In this document: one piece after another, positions 1-64,000 of the stretch
How the letters are laid out: each line of letters begins with the position of its first letter
Position numbering within the stretch: the stretch's first letter is position 1
DNA from: Halococcus salsus
Lineage (GTDB): Archaea > Halobacteriota > Halobacteria > Halobacteriales > Halococcaceae
Assembly: GCF_009900715.1 (NCBI RefSeq)
Contig: NZ_JAAAJC010000001.1
Span: 671,216-735,215 of the forward strand
Reading direction: 5' to 3'
Length of the DNA: 64,000 nucleotides
Made by a program: the position numbers and the translations under genes
Notes under the pieces: generated by a model
What the model saw: only the letters and a program-made list of their open reading frames with translations
What the model was told of the DNA's origin: nothing
Database searches by the model: none

Positions 1-698
1 GGATGGTCGCCGACCGCGTCGACCTCGACCCCGACGACATCGTCTGTGTCGCGAGCACGATCGTCTCGAAGGCCGAGGGCCGGGCCTACGACCTCGACGA
101 CTTCCCAGCCGGGCCGCGGGCGACCGAGATCGCGAACCGGCTCGGCGACCTCGCGGGCGAGGAGAAGGACCCACGGTTCGCGCAGGCCGTCCTCGAAGAG
201 AGTACGGAGCTCCTGATGGACGCGCCCTTCCTCCTGACCGAGACCCGGTTCGGCCACGTCTGCGTCAACGCCGGGATCGACCGTTCGAACGTCCCCGACA
301 ACGACATCCTCCTGCTCCCGAAGCATCCGAGCCGGACCGCCCGAGAACTCGCCGACGCGCTCGGCGTTCCAGTGATACTCACGGACACCTGTGGCCGGCC
401 GTTCCGGTTCGGTCAGCGCGGCGTGGCCATCGGCTGGGCAGGGATGGACGCGAGCCTCGACTGGCGCGGTGCGCACGACCGCGACGGCCGCGAGATGGGT
501 GTGACTGTAGAATCCGTGGTCGACGAACTCGCGGCGGCGACGAACCTCGTCGCGGGCGAGGGGGCGGGCGGGACACCCGTCTCGGTGGTTCGTGACCTCT
601 CGCTCGACGAGGTCGGCACGAGCGACAACCTCTTTCGCGACGTCGAGGGCGACTTCGTCAGGCAGGCCCTCCGGGAGTGGTCGTATGCGGGGGATTGA
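1..698 (+). CDS. cofE: Coenzyme F420-0:L-glutamate ligase (5' end outside window)
   Basis: Ligase that adds gamma-linked glutamate to F420-0 in the cytosol using GTP. The frame is open at the window edge; the first ATG (position 3) lies only 13 residues before the conserved VCVASTIVSKAEGR segment, whereas family members have some 20 or more residues before it, so the true N terminus is missing. Conserved blocks LPKHPSRTAREL and DTCGRPFRFGQRGVAIGWAG are present. The stop overlaps the start of the next gene, an F420-dependent reductase, by 14 bp, which fits an F420 operon. Confidence 0.92.
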   Translation, partial: MVADRVDLDPDDIVCVASTIVSKAEGRAYDLDDFPAGPRATEIANRLGDLAGEEKDPRFAQAVLEESTELLMDAPFLLTETRFGHVCVNAGIDRSNVPDNDILLLPKHPSRTARELADALGVPVILTDTCGRPFRFGQRGVAIGWAGMDASLDWRGAHDRDGREMGVTVESVVDELAAATNLVAGEGAGGTPVSVVRDLSLDEVGTSDNLFRDVEGDFVRQALREWSYAGD

Positions 699-1662
699 GC
701 TCACGCCCGAACACCCCACGGAACGCCTCGTCGACCTCGGCGAGACCGCCGCCGAGGCGGGCTTCGATACGGTCTTCGCGAGCCACCACTACAACAACCG
801 TGACCCGTTCGCCGCCCTGACTCTCCTAGCCGACCGCACGGACGAGATTCGGCTGGGGCCGGGGATCACGAACCCCTACGAGACCCACCCCGTGACGCTC
901 GCCTCGCGGGTCGCGACCCTCGACGAACTCGCCGACGGGCGGGCGGTGTTCGGGGTCGGTCCGGGCGACCCCTCGACCCTCCGGAACCTGGGGCTGGGCG
1001 AGCAGCGCGGGCTCCGGTCGGTGCTCGAATCCTTCGAAGTCGCCCGCGACCTCTGGGACGGCGAGCGCGTCGACCACGAGGGAACGTTCACCGCACGCGA
1101 CGCGGGGTTGAATTACGAGGCGAACCGGATCCCGGTCTACGTCGGGGCCGAGGGCCCCGAGATGTGTCGGATGGCCGCGAAACACGCCGACGGACTCCTC
1201 TTCAACGGATCCCACCCCGACGACCTCGCGTGGGCTCGCGAGCGTGTCGAGGAGGGGTTCGAAGAACGCGTCGTCGGGGACGAGTTCGACCTCGCGGCCT
1301 ACGCCAGCGTGAGCGTCGCCGAGGACGAGGAGGCAGCGCGCGAGGCCGCCCGCCCGCCGGTAGCGTTCATCGCCGCCGGCGCGCCGCAGCCGGTTCTCGA
1401 CCGCCACGACATCGACGCCGACCGCGCGGCCGCTATCGGGGAGTCGATCTCGGCAGGGGACTTCTCGAAAGCGTTCGACCGGGTGAGCGAGACGATGATC
1501 GAGGCGTTCTGTATCGCCGGAGAGCCGGCGACGGTGGAATCACGGGTTCGAGCGGTCATGAACCACGCCGATAGCCTCGTGGTGAGCGCGCCGCTGGGGC
1601 CGGATCTCGAAACGGCGATCCGGCTTACTGGCGACCTGTGCGACCGGTGTTCGGTGACGTGA
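685..1662 (+). CDS. mer: F420-dependent 5,10-methylenetetrahydromethanopterin reductase-like protein
   Basis: A 325-aa luciferase-like (LLM, TIM-barrel) oxidoreductase. Mer reduces methylene-tetrahydropterin with reduced F420; non-methanogenic haloarchaea keep Mer-type proteins, probably for C1 metabolism. Visible family features are the RLGPGITNPYETHPV strand, the VFGVGPGDPSTLRNLG loop and IPVYVGAEGPEMCRMAAKHA. The ATG at 685 is chosen because it starts the barrel directly and overlaps cofE; a longer upstream reading is cofE's own antiphase. It could be another F420-dependent LLM enzyme, since substrate cannot be read from sequence. The 3' end overlaps the convergent small gene by 38 bp. Confidence 0.8.
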   Translation: MRGIELTPEHPTERLVDLGETAAEAGFDTVFASHHYNNRDPFAALTLLADRTDEIRLGPGITNPYETHPVTLASRVATLDELADGRAVFGVGPGDPSTLRNLGLGEQRGLRSVLESFEVARDLWDGERVDHEGTFTARDAGLNYEANRIPVYVGAEGPEMCRMAAKHADGLLFNGSHPDDLAWARERVEEGFEERVVGDEFDLAAYASVSVAEDEEAAREAARPPVAFIAAGAPQPVLDRHDIDADRAAAIGESISAGDFSKAFDRVSETMIEAFCIAGEPATVESRVRAVMNHADSLVVSAPLGPDLETAIRLTGDLCDRCSVT

Positions 1663-1837
1663 GGCCGGCGGTGAGCCCGCCAAGCGCGAGGTAGCCGAAC
1701 AGCCCGAAGGCGACCGCGAACAGCACGACCCCGGTGAGGATGGGGATGATCGAGAGCGGGCTGGCGAGGGCGGCCTCGACCATGAGTCGAACGAGGTCGA
1801 CGACGTTGCCGAGGAGGACGACGACGATGTTTGCCAT
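1625..1837 (-). CDS. Small two-helix membrane protein
   Basis: A 70-aa protein with two hydrophobic stretches, approximately residues 3-25 and 30-57, and a short polar Gly/Thr/Arg tail. No family recognised and no enzymatic motif. It is convergent with mer, overlapping its last 38 bp. The start is the only ATG before the first hydrophobic segment. It could be a membrane accessory or a poorly conserved hypothetical; coding is inferred from hydrophobic organisation rather than homology. Confidence 0.55.
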   Translation of the reverse strand: MANIVVVLLGNVVDLVRLMVEAALASPLSIIPILTGVVLFAVAFGLFGYLALGGLTAGLTSPNTGRTGRQ

Positions 1838-1882
1838 ACCACGGCTACGAAAGCGGGCTATTTGTGTTTGTTCGTCCGGGGC

Positions 1883-2272
1883 TCACTCCGTCCAGATGAG
1901 GCCCTCGAACGACGCCCGCATCACGACGTCGCGCCCTCGATGACAGACCACCGAACACGAGACGTCGTGGCGGTCGTCGTGTCCCTCCACGGCGTCGACG
2001 GTGACCTCACAGGTGACCGACTCGCCGGTGCGGACGGGCGCGAGGAAGTCGAACTCCATCGACCGCGCGAGCACGCCGAGGTCGCCGCCGATCTTGGTGG
2101 GGAGCGTCGCGGTGAGGAGCCCTTGTACCACGAGCCGGCCCTCCTCGTCGGGTTCGGTGTGGATCGCCTGCTGGTCGCCCGAGACCTCGCCGAAGCGCTC
2201 GACGTCCTCGCGGGTGAAGGTGCGTTCGAAGGTGTGGACGTCGCCCACCTCGGGGATCGTCGTGCTCGGCAT
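1883..2272 (-). CDS. MaoC-like hotdog-fold dehydratase/thioesterase-family protein
   Basis: 129 aa. The single-hotdog MaoC pattern is visible: FTREDVERFGEVSGDQQAIHT holds the (R)-hydratase-type Asp and His in slightly altered form (SGDQQAIH), followed by GRLVVQGLLTATLPTKIGGDLG and a beta-rich second half with VRTGESVTCEVTVDAVEG. MaoC proteins hydrate trans-2-enoyl-CoA to (R)-3-hydroxyacyl-CoA in fatty acid or PHA metabolism. It stands alone, downstream of no obvious partner; it could act as a thioesterase-like binding protein. Confidence 0.78.
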   Translation of the reverse strand: MPSTTIPEVGDVHTFERTFTREDVERFGEVSGDQQAIHTEPDEEGRLVVQGLLTATLPTKIGGDLGVLARSMEFDFLAPVRTGESVTCEVTVDAVEGHDDRHDVSCSVVCHRGRDVVMRASFEGLIWTE

Positions 2273-2311
2273 GGCGCTTCTACACGGAGGGCCCGGAATA
2301 CGTTATCGGGG

Positions 2312-3082
2312 CTACTCCCATCGGAAGAGCCGCGCCGACAGCCCGCCGCCGGCGACCAGCACGCAGACGAGCACCGCCACCGATCCCACCGGCCAGCCCC
2401 GACCGGACCAGAGCGCCTGCATCACCCGCACGACGTGGGTCATCGGGAGCACCTCGGCGACGGCATGGAGCCAGTCGGGGAGCGCCGAGAGCGGCATCAC
2501 CGCACCCGAGACGAACAGCATCGGCATGTAGAGTACCTGGCCGACCACGCTGGCGACCCGTGGCGTTGGCGAGAGGCTGGCGACCAGATAGCCGAAGGCG
2601 ATGAACGAGAGCGCGCTCAGGGAGAAACCCGCGAACACGGCCATCCAGCTGCCCGAAAACCGGACGTCGTAGACCACCAGCCCGCCGACCACCAAAAGGA
2701 GCACCCCGAGCAGCGCGACCACGAAGTAGGTCGTGACCTCGGTGGCGACCCACCGCCACGCGGGCATCGGGCTGGCTTTGAACCGCCGCAGCACACCTTG
2801 TTCGCGGTCGCTGGCGGTCGAAACGGGGATCGTGGTGAGTGCGATCGAACCGAGCACGACTCCCACGAGCGCGGGCACGAGTTGGTCGATCCCGTAGGAG
2901 TAGGCATCGGCTGCACCGCCCCCCGCCCCACCTGCTGCACCGCCCGCTCCGGCGTCGAAGACGGTTCCGATGAGCAGGAGAAACAACAGAGGAAAGGCGA
3001 GCGTGAAGAACAGCGTCGTCGGTTCGCGCGCGAGGCGTTTGGCGTGGGCCTCGACGAGCTTTCGATAGCTCCGGGGGTTCAT
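2312..3082 (-). CDS. ABC-2 type transporter permease
   Basis: 256-aa integral membrane protein with about six hydrophobic spans and a Gly/Ala-rich extracellular loop near residues 45-60. Its N terminus (MNPRSYRKLVEAHAKRLARE) is the amphipathic cytosolic helix typical of ABC-2 exporter permeases. The ATG at 3082 overlaps the stop of the ATPase gene by 4 bp (ATGA), so the two are translationally coupled. Likely exports a drug, lipid or polysaccharide; the substrate cannot be determined. Confidence 0.9.
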   Translation of the reverse strand: MNPRSYRKLVEAHAKRLAREPTTLFFTLAFPLLFLLLIGTVFDAGAGGAAGGAGGGAADAYSYGIDQLVPALVGVVLGSIALTTIPVSTASDREQGVLRRFKASPMPAWRWVATEVTTYFVVALLGVLLLVVGGLVVYDVRFSGSWMAVFAGFSLSALSFIAFGYLVASLSPTPRVASVVGQVLYMPMLFVSGAVMPLSALPDWLHAVAEVLPMTHVVRVMQALWSGRGWPVGSVAVLVCVLVAGGGLSARLFRWE

Positions 3083-4050
3083 CTCCCGCGCGCCTCCTCT
3101 ACCCGGCCCGTGCGCTCCATGAACACGTCGGCGAGATCCGGTTGGAGCGTTCGGAGGTTTCGCAACGGTGTCGCCTGCCCTTCGAGCTCGAGCACCACCG
3201 ACGAGACGAGGTCGTCGGCAGCCCCGAACGCCCGGACCACGCCATCGTCGCGCTCGACCCGTTCGACCGCGGCGAGGCCACGAACCCCATCGAGATCGAG
3301 GTCGGGATGGTCGTCGAACACCACACCACGACCCGTATCGAGCTCCGCGAGCAGGTTTCGTGGGGTGTCGAGCGCGACGAGGTCGCCGTCGTCGAGGATC
3401 GCTACCCGGTCACAGAGGGTTTCGGCTTCGGCCATGTAGTGCGTGACCAGCACGACGGTCGTCCCCGCCTCACGGATGCGTTCGACCAGTGCCCACGCCG
3501 CCTCGCGGGCCTCGGGGTCGAGGCCGGAGGTGGGTTCGTCGAGGAAGACCACTTCGGGGTCGTTGAGGAGCGCGAGCGCGATGAACAGGCGCTGTTTCTG
3601 CCCGCCCGAGAGCGCCTCGAACCGGCTGTGGCGCTCATCGTCGATCCCCCACGTTTCGAGCAGGGGTTCGTAGGCCACCGGCTCGTCGTAGAACGTCGAA
3701 AACAGGTCGAGGAGTTCGAGCACCGTGAGCCGGGCGGGGAGTTCGGCGGCCTGGAGCTGCATCCCGATCCGTTGGGCGAGCGCGGTACGCTCCCGACGGG
3801 GGTCGAGTCCCAGGACGCGCACCTCGCCCTCGAACGGACCGAGCCCCATCACCGATTCGACGGTCGTGGTCTTCCCCGACCCGTTCGGCCCGACGACGCC
3901 GAAGATCTCGCCCTCCCGGACCGCGAAGCTCACGTCGTCGACCGCGAGCACATCGCCGTAGCGTTTGGTGAGCCCCTCGACGGTGATCACCGCGTTCGAC
4001 TCGTCGTGGACCGAGGGTTCCGACATCGAGCCTCCTGTGCGGTCCGTCAC
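3079..4050 (-). CDS. ABC transporter ATP-binding protein (exporter type)
   Basis: 323-aa ATPase with Walker A GPNGSGKTT, signature LSGGQKQR, Walker B VVFLDEPTSGLDP and the switch histidine in VLVTHYMAEAE. The C-terminal 80 or so residues form the DrrA/CcmA-type extension of ABC-2 exporters. Start could be the ATG at 4050 or the ATG 8 codons later at 4026 (MSEPSVHDES); the latter sits nearer the conserved ABC start. It pairs with the overlapping downstream permease; two of each would make the complex. Confidence 0.93.
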   Translation of the reverse strand: MTDRTGGSMSEPSVHDESNAVITVEGLTKRYGDVLAVDDVSFAVREGEIFGVVGPNGSGKTTTVESVMGLGPFEGEVRVLGLDPRRERTALAQRIGMQLQAAELPARLTVLELLDLFSTFYDEPVAYEPLLETWGIDDERHSRFEALSGGQKQRLFIALALLNDPEVVFLDEPTSGLDPEAREAAWALVERIREAGTTVVLVTHYMAEAETLCDRVAILDDGDLVALDTPRNLLAELDTGRGVVFDDHPDLDLDGVRGLAAVERVERDDGVVRAFGAADDLVSSVVLELEGQATPLRNLRTLQPDLADVFMERTGRVEEARGR

Positions 4051-4244
4051 AGCCGGCTCACTTCAAAGGTCGACATCGATCGATCCGGTGGGCATCACCG
4101 CACCGATTTTTCGATCGACGATGCCTCTTTCATCCGTTCGCTGCCCGGACCCATGTTCCGATTCTGCCACGACCGATGGTCGAAATCCGTACGGGCTGTC
4201 GGTTGGACCGAGCTGTTATGCCGTCGCCCACCGTTCCCCGGCGT

Positions 4245-5012
4245 ATGTCCTGGGAGACTATCGACCTCGAATGGGACGGCGACGTGGCGACCATCACCGT
4301 CGACCGGCCGGACCGGCTGAACGCGATGAACGTCGAGACCCTCGAGGCGCTGGAGGAAGCGCTCTCGGAGGCCCGCGACGCCCGCGCGCTGGTGCTCACC
4401 GGCGCGGGCGAGAAGGCGTTCGTCGCGGGGGCGGACATCGGCTACATGGCGGATCTCTCGGTGTCGGAAGCCCAGGCCTACGCGGAGCTCGGCCACCGCG
4501 TCACCGACGCCATCGAGACCTTCCCCGCGCCCGTCATCGCGGCGATCAACGGCTACGCCTTCGGCGGGGGCTGCGAACTCGCGCTCGCCGCCGACCTCCG
4601 GGTGGCGAGCGAGCGCGCGATGCTCGGCCAGACCGAGATCGACCTCGGGATCGTCCCCGGCTGGGGTGGCACGCAACGTCTCTCGCGACTGGTCGGCGAC
4701 GAGCTCGCCCGCCGACTGGTCTTCTTCGGCGAGCGCCTCGACGCCCAGGACGCCCACCAGTTCGGCCTCGTCGGCGAGCTCGTCGCCCACGACGAACTCG
4801 ACTCCCACGTCGCCGAGATGGCCGCGGAGCTCGCCGCCAAACCCAAGTACGCCCTGCAGGCCGCGAAGGAGTCGCTGAATCAGGTCCACGAGTCCGACCA
4901 GTCGGACGGGCTGACCTACGAGCGCCGCCTCTGGAGCGGGCTGTTCGGTACTGCCGACCAGCACGAAGGCATGACCGCCTTCGTCGAGGACCGCGAACCC
5001 GATTTCGAGTGA
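4245..5012 (+). CDS. Enoyl-CoA hydratase (crotonase family)
   Basis: 255-aa crotonase that hydrates trans-2-enoyl-CoA in beta-oxidation. Both catalytic glutamates are in place, in GYAFGGGCELALAADLRV and GQTEIDLGIVPGWGGTQRL; the oxyanion-hole segment AFVAGADIGYM is intact. The ATG at 4245 starts exactly at MSWETIDLEWDGDVATITVD, so longer upstream readings are rejected. It stands alone between divergent units. Contrast with the crotonase at 6459-7256, which lacks both glutamates. Confidence 0.93.
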   Translation: MSWETIDLEWDGDVATITVDRPDRLNAMNVETLEALEEALSEARDARALVLTGAGEKAFVAGADIGYMADLSVSEAQAYAELGHRVTDAIETFPAPVIAAINGYAFGGGCELALAADLRVASERAMLGQTEIDLGIVPGWGGTQRLSRLVGDELARRLVFFGERLDAQDAHQFGLVGELVAHDELDSHVAEMAAELAAKPKYALQAAKESLNQVHESDQSDGLTYERRLWSGLFGTADQHEGMTAFVEDREPDFE

Positions 5013-5070
5013 CCGGCGATACTCTTCATACGACTGTAGCGGCATCGAACGGTGGATACGGACCGCAGCA

Positions 5071-5493
5071 CTACTCGGGGAGGTCCACCACCGAAAGGGA
5101 CTCGACATCCTCGCTCGCCGCCGCTTCGCGTACGGCCTCATCCTCTGTGACAAGCGTCAAATCGTGGCTATCGGCAACGGTGATATAGCTCGCGTCGTAG
5201 AACGTACACCCTGTCCGTCGAGCGGTTTGCATCACCGAGAGCAGCGTCGCCCCCGTTGCTTTCTCGACCGACACGTCGCGGTCGAGCCGCCCGAGAATGC
5301 TGATGGCGGTTTCGAGTTCGGTCGTCGTCAGTTCGTCCCTGACGAACGCGATCTTCCAGAGCGCGTTCGAGGATTCGTAGATCGTCAGATCTAGGATGTG
5401 CTGGTCGAACACGGCCTCGACACCGACGTCCACGCCGTCGGCCCCGATGAGAACGTCCACCAGCGAACTCGCATCGAAGAGCTTTCCCACCAC
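5071..5493 (-). CDS. vapC: VapC-type PIN-domain ribonuclease toxin
   Basis: PIN-domain protein of about 140 aa. Acidic metal-binding residues appear in order: LFDASSLVDVL (Asp near the N terminus), IYESSNALWK (Glu), and CTFYDASYITVAD with LTLVTEDEAV (Asp residues near the C terminus). VapC toxins cleave RNA, often tRNA, when not held by the antitoxin. The start is one of two adjacent GTG codons immediately after the antitoxin stop; a GTG at 5517 inside the antitoxin gene is possible. Directly follows the antitoxin gene on the same strand. Confidence 0.85.
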   Translation of the reverse strand: MVGKLFDASSLVDVLIGADGVDVGVEAVFDQHILDLTIYESSNALWKIAFVRDELTTTELETAISILGRLDRDVSVEKATGATLLSVMQTARRTGCTFYDASYITVADSHDLTLVTEDEAVREAAASEDVESLSVVDLPE

Positions 5494-5494
5494 G

Positions 5495-5722
5495 TCAGTT
5501 GTCCCGTCGCGTCTCACGGACCGCCTCGGTCACCGTCTCGGAATCGACCCGGCCGCCGACGCTCTCGCGGAGCGTCGTGGCGTCGCGCTGGAGGGCTTCG
5601 CGCCGCTGCTCGGTGAGTGCATCCTCGATCGCTTCACGGATCACCTCGCTCACGTTGATCTCCTCGCGGTCGATCGCGGCCTTCATCTCGTCCGGGATCT
5701 TCGCCGAGACGGTCTTCGTCAT
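5495..5722 (-). CDS. vapB: VapB-type antitoxin, ribbon-helix-helix
   Basis: 75 aa. N-terminal MTKTVSAKIPDEMKAAIDRE is a ribbon strand followed by the helices NVSEVIREAIEDAL, the usual MetJ/Arc/CopG-like DNA-binding fold; the charged C-terminal tail would wrap the toxin. Antitoxins of this type also repress their own operon. The upstream sequence at 5723-5756 is A/T-rich (TATAGT-like stretches), a plausible promoter with operator. Toxin gene follows within 2 bp. Confidence 0.85.
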   Translation of the reverse strand: MTKTVSAKIPDEMKAAIDREEINVSEVIREAIEDALTEQRREALQRDATTLRESVGGRVDSETVTEAVRETRRDN

Positions 5723-5857
5723 ACTACAAGATAATACGGTAGCGTCTTACTTAACTATTGTAGCTTTCTGGAGTTCGTCCTACGCCGTGCAACGCTCACC
5801 GTCGAGGCGCGGCGCGCGAACCCGGGGCTTAAATCCGACCAGCTTCATACCGCGGGC

Positions 5858-6178
5858 ATGGAATTCTGCGACGAGTGCGGTTCGATGATGAAGACAGAGG
5901 GCGACGAGTGGGTCTGTGGGAGCTGTGGGTTCACCAAGCTCCGAAACGCCGAAACCGAGGCCGCGATGACAACGACACAAGGTCAAGAGGAAACCGAGGT
6001 CATCGACGTCAGCGACGTCGACGACCGGGGATTGCCGACCACCGAGGTCCACTGCGACGAGTGTGGCAACGACGAGGCGTATTGGTACATGCAACAGATC
6101 CGCTCGGCCGACGAGTCCGAGACGCGCTTTTTCGTCTGTACCAACTGCGAACACCGCTGGCGCGAGGACGATCATTAA
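5858..6178 (+). CDS. tfs: Transcription factor S (TFIIS/RpoM-like, two zinc ribbons)
   Basis: 106 aa. N-terminal zinc ribbon CDECGSMMKTEGDEWVCGSC and C-terminal ribbon CDECGNDEAYWYMQQIRSAD followed by FVCTNCEHRWRE. The acidic RSADE hairpin that enters the polymerase secondary channel to stimulate RNA cleavage is intact, so this is an active cleavage factor rather than an inhibitory paralogue. It rescues backtracked RNA polymerase. Monocistronic; followed by a strong imperfect inverted repeat (6182-6225). Confidence 0.95.
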   Translation: MEFCDECGSMMKTEGDEWVCGSCGFTKLRNAETEAAMTTTQGQEETEVIDVSDVDDRGLPTTEVHCDECGNDEAYWYMQQIRSADESETRFFVCTNCEHRWREDDH

Positions 6179-6458
6179 GGCCCACCTTTTGCTGCGCTCG
6201 CCTTCGGCTCGCTGGCAAAATGTGGATCAAAAGCGCGTCGGGTTCCCTCCGGTCACCCTCGCGCCCGCTCACTCGGCCTCCGGCCTCGCTCGCGGTGGGA
6301 TCACTAACGACTCCGCAACCGCACAGCACAGCACAGCACCGCAGAAGCCCTCGCGCCTGCGGCGCTCGCCCTTCATCCACCAGGAAACCACACCACACCA
6401 CCCCGCAACCGCACCGCCGCGGCCGCCGGCCGCACCGCAACCGCCGCACCGCGGCGGC
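6179..6458. repeat. Low-complexity intergenic stretch with a strong inverted repeat
   Basis: No gene seen. Just after the tfs stop, 6182-6192 (CCACCTTTTGC) and 6215-6225 (GCAAAATGTGG) form an 11-bp stem with one mismatch around a loop of GCTCGC repeats, which may act as a terminator or be a dispersed haloarchaeal intergenic element. The rest is simple sequence: CACAGCACAGCACAGCAC at about 6322, then CCGCAACCGC-type repeats to 6458. Confidence 0.6.
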
Positions 6459-7252
6459 CTACCAGCCCTCGAAATCCGGTTCCTCACGACCCATGAACGA
6501 CTCCGCGCCCTCGCGGTGGTCGTGGGTCTCGAACACCGCGGCCTGCGCGGCCGCCTCGTTCTCCATCGCCTGATCCAGCGTGCTTTCGAACCCCTGCCCG
6601 ACCAGCCGTTTCGACGTCTTCAGGGCGACCGTCGGTCCCGTCGCGATCTCCTCGACGAACTCCGCGGCGCGCTCGTCGAACTCGCTCTCGGGGTAGACGT
6701 GGTTGAACAACCCCAGCGACTCCGCGCGGTCGGCCTCGACGAGCTCGCCGGTCAAAACCAGCTCCTTCGCGGTGTTCTCACCCACGATCCGCGGCAGGAA
6801 GTACGAGGTGCCCGAATCCACCGCCAGTCCCACCTGTCGGAAGCCGAAACTGATCTTCGACTCCTCGCTCGCGAGTTGGACGTCGCAGGCCACCGCGAGG
6901 TTCGCGCCCGCGCCGAACGCCACACCGTCGATCTTCGCCACCGTGGGCAGCGAGAAGCGCGCGACCCGCGTGATCGCCCGGCTGGTGTCCTGCACGATCC
7001 GCTCGACCGCCTCCGCGAGCGGCACGTCGCCCGCGAGCCGCTCGGCCATCGCGTTGACGTCCCCGCCCGCCGAGAACGCCCCGCCCGCACCCGTGACCAC
7101 GAGACATCGCGCGTCGCTCCCTTCCACCTCGTCGAGCGCGTCGAGGATCCCCCGCGAGACTTCGTGCGTGAGCGCGTTGCGCACGTCCGGTCGGTTCACC
7201 GTCAGCGTCGCCACACCGTCCTCGACGTCGAGCAGGACCGCGTCCTCGTCGC

Positions 7253-7256
<4 letters not shown>
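6459..7256 (-). CDS. PaaG-like crotonase (enoyl-CoA hydratase/isomerase family)
   Basis: 265-aa crotonase fold with oxyanion-hole loop GGAFSAGGDVNAM. Both hydratase glutamates are replaced: the first site reads GVAFGAGANLAVACDV and the second FGFRQVGLAVDSGTSYFLPR. The Asp in the second motif aligns with the catalytic Asp of PaaG-type isomerases (VPDSGG-like), so it is more likely an isomerase acting on an acyl-CoA than a hydratase. Its start overlaps the upstream ligase stop by 4 bp; the two act together on the same CoA ester, substrate unknown. Confidence 0.85.
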
Positions 7257-8827
<1,571 letters not shown>

Positions 8828-9109
8828 GGATTCCCATGAAGGAACGCGTGCCGTCGGTTAAAACGTTCCCCTCACGCGAAACAGTGGTCGGTGCTTTCCG
8901 ACCTCTGATTACCGATCGTAATCGGTCGGGGTTTCGCGTCCGGGTCAGTCGCCGAGGGAGACCTCGCGGATACCGTCGCGACCCGCCTGCTGTTCTCGAG
9001 AGCGACCGGCACGAGCCTCGACCTAGGTTCGTCGCGTAGGGGGCGCTTCGGTCGAGGTCGGGGGTGCCACGACCCGATGACTTAGGAAACCCGACGCCGT
9101 ACCCCGCTC
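8828..9109. promoter_or_regulatory. Divergent intergenic region with a perfect dyad
   Basis: 282 bp between the ligase (-) and photolyase (+); no gene seen. A perfect 6-bp hairpin/dyad ACCGAT-CGTA-ATCGGT lies at 8911-8926 inside the larger near-palindrome starting GATTACCGATCG. It could be an operator for either neighbour. No clear TATA box is visible for the photolyase. Confidence 0.35.
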
Positions 9110-10516
9110 ATGCGACTCCACTGGCACCGCCGTGACCTCCGGGTGGCGGACAACCGTGCGCTCGCGGCGGCCGCCGAAAGCGAGGTCCTCCCGGTGTTCG
9201 TCTTCGACCCGACCGTCCTCGACCACGCGGGTCCGGCTCGGGTCGCGTTCCTCCTCGACTCGCTCGGCGCGCTCCGCGAGGACTACCGCAAGCGTGGCGG
9301 CGACCTCGTCGTTGCACGGGGCGACCCGGCCGAGGAGCTCCCGCGGCTCGCCGACGAGCACGGGGCCGAGGCGGTGTTCTGGAACCACGATTACACGGGG
9401 CTCGCCCGCGAGCGCGACCAGCGGGTCGCGAACGCGCTCGACGACGCCGCCATCGACCACGAGGCGTTCCACGACGCAGTCCACCACGAGCCCGGGGCCA
9501 TCACGACCAACGACGGCGACCCGTATGCAGTGTTCTCCTACTTCGGGAAGAAGTGGCTCGACCGCGAGAAGGAGTCGTCGTATCCCGCGCCGGACGGGGA
9601 CGCCCTCCGGGCCGTCGACGGCGATAGCGACGACCTCCCGACGCTCGACGACTTGGGGTTCGACGAACCCGACGCGAGCCTCCCGGAAGCCGGGACCGAG
9701 GCGGCGCGGGACCGACTGGATTCGTTCTGCGAGGCGGCGATCGGGGAGTACGAGACCGAGCGCGAGTACCCCGCCCGCGCGGGCACCTCGCGGCTCTCCC
9801 AGGACCTGAAGTACGGGACCATCGGGATCCGGGAGGTCTCCGAACGGGTCGCCGAGGCCGCCGAGCAGGCCGACAGCGACGACGCGCGCGAGTCGATCGA
9901 GACCTACCGCGAGGAGCTCGCGTGGCGGGAGTTCTACACCCAGGTGCTCCAGTACAACCCGGAGGTCGTCACGGAGAACTACAGCTCCTACGAGAACCCG
10001 ATCGAGTGGCGCGAGAGCGACGACGACCTCGACGCGTGGAAGGCGGGCGAGACGGGTTATCCCATCGTGGACGCCGGCATGCGCCAGTTACGCGAGGAGG
10101 CGTACATGCACAACCGCGTGCGGATGATCGTCGCCGCCTTCCTCACGAAGGACCTGATGCTCGACTGGCGCGCGGGCTACGACCACTTCCGGGAGCTGCT
10201 CGTCGACCACGACACCGCCAACGACAACGGCGGCTGGCAGTGGGCAGCCTCCACCGGGACCGACGCCCAGCCCTACTTCCGGGTGTTCAACCCGATGACC
10301 CAGGGCGAGCGCTACGACCCCGACGCCGAGTACATCAAAAAACATGTCCCGGAACTCGACGATGTGGACCCCGACGACATCCACTCGTGGCACGAGCTCG
10401 GCGAGGACGAGCGTGGGGAGCTAGCTCCCGACTATCCCGACCCGATCTGTGACCACAGCGAGCGCCGCGAGGAAGCTATCGCGATGTTCGAACGCGCACG
10501 CGGCGATGACGAGTGA
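9110..10516 (+). CDS. phr: Deoxyribodipyrimidine photolyase (cryptochrome/photolyase family)
   Basis: 468-aa FAD enzyme repairing UV-induced pyrimidine dimers with light, important for a sun-exposed halophile. N-terminal antenna domain begins MRLHWHRRDLRVADNRALA; the FAD domain carries RAGTSRLSQDLKYGTIGIRE, LAWREFYTQVLQYNP, the VDAGMRQL helix, and near the C terminus WQWAASTGTDAQPYFRVFNP with QGERYDPDAEYIKKHVPEL, the class I CPD photolyase signature. Full length. Monocistronic. Confidence 0.95.
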   Translation: MRLHWHRRDLRVADNRALAAAAESEVLPVFVFDPTVLDHAGPARVAFLLDSLGALREDYRKRGGDLVVARGDPAEELPRLADEHGAEAVFWNHDYTGLARERDQRVANALDDAAIDHEAFHDAVHHEPGAITTNDGDPYAVFSYFGKKWLDREKESSYPAPDGDALRAVDGDSDDLPTLDDLGFDEPDASLPEAGTEAARDRLDSFCEAAIGEYETEREYPARAGTSRLSQDLKYGTIGIREVSERVAEAAEQADSDDARESIETYREELAWREFYTQVLQYNPEVVTENYSSYENPIEWRESDDDLDAWKAGETGYPIVDAGMRQLREEAYMHNRVRMIVAAFLTKDLMLDWRAGYDHFRELLVDHDTANDNGGWQWAASTGTDAQPYFRVFNPMTQGERYDPDAEYIKKHVPELDDVDPDDIHSWHELGEDERGELAPDYPDPICDHSERREEAIAMFERARGDDE

Positions 10517-10870
10517 ACTGTTCGGGACGACATCCCGAATACCACGAACGGGTAGCTTCGCTCCATGATCCCGAACTTCACGGAGATGCGCGTTCCCGAA
10601 TCCCGACGCAACCGAGTGACCGCACAGCACCGCCCCGAACCGCCCCGCGACAGCCACGAGCCTCCCCAACCGATTCACTTCACTCGCTTCGCTCGTTTCG
10701 TTCATCCCTCGCACAATGTCCGCGGACGGCACTCGCGTCGCTCGTGCCGACCGCGAGCGCGCGCCACGGCGGGTGGTCAGGATCGACGATCCGTCGCCAT
10801 GTGGAACGCTATCAATGCTGTATCAAGCTTTAACAGTCATCGCGGCGTTGTATGACGTGGAGGAAATACA
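10517..10870 (+). promoter_or_regulatory. Intergenic region with sod promoter and Shine-Dalgarno
   Basis: 354 bp without a convincing gene. The first 220 bp are low-complexity (CGCTTCGCTCG-type repeats, like 6179-6458). The last 50 bp hold the likely sod signals: AGCTTTAACA at 10826-10835 as a TATA-like box and GGAGG at 10859-10863, seven bases before the sod ATG. A clear Shine-Dalgarno is notable because many haloarchaeal genes are leaderless. Confidence 0.5.
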
Positions 10871-11482
10871 ATGCCTGAACACTCTCATCCGGAGCTGCCA
10901 CCGCTCCCCTACGACTACGACGCGCTCGAACCCCACATCTCCGAACAGGTGCTCGAATGGCATCACGACACCCACCATCAGGGCTACGTGAACGGCCTCG
11001 AGAGCGCCGAGGAGACCCTCGCGGAGAACCGCGAGTCCGGCGACCACTCCTCGACGGGTGGTGCGCTCAACAACGTGACCCACAACGGCTCGGGGCACTA
11101 TCTCCACACGATGTTCTGGGAGAACATGAGCCCGAACGGCGGCGGCGAACCCGACGGTGACCTCGCCGACCGCATCGCGGAGGACTTCGGTTCCTACGAG
11201 GGCTGGAAGGGCGAGTTCGAGGCCGCCGCGTCCGCGGCCTCGGGCTGGGCGCTGCTGGTCTACGACCCGGTGGCCGAGCAGCTCCGCAACGTGGCCGTCG
11301 ACAAGCACGACGACGGTGCACTCTGGGGCTCCCATCCGGTACTCGCGCTCGACGTCTGGGAACACTCGTACTACTACGACTACGGTCCCGACCGCGGCAG
11401 CTTCATCGACGCCTTCTTCGAGGTCGTCGACTGGGACGCCGCCGCCGACAACTACGCGAAGACCGTCTCGAACCACGAGTAA
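10871..11482 (+). CDS. sod: Superoxide dismutase, Mn/Fe family
   Basis: 203-aa cytosolic enzyme dismutating superoxide. The four metal ligands are all visible: a His in LEWHHDTHHQGYVNG, a His in NGSGHYLHTMFWENM, then Asp and His in LALDVWEHSYYYDYG. GGALNN and the C-terminal VDWDAA are standard. Haloarchaeal enzymes of this type normally use Mn. A Shine-Dalgarno precedes the ATG and a T5 run at 11499-11503 follows the stop. Confidence 0.96.
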   Translation: MPEHSHPELPPLPYDYDALEPHISEQVLEWHHDTHHQGYVNGLESAEETLAENRESGDHSSTGGALNNVTHNGSGHYLHTMFWENMSPNGGGEPDGDLADRIAEDFGSYEGWKGEFEAAASAASGWALLVYDPVAEQLRNVAVDKHDDGALWGSHPVLALDVWEHSYYYDYGPDRGSFIDAFFEVVDWDAAADNYAKTVSNHE

Positions 11483-11494
11483 TCCCCGAACCCA

Positions 11495-11505
11495 CGCATT
11501 TTTCG
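11495..11505 (+). terminator. Possible oligo-T terminator after sod
   Basis: CATTTTTCG with T5 at 11499-11503, 17 bases past the sod stop; short U-runs end archaeal transcripts. No strong stem is required or seen. Confidence 0.4.
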
Positions 11506-11546
11506 CGCGCTCGACCCGATAGCGCCGCGGCCGTTTCGGCGAGTCG

Positions 11547-12002
11547 TTACTCCTTGTAACCCTTCCGGAAGCTCCGGAACTCCGTCCGGTGGGACTCCTC
11601 GTCCGAGAGCAGCGTCACCGCGAGGTCCTCGGTCACGGGGTCGTCGGCCTCGCGCGCGGCCGAGATGAGGTCCCGATAGGTGTCGATCGCCGCCTCCTCG
11701 TACTCGATCACGCCGTCGATCACTGACAGCACGTCCGCGGTGTCCTCGGGCGGCTGGAGGTTCTCCTGGTGGGGTTCGAACTCGAAGGAGGCCGGCGGCT
11801 GGGCGTCGAGCTCCTTCAGTCGCTCGCCGATGCGCTCGGCGTGGAGGAGCTCCTCCTCGGTCGCGTCGGTCCGGAGGCTCGCCTTGACCTCCTCGGCGGC
11901 GACGCCGTCGAGCACCGTCGCGTTCGTGAGGTAGTTCATCACCGTCTCTATCTCGTCGTTGTACGCCGTCCGGAGCAGGTCGATCACGTCGTCGCTCGTC
12001 AT
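11547..12002 (-). CDS. Ferritin-like (four-helix bundle) domain protein
   Basis: 151 aa. Two ExxH-type iron-binding helices are visible: EEELLHAERIGERL and LLSDEESHRTEFRS, with partner glutamates in YNDEIETVMNYLTNA and YEEAAIDTYRDLI, i.e. a diiron centre of the bacterioferritin/rubrerythrin-like class. It may store iron or detoxify peroxide. It is convergent with sod, which fits an oxidative-stress neighbourhood, though co-regulation is only inferred. Shorter than bacterioferritin; no haem-ligating Met is evident. Confidence 0.8.
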   Translation of the reverse strand: MTSDDVIDLLRTAYNDEIETVMNYLTNATVLDGVAAEEVKASLRTDATEEELLHAERIGERLKELDAQPPASFEFEPHQENLQPPEDTADVLSVIDGVIEYEEAAIDTYRDLISAAREADDPVTEDLAVTLLSDEESHRTEFRSFRKGYKE

Positions 12003-12064
12003 ACGCGGGGCGCTACTCCACCCATCGTCTTAGCGATGTGGGTCGGCGCAGTTCTCCCGGTCCC

Positions 12065-13048
12065 TCACTCCACCCGAGCGGCGCGTGGCACCGCGAGTCG
12101 CCACCCGACCGCCCCGACCAGCGCGAACCAGTAGGCGTTGAGCGACCCGTGGAGCGAGACCATCGTTCCGATCGGGATCCGTAGACCGAACCCGGCGAAC
12201 GTCGAGACCCCGTAGCCGAGCGCGAGCACCATCGAGACCGGGAGCGCGAGCGCGGAGACCGAGACCAGCACCCGCTGCGCCGGCGGCCGACCGGGCGCAA
12301 CCCGGAGGACGATGTACCCCCCGAGGGCTCCCACGGCGACGGTGAAGCCGCCGACGGCGAGGACTTCGACGACGGGCGAAAAGGAGATCCCGACCGCGAT
12401 GAACGCCGGACCGAGGAGGACGACCGCCGCCAGGCTCCGAAACCCCGGCCCCAACCCCACGCGGTCGCCGAGCGCCCGGCCCGCGAGCCCGGTCAACACC
12501 GGAAGCATGAACCCCGCGAAGTGGAAGTGGATCGCCGTCAGGAAGACGATCACCGGGTCGAACCAGAGGGTGATCCCGAGGTGGTGGAGCACGAGCGCTC
12601 CCGCACCGACGATGGCGTAGGCGAACCCCGCGTCGATCAGGGTCTCCGAGAGCGGCCACAGCCCCCGATCCCGAACCCGTGTGATAGCGGTGACCCCGAG
12701 CGCCCCCGTCACCGCGACCCACGGCACCGCGGCGAGCGCCGGCCCAAGTCCACCCGAGGGCAGGAGGAACGACGCGAGCACCAGTAGTCCGGCGACCGGC
12801 TGGCCGAGCACGGCGGCGGTGTACCACCGACGCGCGGCCCCCTCGAAGGCCGGCGTGGCTGCCATCCCCATCCCGAGCGGGACGACCACGAGCACCGCGA
12901 GCGAGACCGCCCGCTGGATCGCGTCGAGGTCCGCGACCGCCACCGCCAGCACCCACGCCGTCCCGCCGACGACCGCGCTCACGTCGGTGCGTCCGAACTC
13001 GCTCGGCAGCCACCCCACCGACGACCGCTCGGTCCCGACGTCGGTCAT
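12065..13048 (-). CDS. YndJ-like polytopic membrane protein
   Basis: 327 aa with about nine hydrophobic segments. The ATG at 13048 begins MTDVGTERSSVGWLPSEFGR and overlaps the stop of the upstream DUF4166 gene by 4 bp; the Arg/Pro-rich extension further upstream is that gene read in another frame. Segments such as HFHFAGFMLPVLTGLAGRAL resemble the YndJ family, which in Bacillus is also found beside a DUF4166 protein. Function unknown; probably a transporter or a membrane enzyme. Confidence 0.75.
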   Translation of the reverse strand: MTDVGTERSSVGWLPSEFGRTDVSAVVGGTAWVLAVAVADLDAIQRAVSLAVLVVVPLGMGMAATPAFEGAARRWYTAAVLGQPVAGLLVLASFLLPSGGLGPALAAVPWVAVTGALGVTAITRVRDRGLWPLSETLIDAGFAYAIVGAGALVLHHLGITLWFDPVIVFLTAIHFHFAGFMLPVLTGLAGRALGDRVGLGPGFRSLAAVVLLGPAFIAVGISFSPVVEVLAVGGFTVAVGALGGYIVLRVAPGRPPAQRVLVSVSALALPVSMVLALGYGVSTFAGFGLRIPIGTMVSLHGSLNAYWFALVGAVGWRLAVPRAARVE

Positions 13049-13716
13049 CCCGGCGGCAGGCGGTCGAGCCCGCTGGTCGGCCGCAGGTCGTCGGTGACCG
13101 TCGAAGCGGGTTCGCTCTCCTGGGTGAACGTCCCGCGATAGCTCAGGATGTGGCCCGCGAGCGGGTTCTCGATGGTCGCGTCGACGTGATAACGTTCGCC
13201 GGTCTCGTCGTAGCGGTCGCGGACCTCGACGCTCGCGGCGAGCGGGTCGGGAATCCGGCGGTACCGGCCACCCAGCCGGAGCCACTGGGCACCCGACTCG
13301 ACGACGAGCACGCCCGCCTCCACGCGCGGCTGGAGTTCGCTCACGAGATGCCCGCCGGTACCGAGGAAGTCGAACAACCGGTCCCGCTCGCTGTCCCAGA
13401 CGGTGAGGGAGTCGAACCGTCGGCGCTCGTCCCCGAACTCGAACTCACGGACCGTCGCGAGCGCCTCGTGTCCCCCTTCCCGAAAGCCCGCGGTTCGAAC
13501 CGTGAACGGAACGTCGTGGCCCGCCTCGGGGAAGAGGAGGTTCAGCGCCGTCATCGGGTAGAGCGCGGGGAGCACGTGGGTCCCGCGCGTGATGTCCATC
13601 CGACCGCGCCCGAGCCCGATCGTATCGTCGTCGGCGTCGACCGCGTACCGCTCCCGAACCTTCGGATGGAGGTCGTCGGCCGCCGCGCCGAGCGCGTGTT
13701 CGTACACCCCGGTCAT
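13045..13716 (-). CDS. DUF4166 domain protein
   Basis: 223 aa starting at ATG 13716 (MTGVYEHALGAAADDLHPKV), beginning just before the conserved DUF4166 block LHPKVRERYAVDADDD. GTHVLPALYPMTALNLLFPE and the C-terminal HILSYRGTFTQE are family-like. Function of the family is not established. It is coupled by a 4-bp overlap to the YndJ-like membrane gene, a conserved pairing across bacteria and haloarchaea, which implies a common job. Confidence 0.75.
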   Translation of the reverse strand: MTGVYEHALGAAADDLHPKVRERYAVDADDDTIGLGRGRMDITRGTHVLPALYPMTALNLLFPEAGHDVPFTVRTAGFREGGHEALATVREFEFGDERRRFDSLTVWDSERDRLFDFLGTGGHLVSELQPRVEAGVLVVESGAQWLRLGGRYRRIPDPLAASVEVRDRYDETGERYHVDATIENPLAGHILSYRGTFTQESEPASTVTDDLRPTSGLDRLPPG

Positions 13717-13889
13717 CGTCGTCGCTCCGTTGGCCTGTTCGTCCGCCCGCGAAGCCAGTCCCGATCCCCGAGGAAACCTCTCATATTCGGGATCGGTTCG
13801 TGCTGGACAAAAACGTTCGTGCGGTCCGGTCGCGGTCGTCGAGGCCGACGGCGCAAGGGTGATACCGCCGACGGTCCACCCTTCGAACA

Positions 13890-14876
13890 ATGAGTAGGGC
13901 GGCGCGTGTCGTGGTCGTAGTCTGTCTCATCGCTTCGACCGGGTGTGTGGGGTTCTCCGGGGACTCGTTGCCGAGACCAATCGCGGGCTTCGCCGGGGAC
14001 CCCGACAACCCCTACCCGAGCGAGAACCTCACCGTGGCGGTCGAGGCCAACGCCACCGACCGCGACTTCGCGCCGCTCGTCCGCGAAGCGCTCGATTACT
14101 GGGAGGCCAACGACGAACGCTACCTCAACTACACGGTGAACGCCACGGTCGTCCCGAACGCGACCGACCCCGACATCCGGGTCTCGTTCGCCCCCGCGCT
14201 CTCGACGTGTGGCGACGTCAGCCACGCCGCCGGCTGTGCACCGCTGATAACCAACCCGACCCAGACCGCCGACACGGTCGAGATCAGTGCGCTCGACAAC
14301 CTCTCCGACGATTCGACCGTCCACGTCGTCGAACACGAACTCGGCCACGCCTTCGGGCTCGGCCACGACGACGACCCACAGTCCGTGATGGCATCCCGCA
14401 CGACCCTCCGGGCGCTCCCCCAGCCGAACGCGACCGACCGGGCGCTGGCGTGGGACGACCCCACGCTCGCGGTCTACCTCGTGAACACGACGCCGGCGAC
14501 CCGCGAGCAGATCCGCCACGCGCTCGCGTACTACGACCGCGGCGCGGACGGGACGGTCCCCGAGAACGTCTCCTTCCGTTCGACCCGAAACCTCAGCGAA
14601 GCCGACGTCGTGATACGCTTCGCGTCGGACGCGGCGTGTGTCTCCCGACAGGAGTCGTGCGGCTCGGTCTTCGGGACGGACTCCGACGGCGACGGCGCGC
14701 TCGAACGCTACGAGCGGGTCGACATCACCCTCACCGACCTCGAGACCGACGTCGTCGGGTGGCACGTCGCCCGGTGGCTGGGGCTCGGCTTCGGTGTCGA
14801 GAACGAGTCCGCCTACCCGCCGGCGCTCGCGGTCACGACCACCCACGACCACCGGGCGGGCGAGTGGTGGCGATAG
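13890..14876 (+). CDS. Secreted matrixin-like zinc metalloprotease lipoprotein with a degenerate second domain
   Basis: 328 aa. Lipobox IASTGC gives a lipidated Cys at residue 19, so the protein is anchored outside the membrane. Residues 45-170 carry a metzincin site: His149, Glu150, His153, His159 in VEHELGHAFGLGH, followed by Met167 in DDPQSVMAS as the Met-turn. Residues 195-310 repeat the same order of elements (helix, beta strand, Cys-Cys loop, active-site helix), but the helix reads GWHVARWLGLGFGVEN: the Glu and two of the His are gone. The second half is therefore probably a catalytically dead duplicate. Many NxT/S sequons suggest glycosylation. Confidence 0.85.
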   Translation: MSRAARVVVVVCLIASTGCVGFSGDSLPRPIAGFAGDPDNPYPSENLTVAVEANATDRDFAPLVREALDYWEANDERYLNYTVNATVVPNATDPDIRVSFAPALSTCGDVSHAAGCAPLITNPTQTADTVEISALDNLSDDSTVHVVEHELGHAFGLGHDDDPQSVMASRTTLRALPQPNATDRALAWDDPTLAVYLVNTTPATREQIRHALAYYDRGADGTVPENVSFRSTRNLSEADVVIRFASDAACVSRQESCGSVFGTDSDGDGALERYERVDITLTDLETDVVGWHVARWLGLGFGVENESAYPPALAVTTTHDHRAGEWWR

Positions 14877-15041
14877 CTACACCGAGTCCCACTCGCGCCG
14901 CCGTACCGAGTAGCCACCACACTCCGGACAGACCTGCCAGCGCTCGTCGAAGCCCGCTTCACAGTTCCGACAGACGTACTCCGTCTCGTCAGCGTCGTTC
15001 GCCGCCCCGATCCGGCCTCTGAGACGTTCGAGATAGCTCAT
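14877..15041 (-). CDS. 54-aa zinc-ribbon microprotein
   Basis: Encodes MSYLERLRGRIGAANDADET then a ribbon with CRNCEAGFDERWQVCPECGG, i.e. two CxxC pairs 11 residues apart, and a basic tail. Its stop abuts the stop of the protease gene (convergent, no gap). A TATA-like AGTATTTAGTG lies about 40 bp upstream at roughly 15075-15085. Small CxxC zinc-finger proteins are frequent and mostly uncharacterised in haloarchaea; RNA, DNA or protein binding are all possible. Confidence 0.75.
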   Translation of the reverse strand: MSYLERLRGRIGAANDADETEYVCRNCEAGFDERWQVCPECGGYSVRRREWDSV

Positions 15042-15123
15042 TCGCGACCACTCCCGATCGGGCTTCGGCCAGAAACACTAAATACTTTGTCGGGGTCGCA
15101 CCGCGAGTCCGTCCACCGAATCG

Positions 15124-16218
15124 CTACTCGAATCCGTCCTCCCACTCGAAGACACCGTCGCGCTGGACCACGCTTCCGTCGATCTCGAGACGTGATCCCT
15201 CGCTCATGTCGGTGATCAGGTCGATGTGGACCGCGCTCTCGTTGCCCGCCTCATCATCGGGGAGACAGGCGTCGTAGGCCCGACCGAGCGCGAGATGCAC
15301 CGTGCCGGCCATCTTCTCGTCGAACAGGATGCTGTCGGTCGGGCGGTCGATACCGCGATTCATCCCGATCCCCAACTCGCCGAGCCGTCGGGATCCCTCG
15401 TCGGTGTCGAGTATCTCGCCGACGACCTCGGCGTTCTGGCCCGCGTCGAAGTCGACGACCACACCGTCCTCGAACCGGAGCCAGACGTCGCGCACCTGTC
15501 TTCCCCGGAGGGTCATCGGGACGTCGAAGGTGACCTCGCCCTCGGTAGCGTGGGGCGCGGTGAACACCTCGCCGCTCGGGAGGTTGTGTGAGTCGTCGGC
15601 GACCGACGCCGTGGAGTTCACTGCGGTTCGGTTCTCGACCGACATCGTGAGGTCGGTCCCGTCGGAGACGATCCGGACTTCGTTCCCCTCGTCGAGGCGG
15701 TCCTTCATCCCGGCCATCTCCTCGGCGAGCGACTCCCAGTCCCGGAGCACGGCGTCGTAGACGAACTCCTGGTACTCTTCGTAGCTCATGCCGGCCTGCT
15801 GGGCGAGCGATCGGGTGGGGTGCACGGTCGAGACCCAGTCGGTGTCCAGCCGTGCCTCGCGGATCCCGGTGGTGGCCTTCGAGGCGGCGTCGAGCCGGTC
15901 GCCGGGCACGTCGGCCATCGCGCTGGTGTTCCGCCCGCCGCCGAGCGAGAGGACGGCGTCCGCGTTCTCGTAGAGCGCGAGTTCGTGGTCGGGGTCCGCG
16001 TCGAACGCCTCGTCGTGGCCGTCGAGATAGGCCCGACTCGTCTCCGCGGAGCCGTAGACAGTCACGAGGTTCGCACCGCGCTCGCCCAGCGCGCGGGCCA
16101 CCGCGACCGCGAGGTCGTGTGCACCCTCGGCAACGCTCACGACGACGTCGTCGCCCGCCTCGATCCGCGCGCTCCAGTCGACCAACACCCTCGCGTGATC
16201 CTCGATCCGGTCGTCCAT
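15124..16218 (-). CDS. M29-family metalloaminopeptidase (AmpS/AmpT-like)
   Basis: 364-aa cytosolic aminopeptidase. M29 metal ligands are visible in order: Glu in SGEVFTAPHATEGEV, Glu in GSRRLGELGIGMN, His in AGTVHLALGRAY, and His/Asp in AVHIDLITD. N-terminal half has the Rossmann-like fold beginning MDDRIEDHARVLVDWSARIE. Removes N-terminal residues from peptides. Monocistronic, the next upstream gene being separated by about 70 bp. Confidence 0.92.
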   Translation of the reverse strand: MDDRIEDHARVLVDWSARIEAGDDVVVSVAEGAHDLAVAVARALGERGANLVTVYGSAETSRAYLDGHDEAFDADPDHELALYENADAVLSLGGGRNTSAMADVPGDRLDAASKATTGIREARLDTDWVSTVHPTRSLAQQAGMSYEEYQEFVYDAVLRDWESLAEEMAGMKDRLDEGNEVRIVSDGTDLTMSVENRTAVNSTASVADDSHNLPSGEVFTAPHATEGEVTFDVPMTLRGRQVRDVWLRFEDGVVVDFDAGQNAEVVGEILDTDEGSRRLGELGIGMNRGIDRPTDSILFDEKMAGTVHLALGRAYDACLPDDEAGNESAVHIDLITDMSEGSRLEIDGSVVQRDGVFEWEDGFE

Positions 16219-16285
16219 GCACGGTTCTCACTCGCCGCGAACAAAACCCCGACTATCGGACCACGATCCCCGTCCCCTCGTTCCA

Positions 16286-16564
16286 TCACCCACGCCAGTC
16301 GCTGACGCGCTTCGTCTCGTCGACCTCGACGTGCTTCTTGTTCGTCTTCCGGATCCACGCCGCGAACTTCTCCATCTCCGCCGACTCCTTGAGCGCCGTC
16401 ACGGTGTTGAAGCGGTGTTTGAGCTCGTGGTTGGTGAACACCGCGTGGATCTGGCGGTGACAGGGTCCACAGACGGGAACGATAGGACTCTCCTTCCGGT
16501 TCTTCGGGATCAGGTGGTGTCTCGTGGTCTCGACCTCGCGCTCGCAGATCACGCACTCGTCCAT
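16286..16564 (-). CDS. Small HNH-nuclease-fold protein
   Basis: 92 aa. Treble-clef zinc site from CVIC at the N terminus and CGPC later, with the ETTRHHLIPKNRK and CHRQIHAVFTNHEL segments giving the H-N-H order. Resembles YisB-type HNH proteins found as solo chromosomal genes in bacteria and archaea. It may be a nuclease or nucleic-acid-binding protein; no toxin, phage or transposon genes lie beside it. Confidence 0.8.
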   Translation of the reverse strand: MDECVICEREVETTRHHLIPKNRKESPIVPVCGPCHRQIHAVFTNHELKHRFNTVTALKESAEMEKFAAWIRKTNKKHVEVDETKRVSDWRG

Positions 16565-16642
16565 ACCAACGTTCGTCGTCGCTCCCTCATCGCTCCTCGG
16601 GCGGGAGCAACCGATTCCGGGACCGGACCGTTTCGACCGCCC

Positions 16643-18565
16643 TCAGTCGAGGAAGTCGGGGGTCGTCCGTTTCTCGTCGCGCTCGGCTTCGAGGTGTGCG
16701 CGGAAGTCCTCTATCGAGACACCGTCCTGCTCGCGCTCCTCGCGGTCGCGGACCGAGACCGTCCCGGCCTCCTCCTCGGTGCCCCCGACGATGAGCATGT
16801 AGGGGAGCCGGTCGTCGTGGCCCGCCCGGATCTTCCGGCCGACCGTCCACGACCGGGTCTCGACCGAGGTTCGGAAGCCATCGAGTTCGTCGGCGACCGA
16901 CTCGGCGTACTCGATGTTGTCGTCGCTCACAGGGAGGATCCGGACCTGTTCGGGCGCGAGCCAGAGCGGGAAGTTGCCGTTGAAGTGCTCGATGAGCACC
17001 ATGAAGAAGCGCCCGTAGCTGCCGTAGAGCGCGCGGTGGATCATCACCGGTCGGTGGGTTTCGTTGTCCTCGCCGGTGTACTGCAGGTCGAGCCGCTCGG
17101 GCATATTGAAGTCCAGCTGGACGGTGGGGCCGTCCCAGACCCGCCCGAGCGCGTCGCCGAACGAGAAGTCGATCTTCGGGCCGTAGAACGCACCGTCGCC
17201 CTCCTCGACCTCGTAGTCGTAGCCCCCCTCGTCGAGGACGTCCCTGAGCTGAGATTCGGCCTGGTTCCAGAGCTCGTCACTGCCGACGGACTTCTCCGGG
17301 CGCGTCGCCAGCGCGAGTTCGGCGTCGAGGTCCACGACCTCCATCACCTCGAAGATGGTCTCCATGATCGTCTCTATCTCGGCGGCGATCTGGTCCGGAC
17401 GAACGAACAGGTGGCCGTCGTCGATGGTGAACGACCAGGTTCGCGAGAGCCCCGAGAGCTCGCCGCGTTGCTCCTTCCGGTAGACGGTGCCGTCCTCGAA
17501 GTACCGAACCGGGAGGTCGCGGTAGCTCCACGATTGATCCTCGAAGATCATCGCGTGACCGGGACAGTTCATCGGCTTCAGACCGTACTCCTCGTCGTCG
17601 ACGTCGAGGAGGAACATGTCGTCGACGTAGTTGTCGTAGTGGCCCGACTGCTTCCAGAGTTCGGTCCGGAAGAGGTGTGGGGTCTCGACCGGCTCGTAGC
17701 CCGCATCGAGGTTGAGCGAGCGCGCGTACTCGGAGAGCGAATCCAGGACCCGCTTCCCGTTCGGGTGGTAGAGCGGCAGACCGGGTCCCGCGGTCTCGGA
17801 GATCGAGAAGAGATCCATCTCCCGACCGATCTTCCGGTGGTCGCGTTCGGCGGCCTCCGCACGCCGTTCGAGGTAGTCGTCGAGTTCGCCCTCGGACTCG
17901 AAGGCCGTACCGTAGACCCTGGTCAGCGTCTCGTTGTCCTCGTCGCCACGCCAGTAGGCCGCCGAGATCTCGAGCAGCGCGAACCCGCCGATCTCGCCCG
18001 TCGAGTCGACGTGCGGACCGCGACAGAGGTCGTAGAAGTCACCCTGTTCGTAGACGCTCACTGGGTCCTCGCCCGCGACCTCCGTATCGAGGATCTCGCG
18101 TTTGAACGGGTTGTCGTCGTAGGCGTCGAAGGCCTCCTCGCGCGACCACTCGGTTCGTTCGATCGCGAGGTCCGCCTCGATGATCGACTCGGCCTCGTCC
18201 TCGATCGCCTCCAAGTCCTCTTCGTCGAGGTCGACGTTCGCGATGTCGTAGTAGAACCCCTCGTCGGTCCACGGGCCGATGGTGAGTTTCGCCTCGGGGT
18301 AGAGTCGAGTGAGCGCCTGGGCGAAGACGTGGGCCGCGGAGTGCCTGAGCACGTCGAGGTACTCGTCGGACTGGTCGGTCACGATCTCGATCTCGACGTC
18401 CGACAGGAGTGGCTGGGCCTTGTCGACCAGATCTCCATCGACGACGCCCGCCACGGTGTCCCGACCGAGCCCGGGGCCGATCTCGTAGGCCACGTCCTCG
18501 ACCGTCGAGCCCCGCTCGACGTCCAGTTCGGAACCGTCCGGCAGCGTCACGACGACATCGCTCAT
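16643..18565 (-). CDS. thrS: Threonyl-tRNA synthetase, bacterial type
   Basis: 640 aa. Order of domains: TGS ([19 protein letters not shown]), the bacterial/eukaryotic-type N2 editing domain with [18 protein letters not shown] and KRE.LD.E segments, then the class II catalytic core with the zinc-site Cys in [14 protein letters not shown], and an anticodon-binding domain near the C terminus ([20 protein letters not shown]). Many other archaea use a ThrRS with a D-aminoacyl-deacylase-like editing domain; this one has the bacterial architecture. ATG 18565 chosen over an in-frame ATG 9 codons upstream because TGS starts here. Confidence 0.95.
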
Positions 18566-18615
18566 GGGCCGAATAGGTCCCACGCGCGGCATAAGCCTGT
18601 TGAGACGGTCGTCGG

Positions 18616-18966
18616 TCAGACCGCGCGCCCCGCGACCCGGAGGAGCTGTGCCGCACGGTCGGCCTTCGCGAGGAACACCTCCCGAAGCGTCGGCGGGGCC
18701 TCCACCCGCGACCCCGCGATCACCGACTCGGGGAGCCAGAGGGTGTCGCGCGGCACCCCGTCGTCGCCGTGGACCGCGAAGTGGCTGGTCTCGAGTTTCA
18801 TCACCAGCGGGAGGTCGGTCCGCTCGACCCCCTCCTCGGTCGTGTAGAGTTCGCGGTTGAGCCGTTCGTGGGTGGTGCGCTGGATGAACGCACCCGACCC
18901 CTCGTCCGGGGTCGGTTCGATGGAGAGCCGGCCGACGTAGTAGGCGCGCGAGAACCGTTCGAACAT
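18616..18966 (-). CDS. Haloarchaeal conserved protein, DUF5802-like
   Basis: 116 aa starting at ATG 18966 ([20 protein letters not shown]). Soluble alpha/beta composition with [29 protein letters not shown] and [10 protein letters not shown]. Matches from memory a family restricted to haloarchaea (DUF5802); no function known. The preceding ATG codons are weaker because the family motif begins at this Met. Divergent from the secreted protein at 19086. Confidence 0.75.
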
Positions 18967-19054
18967 GCTATGGTGATACATGCCACACACCGGTACTAAA
19001 CGTTTCGGCCGGGCCGACCGAGCGGGTTGAGAGCCGACGCGAACGGCCAGCGAG

Positions 19055-19060
19055 TTTTTA
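19055..19060 (+). promoter_or_regulatory. TATA box for the secreted protein gene
   Basis: TTTTTA at 19055-19060, centred about 28 bp before the GTG at 19086, which predicts a leaderless transcript and favours that start. Confidence 0.5.
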
Positions 19061-19085
19061 TCCCGGCCTCGTCAACCGGGTGGCA

Positions 19086-19706
19086 GTGAACACGAACGCC
19101 GCGGTCGTCGTCGCCCTCCTCGTACTGGCTGGTGGGGTCGTGGGCATGACCTCACAGGCGCAGCCGACCGGGACCACCACCCAGCGCGACGTCGACGGGG
19201 GGACATTCGACGACGTCTCGACGTTCATGCAGCGCGGCGTCGTCGCGACCAACGGCTCCGTCGACGCCGGGATGTGGCTCGCGGCGTTCGAGACGGCCAA
19301 CAACCTCTCCCGGAAGCAGACGCTCGTCCAGCACCGTGCCGCGACCCTCGACGAACGGCTCGACCGACTCGAAACCCGGGCCGAGCGGTTTCCGCCCGAG
19401 AACGCGACGTCGCTCGCCCTCCGGAGCCACCGGGTTCGGCTGGTCGCCGAACGCGAGGCGCTCCGGAACGCGGTGAGCGAGGCCAAGACCACCGCGGCGA
19501 GCGAGGGCGTGAACGCGACGACGTTCGACGACCTCGACGGCCGGATCGAGAACCTGACGATACCGGCCCCCGGTTCGAACGCCAGCGCCGCCACCGACAC
19601 CACCAGCGCGAACGTCACCGCCCCGAACGGTTCGGCCGCGACCGCCGACGACGTCCGGTTCGCGGGGGTCACCCACCGGTCGGGAACGACCTACAGCGGT
19701 CCGTAG
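19086..19706 (+). CDS. Secreted helical protein of unknown function
   Basis: 206 aa. Sec-type signal MNTNAAVVVALLVLAGGVVG with cleavage near MTSQAQ, then a helical, heptad-like charged region about residues 75-150 (RAATLDERLDRLETRAERFP and LVAEREALRNAVSEAK), and a Ser/Thr/Ala/Asn-rich C-terminal tail with several NxT/S sequons. GTG at 19080 is an alternative start. No catalytic motif. It precedes a winged-helix regulator by 75 bp; co-function is possible but unproven. Confidence 0.7.
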   Translation: MNTNAAVVVALLVLAGGVVGMTSQAQPTGTTTQRDVDGGTFDDVSTFMQRGVVATNGSVDAGMWLAAFETANNLSRKQTLVQHRAATLDERLDRLETRAERFPPENATSLALRSHRVRLVAEREALRNAVSEAKTTAASEGVNATTFDDLDGRIENLTIPAPGSNASAATDTTSANVTAPNGSAATADDVRFAGVTHRSGTTYSGP

Positions 19707-19781
19707 GGACCGACGGCCGGTCTCGGGGTGCGTCCCGTGGCACCGGCGAGGTTTTACGCTCTGAGCACTAACGAAAGGTGA

Positions 19782-20468
19782 ATGGATTCCGCGGCGCTGC
19801 TCGATCTCCTGGGGAACGAAAACCGTCGGCGCATCCTCAGACTCCTCGCCCAACGGCCCTGCTACGTCACCGAGATCAGCGACGCGCTCGGGGTGAGTCC
19901 GAAGGCGGTGATCGGCCACCTCCGAAAGCTCGACGAGGCCGGGCTGGTCGAGAGCCGGGTCGACGACGGCCGTCGGAAGTACTTCCGGATCTCCCGAAAC
20001 CTCCGGCTCGAAGTCACGGTCTCACCTTACGGGTTCGGTGCGAAGAGCGCCTATCCGGCGAGTTCGAGCCTCGACATCGCGTCGTGTCGGTACGTCTCGA
20101 TCGACGTCGCGACGGACGACACCAGCGACCTCGCCGACCTCGCCGCCGACCTCCACCGCTTCGAGGAACTGGAGGACGAGCTCTCGCTCGCCCAGCGGTG
20201 GGTCCAGGGTCGGCTCGCCACGCTCCACGACGCGCTCACCGACGAGGTCGAGGCCGGACTCGCCGTCGACGACCGTTCCGGCACCGCGGACCACGGCGAC
20301 GCGCGCTTCTGTGCCGAGCTGCTCGCCGGGATCGAGGCGGGCGCGCGCACCGCCGATAAACTCGCCGAACGGCTCGGGGTGCCCCTCCCGGTGGTCGAGG
20401 ACGCGCTCGACCTGCTGATGACCCACGGGCTCGCGAGCCGCGAGAACGGCCGCTGGACGGTCGAGTAA
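19782..20468 (+). CDS. ArsR-like winged-helix transcriptional regulator
   Basis: 228 aa. N-terminal winged helix: MDSAALLDLLGNENRRRILR, recognition-helix region CYVTEISDALGVSPKAVIGHLRKL, and wing VESRVDDGRRKYFRIS. A second helix-turn-helix-like stretch occurs at the C terminus (TADKLAERLGVPLPVVEDAL, residues about 190-215), so the protein may be a two-headed DNA binder. No metal-binding Cys typical of true ArsR sensors. A TATA-like GGTTTTACG lies about 30 bp upstream. Confidence 0.88.
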   Translation: MDSAALLDLLGNENRRRILRLLAQRPCYVTEISDALGVSPKAVIGHLRKLDEAGLVESRVDDGRRKYFRISRNLRLEVTVSPYGFGAKSAYPASSSLDIASCRYVSIDVATDDTSDLADLAADLHRFEELEDELSLAQRWVQGRLATLHDALTDEVEAGLAVDDRSGTADHGDARFCAELLAGIEAGARTADKLAERLGVPLPVVEDALDLLMTHGLASRENGRWTVE

Positions 20469-20501
20469 CCGACTTCGTCGAACGGTGACGGGCAGACACG
20501 C

Positions 20502-21074
20502 CTACAGGTCGCGCGTGAGCCCGTCGCGGAGGTCCCGACCGAAGTAGTGGCCGAGCACCCCACAGACCAGCCCGATGACCGCGAACCCGGCGATGAAGAC
20601 CGGCCCGCTGCCGTCGACGAACGCGAGGTAGATGTGGTTCTGGAGCGCGCTCCCGCCCGCGACCAGCCCCGCCGCGAGGCCGGCCTCGGCGTAGTATCGA
20701 CGGCTGCCGATCGCCCCGAGAACGAACGTCGCGAGGAACAACCCGAGGAACGCGAGCGGGCCCCCGATGAGCGGGATGAACCCGCCGAGACCGCTCCCGA
20801 CCGCCGTGAGCACGAGCGCGACGACGAAGGCCTTGAGCGAGAACACGCCGTCCATCCGCCGGCGGAGCGTCGACCCGCTCCCCGAACGGGTCGCGTCGGC
20901 TTCCGTCGTGGTCGGTCCGGCGGTCGTCGCCTCGGTGGTCGTCGCTCCGGCGCGGTCGCTCGACCCGCGACGCCGGGACTCGTCGCCCTCCCCGGTGATG
21001 TCGTCGACCTCGGCGAGGAGGTCGTCGACGTCGCGAGTCTTGGTCTTCGTCCCCTCGCCGCCACCGTCAGCCAT
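20502..21074 (-). CDS. Membrane protein with acidic/Thr-rich cytosolic N terminus
   Basis: 190 aa. Residues 1-75 are polar with runs of Thr/Ala/Ser (TTTEATTAGPTTTEADAT-like), then three or four hydrophobic segments rich in Gly (SGLGGFIPLIGGPLAFLGLF and AGGSALQNHIYLAFVDGSGP). It resembles DUF456-type small Gly-rich membrane proteins, but I am not certain. No neighbours with a linked function. Confidence 0.65.
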   Translation of the reverse strand: MADGGGEGTKTKTRDVDDLLAEVDDITGEGDESRRRGSSDRAGATTTEATTAGPTTTEADATRSGSGSTLRRRMDGVFSLKAFVVALVLTAVGSGLGGFIPLIGGPLAFLGLFLATFVLGAIGSRRYYAEAGLAAGLVAGGSALQNHIYLAFVDGSGPVFIAGFAVIGLVCGVLGHYFGRDLRDGLTRDL

Positions 21075-21096
21075 ACTCCGACTCGGGGCCCGAACG

Positions 21097-21116
21097 GCAT
21101 GGGTTTTTCCCCATGC
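21097..21116 (-). terminator. Hairpin downstream of the alcohol dehydrogenase
   Basis: Perfect 7-bp stem GCATGGG (21097-21103) / CCCATGC (21110-21116) with a T-rich loop, about 40 bp past the alcohol dehydrogenase stop and just before the next gene on the same strand. Could end transcription or sit in the following gene's leader. Confidence 0.4.
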
Positions 21117-21156
21117 GTCGGGAACGGGTTTCGCCCGTCGAGCGCGACCCGGTCGG

Positions 21157-22224
21157 TTAGCTGCTGAAGTCGGTGCAGACCGGGATCCCCAGCGTATTGA
21201 AGTCGGTCATCGCCGCGAGCTCGTCGGGGACGCCGTGGATGTCGACGGTCTTCTCGACCAGCGCCGCGGGGTCGAGCTTACTGGATTCGATCATGTCGAG
21301 CATCTCGCTGTAGCGCGACGGCTGGAGCCCGAGCGAGCCGTGGAAGTCGATCTCCTTCGCGACGAAGTCGTCGGTCGGCAACGGGATCATCCCCGCCTCG
21401 TCGGACGTAGTCAGCCCGATCTGGACGTGTGTGCCACCCTTTCGGAGGCTGTTGACCGCGTTCCGACACGTCGTCTCGATCCCGAGCGCGTCGGCCGAGA
21501 CGTCCGCGCCGCCGTCGGTGATGGCCCGGACCTCGCCCGCGGCGTCGTCGACCTCGCTGGCGTTGACGGTGGCGACCGCGCCGAGCTCCTCGGCCTTCTC
21601 GAGCTTCTCGTCCATGAGATCCACCGCGACCACGTTGCCGCCGAGCGCGTTCGCGATGTGGACGGCCGAGAGACCGATGCCGCCACAGCCGTGGATCACG
21701 ACGTCGTCGCCGGCGTGGACGGGTCCGCGGTGGGCCATCGCGTGGAACGAGGTCATGAACCGGCAGCCACAGCCCGCAGCGGTCTCGGCGTCGATGGTGT
21801 CCGGGAGCGCCACGGCGTTGATGTCGGCGTGTGGGATGTGGACCTCCTCGGCGAACGCTCCGGGGGCCTCGTTCATGAACCCGAGACCGACGTGGTTGTC
21901 ACAGATGTTCTCGCGCCCGTTCCGACATCGGTCGCAGATGCCACACGCGAAGTTGAACGGGATGGCGACCGCCTGACCCTCCTCGACGGTCTCGACGTCC
22001 TCGCCGACGGCGACGATGCGGCCGGTCGGTTCGTGACCGAGGACGTGCGGCGGGTCGGGACGGTAGCCGAACCAGTCCCAGTCGCCCTGCCAGCAGTGCC
22101 AGTCCGAACGGCACACGCCGCAGCCGACGACCTCGGCCACGGCTCCGTCGGGTTCCGGTTCGGGACGATCCACGTCCTGGACGGTCAACGGCTCCTGAAA
22201 CTCCTCCAGTACGACTGCCTGCAT
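21157..22224 (-). CDS. adh: Zinc-dependent alcohol dehydrogenase (MDR family)
   Basis: 355 aa. Catalytic zinc site Cys in GCGVCRSDWHCWQGDWDW with HVLGHEPTGRIVAVGED; structural zinc from four Cys in CGICDRCRNGRENICDNH; NAD(P)-binding Rossmann motif VVIHGCGGIGLSAVHIANAL with an acidic residue after it (VAVDLMDEK), suggesting NAD preference. ATG 22224 (MQAVVLEEFQEPL) is at the standard start; the upstream extension is the A/T-rich promoter. Oxidises or reduces an alcohol/aldehyde, substrate unknown. Confidence 0.92.
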   Translation of the reverse strand: MQAVVLEEFQEPLTVQDVDRPEPEPDGAVAEVVGCGVCRSDWHCWQGDWDWFGYRPDPPHVLGHEPTGRIVAVGEDVETVEEGQAVAIPFNFACGICDRCRNGRENICDNHVGLGFMNEAPGAFAEEVHIPHADINAVALPDTIDAETAAGCGCRFMTSFHAMAHRGPVHAGDDVVIHGCGGIGLSAVHIANALGGNVVAVDLMDEKLEKAEELGAVATVNASEVDDAAGEVRAITDGGADVSADALGIETTCRNAVNSLRKGGTHVQIGLTTSDEAGMIPLPTDDFVAKEIDFHGSLGLQPSRYSEMLDMIESSKLDPAALVEKTVDIHGVPDELAAMTDFNTLGIPVCTDFSS

Positions 22225-22256
22225 GGCATTCACAAACAACGCCGGCCGTTGCAATC

Positions 22257-22297
22257 AGTTTAACTTATTATTTATTATATTTAGAATAAGTAATTTT
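22257..22297 (-). promoter_or_regulatory. Very A/T-rich promoter between adh and the flavoprotein gene
   Basis: An almost pure A/T stretch (TTATTATTTATTATATTTAG core at about 22266-22284) lies 35-75 bp upstream of adh and stands out from the G+C-rich surroundings. It holds several overlapping TATA-like boxes. The remaining 170 bp up to the flavoprotein ATG hold no visible gene. Confidence 0.6.
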
Positions 22298-22466
22298 CTG
22301 CCAGTCAGGGCTTTCGGGGGCAGTACAGGAGATACGAACTGTCGCCCATCCCATCGATTCGCCGTTTCAAGGGCCAATCCACGATTCCGGGTGCGTCCGC
22401 GACCCGTTCGAGTGAGCAACCAGCACGAACCAAACCGCTAAACGGCTTACGGGCGAACGCCACTGC

Positions 22467-23801
22467 ATGTCACCCCGACTCGAAACGACGATCGAGATCG
22501 GGGGTCGTCGGGTGAAAAACCGACTGTACCGCGCGCCGCTGCTCGAATGTGCCGGCGACGGTCCCGAGGCGGTCGACCGGCTCATCGGTCAGCTCGAACC
22601 CGCGGCGGCCGCCGGTGCGGGCTTGCTGTTCCAGGGTGCGATGCCCGTTCACCGCGAAACCGGCCACGTCGCGCCGAACATGATGAGTCTCGCCGCCCCG
22701 CGACCCGACCTCGAACGGCTTACGGACGCGATCCACGACCACGGCGCGCGGATATTCGCCCAGATCGACCACGGCGGCCTTCGTTCGCTCGAAGCCTGGC
22801 ATCACGCCTACGGCGAGGCTCGTCCCGGGGTTCGACAGCTCGCGGTCTCCGAACCGCCACGCCTCCTGCGACTCGCCGCGCGCGCCGGGTTTCTCGACCT
22901 CGACTACGAGGTCCTCTCGACGGAGGGGGTTCACGACCTCGCCGCCGATTTCGGCCGCTCGGCCGCCCACGCCATCGACGCGGGCTACGACGGGGTCCAT
23001 CTCGCCGGGGCGAACATGGGCATCATCCAGCAGTTCCTCTCGCCCTACTACAACCGCCGAACCGACGCGTTCGGCGGCTCGTTCGAGAGTCGACAGCACT
23101 TCCTCGAACTCGTTCACGAGGAGATCCGGGACCGGGTCGGCGACGTTCCCGTGCTGACCAAACTCCCGTCGGAAGCCGCCGCCCCGCCGTTCGTCCGGCC
23201 GCGGCTCTCGACGGCCGACGGGGTCGAGATCGCGCGCCGACTCGAAGCCATCGGGTTCGACGGCCTCGTCCCGGTTCGGGCCTCCACGTTTTGGGACATG
23301 AGCATCGTCCGCGGCGAGTACCCCGACCGCGGCTGGGAGGGTTCAGCCTTCCGCGAGGGCTATGCGGCAGCGTTCGGAAGCGAGTGGCGGGCGCGGGCGG
23401 TCGCGCTCGCGAACCGTCTCCAGGCCCGCGAGTACGACCGCGAAGCCGGTTGGAACGCCGACTTCTGCCGGCGCGTGCGCGACGCCGTCTCGATCCCCGT
23501 CTTGTGCGAGGGCGGCCTCCGTCGGCGCTCGACGATGGACGACCTGCTCGGCGACGACTGCGACATGGTCGGGGTCGGCCGGCCGTTCTACGCCGAACCG
23601 CGGCTCCCCGCGCGATTGCTCGACACCGATGAGAGGGACACCGATCTCTCGAACGACCCGCGCGCCGTCTGTGAGAGCTGTAACAACTGTACCATCCCGC
23701 AGGCGACCGGCGCACCGGGGGTCTGTCGGACCCCGTCGGTGCTCCGAAAGCGTGGCGAGTTCGAGAGAGCAGGGGCCTACGACCGCGCCGAAACCCGATA
23801 G
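22467..23801 (+). CDS. Old-yellow-enzyme family NADH:flavin oxidoreductase (2,4-dienoyl-CoA-reductase-like)
   Basis: 444-aa FMN TIM barrel. Conserved elements: VKNRLYRAPLLEC, IFAQIDHGGLRS, GVHLAGANMGIIQQFLSPYYNRRTD, and the phosphate-binding end CEGGLRRRSTMDDLL with DMVGVGRPF. A Cys cluster CESCNNC followed by CRTPSV near residue 410 indicates the 4Fe-4S site seen in dienoyl-CoA reductase-type members, but the C-terminal FAD/NAD domain of those enzymes is absent, so an external electron donor is needed. The usual HxxH/N active-site spacing differs slightly. Confidence 0.85.
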   Translation: MSPRLETTIEIGGRRVKNRLYRAPLLECAGDGPEAVDRLIGQLEPAAAAGAGLLFQGAMPVHRETGHVAPNMMSLAAPRPDLERLTDAIHDHGARIFAQIDHGGLRSLEAWHHAYGEARPGVRQLAVSEPPRLLRLAARAGFLDLDYEVLSTEGVHDLAADFGRSAAHAIDAGYDGVHLAGANMGIIQQFLSPYYNRRTDAFGGSFESRQHFLELVHEEIRDRVGDVPVLTKLPSEAAAPPFVRPRLSTADGVEIARRLEAIGFDGLVPVRASTFWDMSIVRGEYPDRGWEGSAFREGYAAAFGSEWRARAVALANRLQAREYDREAGWNADFCRRVRDAVSIPVLCEGGLRRRSTMDDLLGDDCDMVGVGRPFYAEPRLPARLLDTDERDTDLSNDPRAVCESCNNCTIPQATGAPGVCRTPSVLRKRGEFERAGAYDRAETR

Positions 23802-23914
23802 CGGACCCCGACCTCATTGGTGCTGAGTTCGTCCTTGCGTCGCTTCGCCTCCTTTCGGGTCTCGAACGGCCCCTCGACCACGTCGTCGCCAACGGTGACG
23901 TAGTATTCGGTCAT
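23777..23914 (-). CDS. 45-aa conserved-looking small protein
   Basis: Encodes MTEYYVTVGDDVVEGPFETR, then a Lys/Arg-rich helix (KEAKRRKDELS) and a short beta end (NEVGVRYRVSARS). The pattern (strand, turn, FETRKEAKRRKDEL helix) resembles small SPOR/DUF-like proteins that read as real genes in haloarchaea. Its last 25 bp overlap the 3' end of the flavoprotein gene. Function unknown. Confidence 0.6.
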   Translation of the reverse strand: MTEYYVTVGDDVVEGPFETRKEAKRRKDELSTNEVGVRYRVSARS

Positions 23915-24011
23915 TCCTACCTATCGGATGGGGGTGCTCAAATCACCTTTGAACCCCGACGAACGCGTCTCGAACGGATGGGTTGAAGTCCGGCGACTCG
24001 ATAGGTGGGAT

Positions 24012-25274
24012 ATGAACCCGGGCGACCGCGTCCGACTCACGCGCGAGGGCCGAACCCACGAGGGCGTCCTCCTCCCCTCCTCGACCGACGAGCACGTCGT
24101 CCTCAAGCTCGACGGCGGCTACAACGTCGGCATCGAGCGGGCAGGAAGCGAGACCGAGGTCGTCGAGGCCGACGTCTACGACATCGCGAGCGCCGACGAG
24201 GACGACGCCTCGGAAGTGGAGTTCGACGAGGACCTTCCGACCGTGGCGCTGATCTCGACCGGCGGCACCATCGCCTCCACCGTCGACTACCGAACCGGCG
24301 CGGTGACCGCCCAGTTCGACGCCGAGGACGTGCTCCGGGCGGTGCCGGAGCTCGCGGGGCGGGCGAACTACCGGGGGAGAGTTGTGGCGAACATCCTCTC
24401 CGAGAACATGACCCCGGATATCTGGCAGGACCTCGCACACGCGGTCCACGAGGAGATCGAAGCGGGTGCGGACGGCGTCGTGGTGATGCACGGCACCGAC
24501 ACGATGCAGTTCTCGGCCTCGGCGCTCGCGTTCATGCTCGACACCCCCGTTCCGGTGGTGTTCACCGGCAGTCAGCGCTCGGCCGACCGGCCCTCCTCCG
24601 ACAACGTGATGAACGCGGTCTGTGCCGTCGAGGCAGCCAAATCCGACTGTGCGGAAATCATGGTCTGTATGCACGCGACGGACTCGGACGACCGGTGTGC
24701 GCTCCACCGCGGAACCCGGGTCAGGAAGAATCACACCTCACGCCGCGACGCCTTCGAGACGGTAGGTGCGCGTCCGCTCGGCTGGGTCGACTACGACGCC
24801 GAGGAGGTGACTTTCCGCCGGGAGTACCACGAGCGTGATGCGACGGACCTCGCCATCGCGCCCGACCTCGAAACCGACGTCGAGTTAGTGAAGTTCACCC
24901 CCGGCACGAGCGAGGCGGTGCTCGACGCGGTCGCGGGGAGCGCCGGCCTCGTCGTCGAGGGGACGGGGCTCGGTCACGTCCACACAGACTGGATCCCACG
25001 GATCCGGGAACTGATCGAGGACGGGACGACCGTCGCGATGACGAGCCAGTGTCTCGGGGGCCGAGTCTGTGACCGGGTCTACGACACCGGGCGCGACCTG
25101 CTCGATGCGGGGGTCATCGAGACCGAGGACACCCTGCCGGGGACCGCGAAGGTCAAACTGATGTGGGCGCTCGCGAACACCGACGACCCCGAGGAGACGA
25201 TGCGAACCCCGGTGGCCGGCGAGTGTTCCGAGCGCTCGGTCCCGCTCGAAAACGCCCCCGAGGGACGGCCGTGA
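24012..25274 (+). CDS. gatD: Glutamyl-tRNA(Gln) amidotransferase subunit D
   Basis: 420 aa. Archaeal GatD is the asparaginase-like subunit that releases ammonia from Gln for GatE, which converts Glu-tRNA(Gln) to Gln-tRNA(Gln). N-terminal beta barrel (MNPGDRVRLTREGRTHEGVL), then asparaginase core with nucleophile Thr in ALISTGGTIAST, the second Thr/Asp in VVMHGTDTMQFSASAL, and Lys in RVRKNHTSRRDAFET. ATG 24012 starts the barrel. GatE is not in the window. Its stop overlaps the next start (GTGA). Confidence 0.95.
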   Translation: MNPGDRVRLTREGRTHEGVLLPSSTDEHVVLKLDGGYNVGIERAGSETEVVEADVYDIASADEDDASEVEFDEDLPTVALISTGGTIASTVDYRTGAVTAQFDAEDVLRAVPELAGRANYRGRVVANILSENMTPDIWQDLAHAVHEEIEAGADGVVVMHGTDTMQFSASALAFMLDTPVPVVFTGSQRSADRPSSDNVMNAVCAVEAAKSDCAEIMVCMHATDSDDRCALHRGTRVRKNHTSRRDAFETVGARPLGWVDYDAEEVTFRREYHERDATDLAIAPDLETDVELVKFTPGTSEAVLDAVAGSAGLVVEGTGLGHVHTDWIPRIRELIEDGTTVAMTSQCLGGRVCDRVYDTGRDLLDAGVIETEDTLPGTAKVKLMWALANTDDPEETMRTPVAGECSERSVPLENAPEGRP

Positions 25275-26182
25275 GCGCCGGGGTCCACCTCCGCGAGGCG
25301 GAACCGGACGACTACGACGACGTCGTGGCCTTCACCAGTGAGACCTGGGCCGATCGCGAGACGAGCGACTACCTCCCCGACGTCTATCACGACTGGATCG
25401 CGGGCGACCCCGACCGAAAGCGGACCCTGGTCGCCGACGCGGGCGACGACATCGCCGGGCTCTGCCAGGTCGTGTTCCTCTCCGACCACGAGGCGTGGGC
25501 CCAGGGGATGCGCGTCAACCCCGCCTACCGCGGGGAGGGAATCGGGGTTCGACTCAACGACGCGCTGTTCACGTGGGCGCGCGAGCAGGGCGCGACCGTC
25601 TGTCGGAACATGGTCTTCTCGTGGAACGTCGCGGGGCTCGGTATCTCGCGCGCCGCGGGCTACGACCCCCGAACCGAGTTCCGGTGGGCGCGACCCGAAC
25701 CCGACACGGTGGACGACACCGACGACCACGAGATCGTCTCGGACCCCGACGCGGCCTGGAGCTTCTGGCAGCGCTCGACGGCACGGCGCGACCTCGCGGA
25801 CCTCACCCTCGCGATGGACGAATCCTGGGCCGTCTCGGAACTCACCCGCGAGACGCTCCACCGCGCCGCCGAGGAGACGCGGGCCTTCGCGGTCAAGCGG
25901 CCCGACGAGGGAACCCGGGCGATGGCGTATCGGACACGCGACTTCGAGTACGGTGACGGCGACGAGGCCGAACGCGTCGCGGAGTACGGCGTCGGTGCGT
26001 GGGCCGACCTCGACGCGGCGCGGGCGCTCTTCGGTGCCATCGGAGCCGACGCCGCCGACCTCGGTGCGGACCGGACCCGGGTGCTGATCCCCGAGACCGT
26101 CACGGCGGTCTCGGACGTCGCCGCGCTCCGCATCGGCGTGAGCGAGGAGCCGGACTTCGTGCTCGAAGCCGACCTCACCTGA
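25271..26182 (+). CDS. GNAT-family N-acetyltransferase
   Basis: 303 aa. Acetyl-CoA binding site in MRVNPAYRGEGIGVRLNDAL (the R-G-x-G-x-G/R type motif A) followed by ISRAAGYDPRTEF. The remaining C-terminal 150 residues are an additional domain found in larger GNAT proteins. It begins at a GTG overlapping the gatD stop by 4 bp, so the two are co-translated, although any functional link with tRNA amidation is unknown. Confidence 0.85.
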   Translation: MSAGVHLREAEPDDYDDVVAFTSETWADRETSDYLPDVYHDWIAGDPDRKRTLVADAGDDIAGLCQVVFLSDHEAWAQGMRVNPAYRGEGIGVRLNDALFTWAREQGATVCRNMVFSWNVAGLGISRAAGYDPRTEFRWARPEPDTVDDTDDHEIVSDPDAAWSFWQRSTARRDLADLTLAMDESWAVSELTRETLHRAAEETRAFAVKRPDEGTRAMAYRTRDFEYGDGDEAERVAEYGVGAWADLDAARALFGAIGADAADLGADRTRVLIPETVTAVSDVAALRIGVSEEPDFVLEADLT

Positions 26183-26257
26183 GCAGTTTTCGCCCCGCTT
26201 TTCCGTTCAATGTCCCCGTCCGGTAGGATGATGTAGTCAGCATTCGCGACGAGTGCT

Positions 26258-26494
26258 ATGCCCGACCGAACGGATGCACGCTCCCGACACGTACTGGTCG
26301 CTGCAGTCGGCGTCAACGTTGTGGTCTTGCTCTACAGCATCCTCATCGCCAACCAACTGTTCGTCGGATTCGGACTCCTCGGATTTCTCGTCTTCCTGTA
26401 CGTGCTTCATCTCGCGTATCGACTCGTCCGGGCACACGAACGGATCGCGGACGCGCTCGAAATGCGACGAAACGAGCCGATGAACGAACGCTGA
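26258..26494 (+). CDS. Small two-helix membrane protein
   Basis: 78 aa with hydrophobic segments at about residues 11-30 and 33-55 and charged ends (MPDRTDARSRH at the N terminus, a basic-acidic helix at the C terminus). Start is the ATG directly after an A/T-poor spacer. No family recognised; neighbours do not indicate a role. Confidence 0.65.
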   Translation: MPDRTDARSRHVLVAAVGVNVVVLLYSILIANQLFVGFGLLGFLVFLYVLHLAYRLVRAHERIADALEMRRNEPMNER

Positions 26495-26525
26495 CACCTC
26501 ACCGCCCCCGCCACCTGCGCGAGGC

Positions 26526-28355
26526 TCAGTCGAGCACCACGAGCACGTCGCCCATGTCGACCGATTCGCCTTCCGTCGCGGCGACCTCGACGACGGTGCC
26601 GCCGCGCGAGGCCACCACGTCGTTCTCCATCTTCATGGCTTCGAGCACGCAGAGCACGTCGCCGGAGGAGACCTCGTCGCCCTCCTCGACGTTGACGTCG
26701 AGAATGGTGCCCTGCATCTCTGCGGTGACCTGTTCACCCTCCGCCGTACTAGTACTACTCTCGTCGCTCCCACCGTCGCTCGGCCCGGCCGAACCGAGTT
26801 GCTGGGTGTCCCCGGAGCCGTTCGCGGCCTGGATCGGCGGTGCGCCGCGCTCTTCGAGATTGACCTCGAAGCGCTTGCCGTTGACCTCGACCACGAAGTC
26901 CCGTTCGGTGACCTCCTCGTCCTCGCCGCCCTCGGTCCCGCCCGTCGGACCCCACTTCTCCTGGGCCTCCTCGATTTCCTCGGGATCGAGCTCCTCGTCG
27001 AGGTAGTTCGTTGTGTGTGTCCCTGCCGAGAAGGCGTCGTCGTCGAGCATCAGACGGTGGAACGGGATGACAGTAGTGACGCCCTCGATCTCGAACTCGG
27101 CGAGCGCACGCTTGCTCCGCGCGAGGCACTCCTCGCGGTCCGCGCCCCACACGATCAGCTTCGCGAACATCGAGTCGTAGTCCCCGACGACCTCGTCGCC
27201 CTGCTTGTGGGCGTCGTCGAGGCGGACCCCGATCCCACCGGGCGGGTCGTAGGTTTCGAGCGTCCCCGTCCCGGGTGCGAACTCGTTCGCGGCGTTCTCG
27301 GCGTTGATCCGGAACTCCATCGCGTGGCCGTCGAGTTCCACCTCGTCCTGGGCGAACGGGAGTTCCTCGCCGTCGGCCACCCGGATCTGCTGTTTCACGA
27401 TGTCGATGCCCGTGAGCTCCTCGGAGACGGTGTGTTCGACCTGAATCCGAGTATTGACTTCGAGGAAGTAGAAGTCGCTGTCCGCACCGAGGAGTCCGTC
27501 CCCGTTGCGGTCGGTGTCCTCGACGAGGAACTCGAAGGTGCCGGCGTTGTAGTAGTCGGCGGCGTCGGCACCGTCGCGGGCGGACTCCTGGATCTCCGTC
27601 CGGAGGTCGTCCGTGAGCGCGGGGCTCGGGCCCTCCTCGATGACCTTCTGGTGGCGTCGCTGGAGCGAGCAGTCACGTTCCCCGATGTGGCGGACGTTGC
27701 CGTGGTGGTCGGCGATGATCTGGACCTCGATGTGGCGCGGGGCTTCGAGGAATCGCTCGACGAAGACCGAGTCGTTGTCGAAGTAGGCCTCACCTTCGCG
27801 CTGGGCGCTCTCGAACTTGTCCTCGATCTCCGATTCCTCCTCGACGACCTTCATCCCGCGCCCGCCACCGCCACCCTCGGCCTTGATGGCCACGGGGTAG
27901 CCCGCCTCCTCGGCGAACTTCCGGATCTCGTCGGCGGACTCGACCGGGTCGTCGGTGCCAGGTACTGTGGGCACGCCGGCGGCGCTCATCTCCTTTCGCG
28001 CGCTGGTCTTCTCGCCGAGGAGTTCCATCGAGTCGCTCGACGGGCCGATCCAGGTCATCTCGCTGTCCTCGACGAGCGCGGCGAAGCGCGCGTTCTCGGC
28101 GAGGAAGCCGTAGCCCGGGTGGACGGCGTCCGCGCCGGCCTTCTCGCCCGCCTCGACGATGGCGTCCCCATTCAGATAGGAGTCGGCAGCGCGCGCTGGA
28201 CCGACGTTGTAGGCCTCGTCGGCGTACCGGACGTGGCCCGAATTCTTGTCCGCCTCGGAATAGACCGCCACTGTGCCGATCCCGAGTTCTTCGCACGCAC
28301 GCATCACGCGCACGGCGATCTCCCCTCGGTTGGCGACGAGAACCTTCTCGAACAT
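26526..28355 (-). CDS. pccA: Propionyl/acetyl-CoA carboxylase, biotin carboxylase + biotin carrier subunit
   Basis: 609 aa. Biotin carboxylase domain ([23 protein letters not shown]-grasp loop [46 protein letters not shown]), then a linker, and a C-terminal biotinyl domain with [15 protein letters not shown] whose Lys carries biotin. Forms the holoenzyme with PccB. A long Ser/Gly/Thr linker precedes the biotinyl domain. ATG 28355 chosen as the conserved [12 protein letters not shown] start. In Haloferax mediterranei pccB, pccX and pccA are clustered; here pccA is separated from pccB-pccX by about 3.2 kb. Confidence 0.93.
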
Positions 28356-28439
28356 TCGTTCGCATGATAGACCGACTCCGCGCTTAAAACTATACACTCT
28401 GTGTCGGGAGTTGTGTCGGCGGGCGAACTGTTCATCACC

Positions 28440-29160
28440 CTCTGTATGCTCTTCCCAGGGTGGAATTATGAATCATCCTCGACATACTTGAGAAAATCTT
28501 GAGCCAGATGTATACAGAACGATGCATCATTGATTGCCCGCTCACCGTCCTCTATTTCGAATATTATCGAAGGGTCAGTATCTAATTCTGGAGCACCATA
28601 TTTTGCCTTTTCATAGAAAATGCTCCAAAGTTGGGTGAGGAATATAGCACGCACAATGTCGTCTCGCCTTCCATAATCTGATGGGATAGTGTGGTAAAAT
28701 GCTTGAGTTTTACCAGATTCATAATTGATACCATGACTATAGTCAAAATCACACCCTATGGCCTTGAACATACATTTTACAGATAACTCAACACACATCT
28801 GACAGTCAATTAGGATATTCTGAATATGTCCTTCAATGTCGGTTACTTTCTGCTGTCGTGGAAGCAGTACTGTAGTCCATTTTTCCTGGGTTGGCAACAT
28901 TGTTAGCGTCACCACCGGTAACGATCTCGTTCTTTTCTTCGCTATATAGCGCAATCACCTCTTCTTCTTCTACTTCAGAGATGCGTTCTCGCATAAAATT
29001 GAGTCGGCGAACTGCCTCATTCAGTTGAAGTCTTGCATACTCTCGATCGTCGGGTCGGTCAACCATACGCCATGTAACTGATTCCTGACGACTTGAATCT
29101 TGTAGAGATATACATAATATTTCTGTAATAGTGCCATCACTCACGAGTTCCCGTTAATCG
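28440..29160. other. A+T-rich island, probably acquired DNA
   Basis: The sequence changes abruptly to A/T-rich codons (many TTT, ATA, AAA) unlike the flanking genes, and returns to normal composition near 29300. It lies between pccA and the sugar dehydrogenase. It holds one broken gene and ends in a possible small gene remnant (29168-29296). No inverted repeats or transposase marking an insertion were found. Confidence 0.65.
28466..29066 (-). pseudogene. HEPN-like protein gene broken by a +1 base in an A5 run
   Basis: Two overlapping frames on the minus strand read as one protein of about 199 aa if the A5 run (28880-28884 on the plus strand, T5) is shortened by one: the first part ends ...NNVANPGK and continues ...WTTVLLPRQQKVTDIEGHIQN, giving a smooth join. 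First part: MVDRPDDREYARLQLNEAVR; second part contains DCQMCVELSVKCMFKAIG and a C-terminal helix INDASFCIHLAQDFLKYV, typical of HEPN helical bundles. No RX4-6H catalytic motif is evident, so the intact form may not have been an RNase. It may also be a sequencing error. Confidence 0.55.
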
Positions 29161-29167
29161 ATAGGTT

Positions 29168-29296
29168 GTACTCAACGATCTCACGAGACACCTCCAAGAC
29201 GAACTCGAAACTGCCGACACGGAATGACCTGAAGCTATCAACGAGATCCACCGGACGCTGCGCGAGAAGCGGTCGATAGCCGACATTTCTGAATAA
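29168..29296 (+). pseudogene. Possible short coding remnant
   Basis: One plus-strand frame reads VLNDLTRHLQDELETADTE, an in-frame TGA at 29225-29227, then PEAINEIHRTLREKRSIADI and a stop; it looks like an amphipathic helical protein tail. An in-frame stop precedes it too. No start, no recognised family. Confidence 0.25.
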
Positions 29297-29333
29297 TCCC
29301 GTTCCTCGCCGAGCGTCGTGGGACCAGGACCAC

Positions 29334-31454
29334 TCAGTCGTCGCCGAGGAGGCGGCGCGCGGCGACCGCCGCGAGACCGGCCACCCCGGCGACCACACCG
29401 AATCCGGGACCGTTCGTACTGGTGGTCTCGCCACCGGTCTCGGCCCCGGAGGCGTTCGCGTCGGCGGCCGACCCGGACCCGCTCGCCGTGCCGGTTTCGG
29501 TCGCCGCGCTCGTCGCGCCGGTCGACGTGGCGGCCCGGGTCGTCCCGGCACTCGTCGTCGTTGCGCCGGCGTTCGTCCCGGTCGCTTCGACGGCCGTCGA
29601 AGCGCTCCCGTTCGTGCCGCCGACGGTCGTGTTGGCTGCGGACGCGTTCGCGCTCGCTTGATTCGCCGACTCCGGGGGAACGATCCGGTGTACGGCACCC
29701 GTCTCGCCCTCGGCGGGTTCAGCGGTGGTGAGGACGTAGAGCCGGTTCGCGTTGTCCCGGCCGAGCGTGAGGATGCTACCGGGGAGACGGTGCGAATCGG
29801 TGTTCTCGATCCGGAGTTCCCGGAGCGGCCACTGTCCCTCCTCGGTCGGCGTCGCGGCCATCAACCGGCCGGTCGGACCGCTGTCGGCCCCGGGAAGCCG
29901 GTAGTCGCCGAGGACGAACGCGCCCTGGATCGCCGGGATCGCGTCGTTCGTGTAGAGGTAGCCGCCGACCGCCGCGACCCCGATGCTGTCGTCGTTCACG
30001 GAGTGGGGGTACTCGATCACGGGGTCGACGAGCGGTTCGCCGCCGCGAACCGAGTCCGGGGTGTGAGTGGGACAGGAGTCCGGCGGGTCCCGGCTCTCCT
30101 CCGGTCCGGGTTCGAAACAACCGGTCCCCTCGCGAACGTTCCAGCCGTAGTTGTTGCCCTTCTGGACGTGGTTGACCTCCTCGTAGAGCGACTGGCCGAC
30201 GTCGGCGGCGTAGAGCTCGCCGTTCGAGAAGCCCATCCGCCACGGGTTGCGGAAACCCCACGCGAAGTGTTCGTTGAGGCCTTCCTGCCCTACCAGCGGG
30301 TTGTCCTCGGGGATGCCGTAGGCTTGCTCACCCTCCTGCGTGTCGACGTCGATCCGGAGAATGCTCCCGAGGAGGTTTTCGGTCACGTCCTGGCCGTTGC
30401 CGGAGACGTCCGGTCCCTCGCCACCGTCAAAGCGCTCGTACCAGTCCGCGACGTGGCCGAGGCCGACGTCGAACCCGCCGCCGCCGTCGCCCATCCCCAC
30501 GTAGAGGTAGCCGTCGTCCGGGCCGAACGCGATCGCCCCCGAGTTGTGGGTGTCGTACGGCGAGGGGATCTCCATGACCGTCCGCTCGGAGTCGGCGTCC
30601 GCGGTGAGGCCGTCGTCGTTGGCGGTGAACTCGGAGAGGACCTCCGTGTGGTCGAACTCCTCGGGCGTGCCCTCGCGGCGCGGCGCGCTGTAGCGCAGGT
30701 AGAACTTCCGGTTCTCCCCGTAGTTCGGGTGGAGCGCCATCCCGAGCAGCCCCATCTCGCCGCTGATCTCCGCGAGCCGGTCGCCGACGTCGACGAACGG
30801 CTCGTCGCGCAGACCGCCACCGTCGTAGACGTAGACCTGGCCGAGCCGGTCGGTGATGTAGTAGCGGCCGTCGCGGTTCGTGGGCACCTCGAAATCCAAC
30901 GGGGCTGTCGGCCCGCCGTCGACGATGGTCTCGATCCGAACAGTGGGCCCCTCGGAGACCACCGAGGCGGCGGTCGCCTCCTCGTCCTCCGAGTCGGTGG
31001 CGGAGGCCTGCGTGCTCGACCCGCCCCCGACCTCGATCGTCCCGCGCATCGAGGTGATGTGTGGTTCACAGACGTATTCAGCCATCTCCTCGCTCGCGGT
31101 GAACTCGACCGTCTGTGTTGCACCCTCCTCGCTCACGATGTCGGTCCGTTGCAGCACGTTCCCGTCGGCGTCGAGCAGCGCGACGTTGTGTCCCTGCCCA
31201 TCGAGGTTCTCCCAGACCAGCCGGTACTCGACCCCGGGATCGAGCGAGAGAGTCGGGTTGGTCTCGCCCGCGATCGAGTCGGGCGCGCGTCCCTGCCAGC
31301 CGTCGATCTCACCGCCCAACCGGATCGTCTCCTGCGACTGGGCGCTCACCCTACCGAGGCTCGCCGCTCCCGCGACCCCGGCGGCCGCGATGGTGGTCCG
31401 CAGGAACTGTCGTCGCGACGATCCCTCATCCGACCTTCGTCGTTTGGATAACAT
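29334..31454 (-). CDS. Tat-exported cupredoxin/PQQ-type sugar dehydrogenase fusion with PGF-CTERM anchor
   Basis: 706 aa. Twin-arginine signal SSRRQFLRTT with hydrophobic segment to about residue 37 (VSAQ). Residues about 38-135 are a cupredoxin-like domain: His in GQGHNVALLDADGN and Cys/His/Met in AEYVCEPHITSM, the type I copper ligand order. Residues about 170-560 are a glucose/sorbosone dehydrogenase beta-propeller (PQQ family: YSAPRREG, GYLYVGMGDGGGGF, YGWNVREG). The Thr/Ala/Ser-rich tail ends [11 protein letters not shown] plus a hydrophobic helix and RRLL, a PGF-CTERM sorting signal for archaeosortase. ATG 31454 precedes the Tat signal. It probably oxidises sugars outside the cell. Confidence 0.9.
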   Translation of the reverse strand: MLSKRRRSDEGSSRRQFLRTTIAAAGVAGAASLGRVSAQSQETIRLGGEIDGWQGRAPDSIAGETNPTLSLDPGVEYRLVWENLDGQGHNVALLDADGNVLQRTDIVSEEGATQTVEFTASEEMAEYVCEPHITSMRGTIEVGGGSSTQASATDSEDEEATAASVVSEGPTVRIETIVDGGPTAPLDFEVPTNRDGRYYITDRLGQVYVYDGGGLRDEPFVDVGDRLAEISGEMGLLGMALHPNYGENRKFYLRYSAPRREGTPEEFDHTEVLSEFTANDDGLTADADSERTVMEIPSPYDTHNSGAIAFGPDDGYLYVGMGDGGGGFDVGLGHVADWYERFDGGEGPDVSGNGQDVTENLLGSILRIDVDTQEGEQAYGIPEDNPLVGQEGLNEHFAWGFRNPWRMGFSNGELYAADVGQSLYEEVNHVQKGNNYGWNVREGTGCFEPGPEESRDPPDSCPTHTPDSVRGGEPLVDPVIEYPHSVNDDSIGVAAVGGYLYTNDAIPAIQGAFVLGDYRLPGADSGPTGRLMAATPTEEGQWPLRELRIENTDSHRLPGSILTLGRDNANRLYVLTTAEPAEGETGAVHRIVPPESANQASANASAANTTVGGTNGSASTAVEATGTNAGATTTSAGTTRAATSTGATSAATETGTASGSGSAADANASGAETGGETTSTNGPGFGVVAGVAGLAAVAARRLLGDD

Positions 31455-31571
31455 GGCTGAACGGAGTTCGATACGGTTGCGGGCCACCGACCGCCCTCCC
31501 ACACCGGATCGCTTGTTTCGGATCGGCTGTCGAAACGGGTTAATTCCGACGATGTTCGGACGACGACCGCC

Positions 31572-31844
31572 TCAGAATCGGTCCGACCGTCCGGCAGCCG
31601 CCCAGCCGTCGAGCGGTGCGGACTTCGGCACGCGAACCTGCCGACCCTGGAGCGCCGCGACCCGCCCCGCGAACGCCCACCGCTTGCCGTCCCAGGTCTC
31701 CTTCGCCTCGCTCCTGGCGGCCGCCGCGCGCTCCTGGTCGCCGAGGTGGGTCCCGAGCGCGGCCGCGATGGCGGCGGCTTCCTCACTGCTGGCGTCGTCG
31801 GGGATCGCTCGCGCGAGGGCCTCGGCCAGTGAGTCCCTCTCCAT
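31572..31844 (-). CDS. pccX: PccX-like small subunit of propionyl-CoA carboxylase
   Basis: 90 aa: [20 protein letters not shown], an Ala-rich amphipathic helix ([20 protein letters not shown]), [26 protein letters not shown], and an end SDRF. The W..KRWAFAGR block is the conserved part of small acyl-CoA carboxylase subunits. Its ATG overlaps the pccB stop by 1 bp (TGATG), so it is coupled to pccB. In Haloferax mediterranei PccX is reported as essential for propionyl-CoA carboxylase activity. Confidence 0.75.
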
Positions 31845-33406
31845 CAGAGTGGGATGTTGCCGTGTTTCCGGTCGGGGCCCGACGTGCGCTTGCTCGACAG
31901 CATTTCGAGGTCCTCGATCAGGATCGAACGGGTCGCCTTGGGTTCGATGACGTCGTCGACGAAGCCACGCTCGGCGGCGATGTAGGGGTTCGCGAAGGTA
32001 TCGCGGTACTCGTCGATGAGTTCGTCGCGGCGGGCCTCGACGTCGTCGGCCTCCTCCAACTCGTCGTCGTAGAGGATGTTCACCGCGCCCTGGGGCCCCA
32101 TCACGGCGATCTCGGCCCCCGGCCACGCGTAGTTGACGTCGGCCTCGATGTGTTTCGAGGCCATCACGTCGTAGGCCCCGCCGTAGGCTTTCCTCGTGAT
32201 CGTGGTGAGGAGGGGAACCGTGGCTTCGGAGTAGGCGTAGAGGAGCTTCGCGCCGTGTTTGATGATCCCGCCCTTTTCCTGCTCGGTGCCGGGCATGAAC
32301 CCCGGCACGTCGACGAAGGTTAGGATAGGAATGTTGAACGCGTCACAGAAGCGGACGAACCGCGAACCCTTGAGCGAGGCGTCGATGTCGAGGGTGCCCG
32401 CGTTGACGCGAGGCTGGTTCGCCACGACGCCCACTGCGCGGCCGTCGAGCCGTGCGAACGCCGTCACGAGATTGCGGGCGTAGGAGTCCGCGACCTCGAA
32501 CAGCGAGCCCTCGTCCACGATCCGGTCGACCACCGCGGTCATGTCGTAGGGTTTGCGCGGCGCGTCGGGGACGAGATCCGAGAGGTCGTCGTCGGCCCGT
32601 TCGGGGTCGTCCCACGGATCGACTCTCGGAGGGTCCTCGACGTTGTTCTGCGGGAGGTAGGAGAGGAGTCGCCGGATGTCGTCGAGCGCCTGCTCCTCGT
32701 CGGTCTCCGAGAAGTGCGCGACACCGCTGTCCTCGGTGTGGGCCGAGGCACCACCGAGTTCCTCGAAGGAGACCTCCTCACCGGTGACGGTCTCGATGAC
32801 CTCCGGGCCGGTGATGAACATGTGGCTGGTGTCCTCGACCATGAAGATGAAGTCCGTGATGGCGGGCGAGTAGACCGCCCCGCCCGCACACGGGCCCATG
32901 ATCGCGGAGATCTGCGGCACGACACCGGAGGCCTGCTGGTTTCGGTGGAAGACCTCCGCGTAGCCCGCCAGCGAGTCGATCCCCTCTTGGATCCGTGCGC
33001 CCGCCGAGTCGTTGAGCCCGATGATCGGCGCACCGACCTCCATCGCCTCGTCCATCACCTTACAGACCTTCTCGGCGAACACCTCTCCCAGAGAACCACC
33101 GAACACCGTGAAGTCGTGGGCGAAGACGAAGACCGTCCGACCGTCGACGTCGCCGTAGCCCGTGACCACCCCGTCGCCCGGCAGCTTGTGCTCGTCCATG
33201 TCGAAGTTGGTCGAGCGATGCGTGCGGAGCTGGTCGAACTCGTGGAAGGTATCGTCGTCGAGGAAGTACTCGATCCGCTCGCGAGCGGTCTTCTTCCCCC
33301 GGTCGTGCTGGGCCTCGATACGCTCCTCGCCGCCACCCAGTGCCGCCGCCCGTTTTCGCTCCCGGAGCTCCTCGATGGGGCTCCTGTCGTCCGAATCGTC
33401 GCTCAT
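31844..33406 (-). CDS. pccB: Propionyl-CoA carboxylase carboxyltransferase (beta) subunit
   Basis: 520 aa. Two crotonase-like carboxyltransferase halves with conserved [58 protein letters not shown], and in the second half [21 protein letters not shown] and [18 protein letters not shown]. Transfers carboxyl from biotin to propionyl-CoA giving methylmalonyl-CoA. ATG 33406 ([18 protein letters not shown]) chosen over the GTG two codons upstream. Followed by PccX; biotin carrier partner encoded 3.5 kb away. Confidence 0.95.
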
Positions 33407-33530
33407 CGCCACACCCCGTCGGACCTAGCCATACTCCATCATCGATTCGGGGTGGAAAAGGGATTGCGATACCCCGGACGAGGCTGCCGTCGGCCACAGG
33501 TAGTAATAGGTCGGGGTCGAACGGGGCCCC

Positions 33531-34142
33531 ATGAGCGACGACCTCCCCCCGATACTCGACGTCCGAGACGCGCTCGACGAGATCGAAACCAGCGCCGACG
33601 CCGACGTCGGCGACGACCTCGAGGCGATCCGGGCGCGGCTCGACGAACTCGACGACCGTGGCCGCGCGGACGACCAGTCGGTGGTCGACGACATCGACGG
33701 GCTCGTGCTCGGGCTCCGGGAATCGCTCGACGGCGAAGCCGACCGCCGGGCGGAGGGCGTCCAGAACCGCCTCCGAACCTACCGGGACGCGCTCCACGAC
33801 GCCTCGACCACCCTCTCGTTGTCGGGAGCCGAACTCCGCGACGGGTCGGGGGATCGCGCTGGCGTCGTGGACCACGCGGGCGAAACCGTGGACCTGGTCG
33901 GCACGCTCGTCAACGGGGGCGACGCACGTGCGGCGGTCGTCTCGCTCGCCTTTCACGACAACGACGGCGCTCCGGTTCGGAAGGTCGAGAGCCACGAAGT
34001 GGGGCTCGACTCGGACGAACGCCGCGACGTCGGTCTCACCGTCTACGTCCCCGAGAACGCGGCGTACTACGCCACGACGGCGCTCGACGCCGACGACCCG
34101 CGGGCGACGAGCGATACCGACGCGCCCGACGGGAACGAGTAG
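33531..34142 (+). CDS. Haloarchaeal hypothetical protein with coiled-coil N terminus
   Basis: 203 aa. N-terminal half has acidic heptad-like helices (DALDEIETSADADVGDDLEA, IRARLDELDDRG); C-terminal half (about residues 105-190) is beta-rich with VVDHAGETVDLVGTLVNGGD and VGLDSDERRDVGLTVYVPE, similar to FxLYD or CARDB-like immunoglobulin folds. No signal peptide. Function unknown; a possible DUF7553-type haloarchaeal family, from memory. Confidence 0.65.
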   Translation: MSDDLPPILDVRDALDEIETSADADVGDDLEAIRARLDELDDRGRADDQSVVDDIDGLVLGLRESLDGEADRRAEGVQNRLRTYRDALHDASTTLSLSGAELRDGSGDRAGVVDHAGETVDLVGTLVNGGDARAAVVSLAFHDNDGAPVRKVESHEVGLDSDERRDVGLTVYVPENAAYYATTALDADDPRATSDTDAPDGNE

Positions 34143-34152
34143 GCCGGACCGC

Positions 34153-35514
34153 CTACCGAAGCGGCCCGGGGATGATGAAGTAGTCGCCCGCCTCCGGCGT
34201 GAGGAAGAGGTCCCGGAAGTTGAGGAGGAGCACGACGACGACGACGGCGAGGATCACCGTTCTGAGACCCCAGAGCCACACCGTCGCGAGCGAATCGGCG
34301 CTCGAACCCGTTCGGAACTCCGCGACGGCGTCCTTGCCGAGCACCCAACCGACGAAGACCACGACGCCGAGCACGGTGACCGGGAGCAACAGCGAGACGC
34401 CGACGCCGTCGAACCAGCTCAGCCACGCGGTGTCCCACGCCGAGGGGATCCCGAGAACGAAGGCCACACCGCCGAGCGTCGCCGCCGTTCGCCCGCGCAG
34501 GAATCCGTAGTTGTCGACGAGGAACGCCACGGCGGCTTCGAGCAGACTGATCGACGACGAGAGCGCCGCGATCAACACCACGCCGAAGAAGACGATGCCG
34601 ACGACCCGGCCGACGATGCCCCCGCCGGGGAGGTTCGCCATCGCGGTCGGGATCGAGACGAACACCGCGCCGGGCCCGCTCGTGCTGGCCGAGACGCCCT
34701 GGGCGAACAACAGCGGCAACACCACGAGTCCCGCGATCACGCCGATGGCGGTGTTCGCGATACCGATGGTGAGGCCGTCGGCGAGGAGGCTGTCGTCCTC
34801 GCCGAGGTAGGAGGCGTAGGTTATCATCACGCTGAACCCGACCGAGAGCGAGAAGAACGCCTGGCCGAACGCCGCCGGCAGCACCGTCCCGGCGTTCGAG
34901 ACGATGGCGTTCAGGTCGGGCTCCAGGAAGAAGGCGTAGCCCTCGCCCGCGCCGGGGAGGGTCGCCGCGAAGATAGCGAGGCCCACCAGTAGGACCACGA
35001 TCGCCGGCACCATCACCTTGGTCGCGAGCTCGATGCCGTCCTCGATCCCGAGCGCGACGACCCCGACCGTGATCGCCATGAAGACCACGTGGGTGATGAC
35101 CGACGACGACCCCACGGAGATCGCCCCGAAGTAGCCTTCGGGCGCGGCGAGCGCGGCCCCGGTGATCGAACCGCCGATGTATCGGATCACCCAGCCACCG
35201 ATCACGCTGTAGTACGAGAGCGTCCAGAAGGAGGCGAGGATACCGAGCGCGCCGACCACCCACCACGCGGGGTGGTTGAGTTTCTTGAACGCGCCGATCG
35301 CGCTGGTGTTCGCGCGCCGGCCGATCACGAACTCGCCGAGCAGTACCGGGATCCCGATCAACAGTACCGCGAAGAGGTAGACGACGAGGAACGCCGCCCC
35401 CCCGTTCGCCGAGGTTTGGAACGGAAACCGCCAGATGTTGCCCAGTCCGACCGCGCTCCCAACCGCCGCGAGGATGAACCCCGCCCGGGTCGTCCAGGTC
35501 TCACGTGTTGCCAT
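34153..35514 (-). CDS. Sodium-dependent neurotransmitter:sodium symporter family transporter (SNF)
   Basis: 453 aa, 11-12 transmembrane helices. The N terminus shows the NSS signature WTTRAGFILAAVGSAVGLGN then IWRFPFQTSANGGAAFLVVY, forming the Na+ and substrate site around the unwound first helix. Takes up amino acids or related osmolytes with Na+; haloarchaea have several copies. It is the sole gene of its unit; ATG 35514 directly precedes the signature. Confidence 0.92.
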   Translation of the reverse strand: MATRETWTTRAGFILAAVGSAVGLGNIWRFPFQTSANGGAAFLVVYLFAVLLIGIPVLLGEFVIGRRANTSAIGAFKKLNHPAWWVVGALGILASFWTLSYYSVIGGWVIRYIGGSITGAALAAPEGYFGAISVGSSSVITHVVFMAITVGVVALGIEDGIELATKVMVPAIVVLLVGLAIFAATLPGAGEGYAFFLEPDLNAIVSNAGTVLPAAFGQAFFSLSVGFSVMITYASYLGEDDSLLADGLTIGIANTAIGVIAGLVVLPLLFAQGVSASTSGPGAVFVSIPTAMANLPGGGIVGRVVGIVFFGVVLIAALSSSISLLEAAVAFLVDNYGFLRGRTAATLGGVAFVLGIPSAWDTAWLSWFDGVGVSLLLPVTVLGVVVFVGWVLGKDAVAEFRTGSSADSLATVWLWGLRTVILAVVVVVLLLNFRDLFLTPEAGDYFIIPGPLR

Positions 35515-35603
35515 GGATGCCGGGTTCCAAACCCGTGAACAAAAGCGTTCGTGAAACGATCGCGTGGTTCGGCCTCGTCAGTGCGCGTGTTCGCCCCGTC
35601 GAA

Positions 35604-36584
35604 TCAGGGAACCAACACGAGCTTGCCGAAGAAGCTGTCCTCGAGCACCGCGCGCTGGGCCTCGTCCGCCTCGTCGAGGTCGTACTCCCGCGCCACGTCG
35701 ACCGTCAGCTCGCCCCCGTCCATGAGGTAGGCCAGCCGCCGAAGCGCGACCCGGAGGTCCGGCGTGTTGAACATCGACATGAACTGGTAGGAGACGTCCT
35801 TGCTCCGGGCGACGCCGTCGTGCTCGAACCCCACCTGTGGATCGTTCTCGCCGATCCCGACCACTCGCGCGCCGGTCGCCGCGACCTCCGCGTCGAACTG
35901 GAGGTAGTCGTCGAGCCGGTGGTCGAGAATTACGTCTACTCCCTCGGTCGCGCCGGCGCGGTCGGTCGCGGCCCCGCGCACCGCATCCGCGAGGTCTTCG
36001 CGCGAGTAGTCCAGCACGACGTCCGCCCCGAGGTCGGCCAGTCGGTCGTGGTAGTCGGGGCTGGCGGTCGTGACGACGTGCGCACCCGCCGCGGCGGCGA
36101 CCTGGATAGCGACGTGGCCCACCCCGCCGCTGCCGCCGTGGATCAGACAGGTCTCGCCGGGTTCGAGGCCCGCGTGGTCGACCAGCGCGCGCCACGCGGT
36201 GGCCGCGACGACCCCCGCCGCGCCCGCCTCGGTCGCGTCCACCCCGTCGGGGAGCCCCACGAGATACTCGACCGGTACCGTCGCGTACTCCGCGTAGCTT
36301 CCCTGGTGACTCCGGCCGACCCCGGTGCCGTAGACCCGGTCGCCGTCCTCGAACTCCTCGACACCTTCCCCGACGGCGACCACCTCGCCCGCGAAGTCGA
36401 TCCCGGGCGTCATCGGGAGGGTGAACGGCTCGTACGACCCCTCCCGGAAGTAGGTGTCGACGGGGTTCACGCCCGCCGCGTGGACCTCGACCAGGACCTC
36501 CTCGTTCGCCGGCTCGGGTCGGTCGACCTCGTCGACCCGGAGCACGTCGGGACCACCGTGGTCGTGAAAGCGGACTGCGCGCAT
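35604..36584 (-). CDS. NADPH:quinone reductase-like medium-chain dehydrogenase
   Basis: 326-aa zinc-free MDR oxidoreductase: MRAVRFHDHGGPDVLRVDEV, VLVEVHAAGVNPVDTYFREG, PMTPGIDFAGEVVAVGEGV, and dinucleotide-binding GGSGGVGHVAIQVAAAAGAHV with basic context favouring NADPH. No catalytic or structural zinc Cys, unlike the adh at 21157. Quinone or enone reductase; actual substrate unknown. The start is the third ATG in MGAMRAV, chosen by family length; divergent from the GDPD gene. Confidence 0.9.
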   Translation of the reverse strand: MRAVRFHDHGGPDVLRVDEVDRPEPANEEVLVEVHAAGVNPVDTYFREGSYEPFTLPMTPGIDFAGEVVAVGEGVEEFEDGDRVYGTGVGRSHQGSYAEYATVPVEYLVGLPDGVDATEAGAAGVVAATAWRALVDHAGLEPGETCLIHGGSGGVGHVAIQVAAAAGAHVVTTASPDYHDRLADLGADVVLDYSREDLADAVRGAATDRAGATEGVDVILDHRLDDYLQFDAEVAATGARVVGIGENDPQVGFEHDGVARSKDVSYQFMSMFNTPDLRVALRRLAYLMDGGELTVDVAREYDLDEADEAQRAVLEDSFFGKLVLVP

Positions 36585-36672
36585 GGCTCCCAATGGATGG
36601 CGGACGGGGAAAAGCCATCGGCGTCGGGGCGGGTCCGTCAGCGCTTTCCGGGGCGGGGGGCTACCGGTGTCG

Positions 36673-37332
36673 ATGCGGTTGATCGCCCACCGTGCGTTCG
36701 CCAGCAGCTACCCCGAGAACACGCTCGTCGCGATAGAGCGAGCGGTTCCCGACGCCGACATGATCGAACTCGACGTTCGACGGTGTGGCTCGGGCGAGCT
36801 CGTGGTGGTCCACGACGAAGTCGTCGACCGGATCTCCGAGGGTGTGGGCCGTGTCGACGAGCTCTCCAGCGCCGACCTCTCGGCCCTCGACGTGTTCGAG
36901 ACGGGTACGGGCGTGCCGACGCTCGACGAGGCCGCCGCGGCGATCCCCGCCGACACCGGGATCGTGCTCGAACTCAAGGAACGCGGGATCGCCGACGACG
37001 CGGTGGCCGCCGCCTCGACGGTCGAAAACGAGGTCATCGTCTCGTCGTTCGACGCGGCGGCGCTCGACCAGCTCACCGTCGACGACCCCACCGTGGAACT
37101 CGGCTACCTCCTCGGGTTGAACCCCGACCGCGACTTCGAGGAGGCGCTCGACCTCGATTGCGCCTACCTCCATCCCCACTGGGGTCACCTGGTCCTGACG
37201 GACGCCGTCGACCGCGCCCACGAGGCCGACATGAAGGTCAACGTCTGGACGATCGACACCGCGTTCGTCGCCAGCCTTCTCGAACGAAAGGGGATCGACG
37301 GCGTGATCGCCGACTCGCCCGACGTGCGGTGA
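36673..37332 (+). CDS. ugpQ: Glycerophosphodiester phosphodiesterase
   Basis: 219-aa GDPD TIM barrel: IAHRAFASSYPENTLVAIER with first catalytic His, then MIELDVRR (Glu-x-Asp metal ligands), LVVVHDEVVDR (second His), VLELKER and near the C terminus NVWTIDT. Hydrolyses glycerophosphodiesters to glycerol-3-phosphate. No signal peptide, so cytosolic. ATG 36673 or GTG 36667 as start; the ATG is favoured by the barrel beginning. Confidence 0.9.
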   Translation: MRLIAHRAFASSYPENTLVAIERAVPDADMIELDVRRCGSGELVVVHDEVVDRISEGVGRVDELSSADLSALDVFETGTGVPTLDEAAAAIPADTGIVLELKERGIADDAVAAASTVENEVIVSSFDAAALDQLTVDDPTVELGYLLGLNPDRDFEEALDLDCAYLHPHWGHLVLTDAVDRAHEADMKVNVWTIDTAFVASLLERKGIDGVIADSPDVR

Positions 37333-37411
37333 CGCTCCCGCCGGGAACGTCGGCGCGCCGACGACAGCGAAAGTGGCGGTTTTATGCGGGCCGCGCCCGG
37401 TCGTCCTAGCG

Positions 37412-38572
37412 ATGCGACTGCACGAGTATCAGGCAAAGGAGGTGTTCGCCGAGGCCGGGATGCCGATCCCGGACTCCGAACTCGCCGAAACCACCGACGA
37501 GGTCGTCGAGGCGGCCGGATCGGTCGGCTACCCGGTCGCGGTGAAAGCACAGGTCCACGTCGGCGGCCGCGGGAAGGCCGGCGGGATCGAGCTCGTCGAG
37601 AACGACGAGGAGGCCCGCGAGGCCGCGGAGTCGATCCTCGGGATGGACCTCAAGGGCTACACCGTCGACCGCGTGCTGGTCGAGGCCGCCGTCGACTTCG
37701 TCAACGAGCTCTACGTGGGCGTGACGATGGACCGTGGCGAGGGCAAGCCCGTCGCGATGGTCTCCTCCGAGGGTGGTGTCGAGATCGAGACCGTCGCGGA
37801 GGAAACTCCCGAGGCCATCGCGCGCGAGCACGTCGACCCCGCCTTCGGGATGCATCCCTACCAGGCGCGCCGTGCGGTCTTCGACGCCGGTGTCGACCAG
37901 GAGGTCGCGACCGACGTCGCGAGCGTCCTCACCACGCTCTATCAGCTCTGGGACGACCGTGACGGGTCGGACGTCGAGGTCAACCCGCTGATGATCACCA
38001 GCGACGACGAGGTCGTGGCGGCCGACGCCGTCATGAACATCGACGACGACGCGCTCTTCCGCCAGCCCGACCTCGCCGAGATCGAGGAGTCCGCCTACGA
38101 GAACGACCTCGAAGCCAAGGCCGGCGAGTACGGCTTCGACTACGTCCGCCTCGACGGGAACGTGGGCATCATCGGCAACGGCGCGGGCCTCGTGATGACC
38201 ACCCTCGACCTCGTGGATTACTACGGTGGCGAACCCGCCAACTTCCTCGACGTGGGTGGCGGCGCGAAGGCCGAGCGGATCGCCAACGCGCTCGACATGG
38301 TCTTCTCCGACGACAACGTCGAGAGCGTCGTCTTCAACATCTTCGGCGGCATTACCCGCGGCGACGAAGTCGCGAAGGGGATCAACAACGCGCTCGAACA
38401 GTTCGACGAGATCCCGAAACCCGTCGTGGTGCGGCTCGCCGGAACCAACTCGGAGGAAGGTATGGAGATCCTGAACGCAGACCTCGTCCAGGTCGAAGAG
38501 ACCCTCGAAGGAGCCGTGCAACGTGCCGTCGAGAACGCTGACAGCGCCTCCGTCACGGAGGGGTCGCGATGA
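37412..38572 (+). CDS. sucC: Succinate-CoA ligase (ADP-forming), beta subunit
   Basis: 386 aa. ATP-grasp N terminus [20 protein letters not shown] with [12 protein letters not shown], nucleotide and Mg sites EVNPLMI, and C-terminal flavodoxin-like domain [16 protein letters not shown] and [21 protein letters not shown]-cycle enzyme making ATP from succinyl-CoA. Start ATG 37412 is the standard beginning. The stop overlaps the sucD start by 4 bp. Confidence 0.97.
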
Positions 38573-39438
38573 GCGTGCTCGTCGACGACGACACGCGCGT
38601 CGTCGTGCAGGGCATCACGGGCGGCGAGGGCAAGTTCCACACCGGCCAGATGCAGGACTACGGCACCAACGTCGTCGCGGGTGCGGTGCCCGGACGCGGC
38701 GGTGAGGAGGTCGAGGGTGTCCCCGTCTACGACACCGTCGACGAGGCCGTCGAGGCCGAGAACGCCGACGCCTCCGTCATCTTCGTGCCGCCGGCGTTCG
38801 CCGCCGACGCGGTCTTCGAGTCCCTCGACTCGGACCTCGACCTCGCCGTGGCGATCACCGAGGGCATCCCGACCCAGGACATGGCGAAGGTCAACAAGCG
38901 CCTCTCGGAGGTCGACACCCACCTCATCGGGCCGAACTGTCCCGGTATCATCACTCCTGGCGAGGCCAAACTCGGCATCCTGCCGGGCGATATCTTCTCG
39001 TCGGGCAACGTCGGCTTCATCTCGCGCTCGGGCACCCTGACCTACCAGGTCGTCGACAGCCTCACCGATAGAGGATTGGGCCAGTCGACCGCGATCGGTA
39101 TCGGTGGCGACCCGATCATCGGGACGGGCTTCACGGACGCGCTCGAACTCTTCGAGGAGGACCCGGACACCGACGCGATCGTGATGTGCGGCGAGATCGG
39201 TGGTGAGGACGAGGAGCAGGCCGCCGCGTACATCGACAGCGAGATGAGCACCCCCGTCGCGGGCTTCATCGCCGGGCGGACCGCCCCGCCGGGCAAGCGG
39301 ATGGGCCACGCGGGTGCCATCGTCTCCGGCTCCGGAACTGGTACTGCGGAGAGCAAGATCGACGCGCTCAACGACGCCGGCGTTCCCGTTGGCGACACCC
39401 CCGAGGAAGTCGCCGAGAACGTCGAAGACCTGCTGTAG
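38569..39438 (+). CDS. sucD: Succinate-CoA ligase (ADP-forming), alpha subunit
   Basis: 289 aa. CoA-binding N-terminal domain ([31 protein letters not shown]-like loop), [20 protein letters not shown], and the phosphohistidine loop [18 protein letters not shown] whose His is transiently phosphorylated. Overlaps sucC by 4 bp. Followed by a T-rich terminator at 39459-39463. Confidence 0.97.
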
Positions 39439-39457
39439 GTCGTCGAAGACGAGGTCG

Positions 39458-39464
39458 ATTTTTC
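39458..39464 (+). terminator. Oligo-T terminator after sucD
   Basis: T5 run at 39459-39463 shortly after the sucCD stop, a typical archaeal transcript end. Confidence 0.4.
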
Positions 39465-39547
39465 GCGGACGAAGCGTGTTTTCGAGAACGAAGTCGTCGT
39501 ATCTCCGTCTCCGTTCGACGTTAGCTGTCGCCGAGGAACGGTCGGCG

Positions 39548-40819
39548 CTATGGCCGCCGTCGTCCGAGCAGCGCCGCACTGAGCAGCGCGATGGCCGCCC
39601 CGACGACCCCAAATCCGGGTCCGTTGCTCGACGTCGTCTCGCCGCCAGCGGTCGCGTTTTCGGACCCGCTGGTTCCGGCCGCGGTCGCACCGCCGGACTC
39701 CGCGCCGGTCGTCGCTTCATCCGATGTCGTTTCGCTCGACGTGGCCGCACTGACGGCGGTGTCGTCGGTCGCCGCAGCCGTCCCGCCGCTCGTGGCCGCC
39801 GTGCTTGCCGTCTCATTGGACGTCATCGACGTGCCCGTCGTGGTGTTCTTGACGGTCGTGAGGTTCGCCTGCTGCATCGCCTCGGGGTGGAGCGTGCTCG
39901 CGACCGTCACCAGCGGGGCCACGAGCCGCGGGCCCGGCTGGCTGATGTAGTTCGCGTTCACAGTAACCGTCTGATTCCGCTGCACGGCGGCCGTGCTGGC
40001 GTAGGGTTCACCCGAGGGAATCGTCGACGGCGTCGACGTGACGATCCACTGCGGGTTGCGCTCGGCGATCGTCTCGTTGCTGATCTGCTGGTACCCCTCG
40101 ATGCCGGCGTTCGCCGCGATGTTGGTACCGCCCGCGGTCTCGACCACGTCGTTGATGAAGGTGTTGTTGCCGACCGCGAACCCGCCGGACTGCGGGTAGA
40201 GCACGCGCGGGCTCTCCTCGTCCTCGACAGCTTCCTCGACCGCGGTCACCGTCTCCTGGGTTTCGTTAACCGTTTCGGCGGCCTCCGAGCACGAGCCGAC
40301 GAGCCGACCCGTCGTGTTCACGTCGTCGTAGACGTCCTCGATCGAGGTCGCCTCGGTGGATTTGTAGACCGTCAGCCCAGCACCGCGGAGGGTCTCGACC
40401 GTCTCGTTCGGGATGATGTTCGCCGCGATCACGAGGTCCGCGTCGGTGCCAACGACCCGCTCGGTGGCGACGGTGTAGCCGTCGGCCTGATAGACATCAG
40501 TTCGGTTCTGCGACCCGTTGAGATACGACGTCGTCGGGCCTTGTGGCATCCCGACGACCTTCTCGCTCGCGCCGATCGACCACATTATCTGGGCGGTGCT
40601 CGCGCCGATCGCCACCACGCTCTCGGGTTCGCCGTCTATCGTGACGTTGGTTCCCGTCGCGTCGGTCGCCGAGACCGGGAACGAGCAGGTCTCGGTCGCC
40701 GTCTGTGCCGGTGCGGGGCCGAGCGCGGCGTTCGGTCCCGTCGATACCGCCGCGACCGGCGCGATGCCGGCCATCGTCACTGCGAGGACGAGCAGCGCCC
40801 CCACCATCGTGCGTCTCAT
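39548..40819 (-). CDS. btuF: BtuF-like cobalamin/metal-chelate substrate-binding protein with PGF-CTERM anchor
   Basis: 423 aa. Signal peptide [20 protein letters not shown] with a cleavage site after VAAVS; residues about 50-330 form a class III solute-binding (helical-backbone) fold ([35 protein letters not shown]). A Thr/Ala/Ser/Glu-rich stalk follows, ending [17 protein letters not shown] with a hydrophobic segment and RRRP, a PGF-CTERM signal for archaeosortase. Divergent from btuC; binds corrinoid or possibly a siderophore outside the cell. ATG 40819 is right behind the palindromic promoter. Confidence 0.88.
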
Positions 40820-40845
40820 GTCCTCGGAACGTGCGGCGGTACTCA

Positions 40846-40857
40846 ATAAATATTTAT
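40846..40857. promoter_or_regulatory. Palindromic TATA box shared by divergent btuF and btuCD
   Basis: ATAAATATTTAT at 40846-40857 is a perfect 12-bp palindrome. Its centre (40851.5) is 33 bp from the btuF ATG (40819) and 30 bp from the btuC GTG (40881). With transcription starting some 25-30 bp from a haloarchaeal TATA box, both genes would start at or next to their first codon. One box therefore plausibly serves both directions. Confidence 0.6.
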
Positions 40858-40880
40858 CTAACCCAATCCGAGTTGGTCTC

Positions 40881-41945
40881 GTGGCAGAGACGTCCACGAC
40901 GCGCGACGAGCCGACCGCCATCCGTCCGGCTCGTGTCGGGAGCCGTGCGGTCGCGTGGTCGGTCGGACTCGTGGTCGCGCTCGTCGCCGTCGTCATCGCG
41001 AGCGCGGCGCTCGGTCCGGTGGGGATCGAGTATCCAGTCGTCGCGATGATACTTCTCGACGCCCTCCCCCGGCTCTCGTTTTCGGTCCCCGACACCGCCG
41101 CGACGATCGTCCTGCGGATCCGGCTCCCGCGGATCGCGCTCGCCGCGATCGTCGGCTTCGCGCTCGGAGCCGCCGGCACCGTGATGCAGGGCTTCTTCCG
41201 CAACCCGATGGCCGACCCCTCGATCATCGGGGTCTCGACCGGGGCGGCGACGGGCGCGGTGGCGTGGATCGTGGTTCCGTTCGTGATCCCGTTCGGGCTC
41301 GGCCTCCAGGGCGCGGCGTTCGCGGGCGCGCTGATCGCGGCCTTCGGGGTCTACCTCATCGCCACCGAAGGTGGGAGAACGCCGGTCGCCACCCTCCTGC
41401 TCGCGGGCGTCGCGGTCCAGACCTTTCTGGGGGCCGTCATCTCCTACCTCCTCATCAACTCGGGCGAGAGCCTCGAACGCGTGACCTACTGGCTGATGGG
41501 CCACCTCCACAACGCCTCGTGGGGCGATGTAACGACGACGCTCCCGCTCGCCCTCGTCGTCTTTCTCGGTCTCCTCGCCTACGCCCGCGACCTCAACGTC
41601 CTCCTCCTCGGGGAGAACGAAGCTCACTCGCTCGGGATCGAGGTCGAGCGCAGCAAACGTATCCTCCTCGCGCTGTCGAGCGTGCTCACCGCCGCCGCGG
41701 TCGCCGTCTCGGGCGTGATCGGCTTCGTTGGGCTGATCGTCCCCCACGTGATGCGCCTCCTCGTGGGACCGGATCATCGGATCCTGCTCCCGACCAGCGC
41801 GCTCGCGGGTAGCGTCTTCCTCGTCGCCGCCGACACGCTCGCGCGCTCGGGGCCCGCCGAACTCCCGGTCGGGATCGTGACGGCGGCGGTCGGCGCGCCC
41901 TTCTTCCTCTACTTGCTGCGTCGTCGGGAGGTGCGCGCGCTGTGA
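40881..41945 (+). CDS. btuC: BtuC-like cobalamin ABC transporter permease (FecCD family)
   Basis: 354 aa, about ten transmembrane segments: [60 protein letters not shown], and the cytosolic coupling helix ([20 protein letters not shown]) with [24 protein letters not shown] 40881 ([16 protein letters not shown]) starts just behind the shared promoter; longer upstream readings would overlap the divergent btuF gene. The stop overlaps btuD by 4 bp (GTGA). Confidence 0.92.
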
Positions 41946-42754
41946 TCGAGGTCCGCGACCTGGGGGTGTCCTACGGGGCGGTGGACGCGCTCTCGGGGGT
42001 CGACCTCTCCGTCGAACCCGGCGAGGCCGTCGGCCTCGTCGGCCCGAACGGTGCGGGCAAGACCACGCTGCTGGGCGCGGTCAACGGGCTTGTCACCCCC
42101 ACGACCGGCACCGTCGCGGTCGGCGGCGACGACGTCACCGAACTGTCGGCGCGCGCGCTCGCCCGCCGGGTGGCGACGGTGCCCCAGCAGACCGACCTCT
42201 CCTTTTCGTTTCCGGTTCGCGAGGTCGTGGCGATGGGTCGAACGCCCTACCGGTCGCGGTTCGAGCGCGTCACGGACGAGGACCGCGACCACACCCGGCG
42301 CGCGATGGAACGCACCGACGTCGCACGCTTCGCCGACCGCCGGATCGACGAGGTCAGCGGCGGCGAGCGCCAGCGGGTGGTGTTCGCGCGGGCGCTGTGC
42401 CAGAATCCGGACGGACTGTTGCTCGACGAACCCACCGCGAGCCTCGACATCAACCATCAGGTGCGCCTGCTCTCGCTCCTTCGGGCGTTCGTCGCCGAGG
42501 GTCGGGCGGCGCTGTGTGCGATCCACGACCTCTCGCTCGCCGCCCGGTTCTGTGACCGGCTGGTGTTGCTTGCGGGCGGGACGGTGCTCGCCAGCGGGAG
42601 CCCCGAAGCCGTGCTGACGGAATCGAACGTCGAGCGCGCGTTCGACACTCGCGTCGCGGTGACGCGTCACCCCGTCACGGGAACCCCCGACGTCACGGCG
42701 CTCGCCGGGACGGAGGGCCGACGGCTCGACGCGCTCACCGTGGACGACCGCTAG
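41942..42754 (+). CDS. btuD: BtuD-like ABC transporter ATPase
   Basis: 270 aa with Walker [12 protein letters not shown], signature VSGGERQR, Walker [13 protein letters not shown] and switch His in [15 protein letters not shown]. Starts at GTG 41942 overlapping the btuC stop (TGTGA). Completes the importer: BtuF binds outside, BtuC channels, BtuD powers. Such FecCD-type ATPases also serve iron-siderophore importers, so corrinoid specificity is from context and gene order. Confidence 0.92.
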
Positions 42755-42768
42755 ATTCGACGAGGACG

Positions 42769-43305
42769 CTACACCGACAGTTGCTCGTCGGCGGCCGGTG
42801 GGTCGGTCGTGGACCCGGCGACGTTGCTGAGGCAGGTGGTCACGAGGGCGTTGACGCGTTTCGGGTCGGGGACGTCCCGGAGCGCGAGGTTGACCCCGCC
42901 GGTGCCCGCGGTGTAGACCGCGATGTCGCCGTAGGACAGCAGCCGTTCGACCGTCGACTGGTCGAAGGTGGTGTTCTGCACCCGGTCGAACCGGACCTGC
43001 GTGACCGTCCGCGAGAACAGACCCGTCTTCTCGTAGACCGCTTTGGTGGTGAAGACGTACCGCGTACTCCAGCGGGTGAGGTATGCCCAGGAGCCGATGC
43101 AGAGCCCGATCGGAACCGAAACGAGCGGGAGCCACGACGGGCCGGGGAGCGACCCGAGCCGCGAGAGCCAGACCCCGGCGATACAGAGCACGAAGCCGAC
43201 CGCGACCGCGGGGAGGGCGGGATAGGTGCTCGGGGTGCCGGCCCAGAGCACGCGCTCGTCGCCCGTGAGGTGCACCCACTCGACCGACCCCGCCGCCGAA
43301 CTCAT
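42769..43305 (-). CDS. Membrane protein with bacterial PH (bPH_2) domain
   Basis: 178 aa. Two adjacent transmembrane helices (about residues 33-55 and 60-80) followed by a bPH_2 domain: STRYVFTTKAVYEKTGLFSR, VRFDRVQNTTFDQSTVERLL, YGDIAVYTAGTGGVNLALRD. Fold common in membrane-associated proteins of unclear function. Convergent with btuD, isolated otherwise. Confidence 0.85.
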   Translation of the reverse strand: MSSAAGSVEWVHLTGDERVLWAGTPSTYPALPAVAVGFVLCIAGVWLSRLGSLPGPSWLPLVSVPIGLCIGSWAYLTRWSTRYVFTTKAVYEKTGLFSRTVTQVRFDRVQNTTFDQSTVERLLSYGDIAVYTAGTGGVNLALRDVPDPKRVNALVTTCLSNVAGSTTDPPAADEQLSV

Positions 43306-43423
43306 GTCGCTCCTGTAGGCGCGGCATCGTCTTACCGGTTTTGAACCCGAGCGGGACCGGTGGGTCGTCGACGACCGACGGGGATCGGTTACGTTCGTGA
43401 TGGTTGCCGCCGCGAGTACGATG

Positions 43424-43432
43424 ATTTTTATT
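43424..43432 (+). promoter_or_regulatory. TATA box for the polyprenyl-phosphate glycosyltransferase gene
   Basis: A TTTTTATT run centred about 29 bp upstream of the GTG at 43457 predicts transcription at the start codon, supporting that GTG. Confidence 0.5.
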
Positions 43433-43456
43433 CTCCACCGCCGAGGCTCAGGTATC

Positions 43457-44341
43457 GTGAGTGATCAGCCCGGTTCTCGGGGGAGCAGGAGTAGGGAGTG
43501 CCAACCACCGGGCTCCGGTGGCGGAACCGGATCCGACGACGTGACCGACCGAAGCGGTGTGCCCGCGGGCGCGACGGTGGCGGGACCCGACGCCGACGAG
43601 CGCTCGGTCTCGATCATCATCCCGACGTACAACGAACGCGAGAACATCGAACAGGTCGTCGAGCGGTGTCGGGACGCGCTCGCCGAGTATCGGTTCGAGA
43701 TCGTCGTGATCGACGACGACTCGCCCGACGGGACCTGGCGGTTCGTCGAGGACGAGTACGAGGGGATGGAGGCAGTGCGGGTGGTCCGCCGAACGGAGGA
43801 TTCGGGGCTCGCGACCGCGGTCTCGCGGGGGTTCGACGAGGCGACCTACGAGCTGTGTGCGGTGATCGACGCCGACCTCCAGCACCCGCCCGAGAAGCTC
43901 CCAGAACTCATCGCGGCGTTCGACTCCGGGGCCGACATCGTGATCGGGAGCCGCCACGTCCCCGGCGGCGGCGTCGAGAACTGGTCGCGGTTCCGGCGGC
44001 TCGTCAGCCGCGGCGCGATGACGATCGCGAAGCTCGCGCTGCCACCGACGCGCGGTATCTCGGACCCGATGAGCGGCTTCTTCGCGGTCCGACGCGAGAT
44101 CCTCACCGGGGTCTCGCTCGCGCCGACCGGCTACAAGATCCTACTCGAGATCCTGTTGAAGTGTGACTACGACCGCGTCGTCGAGGTGCCGTACGTCTTC
44201 ACCGAGCGCGAACGCGGCGAGTCGAAGCTCTCGGCCGGCGAGTACCTCGGGTTCCTCGAACACGTCTACGACCTCCGGCGGGGCGGCTACGCTGGCCGGA
44301 ACCCACACGCCGCCGTCTCGGCCGACCGAAACCAGCACTGA
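43457..44341 (+). CDS. Polyprenol-phosphate mannosyl/glucosyl synthase (GT2)
   Basis: 294 aa. GT-A fold: VSIIIPTYNERENIEQVVER, VVIDDDSPDGTWRFVEDEY, LCAVIDADLQHPPEKLPELI (DAD metal site) and ISDPMSGFFAVRREILTGVS, with C-terminal ERERGESKLSAGEYLGFLEH. Makes dolichol-phosphate-linked sugar used by surface glycosyltransferases. GTG 43457 chosen by the TATA; the next GTG (at about 43541) would also keep the domain. The first 40 residues are Gly/Ser-rich and disordered-looking. First gene of the surface glycan region. Confidence 0.9.
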   Translation: MSDQPGSRGSRSRECQPPGSGGGTGSDDVTDRSGVPAGATVAGPDADERSVSIIIPTYNERENIEQVVERCRDALAEYRFEIVVIDDDSPDGTWRFVEDEYEGMEAVRVVRRTEDSGLATAVSRGFDEATYELCAVIDADLQHPPEKLPELIAAFDSGADIVIGSRHVPGGGVENWSRFRRLVSRGAMTIAKLALPPTRGISDPMSGFFAVRREILTGVSLAPTGYKILLEILLKCDYDRVVEVPYVFTERERGESKLSAGEYLGFLEHVYDLRRGGYAGRNPHAAVSADRNQH

Positions 44342-44408
44342 CTCGGTCGGGATCCCCGAGGCGAACCAATAACCCTAAGCCGGGCAACCTGTATTTCCCG
44401 GTACCGAA

Positions 44409-45749
44409 ATGCCCTCCCTCTCGCGCCAACGTCTCGGGGTGGCCCTGGTCCTCGTCGCCGTCGTCGCCGTCGTGGGTTCGCTCGCGGTGAGCGCCGCCAC
44501 CGGGCCGTCGACCGCCTCGAACGCCGACACCAACGATAGCGCCGACCGCGGCAAAACCGTCGTCGGGATGCAGGCCGCCGGCCGCGTCTCGATGTTCGAC
44601 TCGAACGGCAGTCGACTCTGGACCTTCGGCACCCCCGACACCGACTACTTCGACGTCACGGTGCTCGACAACGGCTCGGTGCTCACGGGCTACATCACCG
44701 AAGGCGAACAGGAGTGCGGCCAGTACGAAGCCCCGTGTGCGCGGACGGGCTTCCAGATAATCGACCCCGGCCCCGACGCCAACCCCGACCCGCAGGTCAC
44801 GAGCGAGTGGTCGTTCCCCGTTCCCGAGATGCTCAACAACGAGGTCCACGACGTCGAGCCGCTCCCCTCCGGCGAGTTCGTCATGACCGACATGGCGAAC
44901 GAGCGGATCTTCACCGTCGCGCCGAACGGCACGACGACGTGGCAGTGGAACGCGAGCGAGCGCTACGACGCACCCGACGACCCCGTCAGCACCGACTGGC
45001 TCCACATCAACGACGTCGACCGGATCGGCGAGGGTCGGTTCCTGGTGTCGGTCCGGAACGCCAACCAGCTCCTGATCGTCCAGCGCGGTGAGGGCGTCGT
45101 CGACGTCATCAACGAGGACACCGGCGACACGGACGACGCGATCTGCAAGGAGAACAACGGTCTCCGCGACTTCAGCAACGACTCCAACGGCGACGTGCTC
45201 TGTGGCGACTCCGAGGTCATGAACCACCAGCACAACCCGCAGTACCTCGGACCGGACGCGATCCTGGTGGCCGACTCCGACAACAACCGGATCGTCGAAC
45301 TCCACAACGAGAGCGGGAACTGGGAAGTCGCCTGGGGCGTCGACTCCTCGAACGACGTGGCCTACAGCTGGCCGCGCGACGCCGACCGCCTCCCGAACGG
45401 CAACACCCTGGTCACGGACTCACGACGGGACCGTGTCGTCGAGGTGGCCCCGAACGGCACCACCGTCTGGTCCACCGATACCGGGACGTGGCCGTACGAG
45501 GCCGAACGGCTCCCCTATCAGGAGATGGCCAACGACAGCGACCTCCCGCGGATGAACGCCAGCGGCGACGCCCCGGTCGTCGACGGGGGGAGCAGCATCC
45601 CGTACGTCGATGAGGCCTACGCCGGGCTCTCGTACGTGGTCTCGCTCCCGGTCTGGTTCGCCGCGTGGCACATCGCGGTCATCGTCGTCGGCCTGCTGCT
45701 CGCCATCGTCGGCCTCGGGCTGGTCTGGAGCGGGCGACGAGCGGCCTAA
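44409..45749 (+). CDS. Arylsulfotransferase (ASST)-like membrane-anchored beta-propeller
   Basis: 446 aa. N-terminal TM (residues 10-28), a beta-propeller with repeated motifs such as GRVSMFDSNGSRLWTFGTPD, LWDTGEF-type EPLPSGEFVMTDMANERI, DWLHINDVDRIGEGRFLVSV, VADSDNNRIVELHNESG, RDADRLPNGNTLVTDSRRDR, and a C-terminal TM with RRAA end. Haloarchaeal members of the ASST family are assigned arylsulfotransferase; a His nucleophile is presumably supplied by DWLHIND. With the upstream sugar donor synthase it may sulfate surface glycans, which is inference. Orientation: propeller outside. Confidence 0.8.
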   Translation: MPSLSRQRLGVALVLVAVVAVVGSLAVSAATGPSTASNADTNDSADRGKTVVGMQAAGRVSMFDSNGSRLWTFGTPDTDYFDVTVLDNGSVLTGYITEGEQECGQYEAPCARTGFQIIDPGPDANPDPQVTSEWSFPVPEMLNNEVHDVEPLPSGEFVMTDMANERIFTVAPNGTTTWQWNASERYDAPDDPVSTDWLHINDVDRIGEGRFLVSVRNANQLLIVQRGEGVVDVINEDTGDTDDAICKENNGLRDFSNDSNGDVLCGDSEVMNHQHNPQYLGPDAILVADSDNNRIVELHNESGNWEVAWGVDSSNDVAYSWPRDADRLPNGNTLVTDSRRDRVVEVAPNGTTVWSTDTGTWPYEAERLPYQEMANDSDLPRMNASGDAPVVDGGSSIPYVDEAYAGLSYVVSLPVWFAAWHIAVIVVGLLLAIVGLGLVWSGRRAA

Positions 45750-45837
45750 GTCGAACATTCCGCACTTTCGATACGAAACCACGAGTGAGTGACATCGATC
45801 GAACCACCTACCCCGCTAGCGTGACAATGACCGATAC

Positions 45838-46233
45838 ATGTCATCCGTCGATACGGACGAGAGACCCACGTCCATCACCGGTCTCGTTTCGGCCGCCGCT
45901 ATCGGTTCGATGGTCTCCCTCCTGGCCGGCAGGGCGAGCGACGAGCAGTTCGAGACCGTCTCTCTCGGAATCCCCTTCACAGTCCTTCCGTTCACGTTGA
46001 GCTTCGTCCACGGGTCCCGTGGAGGAGGTTTCCGATCGGCGTTACTCATCGGGGCTACACCGGGCGTTACGTGCCTCGCCGTTCTCCTTTATCAGAGTGG
46101 CCGGGAGATGGAGAGCCAAGGCGACCTGACGTTCGCTGGCGGGGTCGCTCTCTTCGCTGCTTTCGGCGTCGTCGGGCTGGGGGCCGGGATCGTCGGTCAG
46201 TTGCTGGGGATGGTCGTCTCGCGTGTGACCTGA
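45838..46233 (+). CDS. Membrane protein, unknown function
   Basis: 131 aa with three or four hydrophobic segments (SITGLVSAAAIGSMVSLLAG, GIPFTVLPFTLSFVHG, GLGAGIVGQLLGMVV near the C terminus). Start is the ATG at 45838. No family recognised. Somewhat different in composition to its neighbours (fewer Asp/Glu), so it may be variable in this lineage. Confidence 0.7.
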   Translation: MSSVDTDERPTSITGLVSAAAIGSMVSLLAGRASDEQFETVSLGIPFTVLPFTLSFVHGSRGGGFRSALLIGATPGVTCLAVLLYQSGREMESQGDLTFAGGVALFAAFGVVGLGAGIVGQLLGMVVSRVT

Positions 46234-46372
46234 TTCGATCGTCGACGAATGATTCGTCCCCATCGCAGTCGAAACCGGCTCGTACTCGTCGAAAACGCGG
46301 ATACGGGTGGTATCTTCTACGCCGGGCACATGCAGGCCGGGTCATCATTACTGCGCCACCCCACCGTCCGGT

Positions 46373-46558
46373 ATGGCAAGTGGAACGTATCCGACGAACG
46401 AGGACGGCTCGCCGGTGTGTGCCAGACCGACCCCCGACGGGGTCTGTCTTCACGAGGTCTCGGTTCCCGGCGCGCCGTGTGTCGACCACCGGGGCCACAG
46501 TCCGGTCGAAGCAGCGGCGGTCGTCTGGCGACCGCGCGACCCCGAGTGGAGCCTGTAG
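46373..46558 (+). CDS. 61-aa Cys/His-containing small protein
   Basis: Reads MASGTYPTNEDGSPVCARPT then PDGVCLHEVSVPGAPCVDHR and VWRPRDPEWSL. One Cys-x7-Cys and a further Cys near a His give a possible zinc site or exposed redox site. ATG 46373 chosen over an ATG 22 codons upstream, whose extension looks random. Convergent with the sulfatase-superfamily gene 10 bp later. Function unknown. Confidence 0.55.
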   Translation: MASGTYPTNEDGSPVCARPTPDGVCLHEVSVPGAPCVDHRGHSPVEAAAVVWRPRDPEWSL

Positions 46559-46567
46559 CGCCCCCGA

Positions 46568-47914
46568 TTACTCCATGTAGCCGAGGTTCCGAAGCCGTTC
46601 CTGGACGTCGTCGTCGCGCTCGACACCGCCGGTGTCGGCGACGTCGATGCTGTCGAGCCGCTCGTCGAGCGCCGCCTGAAGATCGGCCCACTCCTCGCCG
46701 TCGGGGTCGGTGATGGGCGATTCCTCGCCGGGGTCGGCGTCGAGGTCGAAGCCCTCGATCCCGTCGGCGGTATAGATCAGCTTCCGCGCTGGAGTCCTGA
46801 CGCCGACCTGGAGCTCGTCGGGGTCGAGCCGACCCGGCTGGGTCGGCGACGACGCGACCTCCGAGACCGCGTGCTCCGTGTCGATATCGTCGCCCTCGAC
46901 CGCCGGCCGGAGCGACCGGCCCTGGTAGGAATCCGGGGCCTCGACGCCGGCGTAATCGAGGATCGTCGGTGCGATGTCGACGTGACGGACCTGGTCCTCG
47001 ACGACCTCGGTGCTCGCGCCGCCGGGCGGGCGGACGAGGAACGGGACGTGGACGAGTTCGTCGTAGAGGGCGGGCTCGTGACCGACCTGGCCGTGTTCGA
47101 ACAGCGCCTCGCCGTGGTCGGCGGTGACGATCACGAGGGTGTCGTCGTCGACGGCTCGGAGGAGCTTGCCCACCTTCTCGTCGGCGTGGCGGACCGACGC
47201 GGCGTAGAGCCCACGGATGACCTCGCGCTCGCGTTCGGAGAACGACTCGGGGTCGTGTTGAGCGCGGGTGACGAGCTGGGAGGGCGTGGTGTCGGTCTCG
47301 GGGACGCCGACGGCCTCGCGGTGGTGTTTCGGCGGGGTGTAGGGCGCGTGGGGTTCGAGGAGGTGCGTCCAGACGAAGGCCTCGTCGCGGGCGTCTTCGA
47401 GCGCCTCGCGTGCGACCTCGATCTCGGCGGCGTCGCCCGTCACCATCCGCAGTGGGCCCTGCACGTAGCGGTAGGCCGACTGGACCGCGCGGTACACGGG
47501 ACTATCGAGCGAGAAGTTCTCGAGGAGGAACTGTCGACCCCGCTCCAACCCCGGGAGCCCGAACTCCCCCACATCACGATAGTCGTCGTAGCCTCGGCCG
47601 TAGCCGTATTTCTCGCCGAGCCACGGGTTGGCGTGTGCGCCGACGCAGTGCCAACCGTTTCGCGAGAGCGCCTCGCTGACCAGGGTTCGCTCGCTGCTCA
47701 GCTCCTCGTAGCCACCGTAGTCGAGCGGGAGCGCCGACGTGAACACCGCCGGGAAGGCGTAGGGCGTCGCCGGGCCGTGGCTCACGGCCTCGGAGAACAC
47801 GGTGCCCTGTTCCGCGAGGCGGTCGAGGTTCGGGGTGTGTTCGCCGACCGATCCCGGCATGAACGAGGCGTGGTCGGCACGCCACGCGTCGATGGTGAGC
47901 AGCAGCGTCTTCAT
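46568..47914 (-). CDS. Alkaline-phosphatase/sulfatase superfamily enzyme without formylglycine motif
   Basis: 448 aa. MKTLLLTIDAWRADHASFMP carries the first metal Asp; ...TVFSEAVSHGPATPYAFPAV is where a sulfatase would show C/S-x-P-x-R; VIVTADHGEALFEHGQVGHE carries the second Asp and two His metal ligands. No CxPxR or SxPxR is present; the residue at the nucleophile place is probably Thr50 or Ser45, as in phosphoglycerol-transferase-like members. ATG 47914 chosen. More likely a phosphotransferase, phosphatase or alternative hydrolase than a formylglycine-type sulfatase. Divergent from the GT4 gene; probably surface-polymer metabolism. Confidence 0.85.
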   Translation of the reverse strand: MKTLLLTIDAWRADHASFMPGSVGEHTPNLDRLAEQGTVFSEAVSHGPATPYAFPAVFTSALPLDYGGYEELSSERTLVSEALSRNGWHCVGAHANPWLGEKYGYGRGYDDYRDVGEFGLPGLERGRQFLLENFSLDSPVYRAVQSAYRYVQGPLRMVTGDAAEIEVAREALEDARDEAFVWTHLLEPHAPYTPPKHHREAVGVPETDTTPSQLVTRAQHDPESFSEREREVIRGLYAASVRHADEKVGKLLRAVDDDTLVIVTADHGEALFEHGQVGHEPALYDELVHVPFLVRPPGGASTEVVEDQVRHVDIAPTILDYAGVEAPDSYQGRSLRPAVEGDDIDTEHAVSEVASSPTQPGRLDPDELQVGVRTPARKLIYTADGIEGFDLDADPGEESPITDPDGEEWADLQAALDERLDSIDVADTGGVERDDDVQERLRNLGYME

Positions 47915-48223
47915 TGTCCGATCCGCTCGCTCGTGGGTGAACTGTTTTACTATTCGGTGGCGTCCCCCGACGGTCGAGATGGGTCTCCACACGCCGGGAT
48001 AGACGTGTGATCACACACCGAACGCACGATGGGGGTCCAACGGCAGGATCGCCCGAAACCGTCGTTTTCGTTGGTCTGACCGCCCGAGGTTCCGATAGGC
48101 AATACTTAATTGGCTCCGGTCTGTTCTTTCGCGCAATGATTTCGTCCTCCGCCGAGCGCCCTCTTCGTTCCACTGGACCACGACGACGAACGGAATCCCG
48201 CGAAACCCGTCGCCCGTTCTGAG
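47915..48223 (+). promoter_or_regulatory. Divergent intergenic region upstream of the glycan operon
   Basis: 309 bp, no supported gene. An A/T-rich element ATACTTAATTGG at about 48101-48112 could be the TATA box for the GT4 operon with a leader of about 85 nt. No repeat or operator is obvious. Confidence 0.4.
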
Positions 48224-49267
48224 ATGTCCGGCACACGCGTCGTTCTGTGTCCGCACCTCTCGGTCGAACACTACCGCGGCGGCGAGAAGTGGGTCTGCTC
48301 GCTCGCCAACCGCCTCAACGCCGACGGCGTCGACGTCTCGGTTCGCGCCCTCCCCTACGCACCCGGTGGCGAGCGCCGCGTCGCGGTGCGCGACGTGCTC
48401 GACCCCGACATCCCCTATCGCGAGGCCTGGCACCACGACCTCTCGGCGTTCGACACCGCGTACATCTTCTACAACCCCCTCTCCGAACTCTTCTTCTCCG
48501 GCGGCGGCACCCGGATAGCGGGCGTCCACTCCTGGGTGTTCGTCTCGCGGAAGCTCTACGAGGCCCACTACGGCACGGTGCCCACGGCGGTCAAACTCCT
48601 CTATCGGACCGTCGGCAAACACGACCTCTCGCGGTTCGACGTCGTCCACTCCGTGACCCCGGCCTACGACTCCCCGCACCCCAACACGGTCCACATCCCG
48701 AACTTCGTCGACACCGACCGGTTCTCGCCCGACAACGCACCGCTCGACGACGAGTTCACCGTCCTCACGACCGCCGCCCACATTCGCGAGAAAGGCTGGG
48801 ACACGATACAGGACGTGGCCGAACGCCTCCCGTCGAACGTCCGAGTGGTGACGACCGGCGAGGGAGCGGGGGAGGTCGAAGGGCTCGGCTTCCTCGACGA
48901 GGACGAACTCGCCGCGGCCTACGCCCGCGCACACGTCGTCCTCCACCCCGCCCGGGTCGACACCGACAGCATGGTGATCAACGAGGCCTGCGCCTCCGGC
49001 ACCCCCGTGGTGACGACCCCGCTCTCGACCCACGTCAGGGAGAACGAGGCGGTGCTCCAGGCCGAAACCCCGCGCGGGATGGCCCACGCGATCGCCCTCC
49101 TGCACAGCGAGTGGGCACACGACGACGGCTACGCCGAGCGGTGTGACCGCGCCCGCGCGGAGGGCGAGTCCCACGCCATCGAAGCGGTCTACCCCAAACT
49201 CAAGGACCTGCTGCTCTCACCACCGACCCGCGAACGTGGCGGTGACCGAACGGAGGTCCACGCGTGA
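48224..49267 (+). CDS. GT4-family (group 1) glycosyltransferase
   Basis: 347 aa, GT-B fold: first domain (MSGTRVVLCPHLSVEHYRGG, HSWVFVSRKLYE), and second domain with FTVLTTAAHIREKGWDTIQD, EGLGFLDEDELAAAYARAHV, VVLHPARVDTDSMVINEACA and GTPVVTTP. The EX7E-like segment is partly present (DSMVINEACASGTPV). Adds a sugar to a lipid or glycan. Ends in GTGA overlapping the GtrA gene, first of a four-gene operon. Confidence 0.88.
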   Translation: MSGTRVVLCPHLSVEHYRGGEKWVCSLANRLNADGVDVSVRALPYAPGGERRVAVRDVLDPDIPYREAWHHDLSAFDTAYIFYNPLSELFFSGGGTRIAGVHSWVFVSRKLYEAHYGTVPTAVKLLYRTVGKHDLSRFDVVHSVTPAYDSPHPNTVHIPNFVDTDRFSPDNAPLDDEFTVLTTAAHIREKGWDTIQDVAERLPSNVRVVTTGEGAGEVEGLGFLDEDELAAAYARAHVVLHPARVDTDSMVINEACASGTPVVTTPLSTHVRENEAVLQAETPRGMAHAIALLHSEWAHDDGYAERCDRARAEGESHAIEAVYPKLKDLLLSPPTRERGGDRTEVHA

Positions 49268-49752
49268 GCGTGCTCGACGAGGTCCGCGAGCGTTCGCTGT
49301 TCGACCCACAGAACAAACGGCTCGTGATGTATCTCGGCGTCGGAGCCGTTGGCATGGTGATAAATCAGGCTATCACCATCGGCTTGCCCAGGTTCGGGAT
49401 CGCCCCGGTGCTCGCGGGACTCATCGCACGTATCGTGAGTACGCTCTCGAACTACGTGATGAACGACAGCGTGACGTGGCGCGGTCGCGGGGCGGCGGGC
49501 TTCGGTCAGTGGTGCTGGCGCGGCGTGAAGTACGTCGCGACCCGGCTCGTCGGGATCGCCATCGGGACGGCTGGGTTGTTCGTCTTCTATGAGATCTTCG
49601 GTATCCCGCTGTTCTGGGCGAACCTCCTCTCGATGGCGCTCGGCCTGCTCTGGGGCTTCGGTGCGAGCGAGAAGTGGGTCTGGAGTACGGAGGACTCCTC
49701 CTGGTCGTTCGACACCGTGAAGCAGTACTTCGGCGAGGACAAACGTGAGTAG
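49264..49752 (+). CDS. GtrA-family membrane protein
   Basis: 162 aa, four TM helices of the GtrA family: YLGVGAVGMVINQAITIGLP, LAGLIARIVSTLSNYVMNDS, GIAIGTAGLFVFYEIFGIPL, LLSMALGLLWGFGASEKWVW. GtrA-like proteins are believed to flip or channel polyprenyl-phosphate-linked sugars. GTG start overlaps the GT4 gene; its stop overlaps the following gene's GTG. Confidence 0.9.
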   Translation: MSVLDEVRERSLFDPQNKRLVMYLGVGAVGMVINQAITIGLPRFGIAPVLAGLIARIVSTLSNYVMNDSVTWRGRGAAGFGQWCWRGVKYVATRLVGIAIGTAGLFVFYEIFGIPLFWANLLSMALGLLWGFGASEKWVWSTEDSSWSFDTVKQYFGEDKRE

Positions 49753-51781
49753 GCTCTCGGAATCGATCGGCCGCGAGACGGGCGAACGGTCGTTCACCGA
49801 CCGCGTGACCGACGCGCTGCCGGCCCGCAACGACCCGACGTGGCTGGTCGTCCTGCTCGCGCTAGCGCTGTTCGTCGGCTTCTCGATCTACACCTCGCTC
49901 CAGCACTTCCGCTTCGCCACCACGGGGGCCGACCTCGGGGCCTACACCCACATGTTCAGTTCGACGCTCAACGGCGAGGGCTGGCTCGACAACGGCAAGT
50001 ACCGCGTCGAACTCCTCTCGTCGTCGTACTGGGGCGCGCACTTCTCGCTGACGCTGCTCGCCTTCATCCCGCTGTTCGCGCTGGTGCCCTCGGTCTACAC
50101 CCTCCTGGTCGTGAAGTGCTTCGTGCTCGCCGCGAGCGTCGTGGTGCTCTGGGTGCTGGCCCGCGACCGGCTCGGTGCCCGTCTCGGCGGGGTCGTGACG
50201 CTCTCGTACGCGTTCAACCCGTTCCTCTGGTCGGCGTGGTCGTTCGACTTCCAGGAGCAGATCCTGATCCCACCCCTCCTCTTCGCGGCCTACTACTGCT
50301 ATCGGAAGGACCGAACCGTCGCCTTCCTCGTCCTCTTCCTGCTGGTACTGTTCACCAACGAGTTCGTGATCTTCCCCGCGATCGGCTTCACCGCAGGGCT
50401 CGCGGTCGCGGCGCTCCTCGCGGGTCGGGCACGCGAGAAGGCCCCGGCCATCGTCGGCGCGGTGGTCGCCCTCGGGGTGGCGCGGTTCGTCTCCAGCACC
50501 GTGATCGAACACTTCAGTCGGGCGAGCGGGCTCCCGGTCTACGTGATCGCTGAACCCCTCCAGGCGTACGTCCAGGGCGCGACGCGGGTGTCGATCCTCG
50601 ACCTCCTCGGCGTCGTGCTCACGAACCCCACCGTTCTGATCGATTCGGCGACGTTCGCGGTCGAGGACAAACTCCTCTTCTTCGCGGCGTTCATGCTCCC
50701 CGTCCTCTTCCTCGCGCTGTTCGACGAACTCTCGCTGTTCGCGCTCGGTCCGTACCTCGGCTTCGCCTGGATCTTCACCGGCGCGTCGAAGGCGGTCTAC
50801 TTCGAGTTCGGTGCCCACTACCCGCTCTACCTCCTGCCGTTCGTCTACATCGGAGTCATCCACCTCCTCGCGCGGCTCTCGACCCGGTTCGGGGGGGTCT
50901 CGATACCGTCGCGGGCGGCGTTCTCGGGGGTCGCCACCGGCGTGTTGGTGCTCTGTCTCGTCGCGGGCATCGCCTCCGGCGGCGGTCACTTCAGCGCCCC
51001 GCCGCCGGCCGACGAGGACCACGATGCCGTCCTCCAGACCGCCATCGACTCGATACCGGCGGACGCGACGCTGCTCGCCCAAAACGACATCTACCCTCAC
51101 GTGGCCACCCGTCCCAACGCGACCTTCATCGTGAGCCAGCCGACGTTCGAGGCCTACGAACAGCGATACGGGCCGGTCTCGCCGGAGTACGTCCTGGTCG
51201 ATACGAACCTCAACCCGGACGCGTCCTGGGGGCGAACCGTCCAGCGGAGCTTCGGCGAGCGACTCGGCGACGAGTACGGACTGCTTCGCTACCAGGACGG
51301 CGTCCAAGTCTACCAGCGTGGCTACGAGGGGCGGACCTACGGGGTGACACAGCGTGACCCGAGCCCGCGGGTCTACGACGCGAGCGAGTTCGCGAGCGAA
51401 TCCGCGACCGAGGCCGGGACCGAGGAGAACGCCACCCTCGTGAGCGAGGAGGGCTCCTCGGGCGATTACATCTGGTTCGGTCCCTACGACACCCTCGCGC
51501 CGGGCGAGTACACCGCGACCTTCCGGGTCAACGTCTCCGGCGACGGCGACGACCCCGTACTGCTGACGCAGGTCGCCGGCGGCGAGGACCACGCGGAGAT
51601 CGCGAACACCACGGTCGCTCCCGGCGACGGCTGGCAGAACGTCTCGGTGCCGTTCCGCCTGACCGAAAGCACCTCGGAGCTCGAGTACCGCGGGGTCAGA
51701 CGGGGCGAGGGTCGGGTCGTGTTGGACCGGGTGGAGATATCCTACCCGGAAACCGCAAACACCACGGAGGGTGGGGCGTGA
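49745..51781 (+). CDS. DUF2079 polytopic membrane protein, copy 1
   Basis: 678 aa. About nine to ten transmembrane segments in the first 400 residues, with FATTGADLGAYTHMFSSTLN, SSSYWGAHFSLTLLAFIPLF and WSFDFQEQILIPPLLFAAYY as DUF2079 conserved blocks; the C-terminal 200 residues contain a beta-rich periplasmic-like domain (residues about 540-650). DUF2079 resembles GT-C glycosyltransferases of the PMT/ArnT class, which use polyprenyl-phosphate sugar; this is a distant similarity. GTG start overlaps GtrA. Paralogue of the next gene. Confidence 0.88.
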   Translation: MSRLSESIGRETGERSFTDRVTDALPARNDPTWLVVLLALALFVGFSIYTSLQHFRFATTGADLGAYTHMFSSTLNGEGWLDNGKYRVELLSSSYWGAHFSLTLLAFIPLFALVPSVYTLLVVKCFVLAASVVVLWVLARDRLGARLGGVVTLSYAFNPFLWSAWSFDFQEQILIPPLLFAAYYCYRKDRTVAFLVLFLLVLFTNEFVIFPAIGFTAGLAVAALLAGRAREKAPAIVGAVVALGVARFVSSTVIEHFSRASGLPVYVIAEPLQAYVQGATRVSILDLLGVVLTNPTVLIDSATFAVEDKLLFFAAFMLPVLFLALFDELSLFALGPYLGFAWIFTGASKAVYFEFGAHYPLYLLPFVYIGVIHLLARLSTRFGGVSIPSRAAFSGVATGVLVLCLVAGIASGGGHFSAPPPADEDHDAVLQTAIDSIPADATLLAQNDIYPHVATRPNATFIVSQPTFEAYEQRYGPVSPEYVLVDTNLNPDASWGRTVQRSFGERLGDEYGLLRYQDGVQVYQRGYEGRTYGVTQRDPSPRVYDASEFASESATEAGTEENATLVSEEGSSGDYIWFGPYDTLAPGEYTATFRVNVSGDGDDPVLLTQVAGGEDHAEIANTTVAPGDGWQNVSVPFRLTESTSELEYRGVRRGEGRVVLDRVEISYPETANTTEGGA

Positions 51782-51794
51782 TGGAGGAGCAGGC

Positions 51795-53807
51795 ATGAGC
51801 ACCGCCGACCGCGTCAGGACCGCCGTCGACCGCCGGGTTCCCGAGCGGGGGGACCCGGCGTGGTACGTCCTCGGGTTCGCCCTCCTGCTCTTCGTCGGGT
51901 TCTCGGTCTACATGTCGCTGCTCTACCGGAGCTACTGGCTCACAGGCGCTGACTTCGGGACCTACGTCCACATGTTCGCACAGACGGTCGGGGGGAACGG
52001 GTTCCTCGAACAGGGCAAGTACACCGCCCGCGGGCCCGAGAGTTCCTACTGGGGCGGCCACTTCACCGCCACCCTGCTCGGGTTCCTCCCGCTGTACGCC
52101 CTCGTGGAGTCCCCGTACACCCTCATCGTCTCGAAGGCGTTCGTGCTCGCGGCCAGCGTTCCGATGTGCTGGAAGCTCGCGCGCGACCAGCTCGATAGCA
52201 CGTGGATCGCGGGGCTGGTGACCGCCTCCTACGCCCTCAACCCCTTCTTCTGGAACGCGTGGCTCTTCGACTTCCAGGAACAGATCCTCCTGCCGATCCT
52301 CCTGTTCGCCGGCTACTACGCCTACACCAAGCGCCGGTACGTCACGTTCGTGGTCTTCCTCACGCTGGTGTTGTTCACCAACGAGTTCACCGCGATCCTC
52401 GTCGGCGGTTTCCTGGTGGCGCTCGCGGTCATCGCCTACCGCGGGAACCGCCTCCGACAGGAGGCACCCATGCTCGGTGTCAGCGCCGTCATCCTCGTCG
52501 TCTCCCGGATCATCGCGGGCTGGGCGATAGGGGTCTACACTGACTCCTCGGGTCTGCCGACCGACGTCGTCTCGCCGGCGTTCCAGGCCTATATCACGGG
52601 CTCGCGGGTCACGATCGGCAACCTCGTCGGCATCCTGTTCGCCAATCCCTCCCTCTTCGTCGACGCCGTCGCGATCGACCTCTTCGACAAGGTGGTCTTC
52701 CTGGTCCTCCTGCTCCTGCCGGTGTTGTTCCTCGCCGTGGCCGACGAGGTCACGGTGCTCTCGTTGGTTCCCTTCCTCGGGTTCGCGTGGGTCTTCGCCG
52801 GGCGCGACGTCTACTACACCTTCGGCGCACACTATCCCTTCTACCTCCTGCCGTTCGTCTACATCGGGGCCATCAGAGTGCTCTCGCGGGTCGACCTCTC
52901 GCGACGGCCCGAGTTCGACACCGACGCGTGGTGGAACACGACCCGTGGGATGCTCTCCGGGCTGTTCGCGGTGATCCTCGTCGTGAACCTCGCCGTCGGG
53001 GTGGCGATGGGGGCCGAGAAGGACGCCGTCCCGCGCGGCGGCGACGACGTCGAGACGATCAACGAGGCGATCGAGGTGGTCCCGGAGAACGCCTCGCTGA
53101 TCACCCAGAACGACATCTTCCCGCACGTCGCCACCCGCGACAACGTCACCTTCACCGCGAACCGCACGCTCTACTATCGGTACCAACGCGAGAACCCCCC
53201 GCCGCAGCCAGAGTACATCCTGATGGACACCGACCTCGAAACCCAGGGCATCGAGTGGTCACAGCCGTTGCGAACGATCTTCGAGGGCCAGCTGGGTGAC
53301 GAGTACGGTCTCTACGCCTACGACGACGACGTCTGGGTGTTCAAGCAGGGCTACACCGGCACGACCCGCGGTATCGGCGGCGACTACGGGTTCGACCCCA
53401 AAACCTACGAGCTCTCGGACATCATCCGAAACGAGGCGATCATCATCGACGGCCAGCTCGTCGGCACCGGCGGCCAGGACGGGACCTACTACTGGTACGG
53501 TCCGGGGGCGATGCTCCCGCCCGGCGACTACACCGCGACCTTCCAGGTCAACGCCACGAGCACCGGCGACCAGCCCGTCGCCACCCTCGAAGCCGCGACC
53601 GGAGCGACCCCCCGGCCGATCGCGACCGAGAACGTGACGAGCACCGACGGCCTCACGAACGTCACCGTCGACTTCTCGCTCGACAGCGTCGAACCGAACG
53701 TGGAACTCCGGGCGAAGCGGGCCGGTGGCACGGGCCGGCTCGCCTTCGAGAACGTCACCGTCTCCGCCCGGAACGACACCCCGAACGCGTCCGCGACGCG
53801 CGGGTAG
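51795..53807 (+). CDS. DUF2079 polytopic membrane protein, copy 2
   Basis: 670 aa. Same block order as copy 1: WLTGADFGTYVHMFAQTVGG, ESSYWGGHFTATLLGFLPLY, LFDFQEQILLPILLFAGYYA, and C-terminal beta-rich domain. Clearly a diverged tandem duplicate rather than a recent repeat. ATG 51795 chosen; a short GTG-led extension upstream overlaps copy 1. A duplicated GT-C-like pair beside GT4/GtrA suggests two sugar-adding steps. Confidence 0.88.
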   Translation: MSTADRVRTAVDRRVPERGDPAWYVLGFALLLFVGFSVYMSLLYRSYWLTGADFGTYVHMFAQTVGGNGFLEQGKYTARGPESSYWGGHFTATLLGFLPLYALVESPYTLIVSKAFVLAASVPMCWKLARDQLDSTWIAGLVTASYALNPFFWNAWLFDFQEQILLPILLFAGYYAYTKRRYVTFVVFLTLVLFTNEFTAILVGGFLVALAVIAYRGNRLRQEAPMLGVSAVILVVSRIIAGWAIGVYTDSSGLPTDVVSPAFQAYITGSRVTIGNLVGILFANPSLFVDAVAIDLFDKVVFLVLLLLPVLFLAVADEVTVLSLVPFLGFAWVFAGRDVYYTFGAHYPFYLLPFVYIGAIRVLSRVDLSRRPEFDTDAWWNTTRGMLSGLFAVILVVNLAVGVAMGAEKDAVPRGGDDVETINEAIEVVPENASLITQNDIFPHVATRDNVTFTANRTLYYRYQRENPPPQPEYILMDTDLETQGIEWSQPLRTIFEGQLGDEYGLYAYDDDVWVFKQGYTGTTRGIGGDYGFDPKTYELSDIIRNEAIIIDGQLVGTGGQDGTYYWYGPGAMLPPGDYTATFQVNATSTGDQPVATLEAATGATPRPIATENVTSTDGLTNVTVDFSLDSVEPNVELRAKRAGGTGRLAFENVTVSARNDTPNASATRG

Positions 53808-53871
53808 TTCGACCCGGACGACGGCGGGGCGATGAGGAAACACATTTTCCGCTTCGCCGCCTCCTGTTGGT

Positions 53872-55332
53872 ATGTTCGATGACGCGCGGGCGTACCTCCG
53901 CGCCGCGCTTTCGCGGTCCCGGCGGTTCGAGCGCCGGGAGGTCCACGATTTCCGCCGGTGGATCGAGAGCTCCAGAAACCTGATCCACCTCTCCGTCCTG
54001 TTGTTCGTGCCGCTCTTAGTTGGCCTCGTGACGCTGATCTCGAACGTCGCCGACCTCTCCTTCCTCCTCTTTCCGCCGCTGGCCGCCGGCGCGTATCTCC
54101 TGTTCGCCCACCCCGAGGAGCGCTACGCCGCCCCCTGGCGGTTCGTCTCGGGGTTGACCACCGGGGCGGCGTGTGGGTGGATCGCGGTCGCGACCCTCTC
54201 GGAGTTCTACTACAGCGCCGCGGCGGCCCAGCACATCCACGCCAGCGGTGCGGCGCTCGCGATGTTCCTGACCGGGGCGGCGACGTGGGCGTTCGACATC
54301 GAGGAGCCGGCGGCGTTCTCGACCGCGCTCCTCGCGGTCGTCGAACGGGCCTCGGGGTTCACCTACGTCGTCTCCATTGCGGTGTCGAGCATGATCGTCG
54401 CGGGCGTGTTCCTCGTCTGGCACCGCCACGTCTACTCCCACCGGGCCCGCTACCTCTACCAGTCGACGAAGGGCGACGACCACGTCCTCGTGCCGATGCG
54501 TGGCGACCACGCCGACGCCACCGCGATGTTCGGCGGTCGCCTCGCCGCCGCCCACGACGCCGGCAAGGTGGTGCTGTTCGACCTCGTCGACCCCGACGAG
54601 ACCGGGGCGAGTGCCGCGGAACCGGACGCCGACGGACGAACCGTCGCCACCGACGGTGGGACGAACCCCGACGCACCGGCGTCGACGAAACCCCACGCCG
54701 GCCGGCTCGAACGGTGTGCGGACGCCGTCGAGACCACCGTCGGGGTGCCGTGCGAGGTCGTCGTCGCCCAGCGCGGCTCCGAACCATCCGCCAAGACCAC
54801 GCTCAGGACCGCACGCGAGTCGAACTGCGACCTGGTCGTCACCCCCTACGAGGAGGGTGACGGGGGGCTGTCGTCGTTCGTGACCTCGCTGTTTCGAACC
54901 GATATGGACGTGGTGGTCCACCGGTCGATCGACGGACGGACCGAGTGGGGGCGGATCCTGGTGTCGGTCCGGCGGGCCAGCGACGTCGCCCGAAGTATGC
55001 TCGATTTCGCGTGCCGGCTCGCGAGCTCGTCGGGACGGATCGGGGTCTGTCACTGTATCTCGACGGCCGCCGAGCGCCGCGACGCCGAGAGCATGCTCGC
55101 CGACCTCGTCGAGACCTTCTCGACCCGCATCGAGACCCGGGTGGCACACGGCCCTGCCGAGGACTTCCTCGCGGCCGCCTCGTCCCACACCGACCTCGTG
55201 ATGCTCGGGGCCAGCACCGACCGGAGCACCGTCTCGCGGTTGCTCGCGCCGGCGACGTTCGAACGGCTCCACGACATCGAGTGTGACGTGGCGATCGTCG
55301 ACCGTCGGTACCGACCGCTCGACCACAACTGA
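53872..55332 (+). CDS. HPP-family membrane domain fused to universal stress protein domains
   Basis: 486 aa. Residues about 38-195 form an HPP-type membrane unit (LLFVPLLVGLVTLISNVADL, FLLFPPLAAGAYLLFAHPEE, AALAMFLTGAATWAFDIEEP). The remainder is two Usp-like alpha/beta domains: residues about 205-345 with ESNCDLVVTPYEEG and a second to the end with TDLVMLGASTDRSTVSRLLA, the typical Usp ATP-binding loop G(2)xSxxS-like. HPP proteins may transport nitrite or act as stress-linked membrane sensors; function is inference. Confidence 0.88.
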   Translation: MFDDARAYLRAALSRSRRFERREVHDFRRWIESSRNLIHLSVLLFVPLLVGLVTLISNVADLSFLLFPPLAAGAYLLFAHPEERYAAPWRFVSGLTTGAACGWIAVATLSEFYYSAAAAQHIHASGAALAMFLTGAATWAFDIEEPAAFSTALLAVVERASGFTYVVSIAVSSMIVAGVFLVWHRHVYSHRARYLYQSTKGDDHVLVPMRGDHADATAMFGGRLAAAHDAGKVVLFDLVDPDETGASAAEPDADGRTVATDGGTNPDAPASTKPHAGRLERCADAVETTVGVPCEVVVAQRGSEPSAKTTLRTARESNCDLVVTPYEEGDGGLSSFVTSLFRTDMDVVVHRSIDGRTEWGRILVSVRRASDVARSMLDFACRLASSSGRIGVCHCISTAAERRDAESMLADLVETFSTRIETRVAHGPAEDFLAAASSHTDLVMLGASTDRSTVSRLLAPATFERLHDIECDVAIVDRRYRPLDHN

Positions 55333-55572
55333 CATCCTTCTCGCAAAAGGCGGGGACCAAGGGGCGTGGTCCGCTGCGTGGCATCTCGGAGAGTGCGTCG
55401 AACCCTCCATCCCGTTGTTCAGCACCCTGGTATAAACACTTTCGTGTCATGGCAGAACGCTATACGGTTTCGCTGTACGTCGCGTTCGGACCGTTTTCGG
55501 CGGCGCTCGCGGTCTTCTACCGAGCAAAATTGTGCGATACCGACGGGAAATCGGGGTGGTTCCGAACCCGAT
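55333..55572. other. Intergenic stretch without recognisable feature
   Basis: 240 bp between the HPP/Usp gene and the zinc-ribbon microprotein gene. The possible 180-aa reading starting at 55449 has an Arg/Ser-rich, non-protein-like composition after residue 30, so nothing is called. Confidence 0.5.
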
Positions 55573-55680
55573 TCAGACCTGTATCTCGTTCTCGCAGTGC
55601 GTACAGGGGATTCGGTCCGCAGCACCGGAGTCGTCGTATTCGGTCTCGTTCCCACATTCGTCGCAGGTCACGGTTGCCAT
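55573..55680 (-). CDS. 35-aa zinc-ribbon microprotein
   Basis: Encodes MATVTCDECGNETEYDDSGA then ADRIPCTHCENEIQV. Two CxxC pairs (CDEC and CTHC) spaced 16 residues apart make a complete zinc ribbon in only 35 residues. Starts at ATG 55680 and sits 90 bp from the tRNA-Thr gene on the same strand. Similar tiny zinc-ribbon genes are abundant in haloarchaea and often regulatory; role unknown. Confidence 0.75.
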   Translation of the reverse strand: MATVTCDECGNETEYDDSGAADRIPCTHCENEIQV

Positions 55681-55769
55681 GTCCACTCGTTCCGTGTCGT
55701 GGTCACATAGCCCTTCTACCGGCTTGTGCAAACTGGTCGATGTGTGGTTTCCGACGAGAAACGGTGAGA

Positions 55770-55844
55770 AGCCGGTGGGGGGATTTGAACCCTCGGCCTA
55801 ATCCTTACGAAGGATTCGCTCTAGCCAGTCTGAGCTACACCGGC
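55770..55844 (-). tRNA. tRNA-Thr (anticodon CGU)
   Basis: 75 nt including the discriminator base. Acceptor stem GCCGGTG pairs with CACCGGC; D arm GCTCAGACTGGCTAGAGC; anticodon stem AATCC/GGATT with loop TTCGTAA, giving anticodon CGU for ACG codons; T arm GAGGGTTCAAATCCCCC-like. The discriminator reads U73, usual for haloarchaeal tRNA-Thr. 3' CCA is not encoded. A TATA-like TATAATC at about 55871-55877 lies 27-33 bp upstream. Confidence 0.95.
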
Positions 55845-55870
55845 GCGTTTCAACTTCGACTCACCACGGC

Positions 55871-55878
55871 TATAATCG
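55871..55878 (-). promoter_or_regulatory. TATA-like box upstream of tRNA-Thr
   Basis: The plus-strand TATAATCG (GATTATAG in the transcribed orientation) sits about 30 bp before the 5' end of the tRNA. Confidence 0.4.
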
Positions 55879-55911
55879 TTGCGAATCCGACCGACGATCC
55901 GGCCCCGCGAC

Positions 55912-56886
55912 TCACGCCCGGAGCCGGATGTCGAGGCAGACGTTCTGTTCGTGGGGGGCGTACGACCGGACCGTTCGCCGGGTTTCGACGGTGACCTCGT
56001 AACCCTCGGCGGCCGCGCGGATGGCGCGCTCGCCGGGTCCGAACGGGTCATCTTCGTGCTGGATGTCGTAGTAGTGGATCGTACAGTCGTCGCTCGCGAG
56101 CGCGACCGCGGTGTCGAGGAACGCGTCGGCGGAGTGCGGGAGGTTCATCATGATCCGGTCGGCGCGAGTGTCGTCGCCGGCGACCTCCCGAACGTCCCCC
56201 TCGATGGCCGTCACGCGCTCCGTGACGTCGTTTCGTCGGGCGTTCTCCCGGAGATACTCGACCGCGACGGGGTTCAGGTCGATACCGACGACGTCCGCGC
56301 CCTGCTTCGCGGCGGGGATCGCGAACGGGCCCACGCCGGCGAACATGTCGACGACCCGCTCGTCGGCGTCGACCTGCTGGGTCACGCGGTGGCGCTCGGT
56401 GGCGAGGCGCGGCGAGAAGTAGACCTCGGCGATGTCGAGGGCGAACGAACAGCCGTACTCGCGGTGGACGGTCGTCGTTCCGTCGCCGGCGAGCACCGCC
56501 CAGTCCCGGGTCCGGAACTCGCCGGTGACCTTCGAGGCGCGGTTCGCGACCGTCGCGACCGGGAGCGAGGAGTCCATCACCGCGGTCGCGATCCGCCTCG
56601 CGCGTTCGATGTCGTCCTCGTGGAGCAGGACGATCTCCCCGAGGCGTTCGTAGCTCGGTTCGAAGCCAAGCAGGTCCGCGGGCATGACTTGGGTCTCGCG
56701 GGTGGGCACGTCGTGGGTGACGACCGCGTACTCGTCCGCGACCGCGGTCGCGTCCGTCACCGGGAGGTAGATCCGGCCGTCGGCGACGGTGATCTCGTGG
56801 TCGTGGTCGAGGAGTCCGCGGTCGTCGAGGCGTTCGCGGGTCTCCTCGCCCGCCTCGCGTGCGACCCGGACACACGGTACCTCCAT
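55912..56886 (-). CDS. trm5: tRNA (guanine(37)-N1)-methyltransferase Trm5
   Basis: 324 aa SAM-dependent methyltransferase making m1G37, needed for reading-frame maintenance. N-terminal D1/D2 parts (MEVPCVRVAREAGEETRERL; LHEDDIERARRIATAVMDSS), AdoMet-binding VDMFAGVGPFAIPAAKQGAD, and catalytic MNLPHSADAFLDTAV loop with the NPP-like MNLPH. ATG 56886 chosen because the domain begins here; the Arg/Gly-rich longer reading is noncoding. Located next to tRNA-Thr and a PNPOx pseudogene. Confidence 0.93.
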   Translation of the reverse strand: MEVPCVRVAREAGEETRERLDDRGLLDHDHEITVADGRIYLPVTDATAVADEYAVVTHDVPTRETQVMPADLLGFEPSYERLGEIVLLHEDDIERARRIATAVMDSSLPVATVANRASKVTGEFRTRDWAVLAGDGTTTVHREYGCSFALDIAEVYFSPRLATERHRVTQQVDADERVVDMFAGVGPFAIPAAKQGADVVGIDLNPVAVEYLRENARRNDVTERVTAIEGDVREVAGDDTRADRIMMNLPHSADAFLDTAVALASDDCTIHYYDIQHEDDPFGPGERAIRAAAEGYEVTVETRRTVRSYAPHEQNVCLDIRLRA

Positions 56887-56970
56887 ACGCCGGAACTCGA
56901 CCGCGGGTGGGCCTAAGCGTGGCGCTTCGTCGCCGAAAGCGTCATCCTCGGTTCTCGCCTCTCGGTCCCC

Positions 56971-57483
56971 ATGAGGGAGCCCGAACCACCGGCGAACACC
57001 ACCCGCGAGCGGCCACACCACCCGCGAACGGCCACACACCGAATCCAGCTACGGGATCCCCGAAGGCGAGGACGGGCTCCTCCCGTGGGAGTTCGTCGCG
57101 ACACGGCTCCGAGAACACCGAACCGTCTGGCTCTCGACGACCCGCCCGGACGGCACCCCACACGCCAGACCCGTCTAGGGCGTGTTCGTCGACGGGACGT
57201 TCTACTGCGGCGGTGGCGAGCGGACGCGGTGGGTGCGGAACCTCGCCACGAACCCTGCGGCCGTCGTCCACGGCGAGAGCGGCGACGAGGTCGTCATCGT
57301 CGAGGGCACCGCCAACCGGATCGACGACGGGACCGGCAACCCAGGTCTCGTCGACCGACTGAACGCCGCCTATCGGGAGAAATACGGATCGAACACGGCA
57401 CGCCCTTCTTCGCCATCCGTCCCGAGCGCGTGCTGGCGTGGCACGACTACCCGGACGACGCGACCCGATGGACGTTCGCGTAA
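56971..57483 (+). pseudogene. Pyridoxamine 5'-phosphate oxidase-family gene with three lesions
   Basis: Reads as a PNPOx-family flavoprotein: GIPEGEDGLLPWEFVATRL, HRTVWLSTTRPDGTPHARPV, GVFVDGTFYCGGGERTRWV, NLATNPAAVVHGESGD, and after a frame change IEHGTPFFAIRPERVLAWHD. Three lesions: a 19-bp tandem duplication (56999-57036) that puts ATG 56971 out of frame; TAG at 57176-57178 where relatives have TGG (Trp before GVFVDG); and a net -1 frameshift near 57386. Without the extra unit and with one base restored the length is exactly 495 bp. Likely recently dead, or a sequencing artefact for the frameshift only. Confidence 0.8.
56999..57036 (+). repeat. 19-bp tandem duplication inside the PNPOx pseudogene
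   Basis: Two 19-bp units, CCACCCGCGAGCGGCCACA at 56999-57017 and CCACCCGCGAACGGCCACA at 57018-57036, differing in one base. Confidence 0.85.
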
Positions 57484-57520
57484 CCGGGTTTCTTAATCCG
57501 TCCGCCTCCCGAGTCGGGTC

Positions 57521-58291
57521 ATGCTCACCTTCGTCGGCCTCGGACTCTACGACGAGCGCTCGATAACCATCGAGGGCCGCGACGCGCTCCACGACGCGGA
57601 CCGGGCGTTCGTCGAGCGCTACACCTCGACCCTCGGCGGGGCCAGCGTCGCCGACCTCGAAGCCTACCACGATGTTGAGATCGAGACCCGGGACCGCGCG
57701 GGCGTCGAACGCGACCCGACGGCGATTCTCGACGCGGCCGAGACCGAGGACGTCGTCTTCCTCGTCGTCGGCGACCCGATGGTCTCGACCACGCACGTCG
57801 ACCTCCGGCTCCGCGCCCACGACCGCGGTATCGAGACGCGAATCGTCCACGGCACGACCGCCCAGACCGCCGCGAGCTCGCTCACGGGTCTCCAGAACTA
57901 CCGCTTCGGCAAGGCTACAACCGTGCCGTTCGCCTACGGCGACCGCCCGATCCCCGAGAGCGTCGTCGACACGATCGACGACAACCGCGACCGGGGGCTC
58001 CACACCCTCTGCTATCTCGATATCAAGGCCGCGGAGGACCGCTATCTGACCGCGAGCGCCGCCGCCGACCGCCTCGCGCCCGCCCTCGAGGACGCCATCG
58101 GGGTGGTCGTCGCACGGGCCGGGAGCCCGGAGCCACAGGTCGCCGCCGACACGCTCGCCCGACTCGCCGACCGCGAGTTCGGCGACCCGCTCCACCTCCT
58201 CGTGATTCCGGGGGTCCTCCACGACCTCGAACGCGAGGCGTTGTCGGCGCTCGCGAACGCGCCCGACCGGCTCTTCGCCGACGGCTCGTAA
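57521..58291 (+). CDS. dphB: Diphthine synthase (EF-2 diphthamide biosynthesis)
   Basis: 256 aa. Tetrapyrrole-methylase fold: MLTFVGLGLYDERSITIEGR, DVVFLVVGDPMVSTTHVDLR, RIVHGTTAQTAASSLTGLQN and the C-terminal HLLVIPGVLHDLEREAL. Uses SAM to methylate the modified His of elongation factor 2. Usual length and start. Conserved in haloarchaea near tRNA-modification genes. Confidence 0.95.
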   Translation: MLTFVGLGLYDERSITIEGRDALHDADRAFVERYTSTLGGASVADLEAYHDVEIETRDRAGVERDPTAILDAAETEDVVFLVVGDPMVSTTHVDLRLRAHDRGIETRIVHGTTAQTAASSLTGLQNYRFGKATTVPFAYGDRPIPESVVDTIDDNRDRGLHTLCYLDIKAAEDRYLTASAAADRLAPALEDAIGVVVARAGSPEPQVAADTLARLADREFGDPLHLLVIPGVLHDLEREALSALANAPDRLFADGS

Positions 58292-58387
58292 CGGTCGGTC
58301 CGACCGGAGCGATCGTCCAGTATCGACCGGTACAGACCGTGAGGCGAACCCGAACCTTCAAATTCGCCGAGCGGCCCCGGTGGTTGT

Positions 58388-59296
58388 ATGAGCGTCCTCC
58401 TCCGGCTGGCATCGCTGCTCGCGTTGCTGGTGGCGGGGGCGGGCCTCCGGATGGGCGGCGTGCTTGACGACCGGCGTGCCGACTGGCTCAACGACGCCGC
58501 CTACTACGTCGCGCTCCCGGCGCTGATCTTCGTCTCGACCTACTCCCGCTCGGTGAGCGAGATCCTCTCGCCCGCGCTGGTGGTCGGGGTGTTCGTCGTC
58601 TTCTTCGGGACCGTGGCGGTCGCGTTCGTCGTCCACCGTCGCCACGACGCGAGCGCCAGACGGAGCGTCGCGACGGTGCAGTCCTACCACTCGAACCTCG
58701 GCTATCTCGGCGTCCCGCTGGTCGCCGCGACGTTCAACGACCACGTCACCGCCGCCGCGAGCGCGATCCTCGGGATGGTCTCGCTGGTGCAGATCCCGCT
58801 GACGGTGTTCGTCCTCTCGTCGATCAACGGGGCCGACACCACGCTTCGGCACGAGGTCCGTCGGATCCTCACCACGCCAGTGCTGATCGCGCTGGTCGCC
58901 GGTCTCGGCGTCGGCTCGCTCGGGATCCCGGTTCCCGGTACGGTCGCCGGCGGGCTCGACCTCCTCGGCCAGTTCGCGCTCCCGCTGGCGTTGCTGTGTG
59001 TCGGCTCGTCGCTCGAGATCGACCTTCCGGCGGTGGACGTCGGCGCGGTCGCCGGGGTCGTCGGCCTCAAGATACTCCTGATGCCGGCGCTCGCGTGGGC
59101 GGTCTTCTCGACCCTCCACGCCGACACCGCGACGTTCACCGCCGGCGTCGTGATGTTCGCGACCCCTACGGCGGTCTCGACGTTCGTCTTCGCCAACGAG
59201 CTCGGCGGCGACGAGGCGTTCGCCTCGCTCAACGTCTTCCTCACCACGCTGATCTCCATGGGGTCGCTGTTCGTCTTCCTCACCGTGCTCGGGTGA
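58388..59296 (+). CDS. AEC (auxin efflux carrier)-family transporter
   Basis: 302 aa with about ten transmembrane segments and the two-repeat AEC layout: LNDAAYYVALPALIFVSTYS, VATVQSYHSNLGYLGVPLVA (crossing asparagine), ILTTPVLIALVAGLGVGSLG and GGLDLLGQFALPLALLCVGS. Mostly malate/organic-acid or auxin-like carriers; substrate unknown. Monocistronic. Confidence 0.9.
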   Translation: MSVLLRLASLLALLVAGAGLRMGGVLDDRRADWLNDAAYYVALPALIFVSTYSRSVSEILSPALVVGVFVVFFGTVAVAFVVHRRHDASARRSVATVQSYHSNLGYLGVPLVAATFNDHVTAAASAILGMVSLVQIPLTVFVLSSINGADTTLRHEVRRILTTPVLIALVAGLGVGSLGIPVPGTVAGGLDLLGQFALPLALLCVGSSLEIDLPAVDVGAVAGVVGLKILLMPALAWAVFSTLHADTATFTAGVVMFATPTAVSTFVFANELGGDEAFASLNVFLTTLISMGSLFVFLTVLG

Positions 59297-59359
59297 AATA
59301 GCCAGATCTGTCAGCTCGTGTTCGTTCGTGGACCTGTCACGCTATCGCGTCCCGCAGTA

Positions 59360-59368
59360 GTTTTATTA
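59360..59368 (+). promoter_or_regulatory. TATA box upstream of the structured region
   Basis: TTTTATTA at 59361-59368, an archetypal haloarchaeal TATA box, predicts transcription starting near 59390, 10 bases before the first hairpin. Confidence 0.55.
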
Positions 59369-59390
59369 CTGACACTCGAATCGGTCATAG

Positions 59391-59940
59391 TACGTCATCC
59401 GCCCGGCGCTGCGCCGGGCACGAGGTGACACCGACCGACGATGACCCGCATTCCACACGACTGGTGTGCTTTCGACGGCACACCCACGTCCGGCACGCCC
59501 TCGGATACCTGCCGGAACGGCAATCGCGGTTCCCCGGTGACGGGACGCGGTGGAATGCGGGCTGACTCGGTCACGGTCCACCTCGCGCAGTTCGTCCCCA
59601 CCCGGTCCGCGTAGGCCACCCGGTTTCGAACCCACGCGGCCGGTTTCTCTCGCCATCGACCGGCGAGCGAAGCCTCGAAGTGTCGGGGAGGACTGCGGCG
59701 TTCTCGCCTGCTTCCTGTCGTGACTGGGTCCCGGACCGGAGCCGCGCGGCCGTTCGGGCCGACTGTCCGATGACGGATCGGTCCCGCCCTCGACGGAGAC
59801 GGTTCCTCGACGGCGGGACGAACGCACCGCCCCGCTCGATCCGGGATCGACCCCCTGCCTCGATGTCGGGGGAGGGCTCGGTCCCTCACCAGCCCGCGAC
59901 CACGAACCGGCGACGACTCGCTGCCGGTTCGCGACGGCGC
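59391..59940 (+). ncRNA. Candidate structured RNA or long structured leader, undescribed
   Basis: No frame on either strand has protein-like composition (all Arg/Pro/Ser-rich). Perfect stems follow one another. 59401-59409/59411-59419. Domain I is a four-way junction: closing stem 59445-59456/59550-59561 (12 pairs) around hairpins 59463-59469/59478-59484, 59489-59495/59510-59516 and 59525-59534/59542-59549; outside it GTGA..CCGA (59425-59434) pairs with TCGGTCAC (59567-59574). Domain II: 59586-59599/59685-59697 (11 pairs) around 59607-59612/59634-59639 and two mutually exclusive hairpins at 59640-59667. Then 59781-59788/59812-59819 and 59903-59911/59923-59931. It may be an independent RNA or the leader of the next gene. 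RNase P and SRP signatures were not found. Confidence 0.4.
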
Positions 59941-60030
59941 AGTGGTCCCGTGAGAGGCATCGCTGTGTCGTCCGAGGGTCGCGGGCGGGTCGAGCGGGGC
60001 CGCACGAACGACGCACCCGACGGAGAATCC

Positions 60031-60309
60031 ATGCAACGAACCGACGACTCGACGCTCGAATCGAACGCGACGAACGACTGGCGCGTGGGCGCTGCCCGGC
60101 GAGCCACGGCAGCCGAGCGCCACACGAGAGCGCTGGCAGTCGTGGTCCTCACGGCCGGCCTCGGCTGGCTGGCGACGGTCGCGCTCACCGCTCCCGGCGT
60201 GGCCGCGCTGCTCGCCGCGTTCGCGTGCCTGCTGACCCTGCCGGTCGTGCTGCCCTACGTGGTCGTGCGCGCGGTCACGGCGGTCCTGCGGTATCGGGAG
60301 GGTCGGTGA
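60031..60309 (+). CDS. Small two-helix membrane protein
   Basis: 92 aa. Residues 1-33 polar (MQRTDDSTLESNATNDWRVG), hydrophobic segments about 34-58 and 62-84 (ALAVVVLTAGLGWLATVALT, LLAAFACLLTLPVVLPYVVV), basic end. ATG 60031 chosen; upstream frame is not protein-like. No own TATA within 40 bp upstream, so it may be transcribed from the 59361 box through the structured region. Family unknown. Confidence 0.65.
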   Translation: MQRTDDSTLESNATNDWRVGAARRATAAERHTRALAVVVLTAGLGWLATVALTAPGVAALLAAFACLLTLPVVLPYVVVRAVTAVLRYREGR

Positions 60310-60361
60310 GCGGCGCACCCGGCGCTCCGCCCACTACCGGGTCGAATACGGCTACTTCGGG

Positions 60362-61288
60362 TCAGCCGAGCTGTCCGCGGAGGTCGTACTCGGTGCCGGT
60401 GGCCATGAAGAGCACGTCCTCTATCACTACCATCACCTCGGGGAGCTCTCGGACCACGATCCAGGTGATGGCGACCAGCGCGACCACCGAGAGGCTCTGG
60501 GCGAGCACGCGGTCCGCGACGAAGTACGAGACCTTGTAGGGGTCGTCGGTGCCGAAGACCGTCATCACGAGGTTCGGGAAGACGTCGAACTTCTGGAGGC
60601 CGAACCCGAGCCCGATGAAGACGTTTCGGACGAGGTTCAGCCCGTAGATCACGGGGATCGAGACTGCGAGCGCGCGGAGCTTGCGCGAGAGCGGGGCGTC
60701 GGCCGCCGCGATCAGCCCCGCGAAGATCGCCATGCTGCCGATCCCGGTACACGCGATCAGGATGGTGTAGGTGATGGTGTGGCCGTCGGTGACGAACCAG
60801 AAGGTGCTGTGGTAGTCGGGGTGACCGCCGCTCGGGACCATCGTGCCCGGAACCACCGTGGGGTCGGCCCCCAGCAGCCCCATCAGGAAGGCGGTCTGGG
60901 CGGTGACGGTCTCGATCAGGAACTCCGTCAGGACCGGGATCGACTCGAACGGGAAGAAGACGACCCCCATCGCGGCGACCGCCCGCGAGAGCACGAACAG
61001 CGAATCACGGCCGCGGGCGAGCAACAGCCCCGCGTAGAGGCTCGCCGGCACCGCGACCAGCGTTCCGATCCCCTCGATGATGCTCTTCTGGACGAACGCG
61101 AAGTGATGGAACACCGAGAACCAGAACGCGGCGAAGACCACCCACCCCGCGACCGTGACGGGTCGTGCGAACCGGCTGTCGCGCCACGCGAGGAGCGCGC
61201 CGGCGACGAAGGTCAGAACCGACAGCCACGCGAGCGCGTCGGCGAACCGACCCACCCACGCGAGCGCCGAAAGCACCGCGTCGATCAT
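60362..61288 (-). CDS. artA: Archaeosortase A
   Basis: 308-aa membrane protein with about eight TM helices. The ArtA catalytic triad is intact: Cys180 in ILIACTGIGSMAIF, Arg221 in GLNLVRNVFIG, Arg260 in YFVADRVLAQ; spacing of 41 and 39 residues equals that reported for Haloferax volcanii ArtA (C173/R214/R253). It cleaves PGF-CTERM proteins and lets them receive a lipid anchor. Its substrates in this window are at 29334, 39548 and 61386. Convergent with the small membrane protein gene. Confidence 0.95.
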   Translation of the reverse strand: MIDAVLSALAWVGRFADALAWLSVLTFVAGALLAWRDSRFARPVTVAGWVVFAAFWFSVFHHFAFVQKSIIEGIGTLVAVPASLYAGLLLARGRDSLFVLSRAVAAMGVVFFPFESIPVLTEFLIETVTAQTAFLMGLLGADPTVVPGTMVPSGGHPDYHSTFWFVTDGHTITYTILIACTGIGSMAIFAGLIAAADAPLSRKLRALAVSIPVIYGLNLVRNVFIGLGFGLQKFDVFPNLVMTVFGTDDPYKVSYFVADRVLAQSLSVVALVAITWIVVRELPEVMVVIEDVLFMATGTEYDLRGQLG

Positions 61289-61385
61289 TCACCGGTGGTA
61301 GGTCGATGCGGGCAATAGGTGTTGTCGTTTTCGCCACCACGACCATCCCCTCGCGCCGGCGTCATTCCTGCCGCTCCAACTCGTC

Positions 61386-63197
61386 TCAGCGCACGCGCCA
61401 CGCGACCAGGCCCGCGACCAGCACCGCGAGAACGGCGACTACCGGGCCGAGACCGGGGCCGGTCTCGTCCGTCGTCCCGGCTCCCATCGTCGTCCCCTCT
61501 TTGTCGCCGCCAGCCGTCGTAGCCACAAGCGTCCCCGTCGCGTTCGGGGCGGTCGACGCGTTCGCGCCTGTGTCCGCGCGCTGGGTGGTCTCCACGACGG
61601 TCGCCCGCGCGCTCGCCGCCACCGGGGTTCCGTCGACGGTGTACGGGCGGTCCTGGGTCCCGTTCGCGCTCGCGAAGTCGTAGACCTGGTTCTCGTTCGA
61701 GTCGGTGTGGACCACCGCGCGTACCCGAGCGTCGTCGTCGAGCGGTTGGTCGAGCTGGACGGTCACGTTCCGGCTGGTGCCGTTCTCGAGGTAGCTCGAC
61801 ACCCCGACGAGCCGTTCGGCGGTGCCGTTCGAGGCGTTGACGACCACGAAGCCGCCGGCGGGCAGCGTCACGCTGTCGAGGCGGATCGTCTCGCCGCCGG
61901 TGGTCTGGTCGGCGAGCGACACCGCGGCGGTTCCGCCGGCGCTGTCGGTCGACTGGCTCGCCCGGACGATCGTGCTCGTACTATCGCTGGTGTTGAGCGG
62001 CCCGGTGGCCTCGACCATCACCGGCGTTCTGGCCCCGACCTGCGAGAGGTTGAACGTCGCGGCGAAGCTCCCGTTGGGCTTCACCCGTGTGGTGTTGGTC
62101 TTGACGAACGAGTCGGAGGCGTTCCGCTGGAGGCGGACCGTCACCTCGCTGCCGGGGGCGACGCTCGTCGTTCCCCGCACCGTCTGATTGGTGTCGGCCG
62201 AGAGCGAGAGCGCCCCCAACCCGAGTTCGGCCCCGACCACGGTGACGTTCGCTGAGACGGTTCGGTCGTCGCCCGCGAAGCCCTCGCTGCCGTTGAGCGT
62301 GAGCGCGGTTTCGAACTCGTCGCCCGCGGCGAGGCTCCCGTTCTCGAAGACCGCCGTGGTGGTGTTGACGTTGACGTAGAGCACGTCGTTCCCACCGTCG
62401 GGGATCACCCGTATCGAGTCGTTTTCGAGGCTCCGTGCCAGGTCGAGGCGTTTGGGCGGTCGGTTGGTCTCGGGGTTGGTCTGCACCATCGAGAAGTCGA
62501 GCGTCCCGGTCTCGACGAGCGTCGAGAAATTCGAGGCCGCGAGCACACCGTAGACCCCGGAGACGCGGAACTGGTTCACCGCGACGTCGCCGTTCGCGAC
62601 CGAGTCGGTCGTCGTGACCCGGCCGGCGTTGACCGCGGTGGCCACGTCGCGCGCGGTGGTGATGTTGTCGAAGCTCGCCGCCGGCGCGGTCCACGTCGCG
62701 AGGTCGCCGTCCGTCCGACCCATGAGCTCGAGCGACGCGGTGTCGGTCTCGCGACCGTCGACCGCGACCGAGAGGTTGTACGTGCTGACTTCGAGCGGGG
62801 CGTCGAGCGGTTCAGTGGTGCGGTTCGTCTCGGTCACGGTGTCGTTGCCGGCGCGGTAGACCTCGCTCTCGTTTTCCCCCGTCCCCGCGAGATAGGTGTT
62901 CATGCGCAGCGTGACCTGCCCGTCGCCGTCGGTGTCGTTGACCGTGACGTTGGTCGCGTAGTTGACCGCCCCGCTCCCGACCGTGACGGTCGCGCTCGTC
63001 GTCCCTGCGAGGGTCACCGGGATCGCGGCGATATCGCCGCGGTGCTCGGCGACGGTCGAGCGGTTGAAGGTCGCGGTTTCGGTCGCGTTACCGGCGTTCT
63101 GTGCGCTCGTCGGGAGGGCCATCACGCCGGCGACCGTCGCGAGAACGACCAGCGCGACGAGCGCCGCGCCGATCCGACGGCGTCGTGGGCTCGTCAC
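61386..63197 (-). CDS. PGF-CTERM-like surface glycoprotein
   Basis: 603 aa. Basic N terminus (TSPRRRRIGAALVALVVLAT) and signal peptide to about residue 33 (LPTSAQNAG). The body has Thr/Asn-rich beta domains with about 20 NxT/S sequons (e.g. NATETATFNRSTVAEHRGDI, VVVNASNGTAERL) and resembles BGTF-type surface proteins. C terminus: Thr/Gly-rich stalk, then ETGPGLGPVVAVLAVLVAGL and WRVR, a PGF-CTERM signal with PGL in place of PGF. GTG 63197 chosen by the signal; longer readings have an Arg-rich, noncoding-like start. Near artA, its likely processing enzyme. Confidence 0.85.
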   Translation of the reverse strand: MTSPRRRRIGAALVALVVLATVAGVMALPTSAQNAGNATETATFNRSTVAEHRGDIAAIPVTLAGTTSATVTVGSGAVNYATNVTVNDTDGDGQVTLRMNTYLAGTGENESEVYRAGNDTVTETNRTTEPLDAPLEVSTYNLSVAVDGRETDTASLELMGRTDGDLATWTAPAASFDNITTARDVATAVNAGRVTTTDSVANGDVAVNQFRVSGVYGVLAASNFSTLVETGTLDFSMVQTNPETNRPPKRLDLARSLENDSIRVIPDGGNDVLYVNVNTTTAVFENGSLAAGDEFETALTLNGSEGFAGDDRTVSANVTVVGAELGLGALSLSADTNQTVRGTTSVAPGSEVTVRLQRNASDSFVKTNTTRVKPNGSFAATFNLSQVGARTPVMVEATGPLNTSDSTSTIVRASQSTDSAGGTAAVSLADQTTGGETIRLDSVTLPAGGFVVVNASNGTAERLVGVSSYLENGTSRNVTVQLDQPLDDDARVRAVVHTDSNENQVYDFASANGTQDRPYTVDGTPVAASARATVVETTQRADTGANASTAPNATGTLVATTAGGDKEGTTMGAGTTDETGPGLGPVVAVLAVLVAGLVAWRVR

Positions 63198-63395
63198 GGT
63201 CGGTCCGCACGGTGACCGTCGGCGGTTCCGCGATTCGCGGCTCCCGGCTGCAGCGGCTGCTGGTCCGTGGACTGGCGATCGGGGGGCAGTCGTGGCATCA
63301 TTCGTCGGCGTCTGCCTCGAAGGAACTACCCATCTGGTAAGTGCTTTGTGGTGGGGGGAGCCGGCTCCCAAAACAGCGGACGGCGAAGCGACGGG

Positions 63396-64000
63396 TCAGC
63401 GCGGCTCGGCGACCACGGCGAGGTGGTCGGCGTGGAACGGGTCGAGCCGTTTCGTCTCGAGGACCCGATACTCGTTCCGGAGGTGGTCGAGCGCGTCCTC
63501 GAAGACCGCCTCGGGGTCGCGGACGGTGTCCTCGCTTCGGGCCTTGACCACCGCGGCCAGCCGGCCGTCGTCGGCGAGGAACCGGCGGTTCGCACACGCG
63601 ACGCGCGCCTGCCCCCGGGTTGCCACGTCCTGAACGAGTACGTCGAGGTCGGCCTCGACGACGTGACCGTAGCTCGCGGGTTTTCGCGCGTCCTTCAGGA
63701 GCGGGACCAGGGCATCGCGTGTCCCGGCCACGTCGACGAGGTCGCGCATCGGGCGGGCGGCGAACTCGACCGCGTAGACCACCCGCGCGACGTCGGCGAC
63801 GTGGCTCGCGGTGGTGCCGTTCGCCGCGCCGAGGTAGAGTACCCGGTCGCCGTTCTGGAGTCCGGGCTCCATCCCGCGTTCGTACATCGCGCCGAGTTTC
63901 GAGCGCCGGGCGTCCCACGCGCGCCAGCCCTCGGCGGTCGGTTCGCCGTACACCGGTTCGCCACGGGTCGCGAGGCGCTCCTCGCCGTCGAATTCTCGAT
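63396..64000 (-). CDS. flpA: Fibrillarin-like rRNA/tRNA 2'-O-methyltransferase (5' end outside window)
   Basis: Visible part of about 200 residues runs off the window edge: the frame is open upstream of the GTG at 63953 (EFDGEERLATRGEPVYGEPT). Conserved: YGEPTAEGWRAWDARRSKLG, AdoMet-binding VLYLGAANGTTASHVADVAR, VYAVEFAARPMRDLVDVAGT and the C-terminal VVEADLDVLVQDVATRGQAR with AVVKAR. Fibrillarin forms the C/D box snoRNP with Nop5 and L7Ae. Nop5, its usual neighbour upstream, would lie just outside the window. Confidence 0.95.
   Translation of the reverse strand, partial: REFDGEERLATRGEPVYGEPTAEGWRAWDARRSKLGAMYERGMEPGLQNGDRVLYLGAANGTTASHVADVARVVYAVEFAARPMRDLVDVAGTRDALVPLLKDARKPASYGHVVEADLDVLVQDVATRGQARVACANRRFLADDGRLAAVVKARSEDTVRDPEAVFEDALDHLRNEYRVLETKRLDPFHADHLAVVAEPR

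Follow-up and report, generated by a model that had tools for sequence, protein, structure and literature searches.

Large structured RNAs of obscure role, among them OLE, GOLLD, and ROOL, are known from bacteria. GOLLD and ROOL are ornate RNAs from bacteria or phages and are often tied to mobile DNA; we know of no fixed small membrane-protein partner of either. In Bacillota, the genes ole and oapA lie in tandem, and the OapA protein, which binds OLE RNA, recruits it to the membrane (PMC9723947, PMC12265935). Two further kinds of structured RNA are relevant here. Long 5' leaders, such as riboswitches, ribosomal-protein leaders, and Mg2+ leaders, precede coding sequences that have a ribosome-binding site. 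In the hok-type type I toxin systems, a structured mRNA from mobile DNA encodes a small membrane protein.

Here, we describe a locus in a haloarchaeon that is comparable to each of these systems in part. The window, i.e., the whole stretch of DNA that was analysed (64,000 nt), belongs to a source genome of 3.52 Mb (G000). Within it, about 590 nt that follow a TATA-like box at 59361 are best read, from the sequence, as encoding on the + strand an RNA of a class absent from Rfam. Directly downstream is a gene for a small predicted membrane protein, orf92. Like OLE RNA, the new RNA is about 600 nt long, has an intricate conserved fold, occurs in extremophile hosts, and is encoded directly upstream of a small membrane-protein gene. 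Unlike OLE RNA, it has an archaeal host, a very narrow distribution, and no sequence or covariance match to OLE. OapA has four helices, whereas the orf92 protein has two predicted helices, with no homology by any search. Judged on these comparisons, the resemblance to OLE is one of layout only, and the RNA is not homologous. The new RNA shares with GOLLD and ROOL a large and ornate structure, but those are bacterial or phage RNAs and it has no Rfam match. Its place ahead of a coding sequence that has a ribosome-binding site, with which it probably shares a transcript, recalls long 5' leaders; in contrast to them, it is two to several times longer, its conserved core is at the far 5' end, and a ligand or switch signature was not found. 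It differs from hok-type mRNAs in that the structured RNA is wholly upstream of orf92, is far larger, and matches no family.

Comparison with known RNAs was made with Rfam 15 (4227 families) on the window and four relatives; no match reached the gathering threshold, and nothing relevant appeared even at E values up to 5-10. The same holds for the OLE covariance model in particular, and the covariance models of GOLLD, ROOL, HEARO, and raiA gave no match. A match to the Rfam core of group I or group II introns is absent. Over the whole window, the sole Rfam match is a tRNA-Thr, and none lies in the element. OLE RNA also carries a kink turn bound by an L7Ae-family protein. A candidate kink turn was seen by eye in the window at 59434-59448/59557-59571 (CGAUGA/CUGA internal loop), but the motif is not retained in G005, G003, and Haladaptatus halobius; read by eye, it is not conserved across the copies and was rejected.

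Table 1. Features of the RNA-orf92 locus and its neighbours (window coordinates).
Feature	Position	Strand	Basis or remark
dph5-artA insertion with AEC transporter gene, RNA, and orf92, ~2 kb	58292..60361	+	
AEC-type transporter gene	58388-59296		PF03547; borders the element on the upstream side
TATA-like box TTTTATTA, putative promoter of the unit	59361..59368	+	sequence
Domain I, closed multibranched, conserved	59391..59777	+	RNAalifold, pair counts
Invariant block TACGTCATCCGC at the 5' end, region of predicted transcript start	59391..59402	+	identical in 5/5 copies
P0, 5' strand CGTCATC	59393..59399	+	pairs with 59769-59775 in 5/5 copies; one G-U in G005
P1 hairpin	59401..59419	+	CCCGGC/GCCGGG in window; two-sided compensatory changes
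P2 arm	59423..59583	+	encloses 12-bp stem and hairpins P3 and P4
12-bp stem, 5' strand CCCGCATTCCAC	59445..59456	+	perfect with 59550-59561
12-bp stem, 3' strand GTGGAATGCGGG	59550..59561	+	
P5, 5' strand CGCGCAGT	59584..59591	+	pairs with 59762-59769; at least 7/8 pairs per copy, two-sided changes
Most conserved block CAGTTCGTCCC...CCGG...CGCGTAGGCCAC	59588..59619	+	
P6 arm	59607..59749	+	encloses P7 (59643-59673) and P8 (59675-59718)
P0, 3' strand GATGACG, shuts domain I	59769..59775	+	
Domain II, structured 3' part, lineage-variable	59778..59943	+	contains hairpins 59781-59819 and 59903-59931
GNRA-type 3' hairpin plus block GAGAGGCATCGCTGTG	59944..59967	+	probable 3' edge of conserved RNA
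Shine-Dalgarno-like GGAG before orf92	60022..60025	+	
orf92, 92 aa, two predicted transmembrane helices (~34-52, 56-74)	60031..60309	+	hydropathy
Archaeosortase A (artA)	60362-61288	opposite to orf92	TIGR04125; after orf92

Copies of the element are few. A DNA search of 60 related genomes returned a full copy in G007 at 88% and partial alignments in G005 and G003; the latter two proved to be full-length, the alignment spanning from the TATA box to the downstream reading frame. When plasmids were searched with the G003 copy, 97% of the query was covered at 70% on NZ_CP085341.1, a 271-kb plasmid of H. halobius, in which the flanks of this fifth copy are unrelated. The known copies (n=5) are those of G000 (the window), G007, G005, and G003, which are congeneric, and that of the plasmid; the RNA is found in four of ten congeners. 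Identity among copies in domain I is 54-91%. The plasmid copy is closest to that of G003 (74%), which points to horizontal transfer.

Wider searches support a narrow distribution. A 32-base pattern from 59588-59619 matches each of the four congeneric copies; across 391 genomes it has no other match. A covariance model, R1, covering 59424-59619 scores 190-205 bits in each of the five copies; the next best score in 391 sampled Halobacteria genomes is 29 bits, and in 441 genomes of three large families nothing passes an E value of 1e-6. Weak matches to the model in other haloarchaea (20-29 bits) are ascribed to chance, as they fall 160 bits under the true ones and most span far less than the model. 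No further copy turned up in IMG/VR, phage, or other plasmid records; pattern matches in IMG/VR were dropped because covariance and protein support were absent. A 25-nt identity between the H. halobius copy, just before orf92, and a dipeptide-transport ATPase gene in G407 (L033:6750-6774, L035:1501-1525) is probably also due to chance. The RNA is a rare element, patchily inherited.

The position of the unit varies between genomes. In G000 and G007 it occupies one and the same site, flanked by dph5 and artA. Seven congeners have only 46 to 984 bp from dph5 to artA, without the unit; the AEC gene, the RNA, and orf92 were thus gained there, or lost elsewhere. In G003, one neighbour of the unit is a MoxR-type ATPase gene and a second gene lies on its other side; the G000 sequence is collinear with both flanks, with ~397 bp and no unit in between. 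Different neighbours again surround the units of G005 and H. halobius, so that the unit occupies four unrelated positions in five genomes. The interval between the AEC-transporter and archaeosortase genes, proposed in the first-pass annotation as the place to look in relatives, is not the orthologous place, since in three of the five genomes the unit is elsewhere. Each copy retains a TATA box followed by the RNA, the Shine-Dalgarno-like site, and orf92. By this gene order, the RNA and orf92 act as one transferable unit.

Two observations concern the surroundings of the site. GC-rich palindromic repeats (CACGGGCTTCGCCCGCTCGTGCCATCCGAG, CGCTTCGCGTCTCGCGCATCC), possibly of a REP-like family, are present between dph5 and artA in several congeners (L063:517-1501, L061:1240-1501, L058:2424-2520). 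On the other side, a predicted secreted or surface protein (61386-63371; DUF7827, DUF7282) adjoins archaeosortase A, as expected of a sortase substrate.

The 5' end of the element is well marked. In four copies (those of the window, G005, G003, and H. halobius), TACGTCATCC is preceded at ~20-25 nt by a TTTATTA-type box; the TATA box of G007 and the window falls inside their conserved block. The TATA box reported earlier is present and conserved among the copies, and its spacing would place the transcript start near 59391. The RNA measures ~590 nt in the window and up to ~745 nt in relatives. No protein frame is conserved across the copies: the longest antisense frames (~213 codons) occur in the GC-rich copies only, and the H. 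halobius copy, with a G+C of 0.55 against 0.71 in the window, has 6-15 stops in every frame. By frame content, the ~590 nt after the TATA box are non-coding, as the earlier reading of the window had it.

The strength of the fold was compared with chance in several ways. The 12-bp perfect stem, confirmed base by base, had been called unlikely by chance; when the same 550 nt are dinucleotide-shuffled, 3.5% of the shuffles contain such a stem, and by itself the stem is weak evidence. The fold as a whole is stronger evidence. For 335 nt of the element, the folding z is -3.6 (0/100 shuffles as good), and for the whole 615 nt it is -7.2 (0/20 as good). The excess stability of the first 500 nt is -7.05 kcal/100 nt vs -0.44±1.67 in 62 background stretches of the window, each 500 nt long; the strongest of these overlaps the element itself.

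Comparison of the copies gives the consensus fold. RNAalifold energies were taken from an alignment anchored on conserved blocks, and pairs were counted in a second alignment of these same five sequences, made with MAFFT and without anchors. For the 5' domain, the consensus energy is 8 sd below that of column shuffles keeping conservation and gaps in four sequences, and 9.5 sd below in the three long copies. The + strand folds better than its reverse complement (-221 vs -194 kcal/mol), and G-U pairs are kept in the consensus structure. In the MAFFT alignment, 131 pairs are predicted, and 84.9% of cells overall are able to pair vs 36-42% with slid partners. Two-sided changes that keep the pair are found at 33 pairs, vs 18.8±2.6 in shuffled alignments (0/500 reach 33) and 4-12 with slid partners, in counts where structure and pairs derive from the same sequences, five copies only, two of them close. 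In a leave-one-out analysis over whole single-sequence folds, the held-out copy pairs at 64-83% vs ~40% when slid; for the changed pairs alone the significance is modest only. Whole single-sequence folds are too noisy at 800 nt for a decision. The search for orthologues with compensatory changes has thus yielded homologues with covariation, and the region almost certainly encodes a real, conserved structured RNA on the + strand, with a conserved TATA box of its own in front.

The comparison also redraws part of the structure first proposed. A closed domain at 59586-59697 turned out to be a pairing specific to the window; the comparative data favour P5 instead, and the closed unit is domain I, shut by P0. 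In the window, the outermost pair of P5 shares G59769 with P0; P5 encloses P6 together with hairpins P7 and P8. Compensation is readily seen in P1, the stem of which reads CTTGGT/ACCAAG, CTCGGC/GCCGAG, or CTTGGC/GCCAAG in relatives, and in the 12-bp stem, where G003 and H. halobius have CTACCAC/GTGGTAG in place of ATTCCAC/GTGGAAT. A supposed switch between two mutually exclusive hairpins is not upheld: one of them, CCGGT/ACCGG, exists in the window lineage only, and the overlapping CTCTCG/CGAG is conserved. The sequence GATGAC occurs twice (59440-59445 and 59769-59774), each copy being complementary to GTCATC at 59394-59399. Since H. halobius has lost the proximal GATGAC, it is P0, the distal pairing, that is conserved; in the other species, the proximal copy might form a local alternative pairing. 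Further 3', the two hairpins noted earlier in domain II do exist. In G005, G003, and H. halobius this domain exceeds that of the window by ~120 nt, and its consensus is weaker (z = -3.1 for the three long copies, -1.8 with the window added). The 3' hairpin that follows is GCCTC-GTGA-GAGGC in G005 and G003, with close variants elsewhere.

An orf92 homologue of 90-92 codons lies directly downstream of the RNA, on the same strand, in all five genomes. GGAG, AAGG, GAGG, or a similar motif precedes its ATG by 5-12 nt in every copy, and no TATA box is seen between the RNA and the gene, in line with the first-pass annotation. The orf92 proteins are 31-54% identical to the H. halobius protein and have a conserved second helix around TLPVVxPYxxVxxxT; their N-terminus is not consistently basic. 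Pfam, NCBIfam, PHROGs, and PADLOC gave no convincing family match, a Foldseek comparison of an orf92 model (pLDDT 70) with the PDB gave no match, and a search of further genome contigs and viral contigs gave no relative. A distant relative (E 1.4e-10) is present in G344 (Haladaptataceae) without this RNA, and an orf92-type protein can therefore exist without it. That relative (L020:1453-1785) has its own TATA-led untranslated stretch of ~300 nt, with no detectable kinship to the RNA. The idea that this leader is a mini version of the RNA was rejected, as the similarity is not significant (p 0.01 to 0.58) and only a short GGCATCGCTGT block is in common.

What the RNA does may be approached by weighing several explanations. 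That the fold is a chance product of GC-rich intergenic DNA, or that the element is a repeat or insertion acting at the DNA level, is very unlikely: the high G+C of the window copy and the ease with which the 12-bp stem arises in shuffles speak for it, but it is contradicted by the covariation, which together with conservation extends to the copy of 0.55 G+C, by the advantage of the + strand over its reverse complement with G-U pairs kept, and by the different behaviour of background DNA elsewhere in the window. A known RNA (RNase P, SRP, a group I or II intron, OLE, GOLLD, or ROOL) too divergent for Rfam is still less probable. Size and complexity are within range, and there is a sub-threshold, truncated RNase P match (E = 7.9); yet the results with Rfam given above apply to any copy, and RNase P and SRP RNA are universal while the new RNA is confined to a minority of its congeners.

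Of the explanations that accept a new RNA, the main rival to the reading favoured below is a structured 5' leader of exceptional length, acting in cis on orf92, for example through an ion, a metabolite, a protein, or gating of the Shine-Dalgarno site, and with no other function; it is possible, if on balance doubtful. Such a leader would agree with the constant position of the RNA directly upstream of orf92 on the same strand, with the Shine-Dalgarno-like site of a gene that has no TATA box of its own, and with the finding of no terminator-like site between the two in a scan by bacterial rules. However, ~640-790 nt for a 92-aa protein is far beyond the needs of known leaders, the 5' domain, farthest from the start codon, is best conserved while the part near orf92 is variable, and neither a conserved alternative pairing of the ribosome-binding site (GGAG) nor conservation of the proposed switch is seen. 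The unit could also be a toxin-antitoxin-like, selfish, or addiction module, in which a small membrane toxin is encoded by an mRNA with a self-inhibiting structured leader of the hok type. The patchy, mobile distribution, including a plasmid, and the small two-helix membrane protein fit this idea, which we nonetheless consider unlikely, as PADLOC and toxin families gave no match and the RNA is much larger than hok mRNA.

We put at roughly 0.5 the probability that the RNA works with its small membrane protein, orf92. In favour are the adjacency of the two in 5/5 genomes at unrelated positions and the tandem layout shared with ole and oapA; on the other side stand the small number of copies, the absence of homology with OapA, the two helices in place of four, an N-terminus that is not consistently basic, and the orf92 relative of G344 that lacks the RNA. 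In this cooperation of RNA and protein, a transcript would start near 59391 and fold into a closed 5' domain and a variable 3' domain ending in a GNRA-type hairpin. The same transcript would probably continue through the Shine-Dalgarno site into orf92. The orf92 protein may then bind the RNA and tether or organise it at the membrane as a ribonucleoprotein, as OapA does for OLE RNA. More tentatively, the two could form a horizontally mobile RNA-membrane protein particle of haloarchaea, one that would be the first large archaeal ornate RNA outside the universal housekeeping RNAs and that would have arisen independently of OLE, solving a similar membrane problem.

To our knowledge, archaea have no described large structured RNA of this sort other than RNase P and SRP RNA, and a limited literature search likewise turned up no further one. 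The element sits where standard annotation shows nothing. Haloarchaea include genetically tractable members, and a compact mobile unit of RNA and membrane protein in this group would make it possible to test independently why RNAs become associated with membranes.
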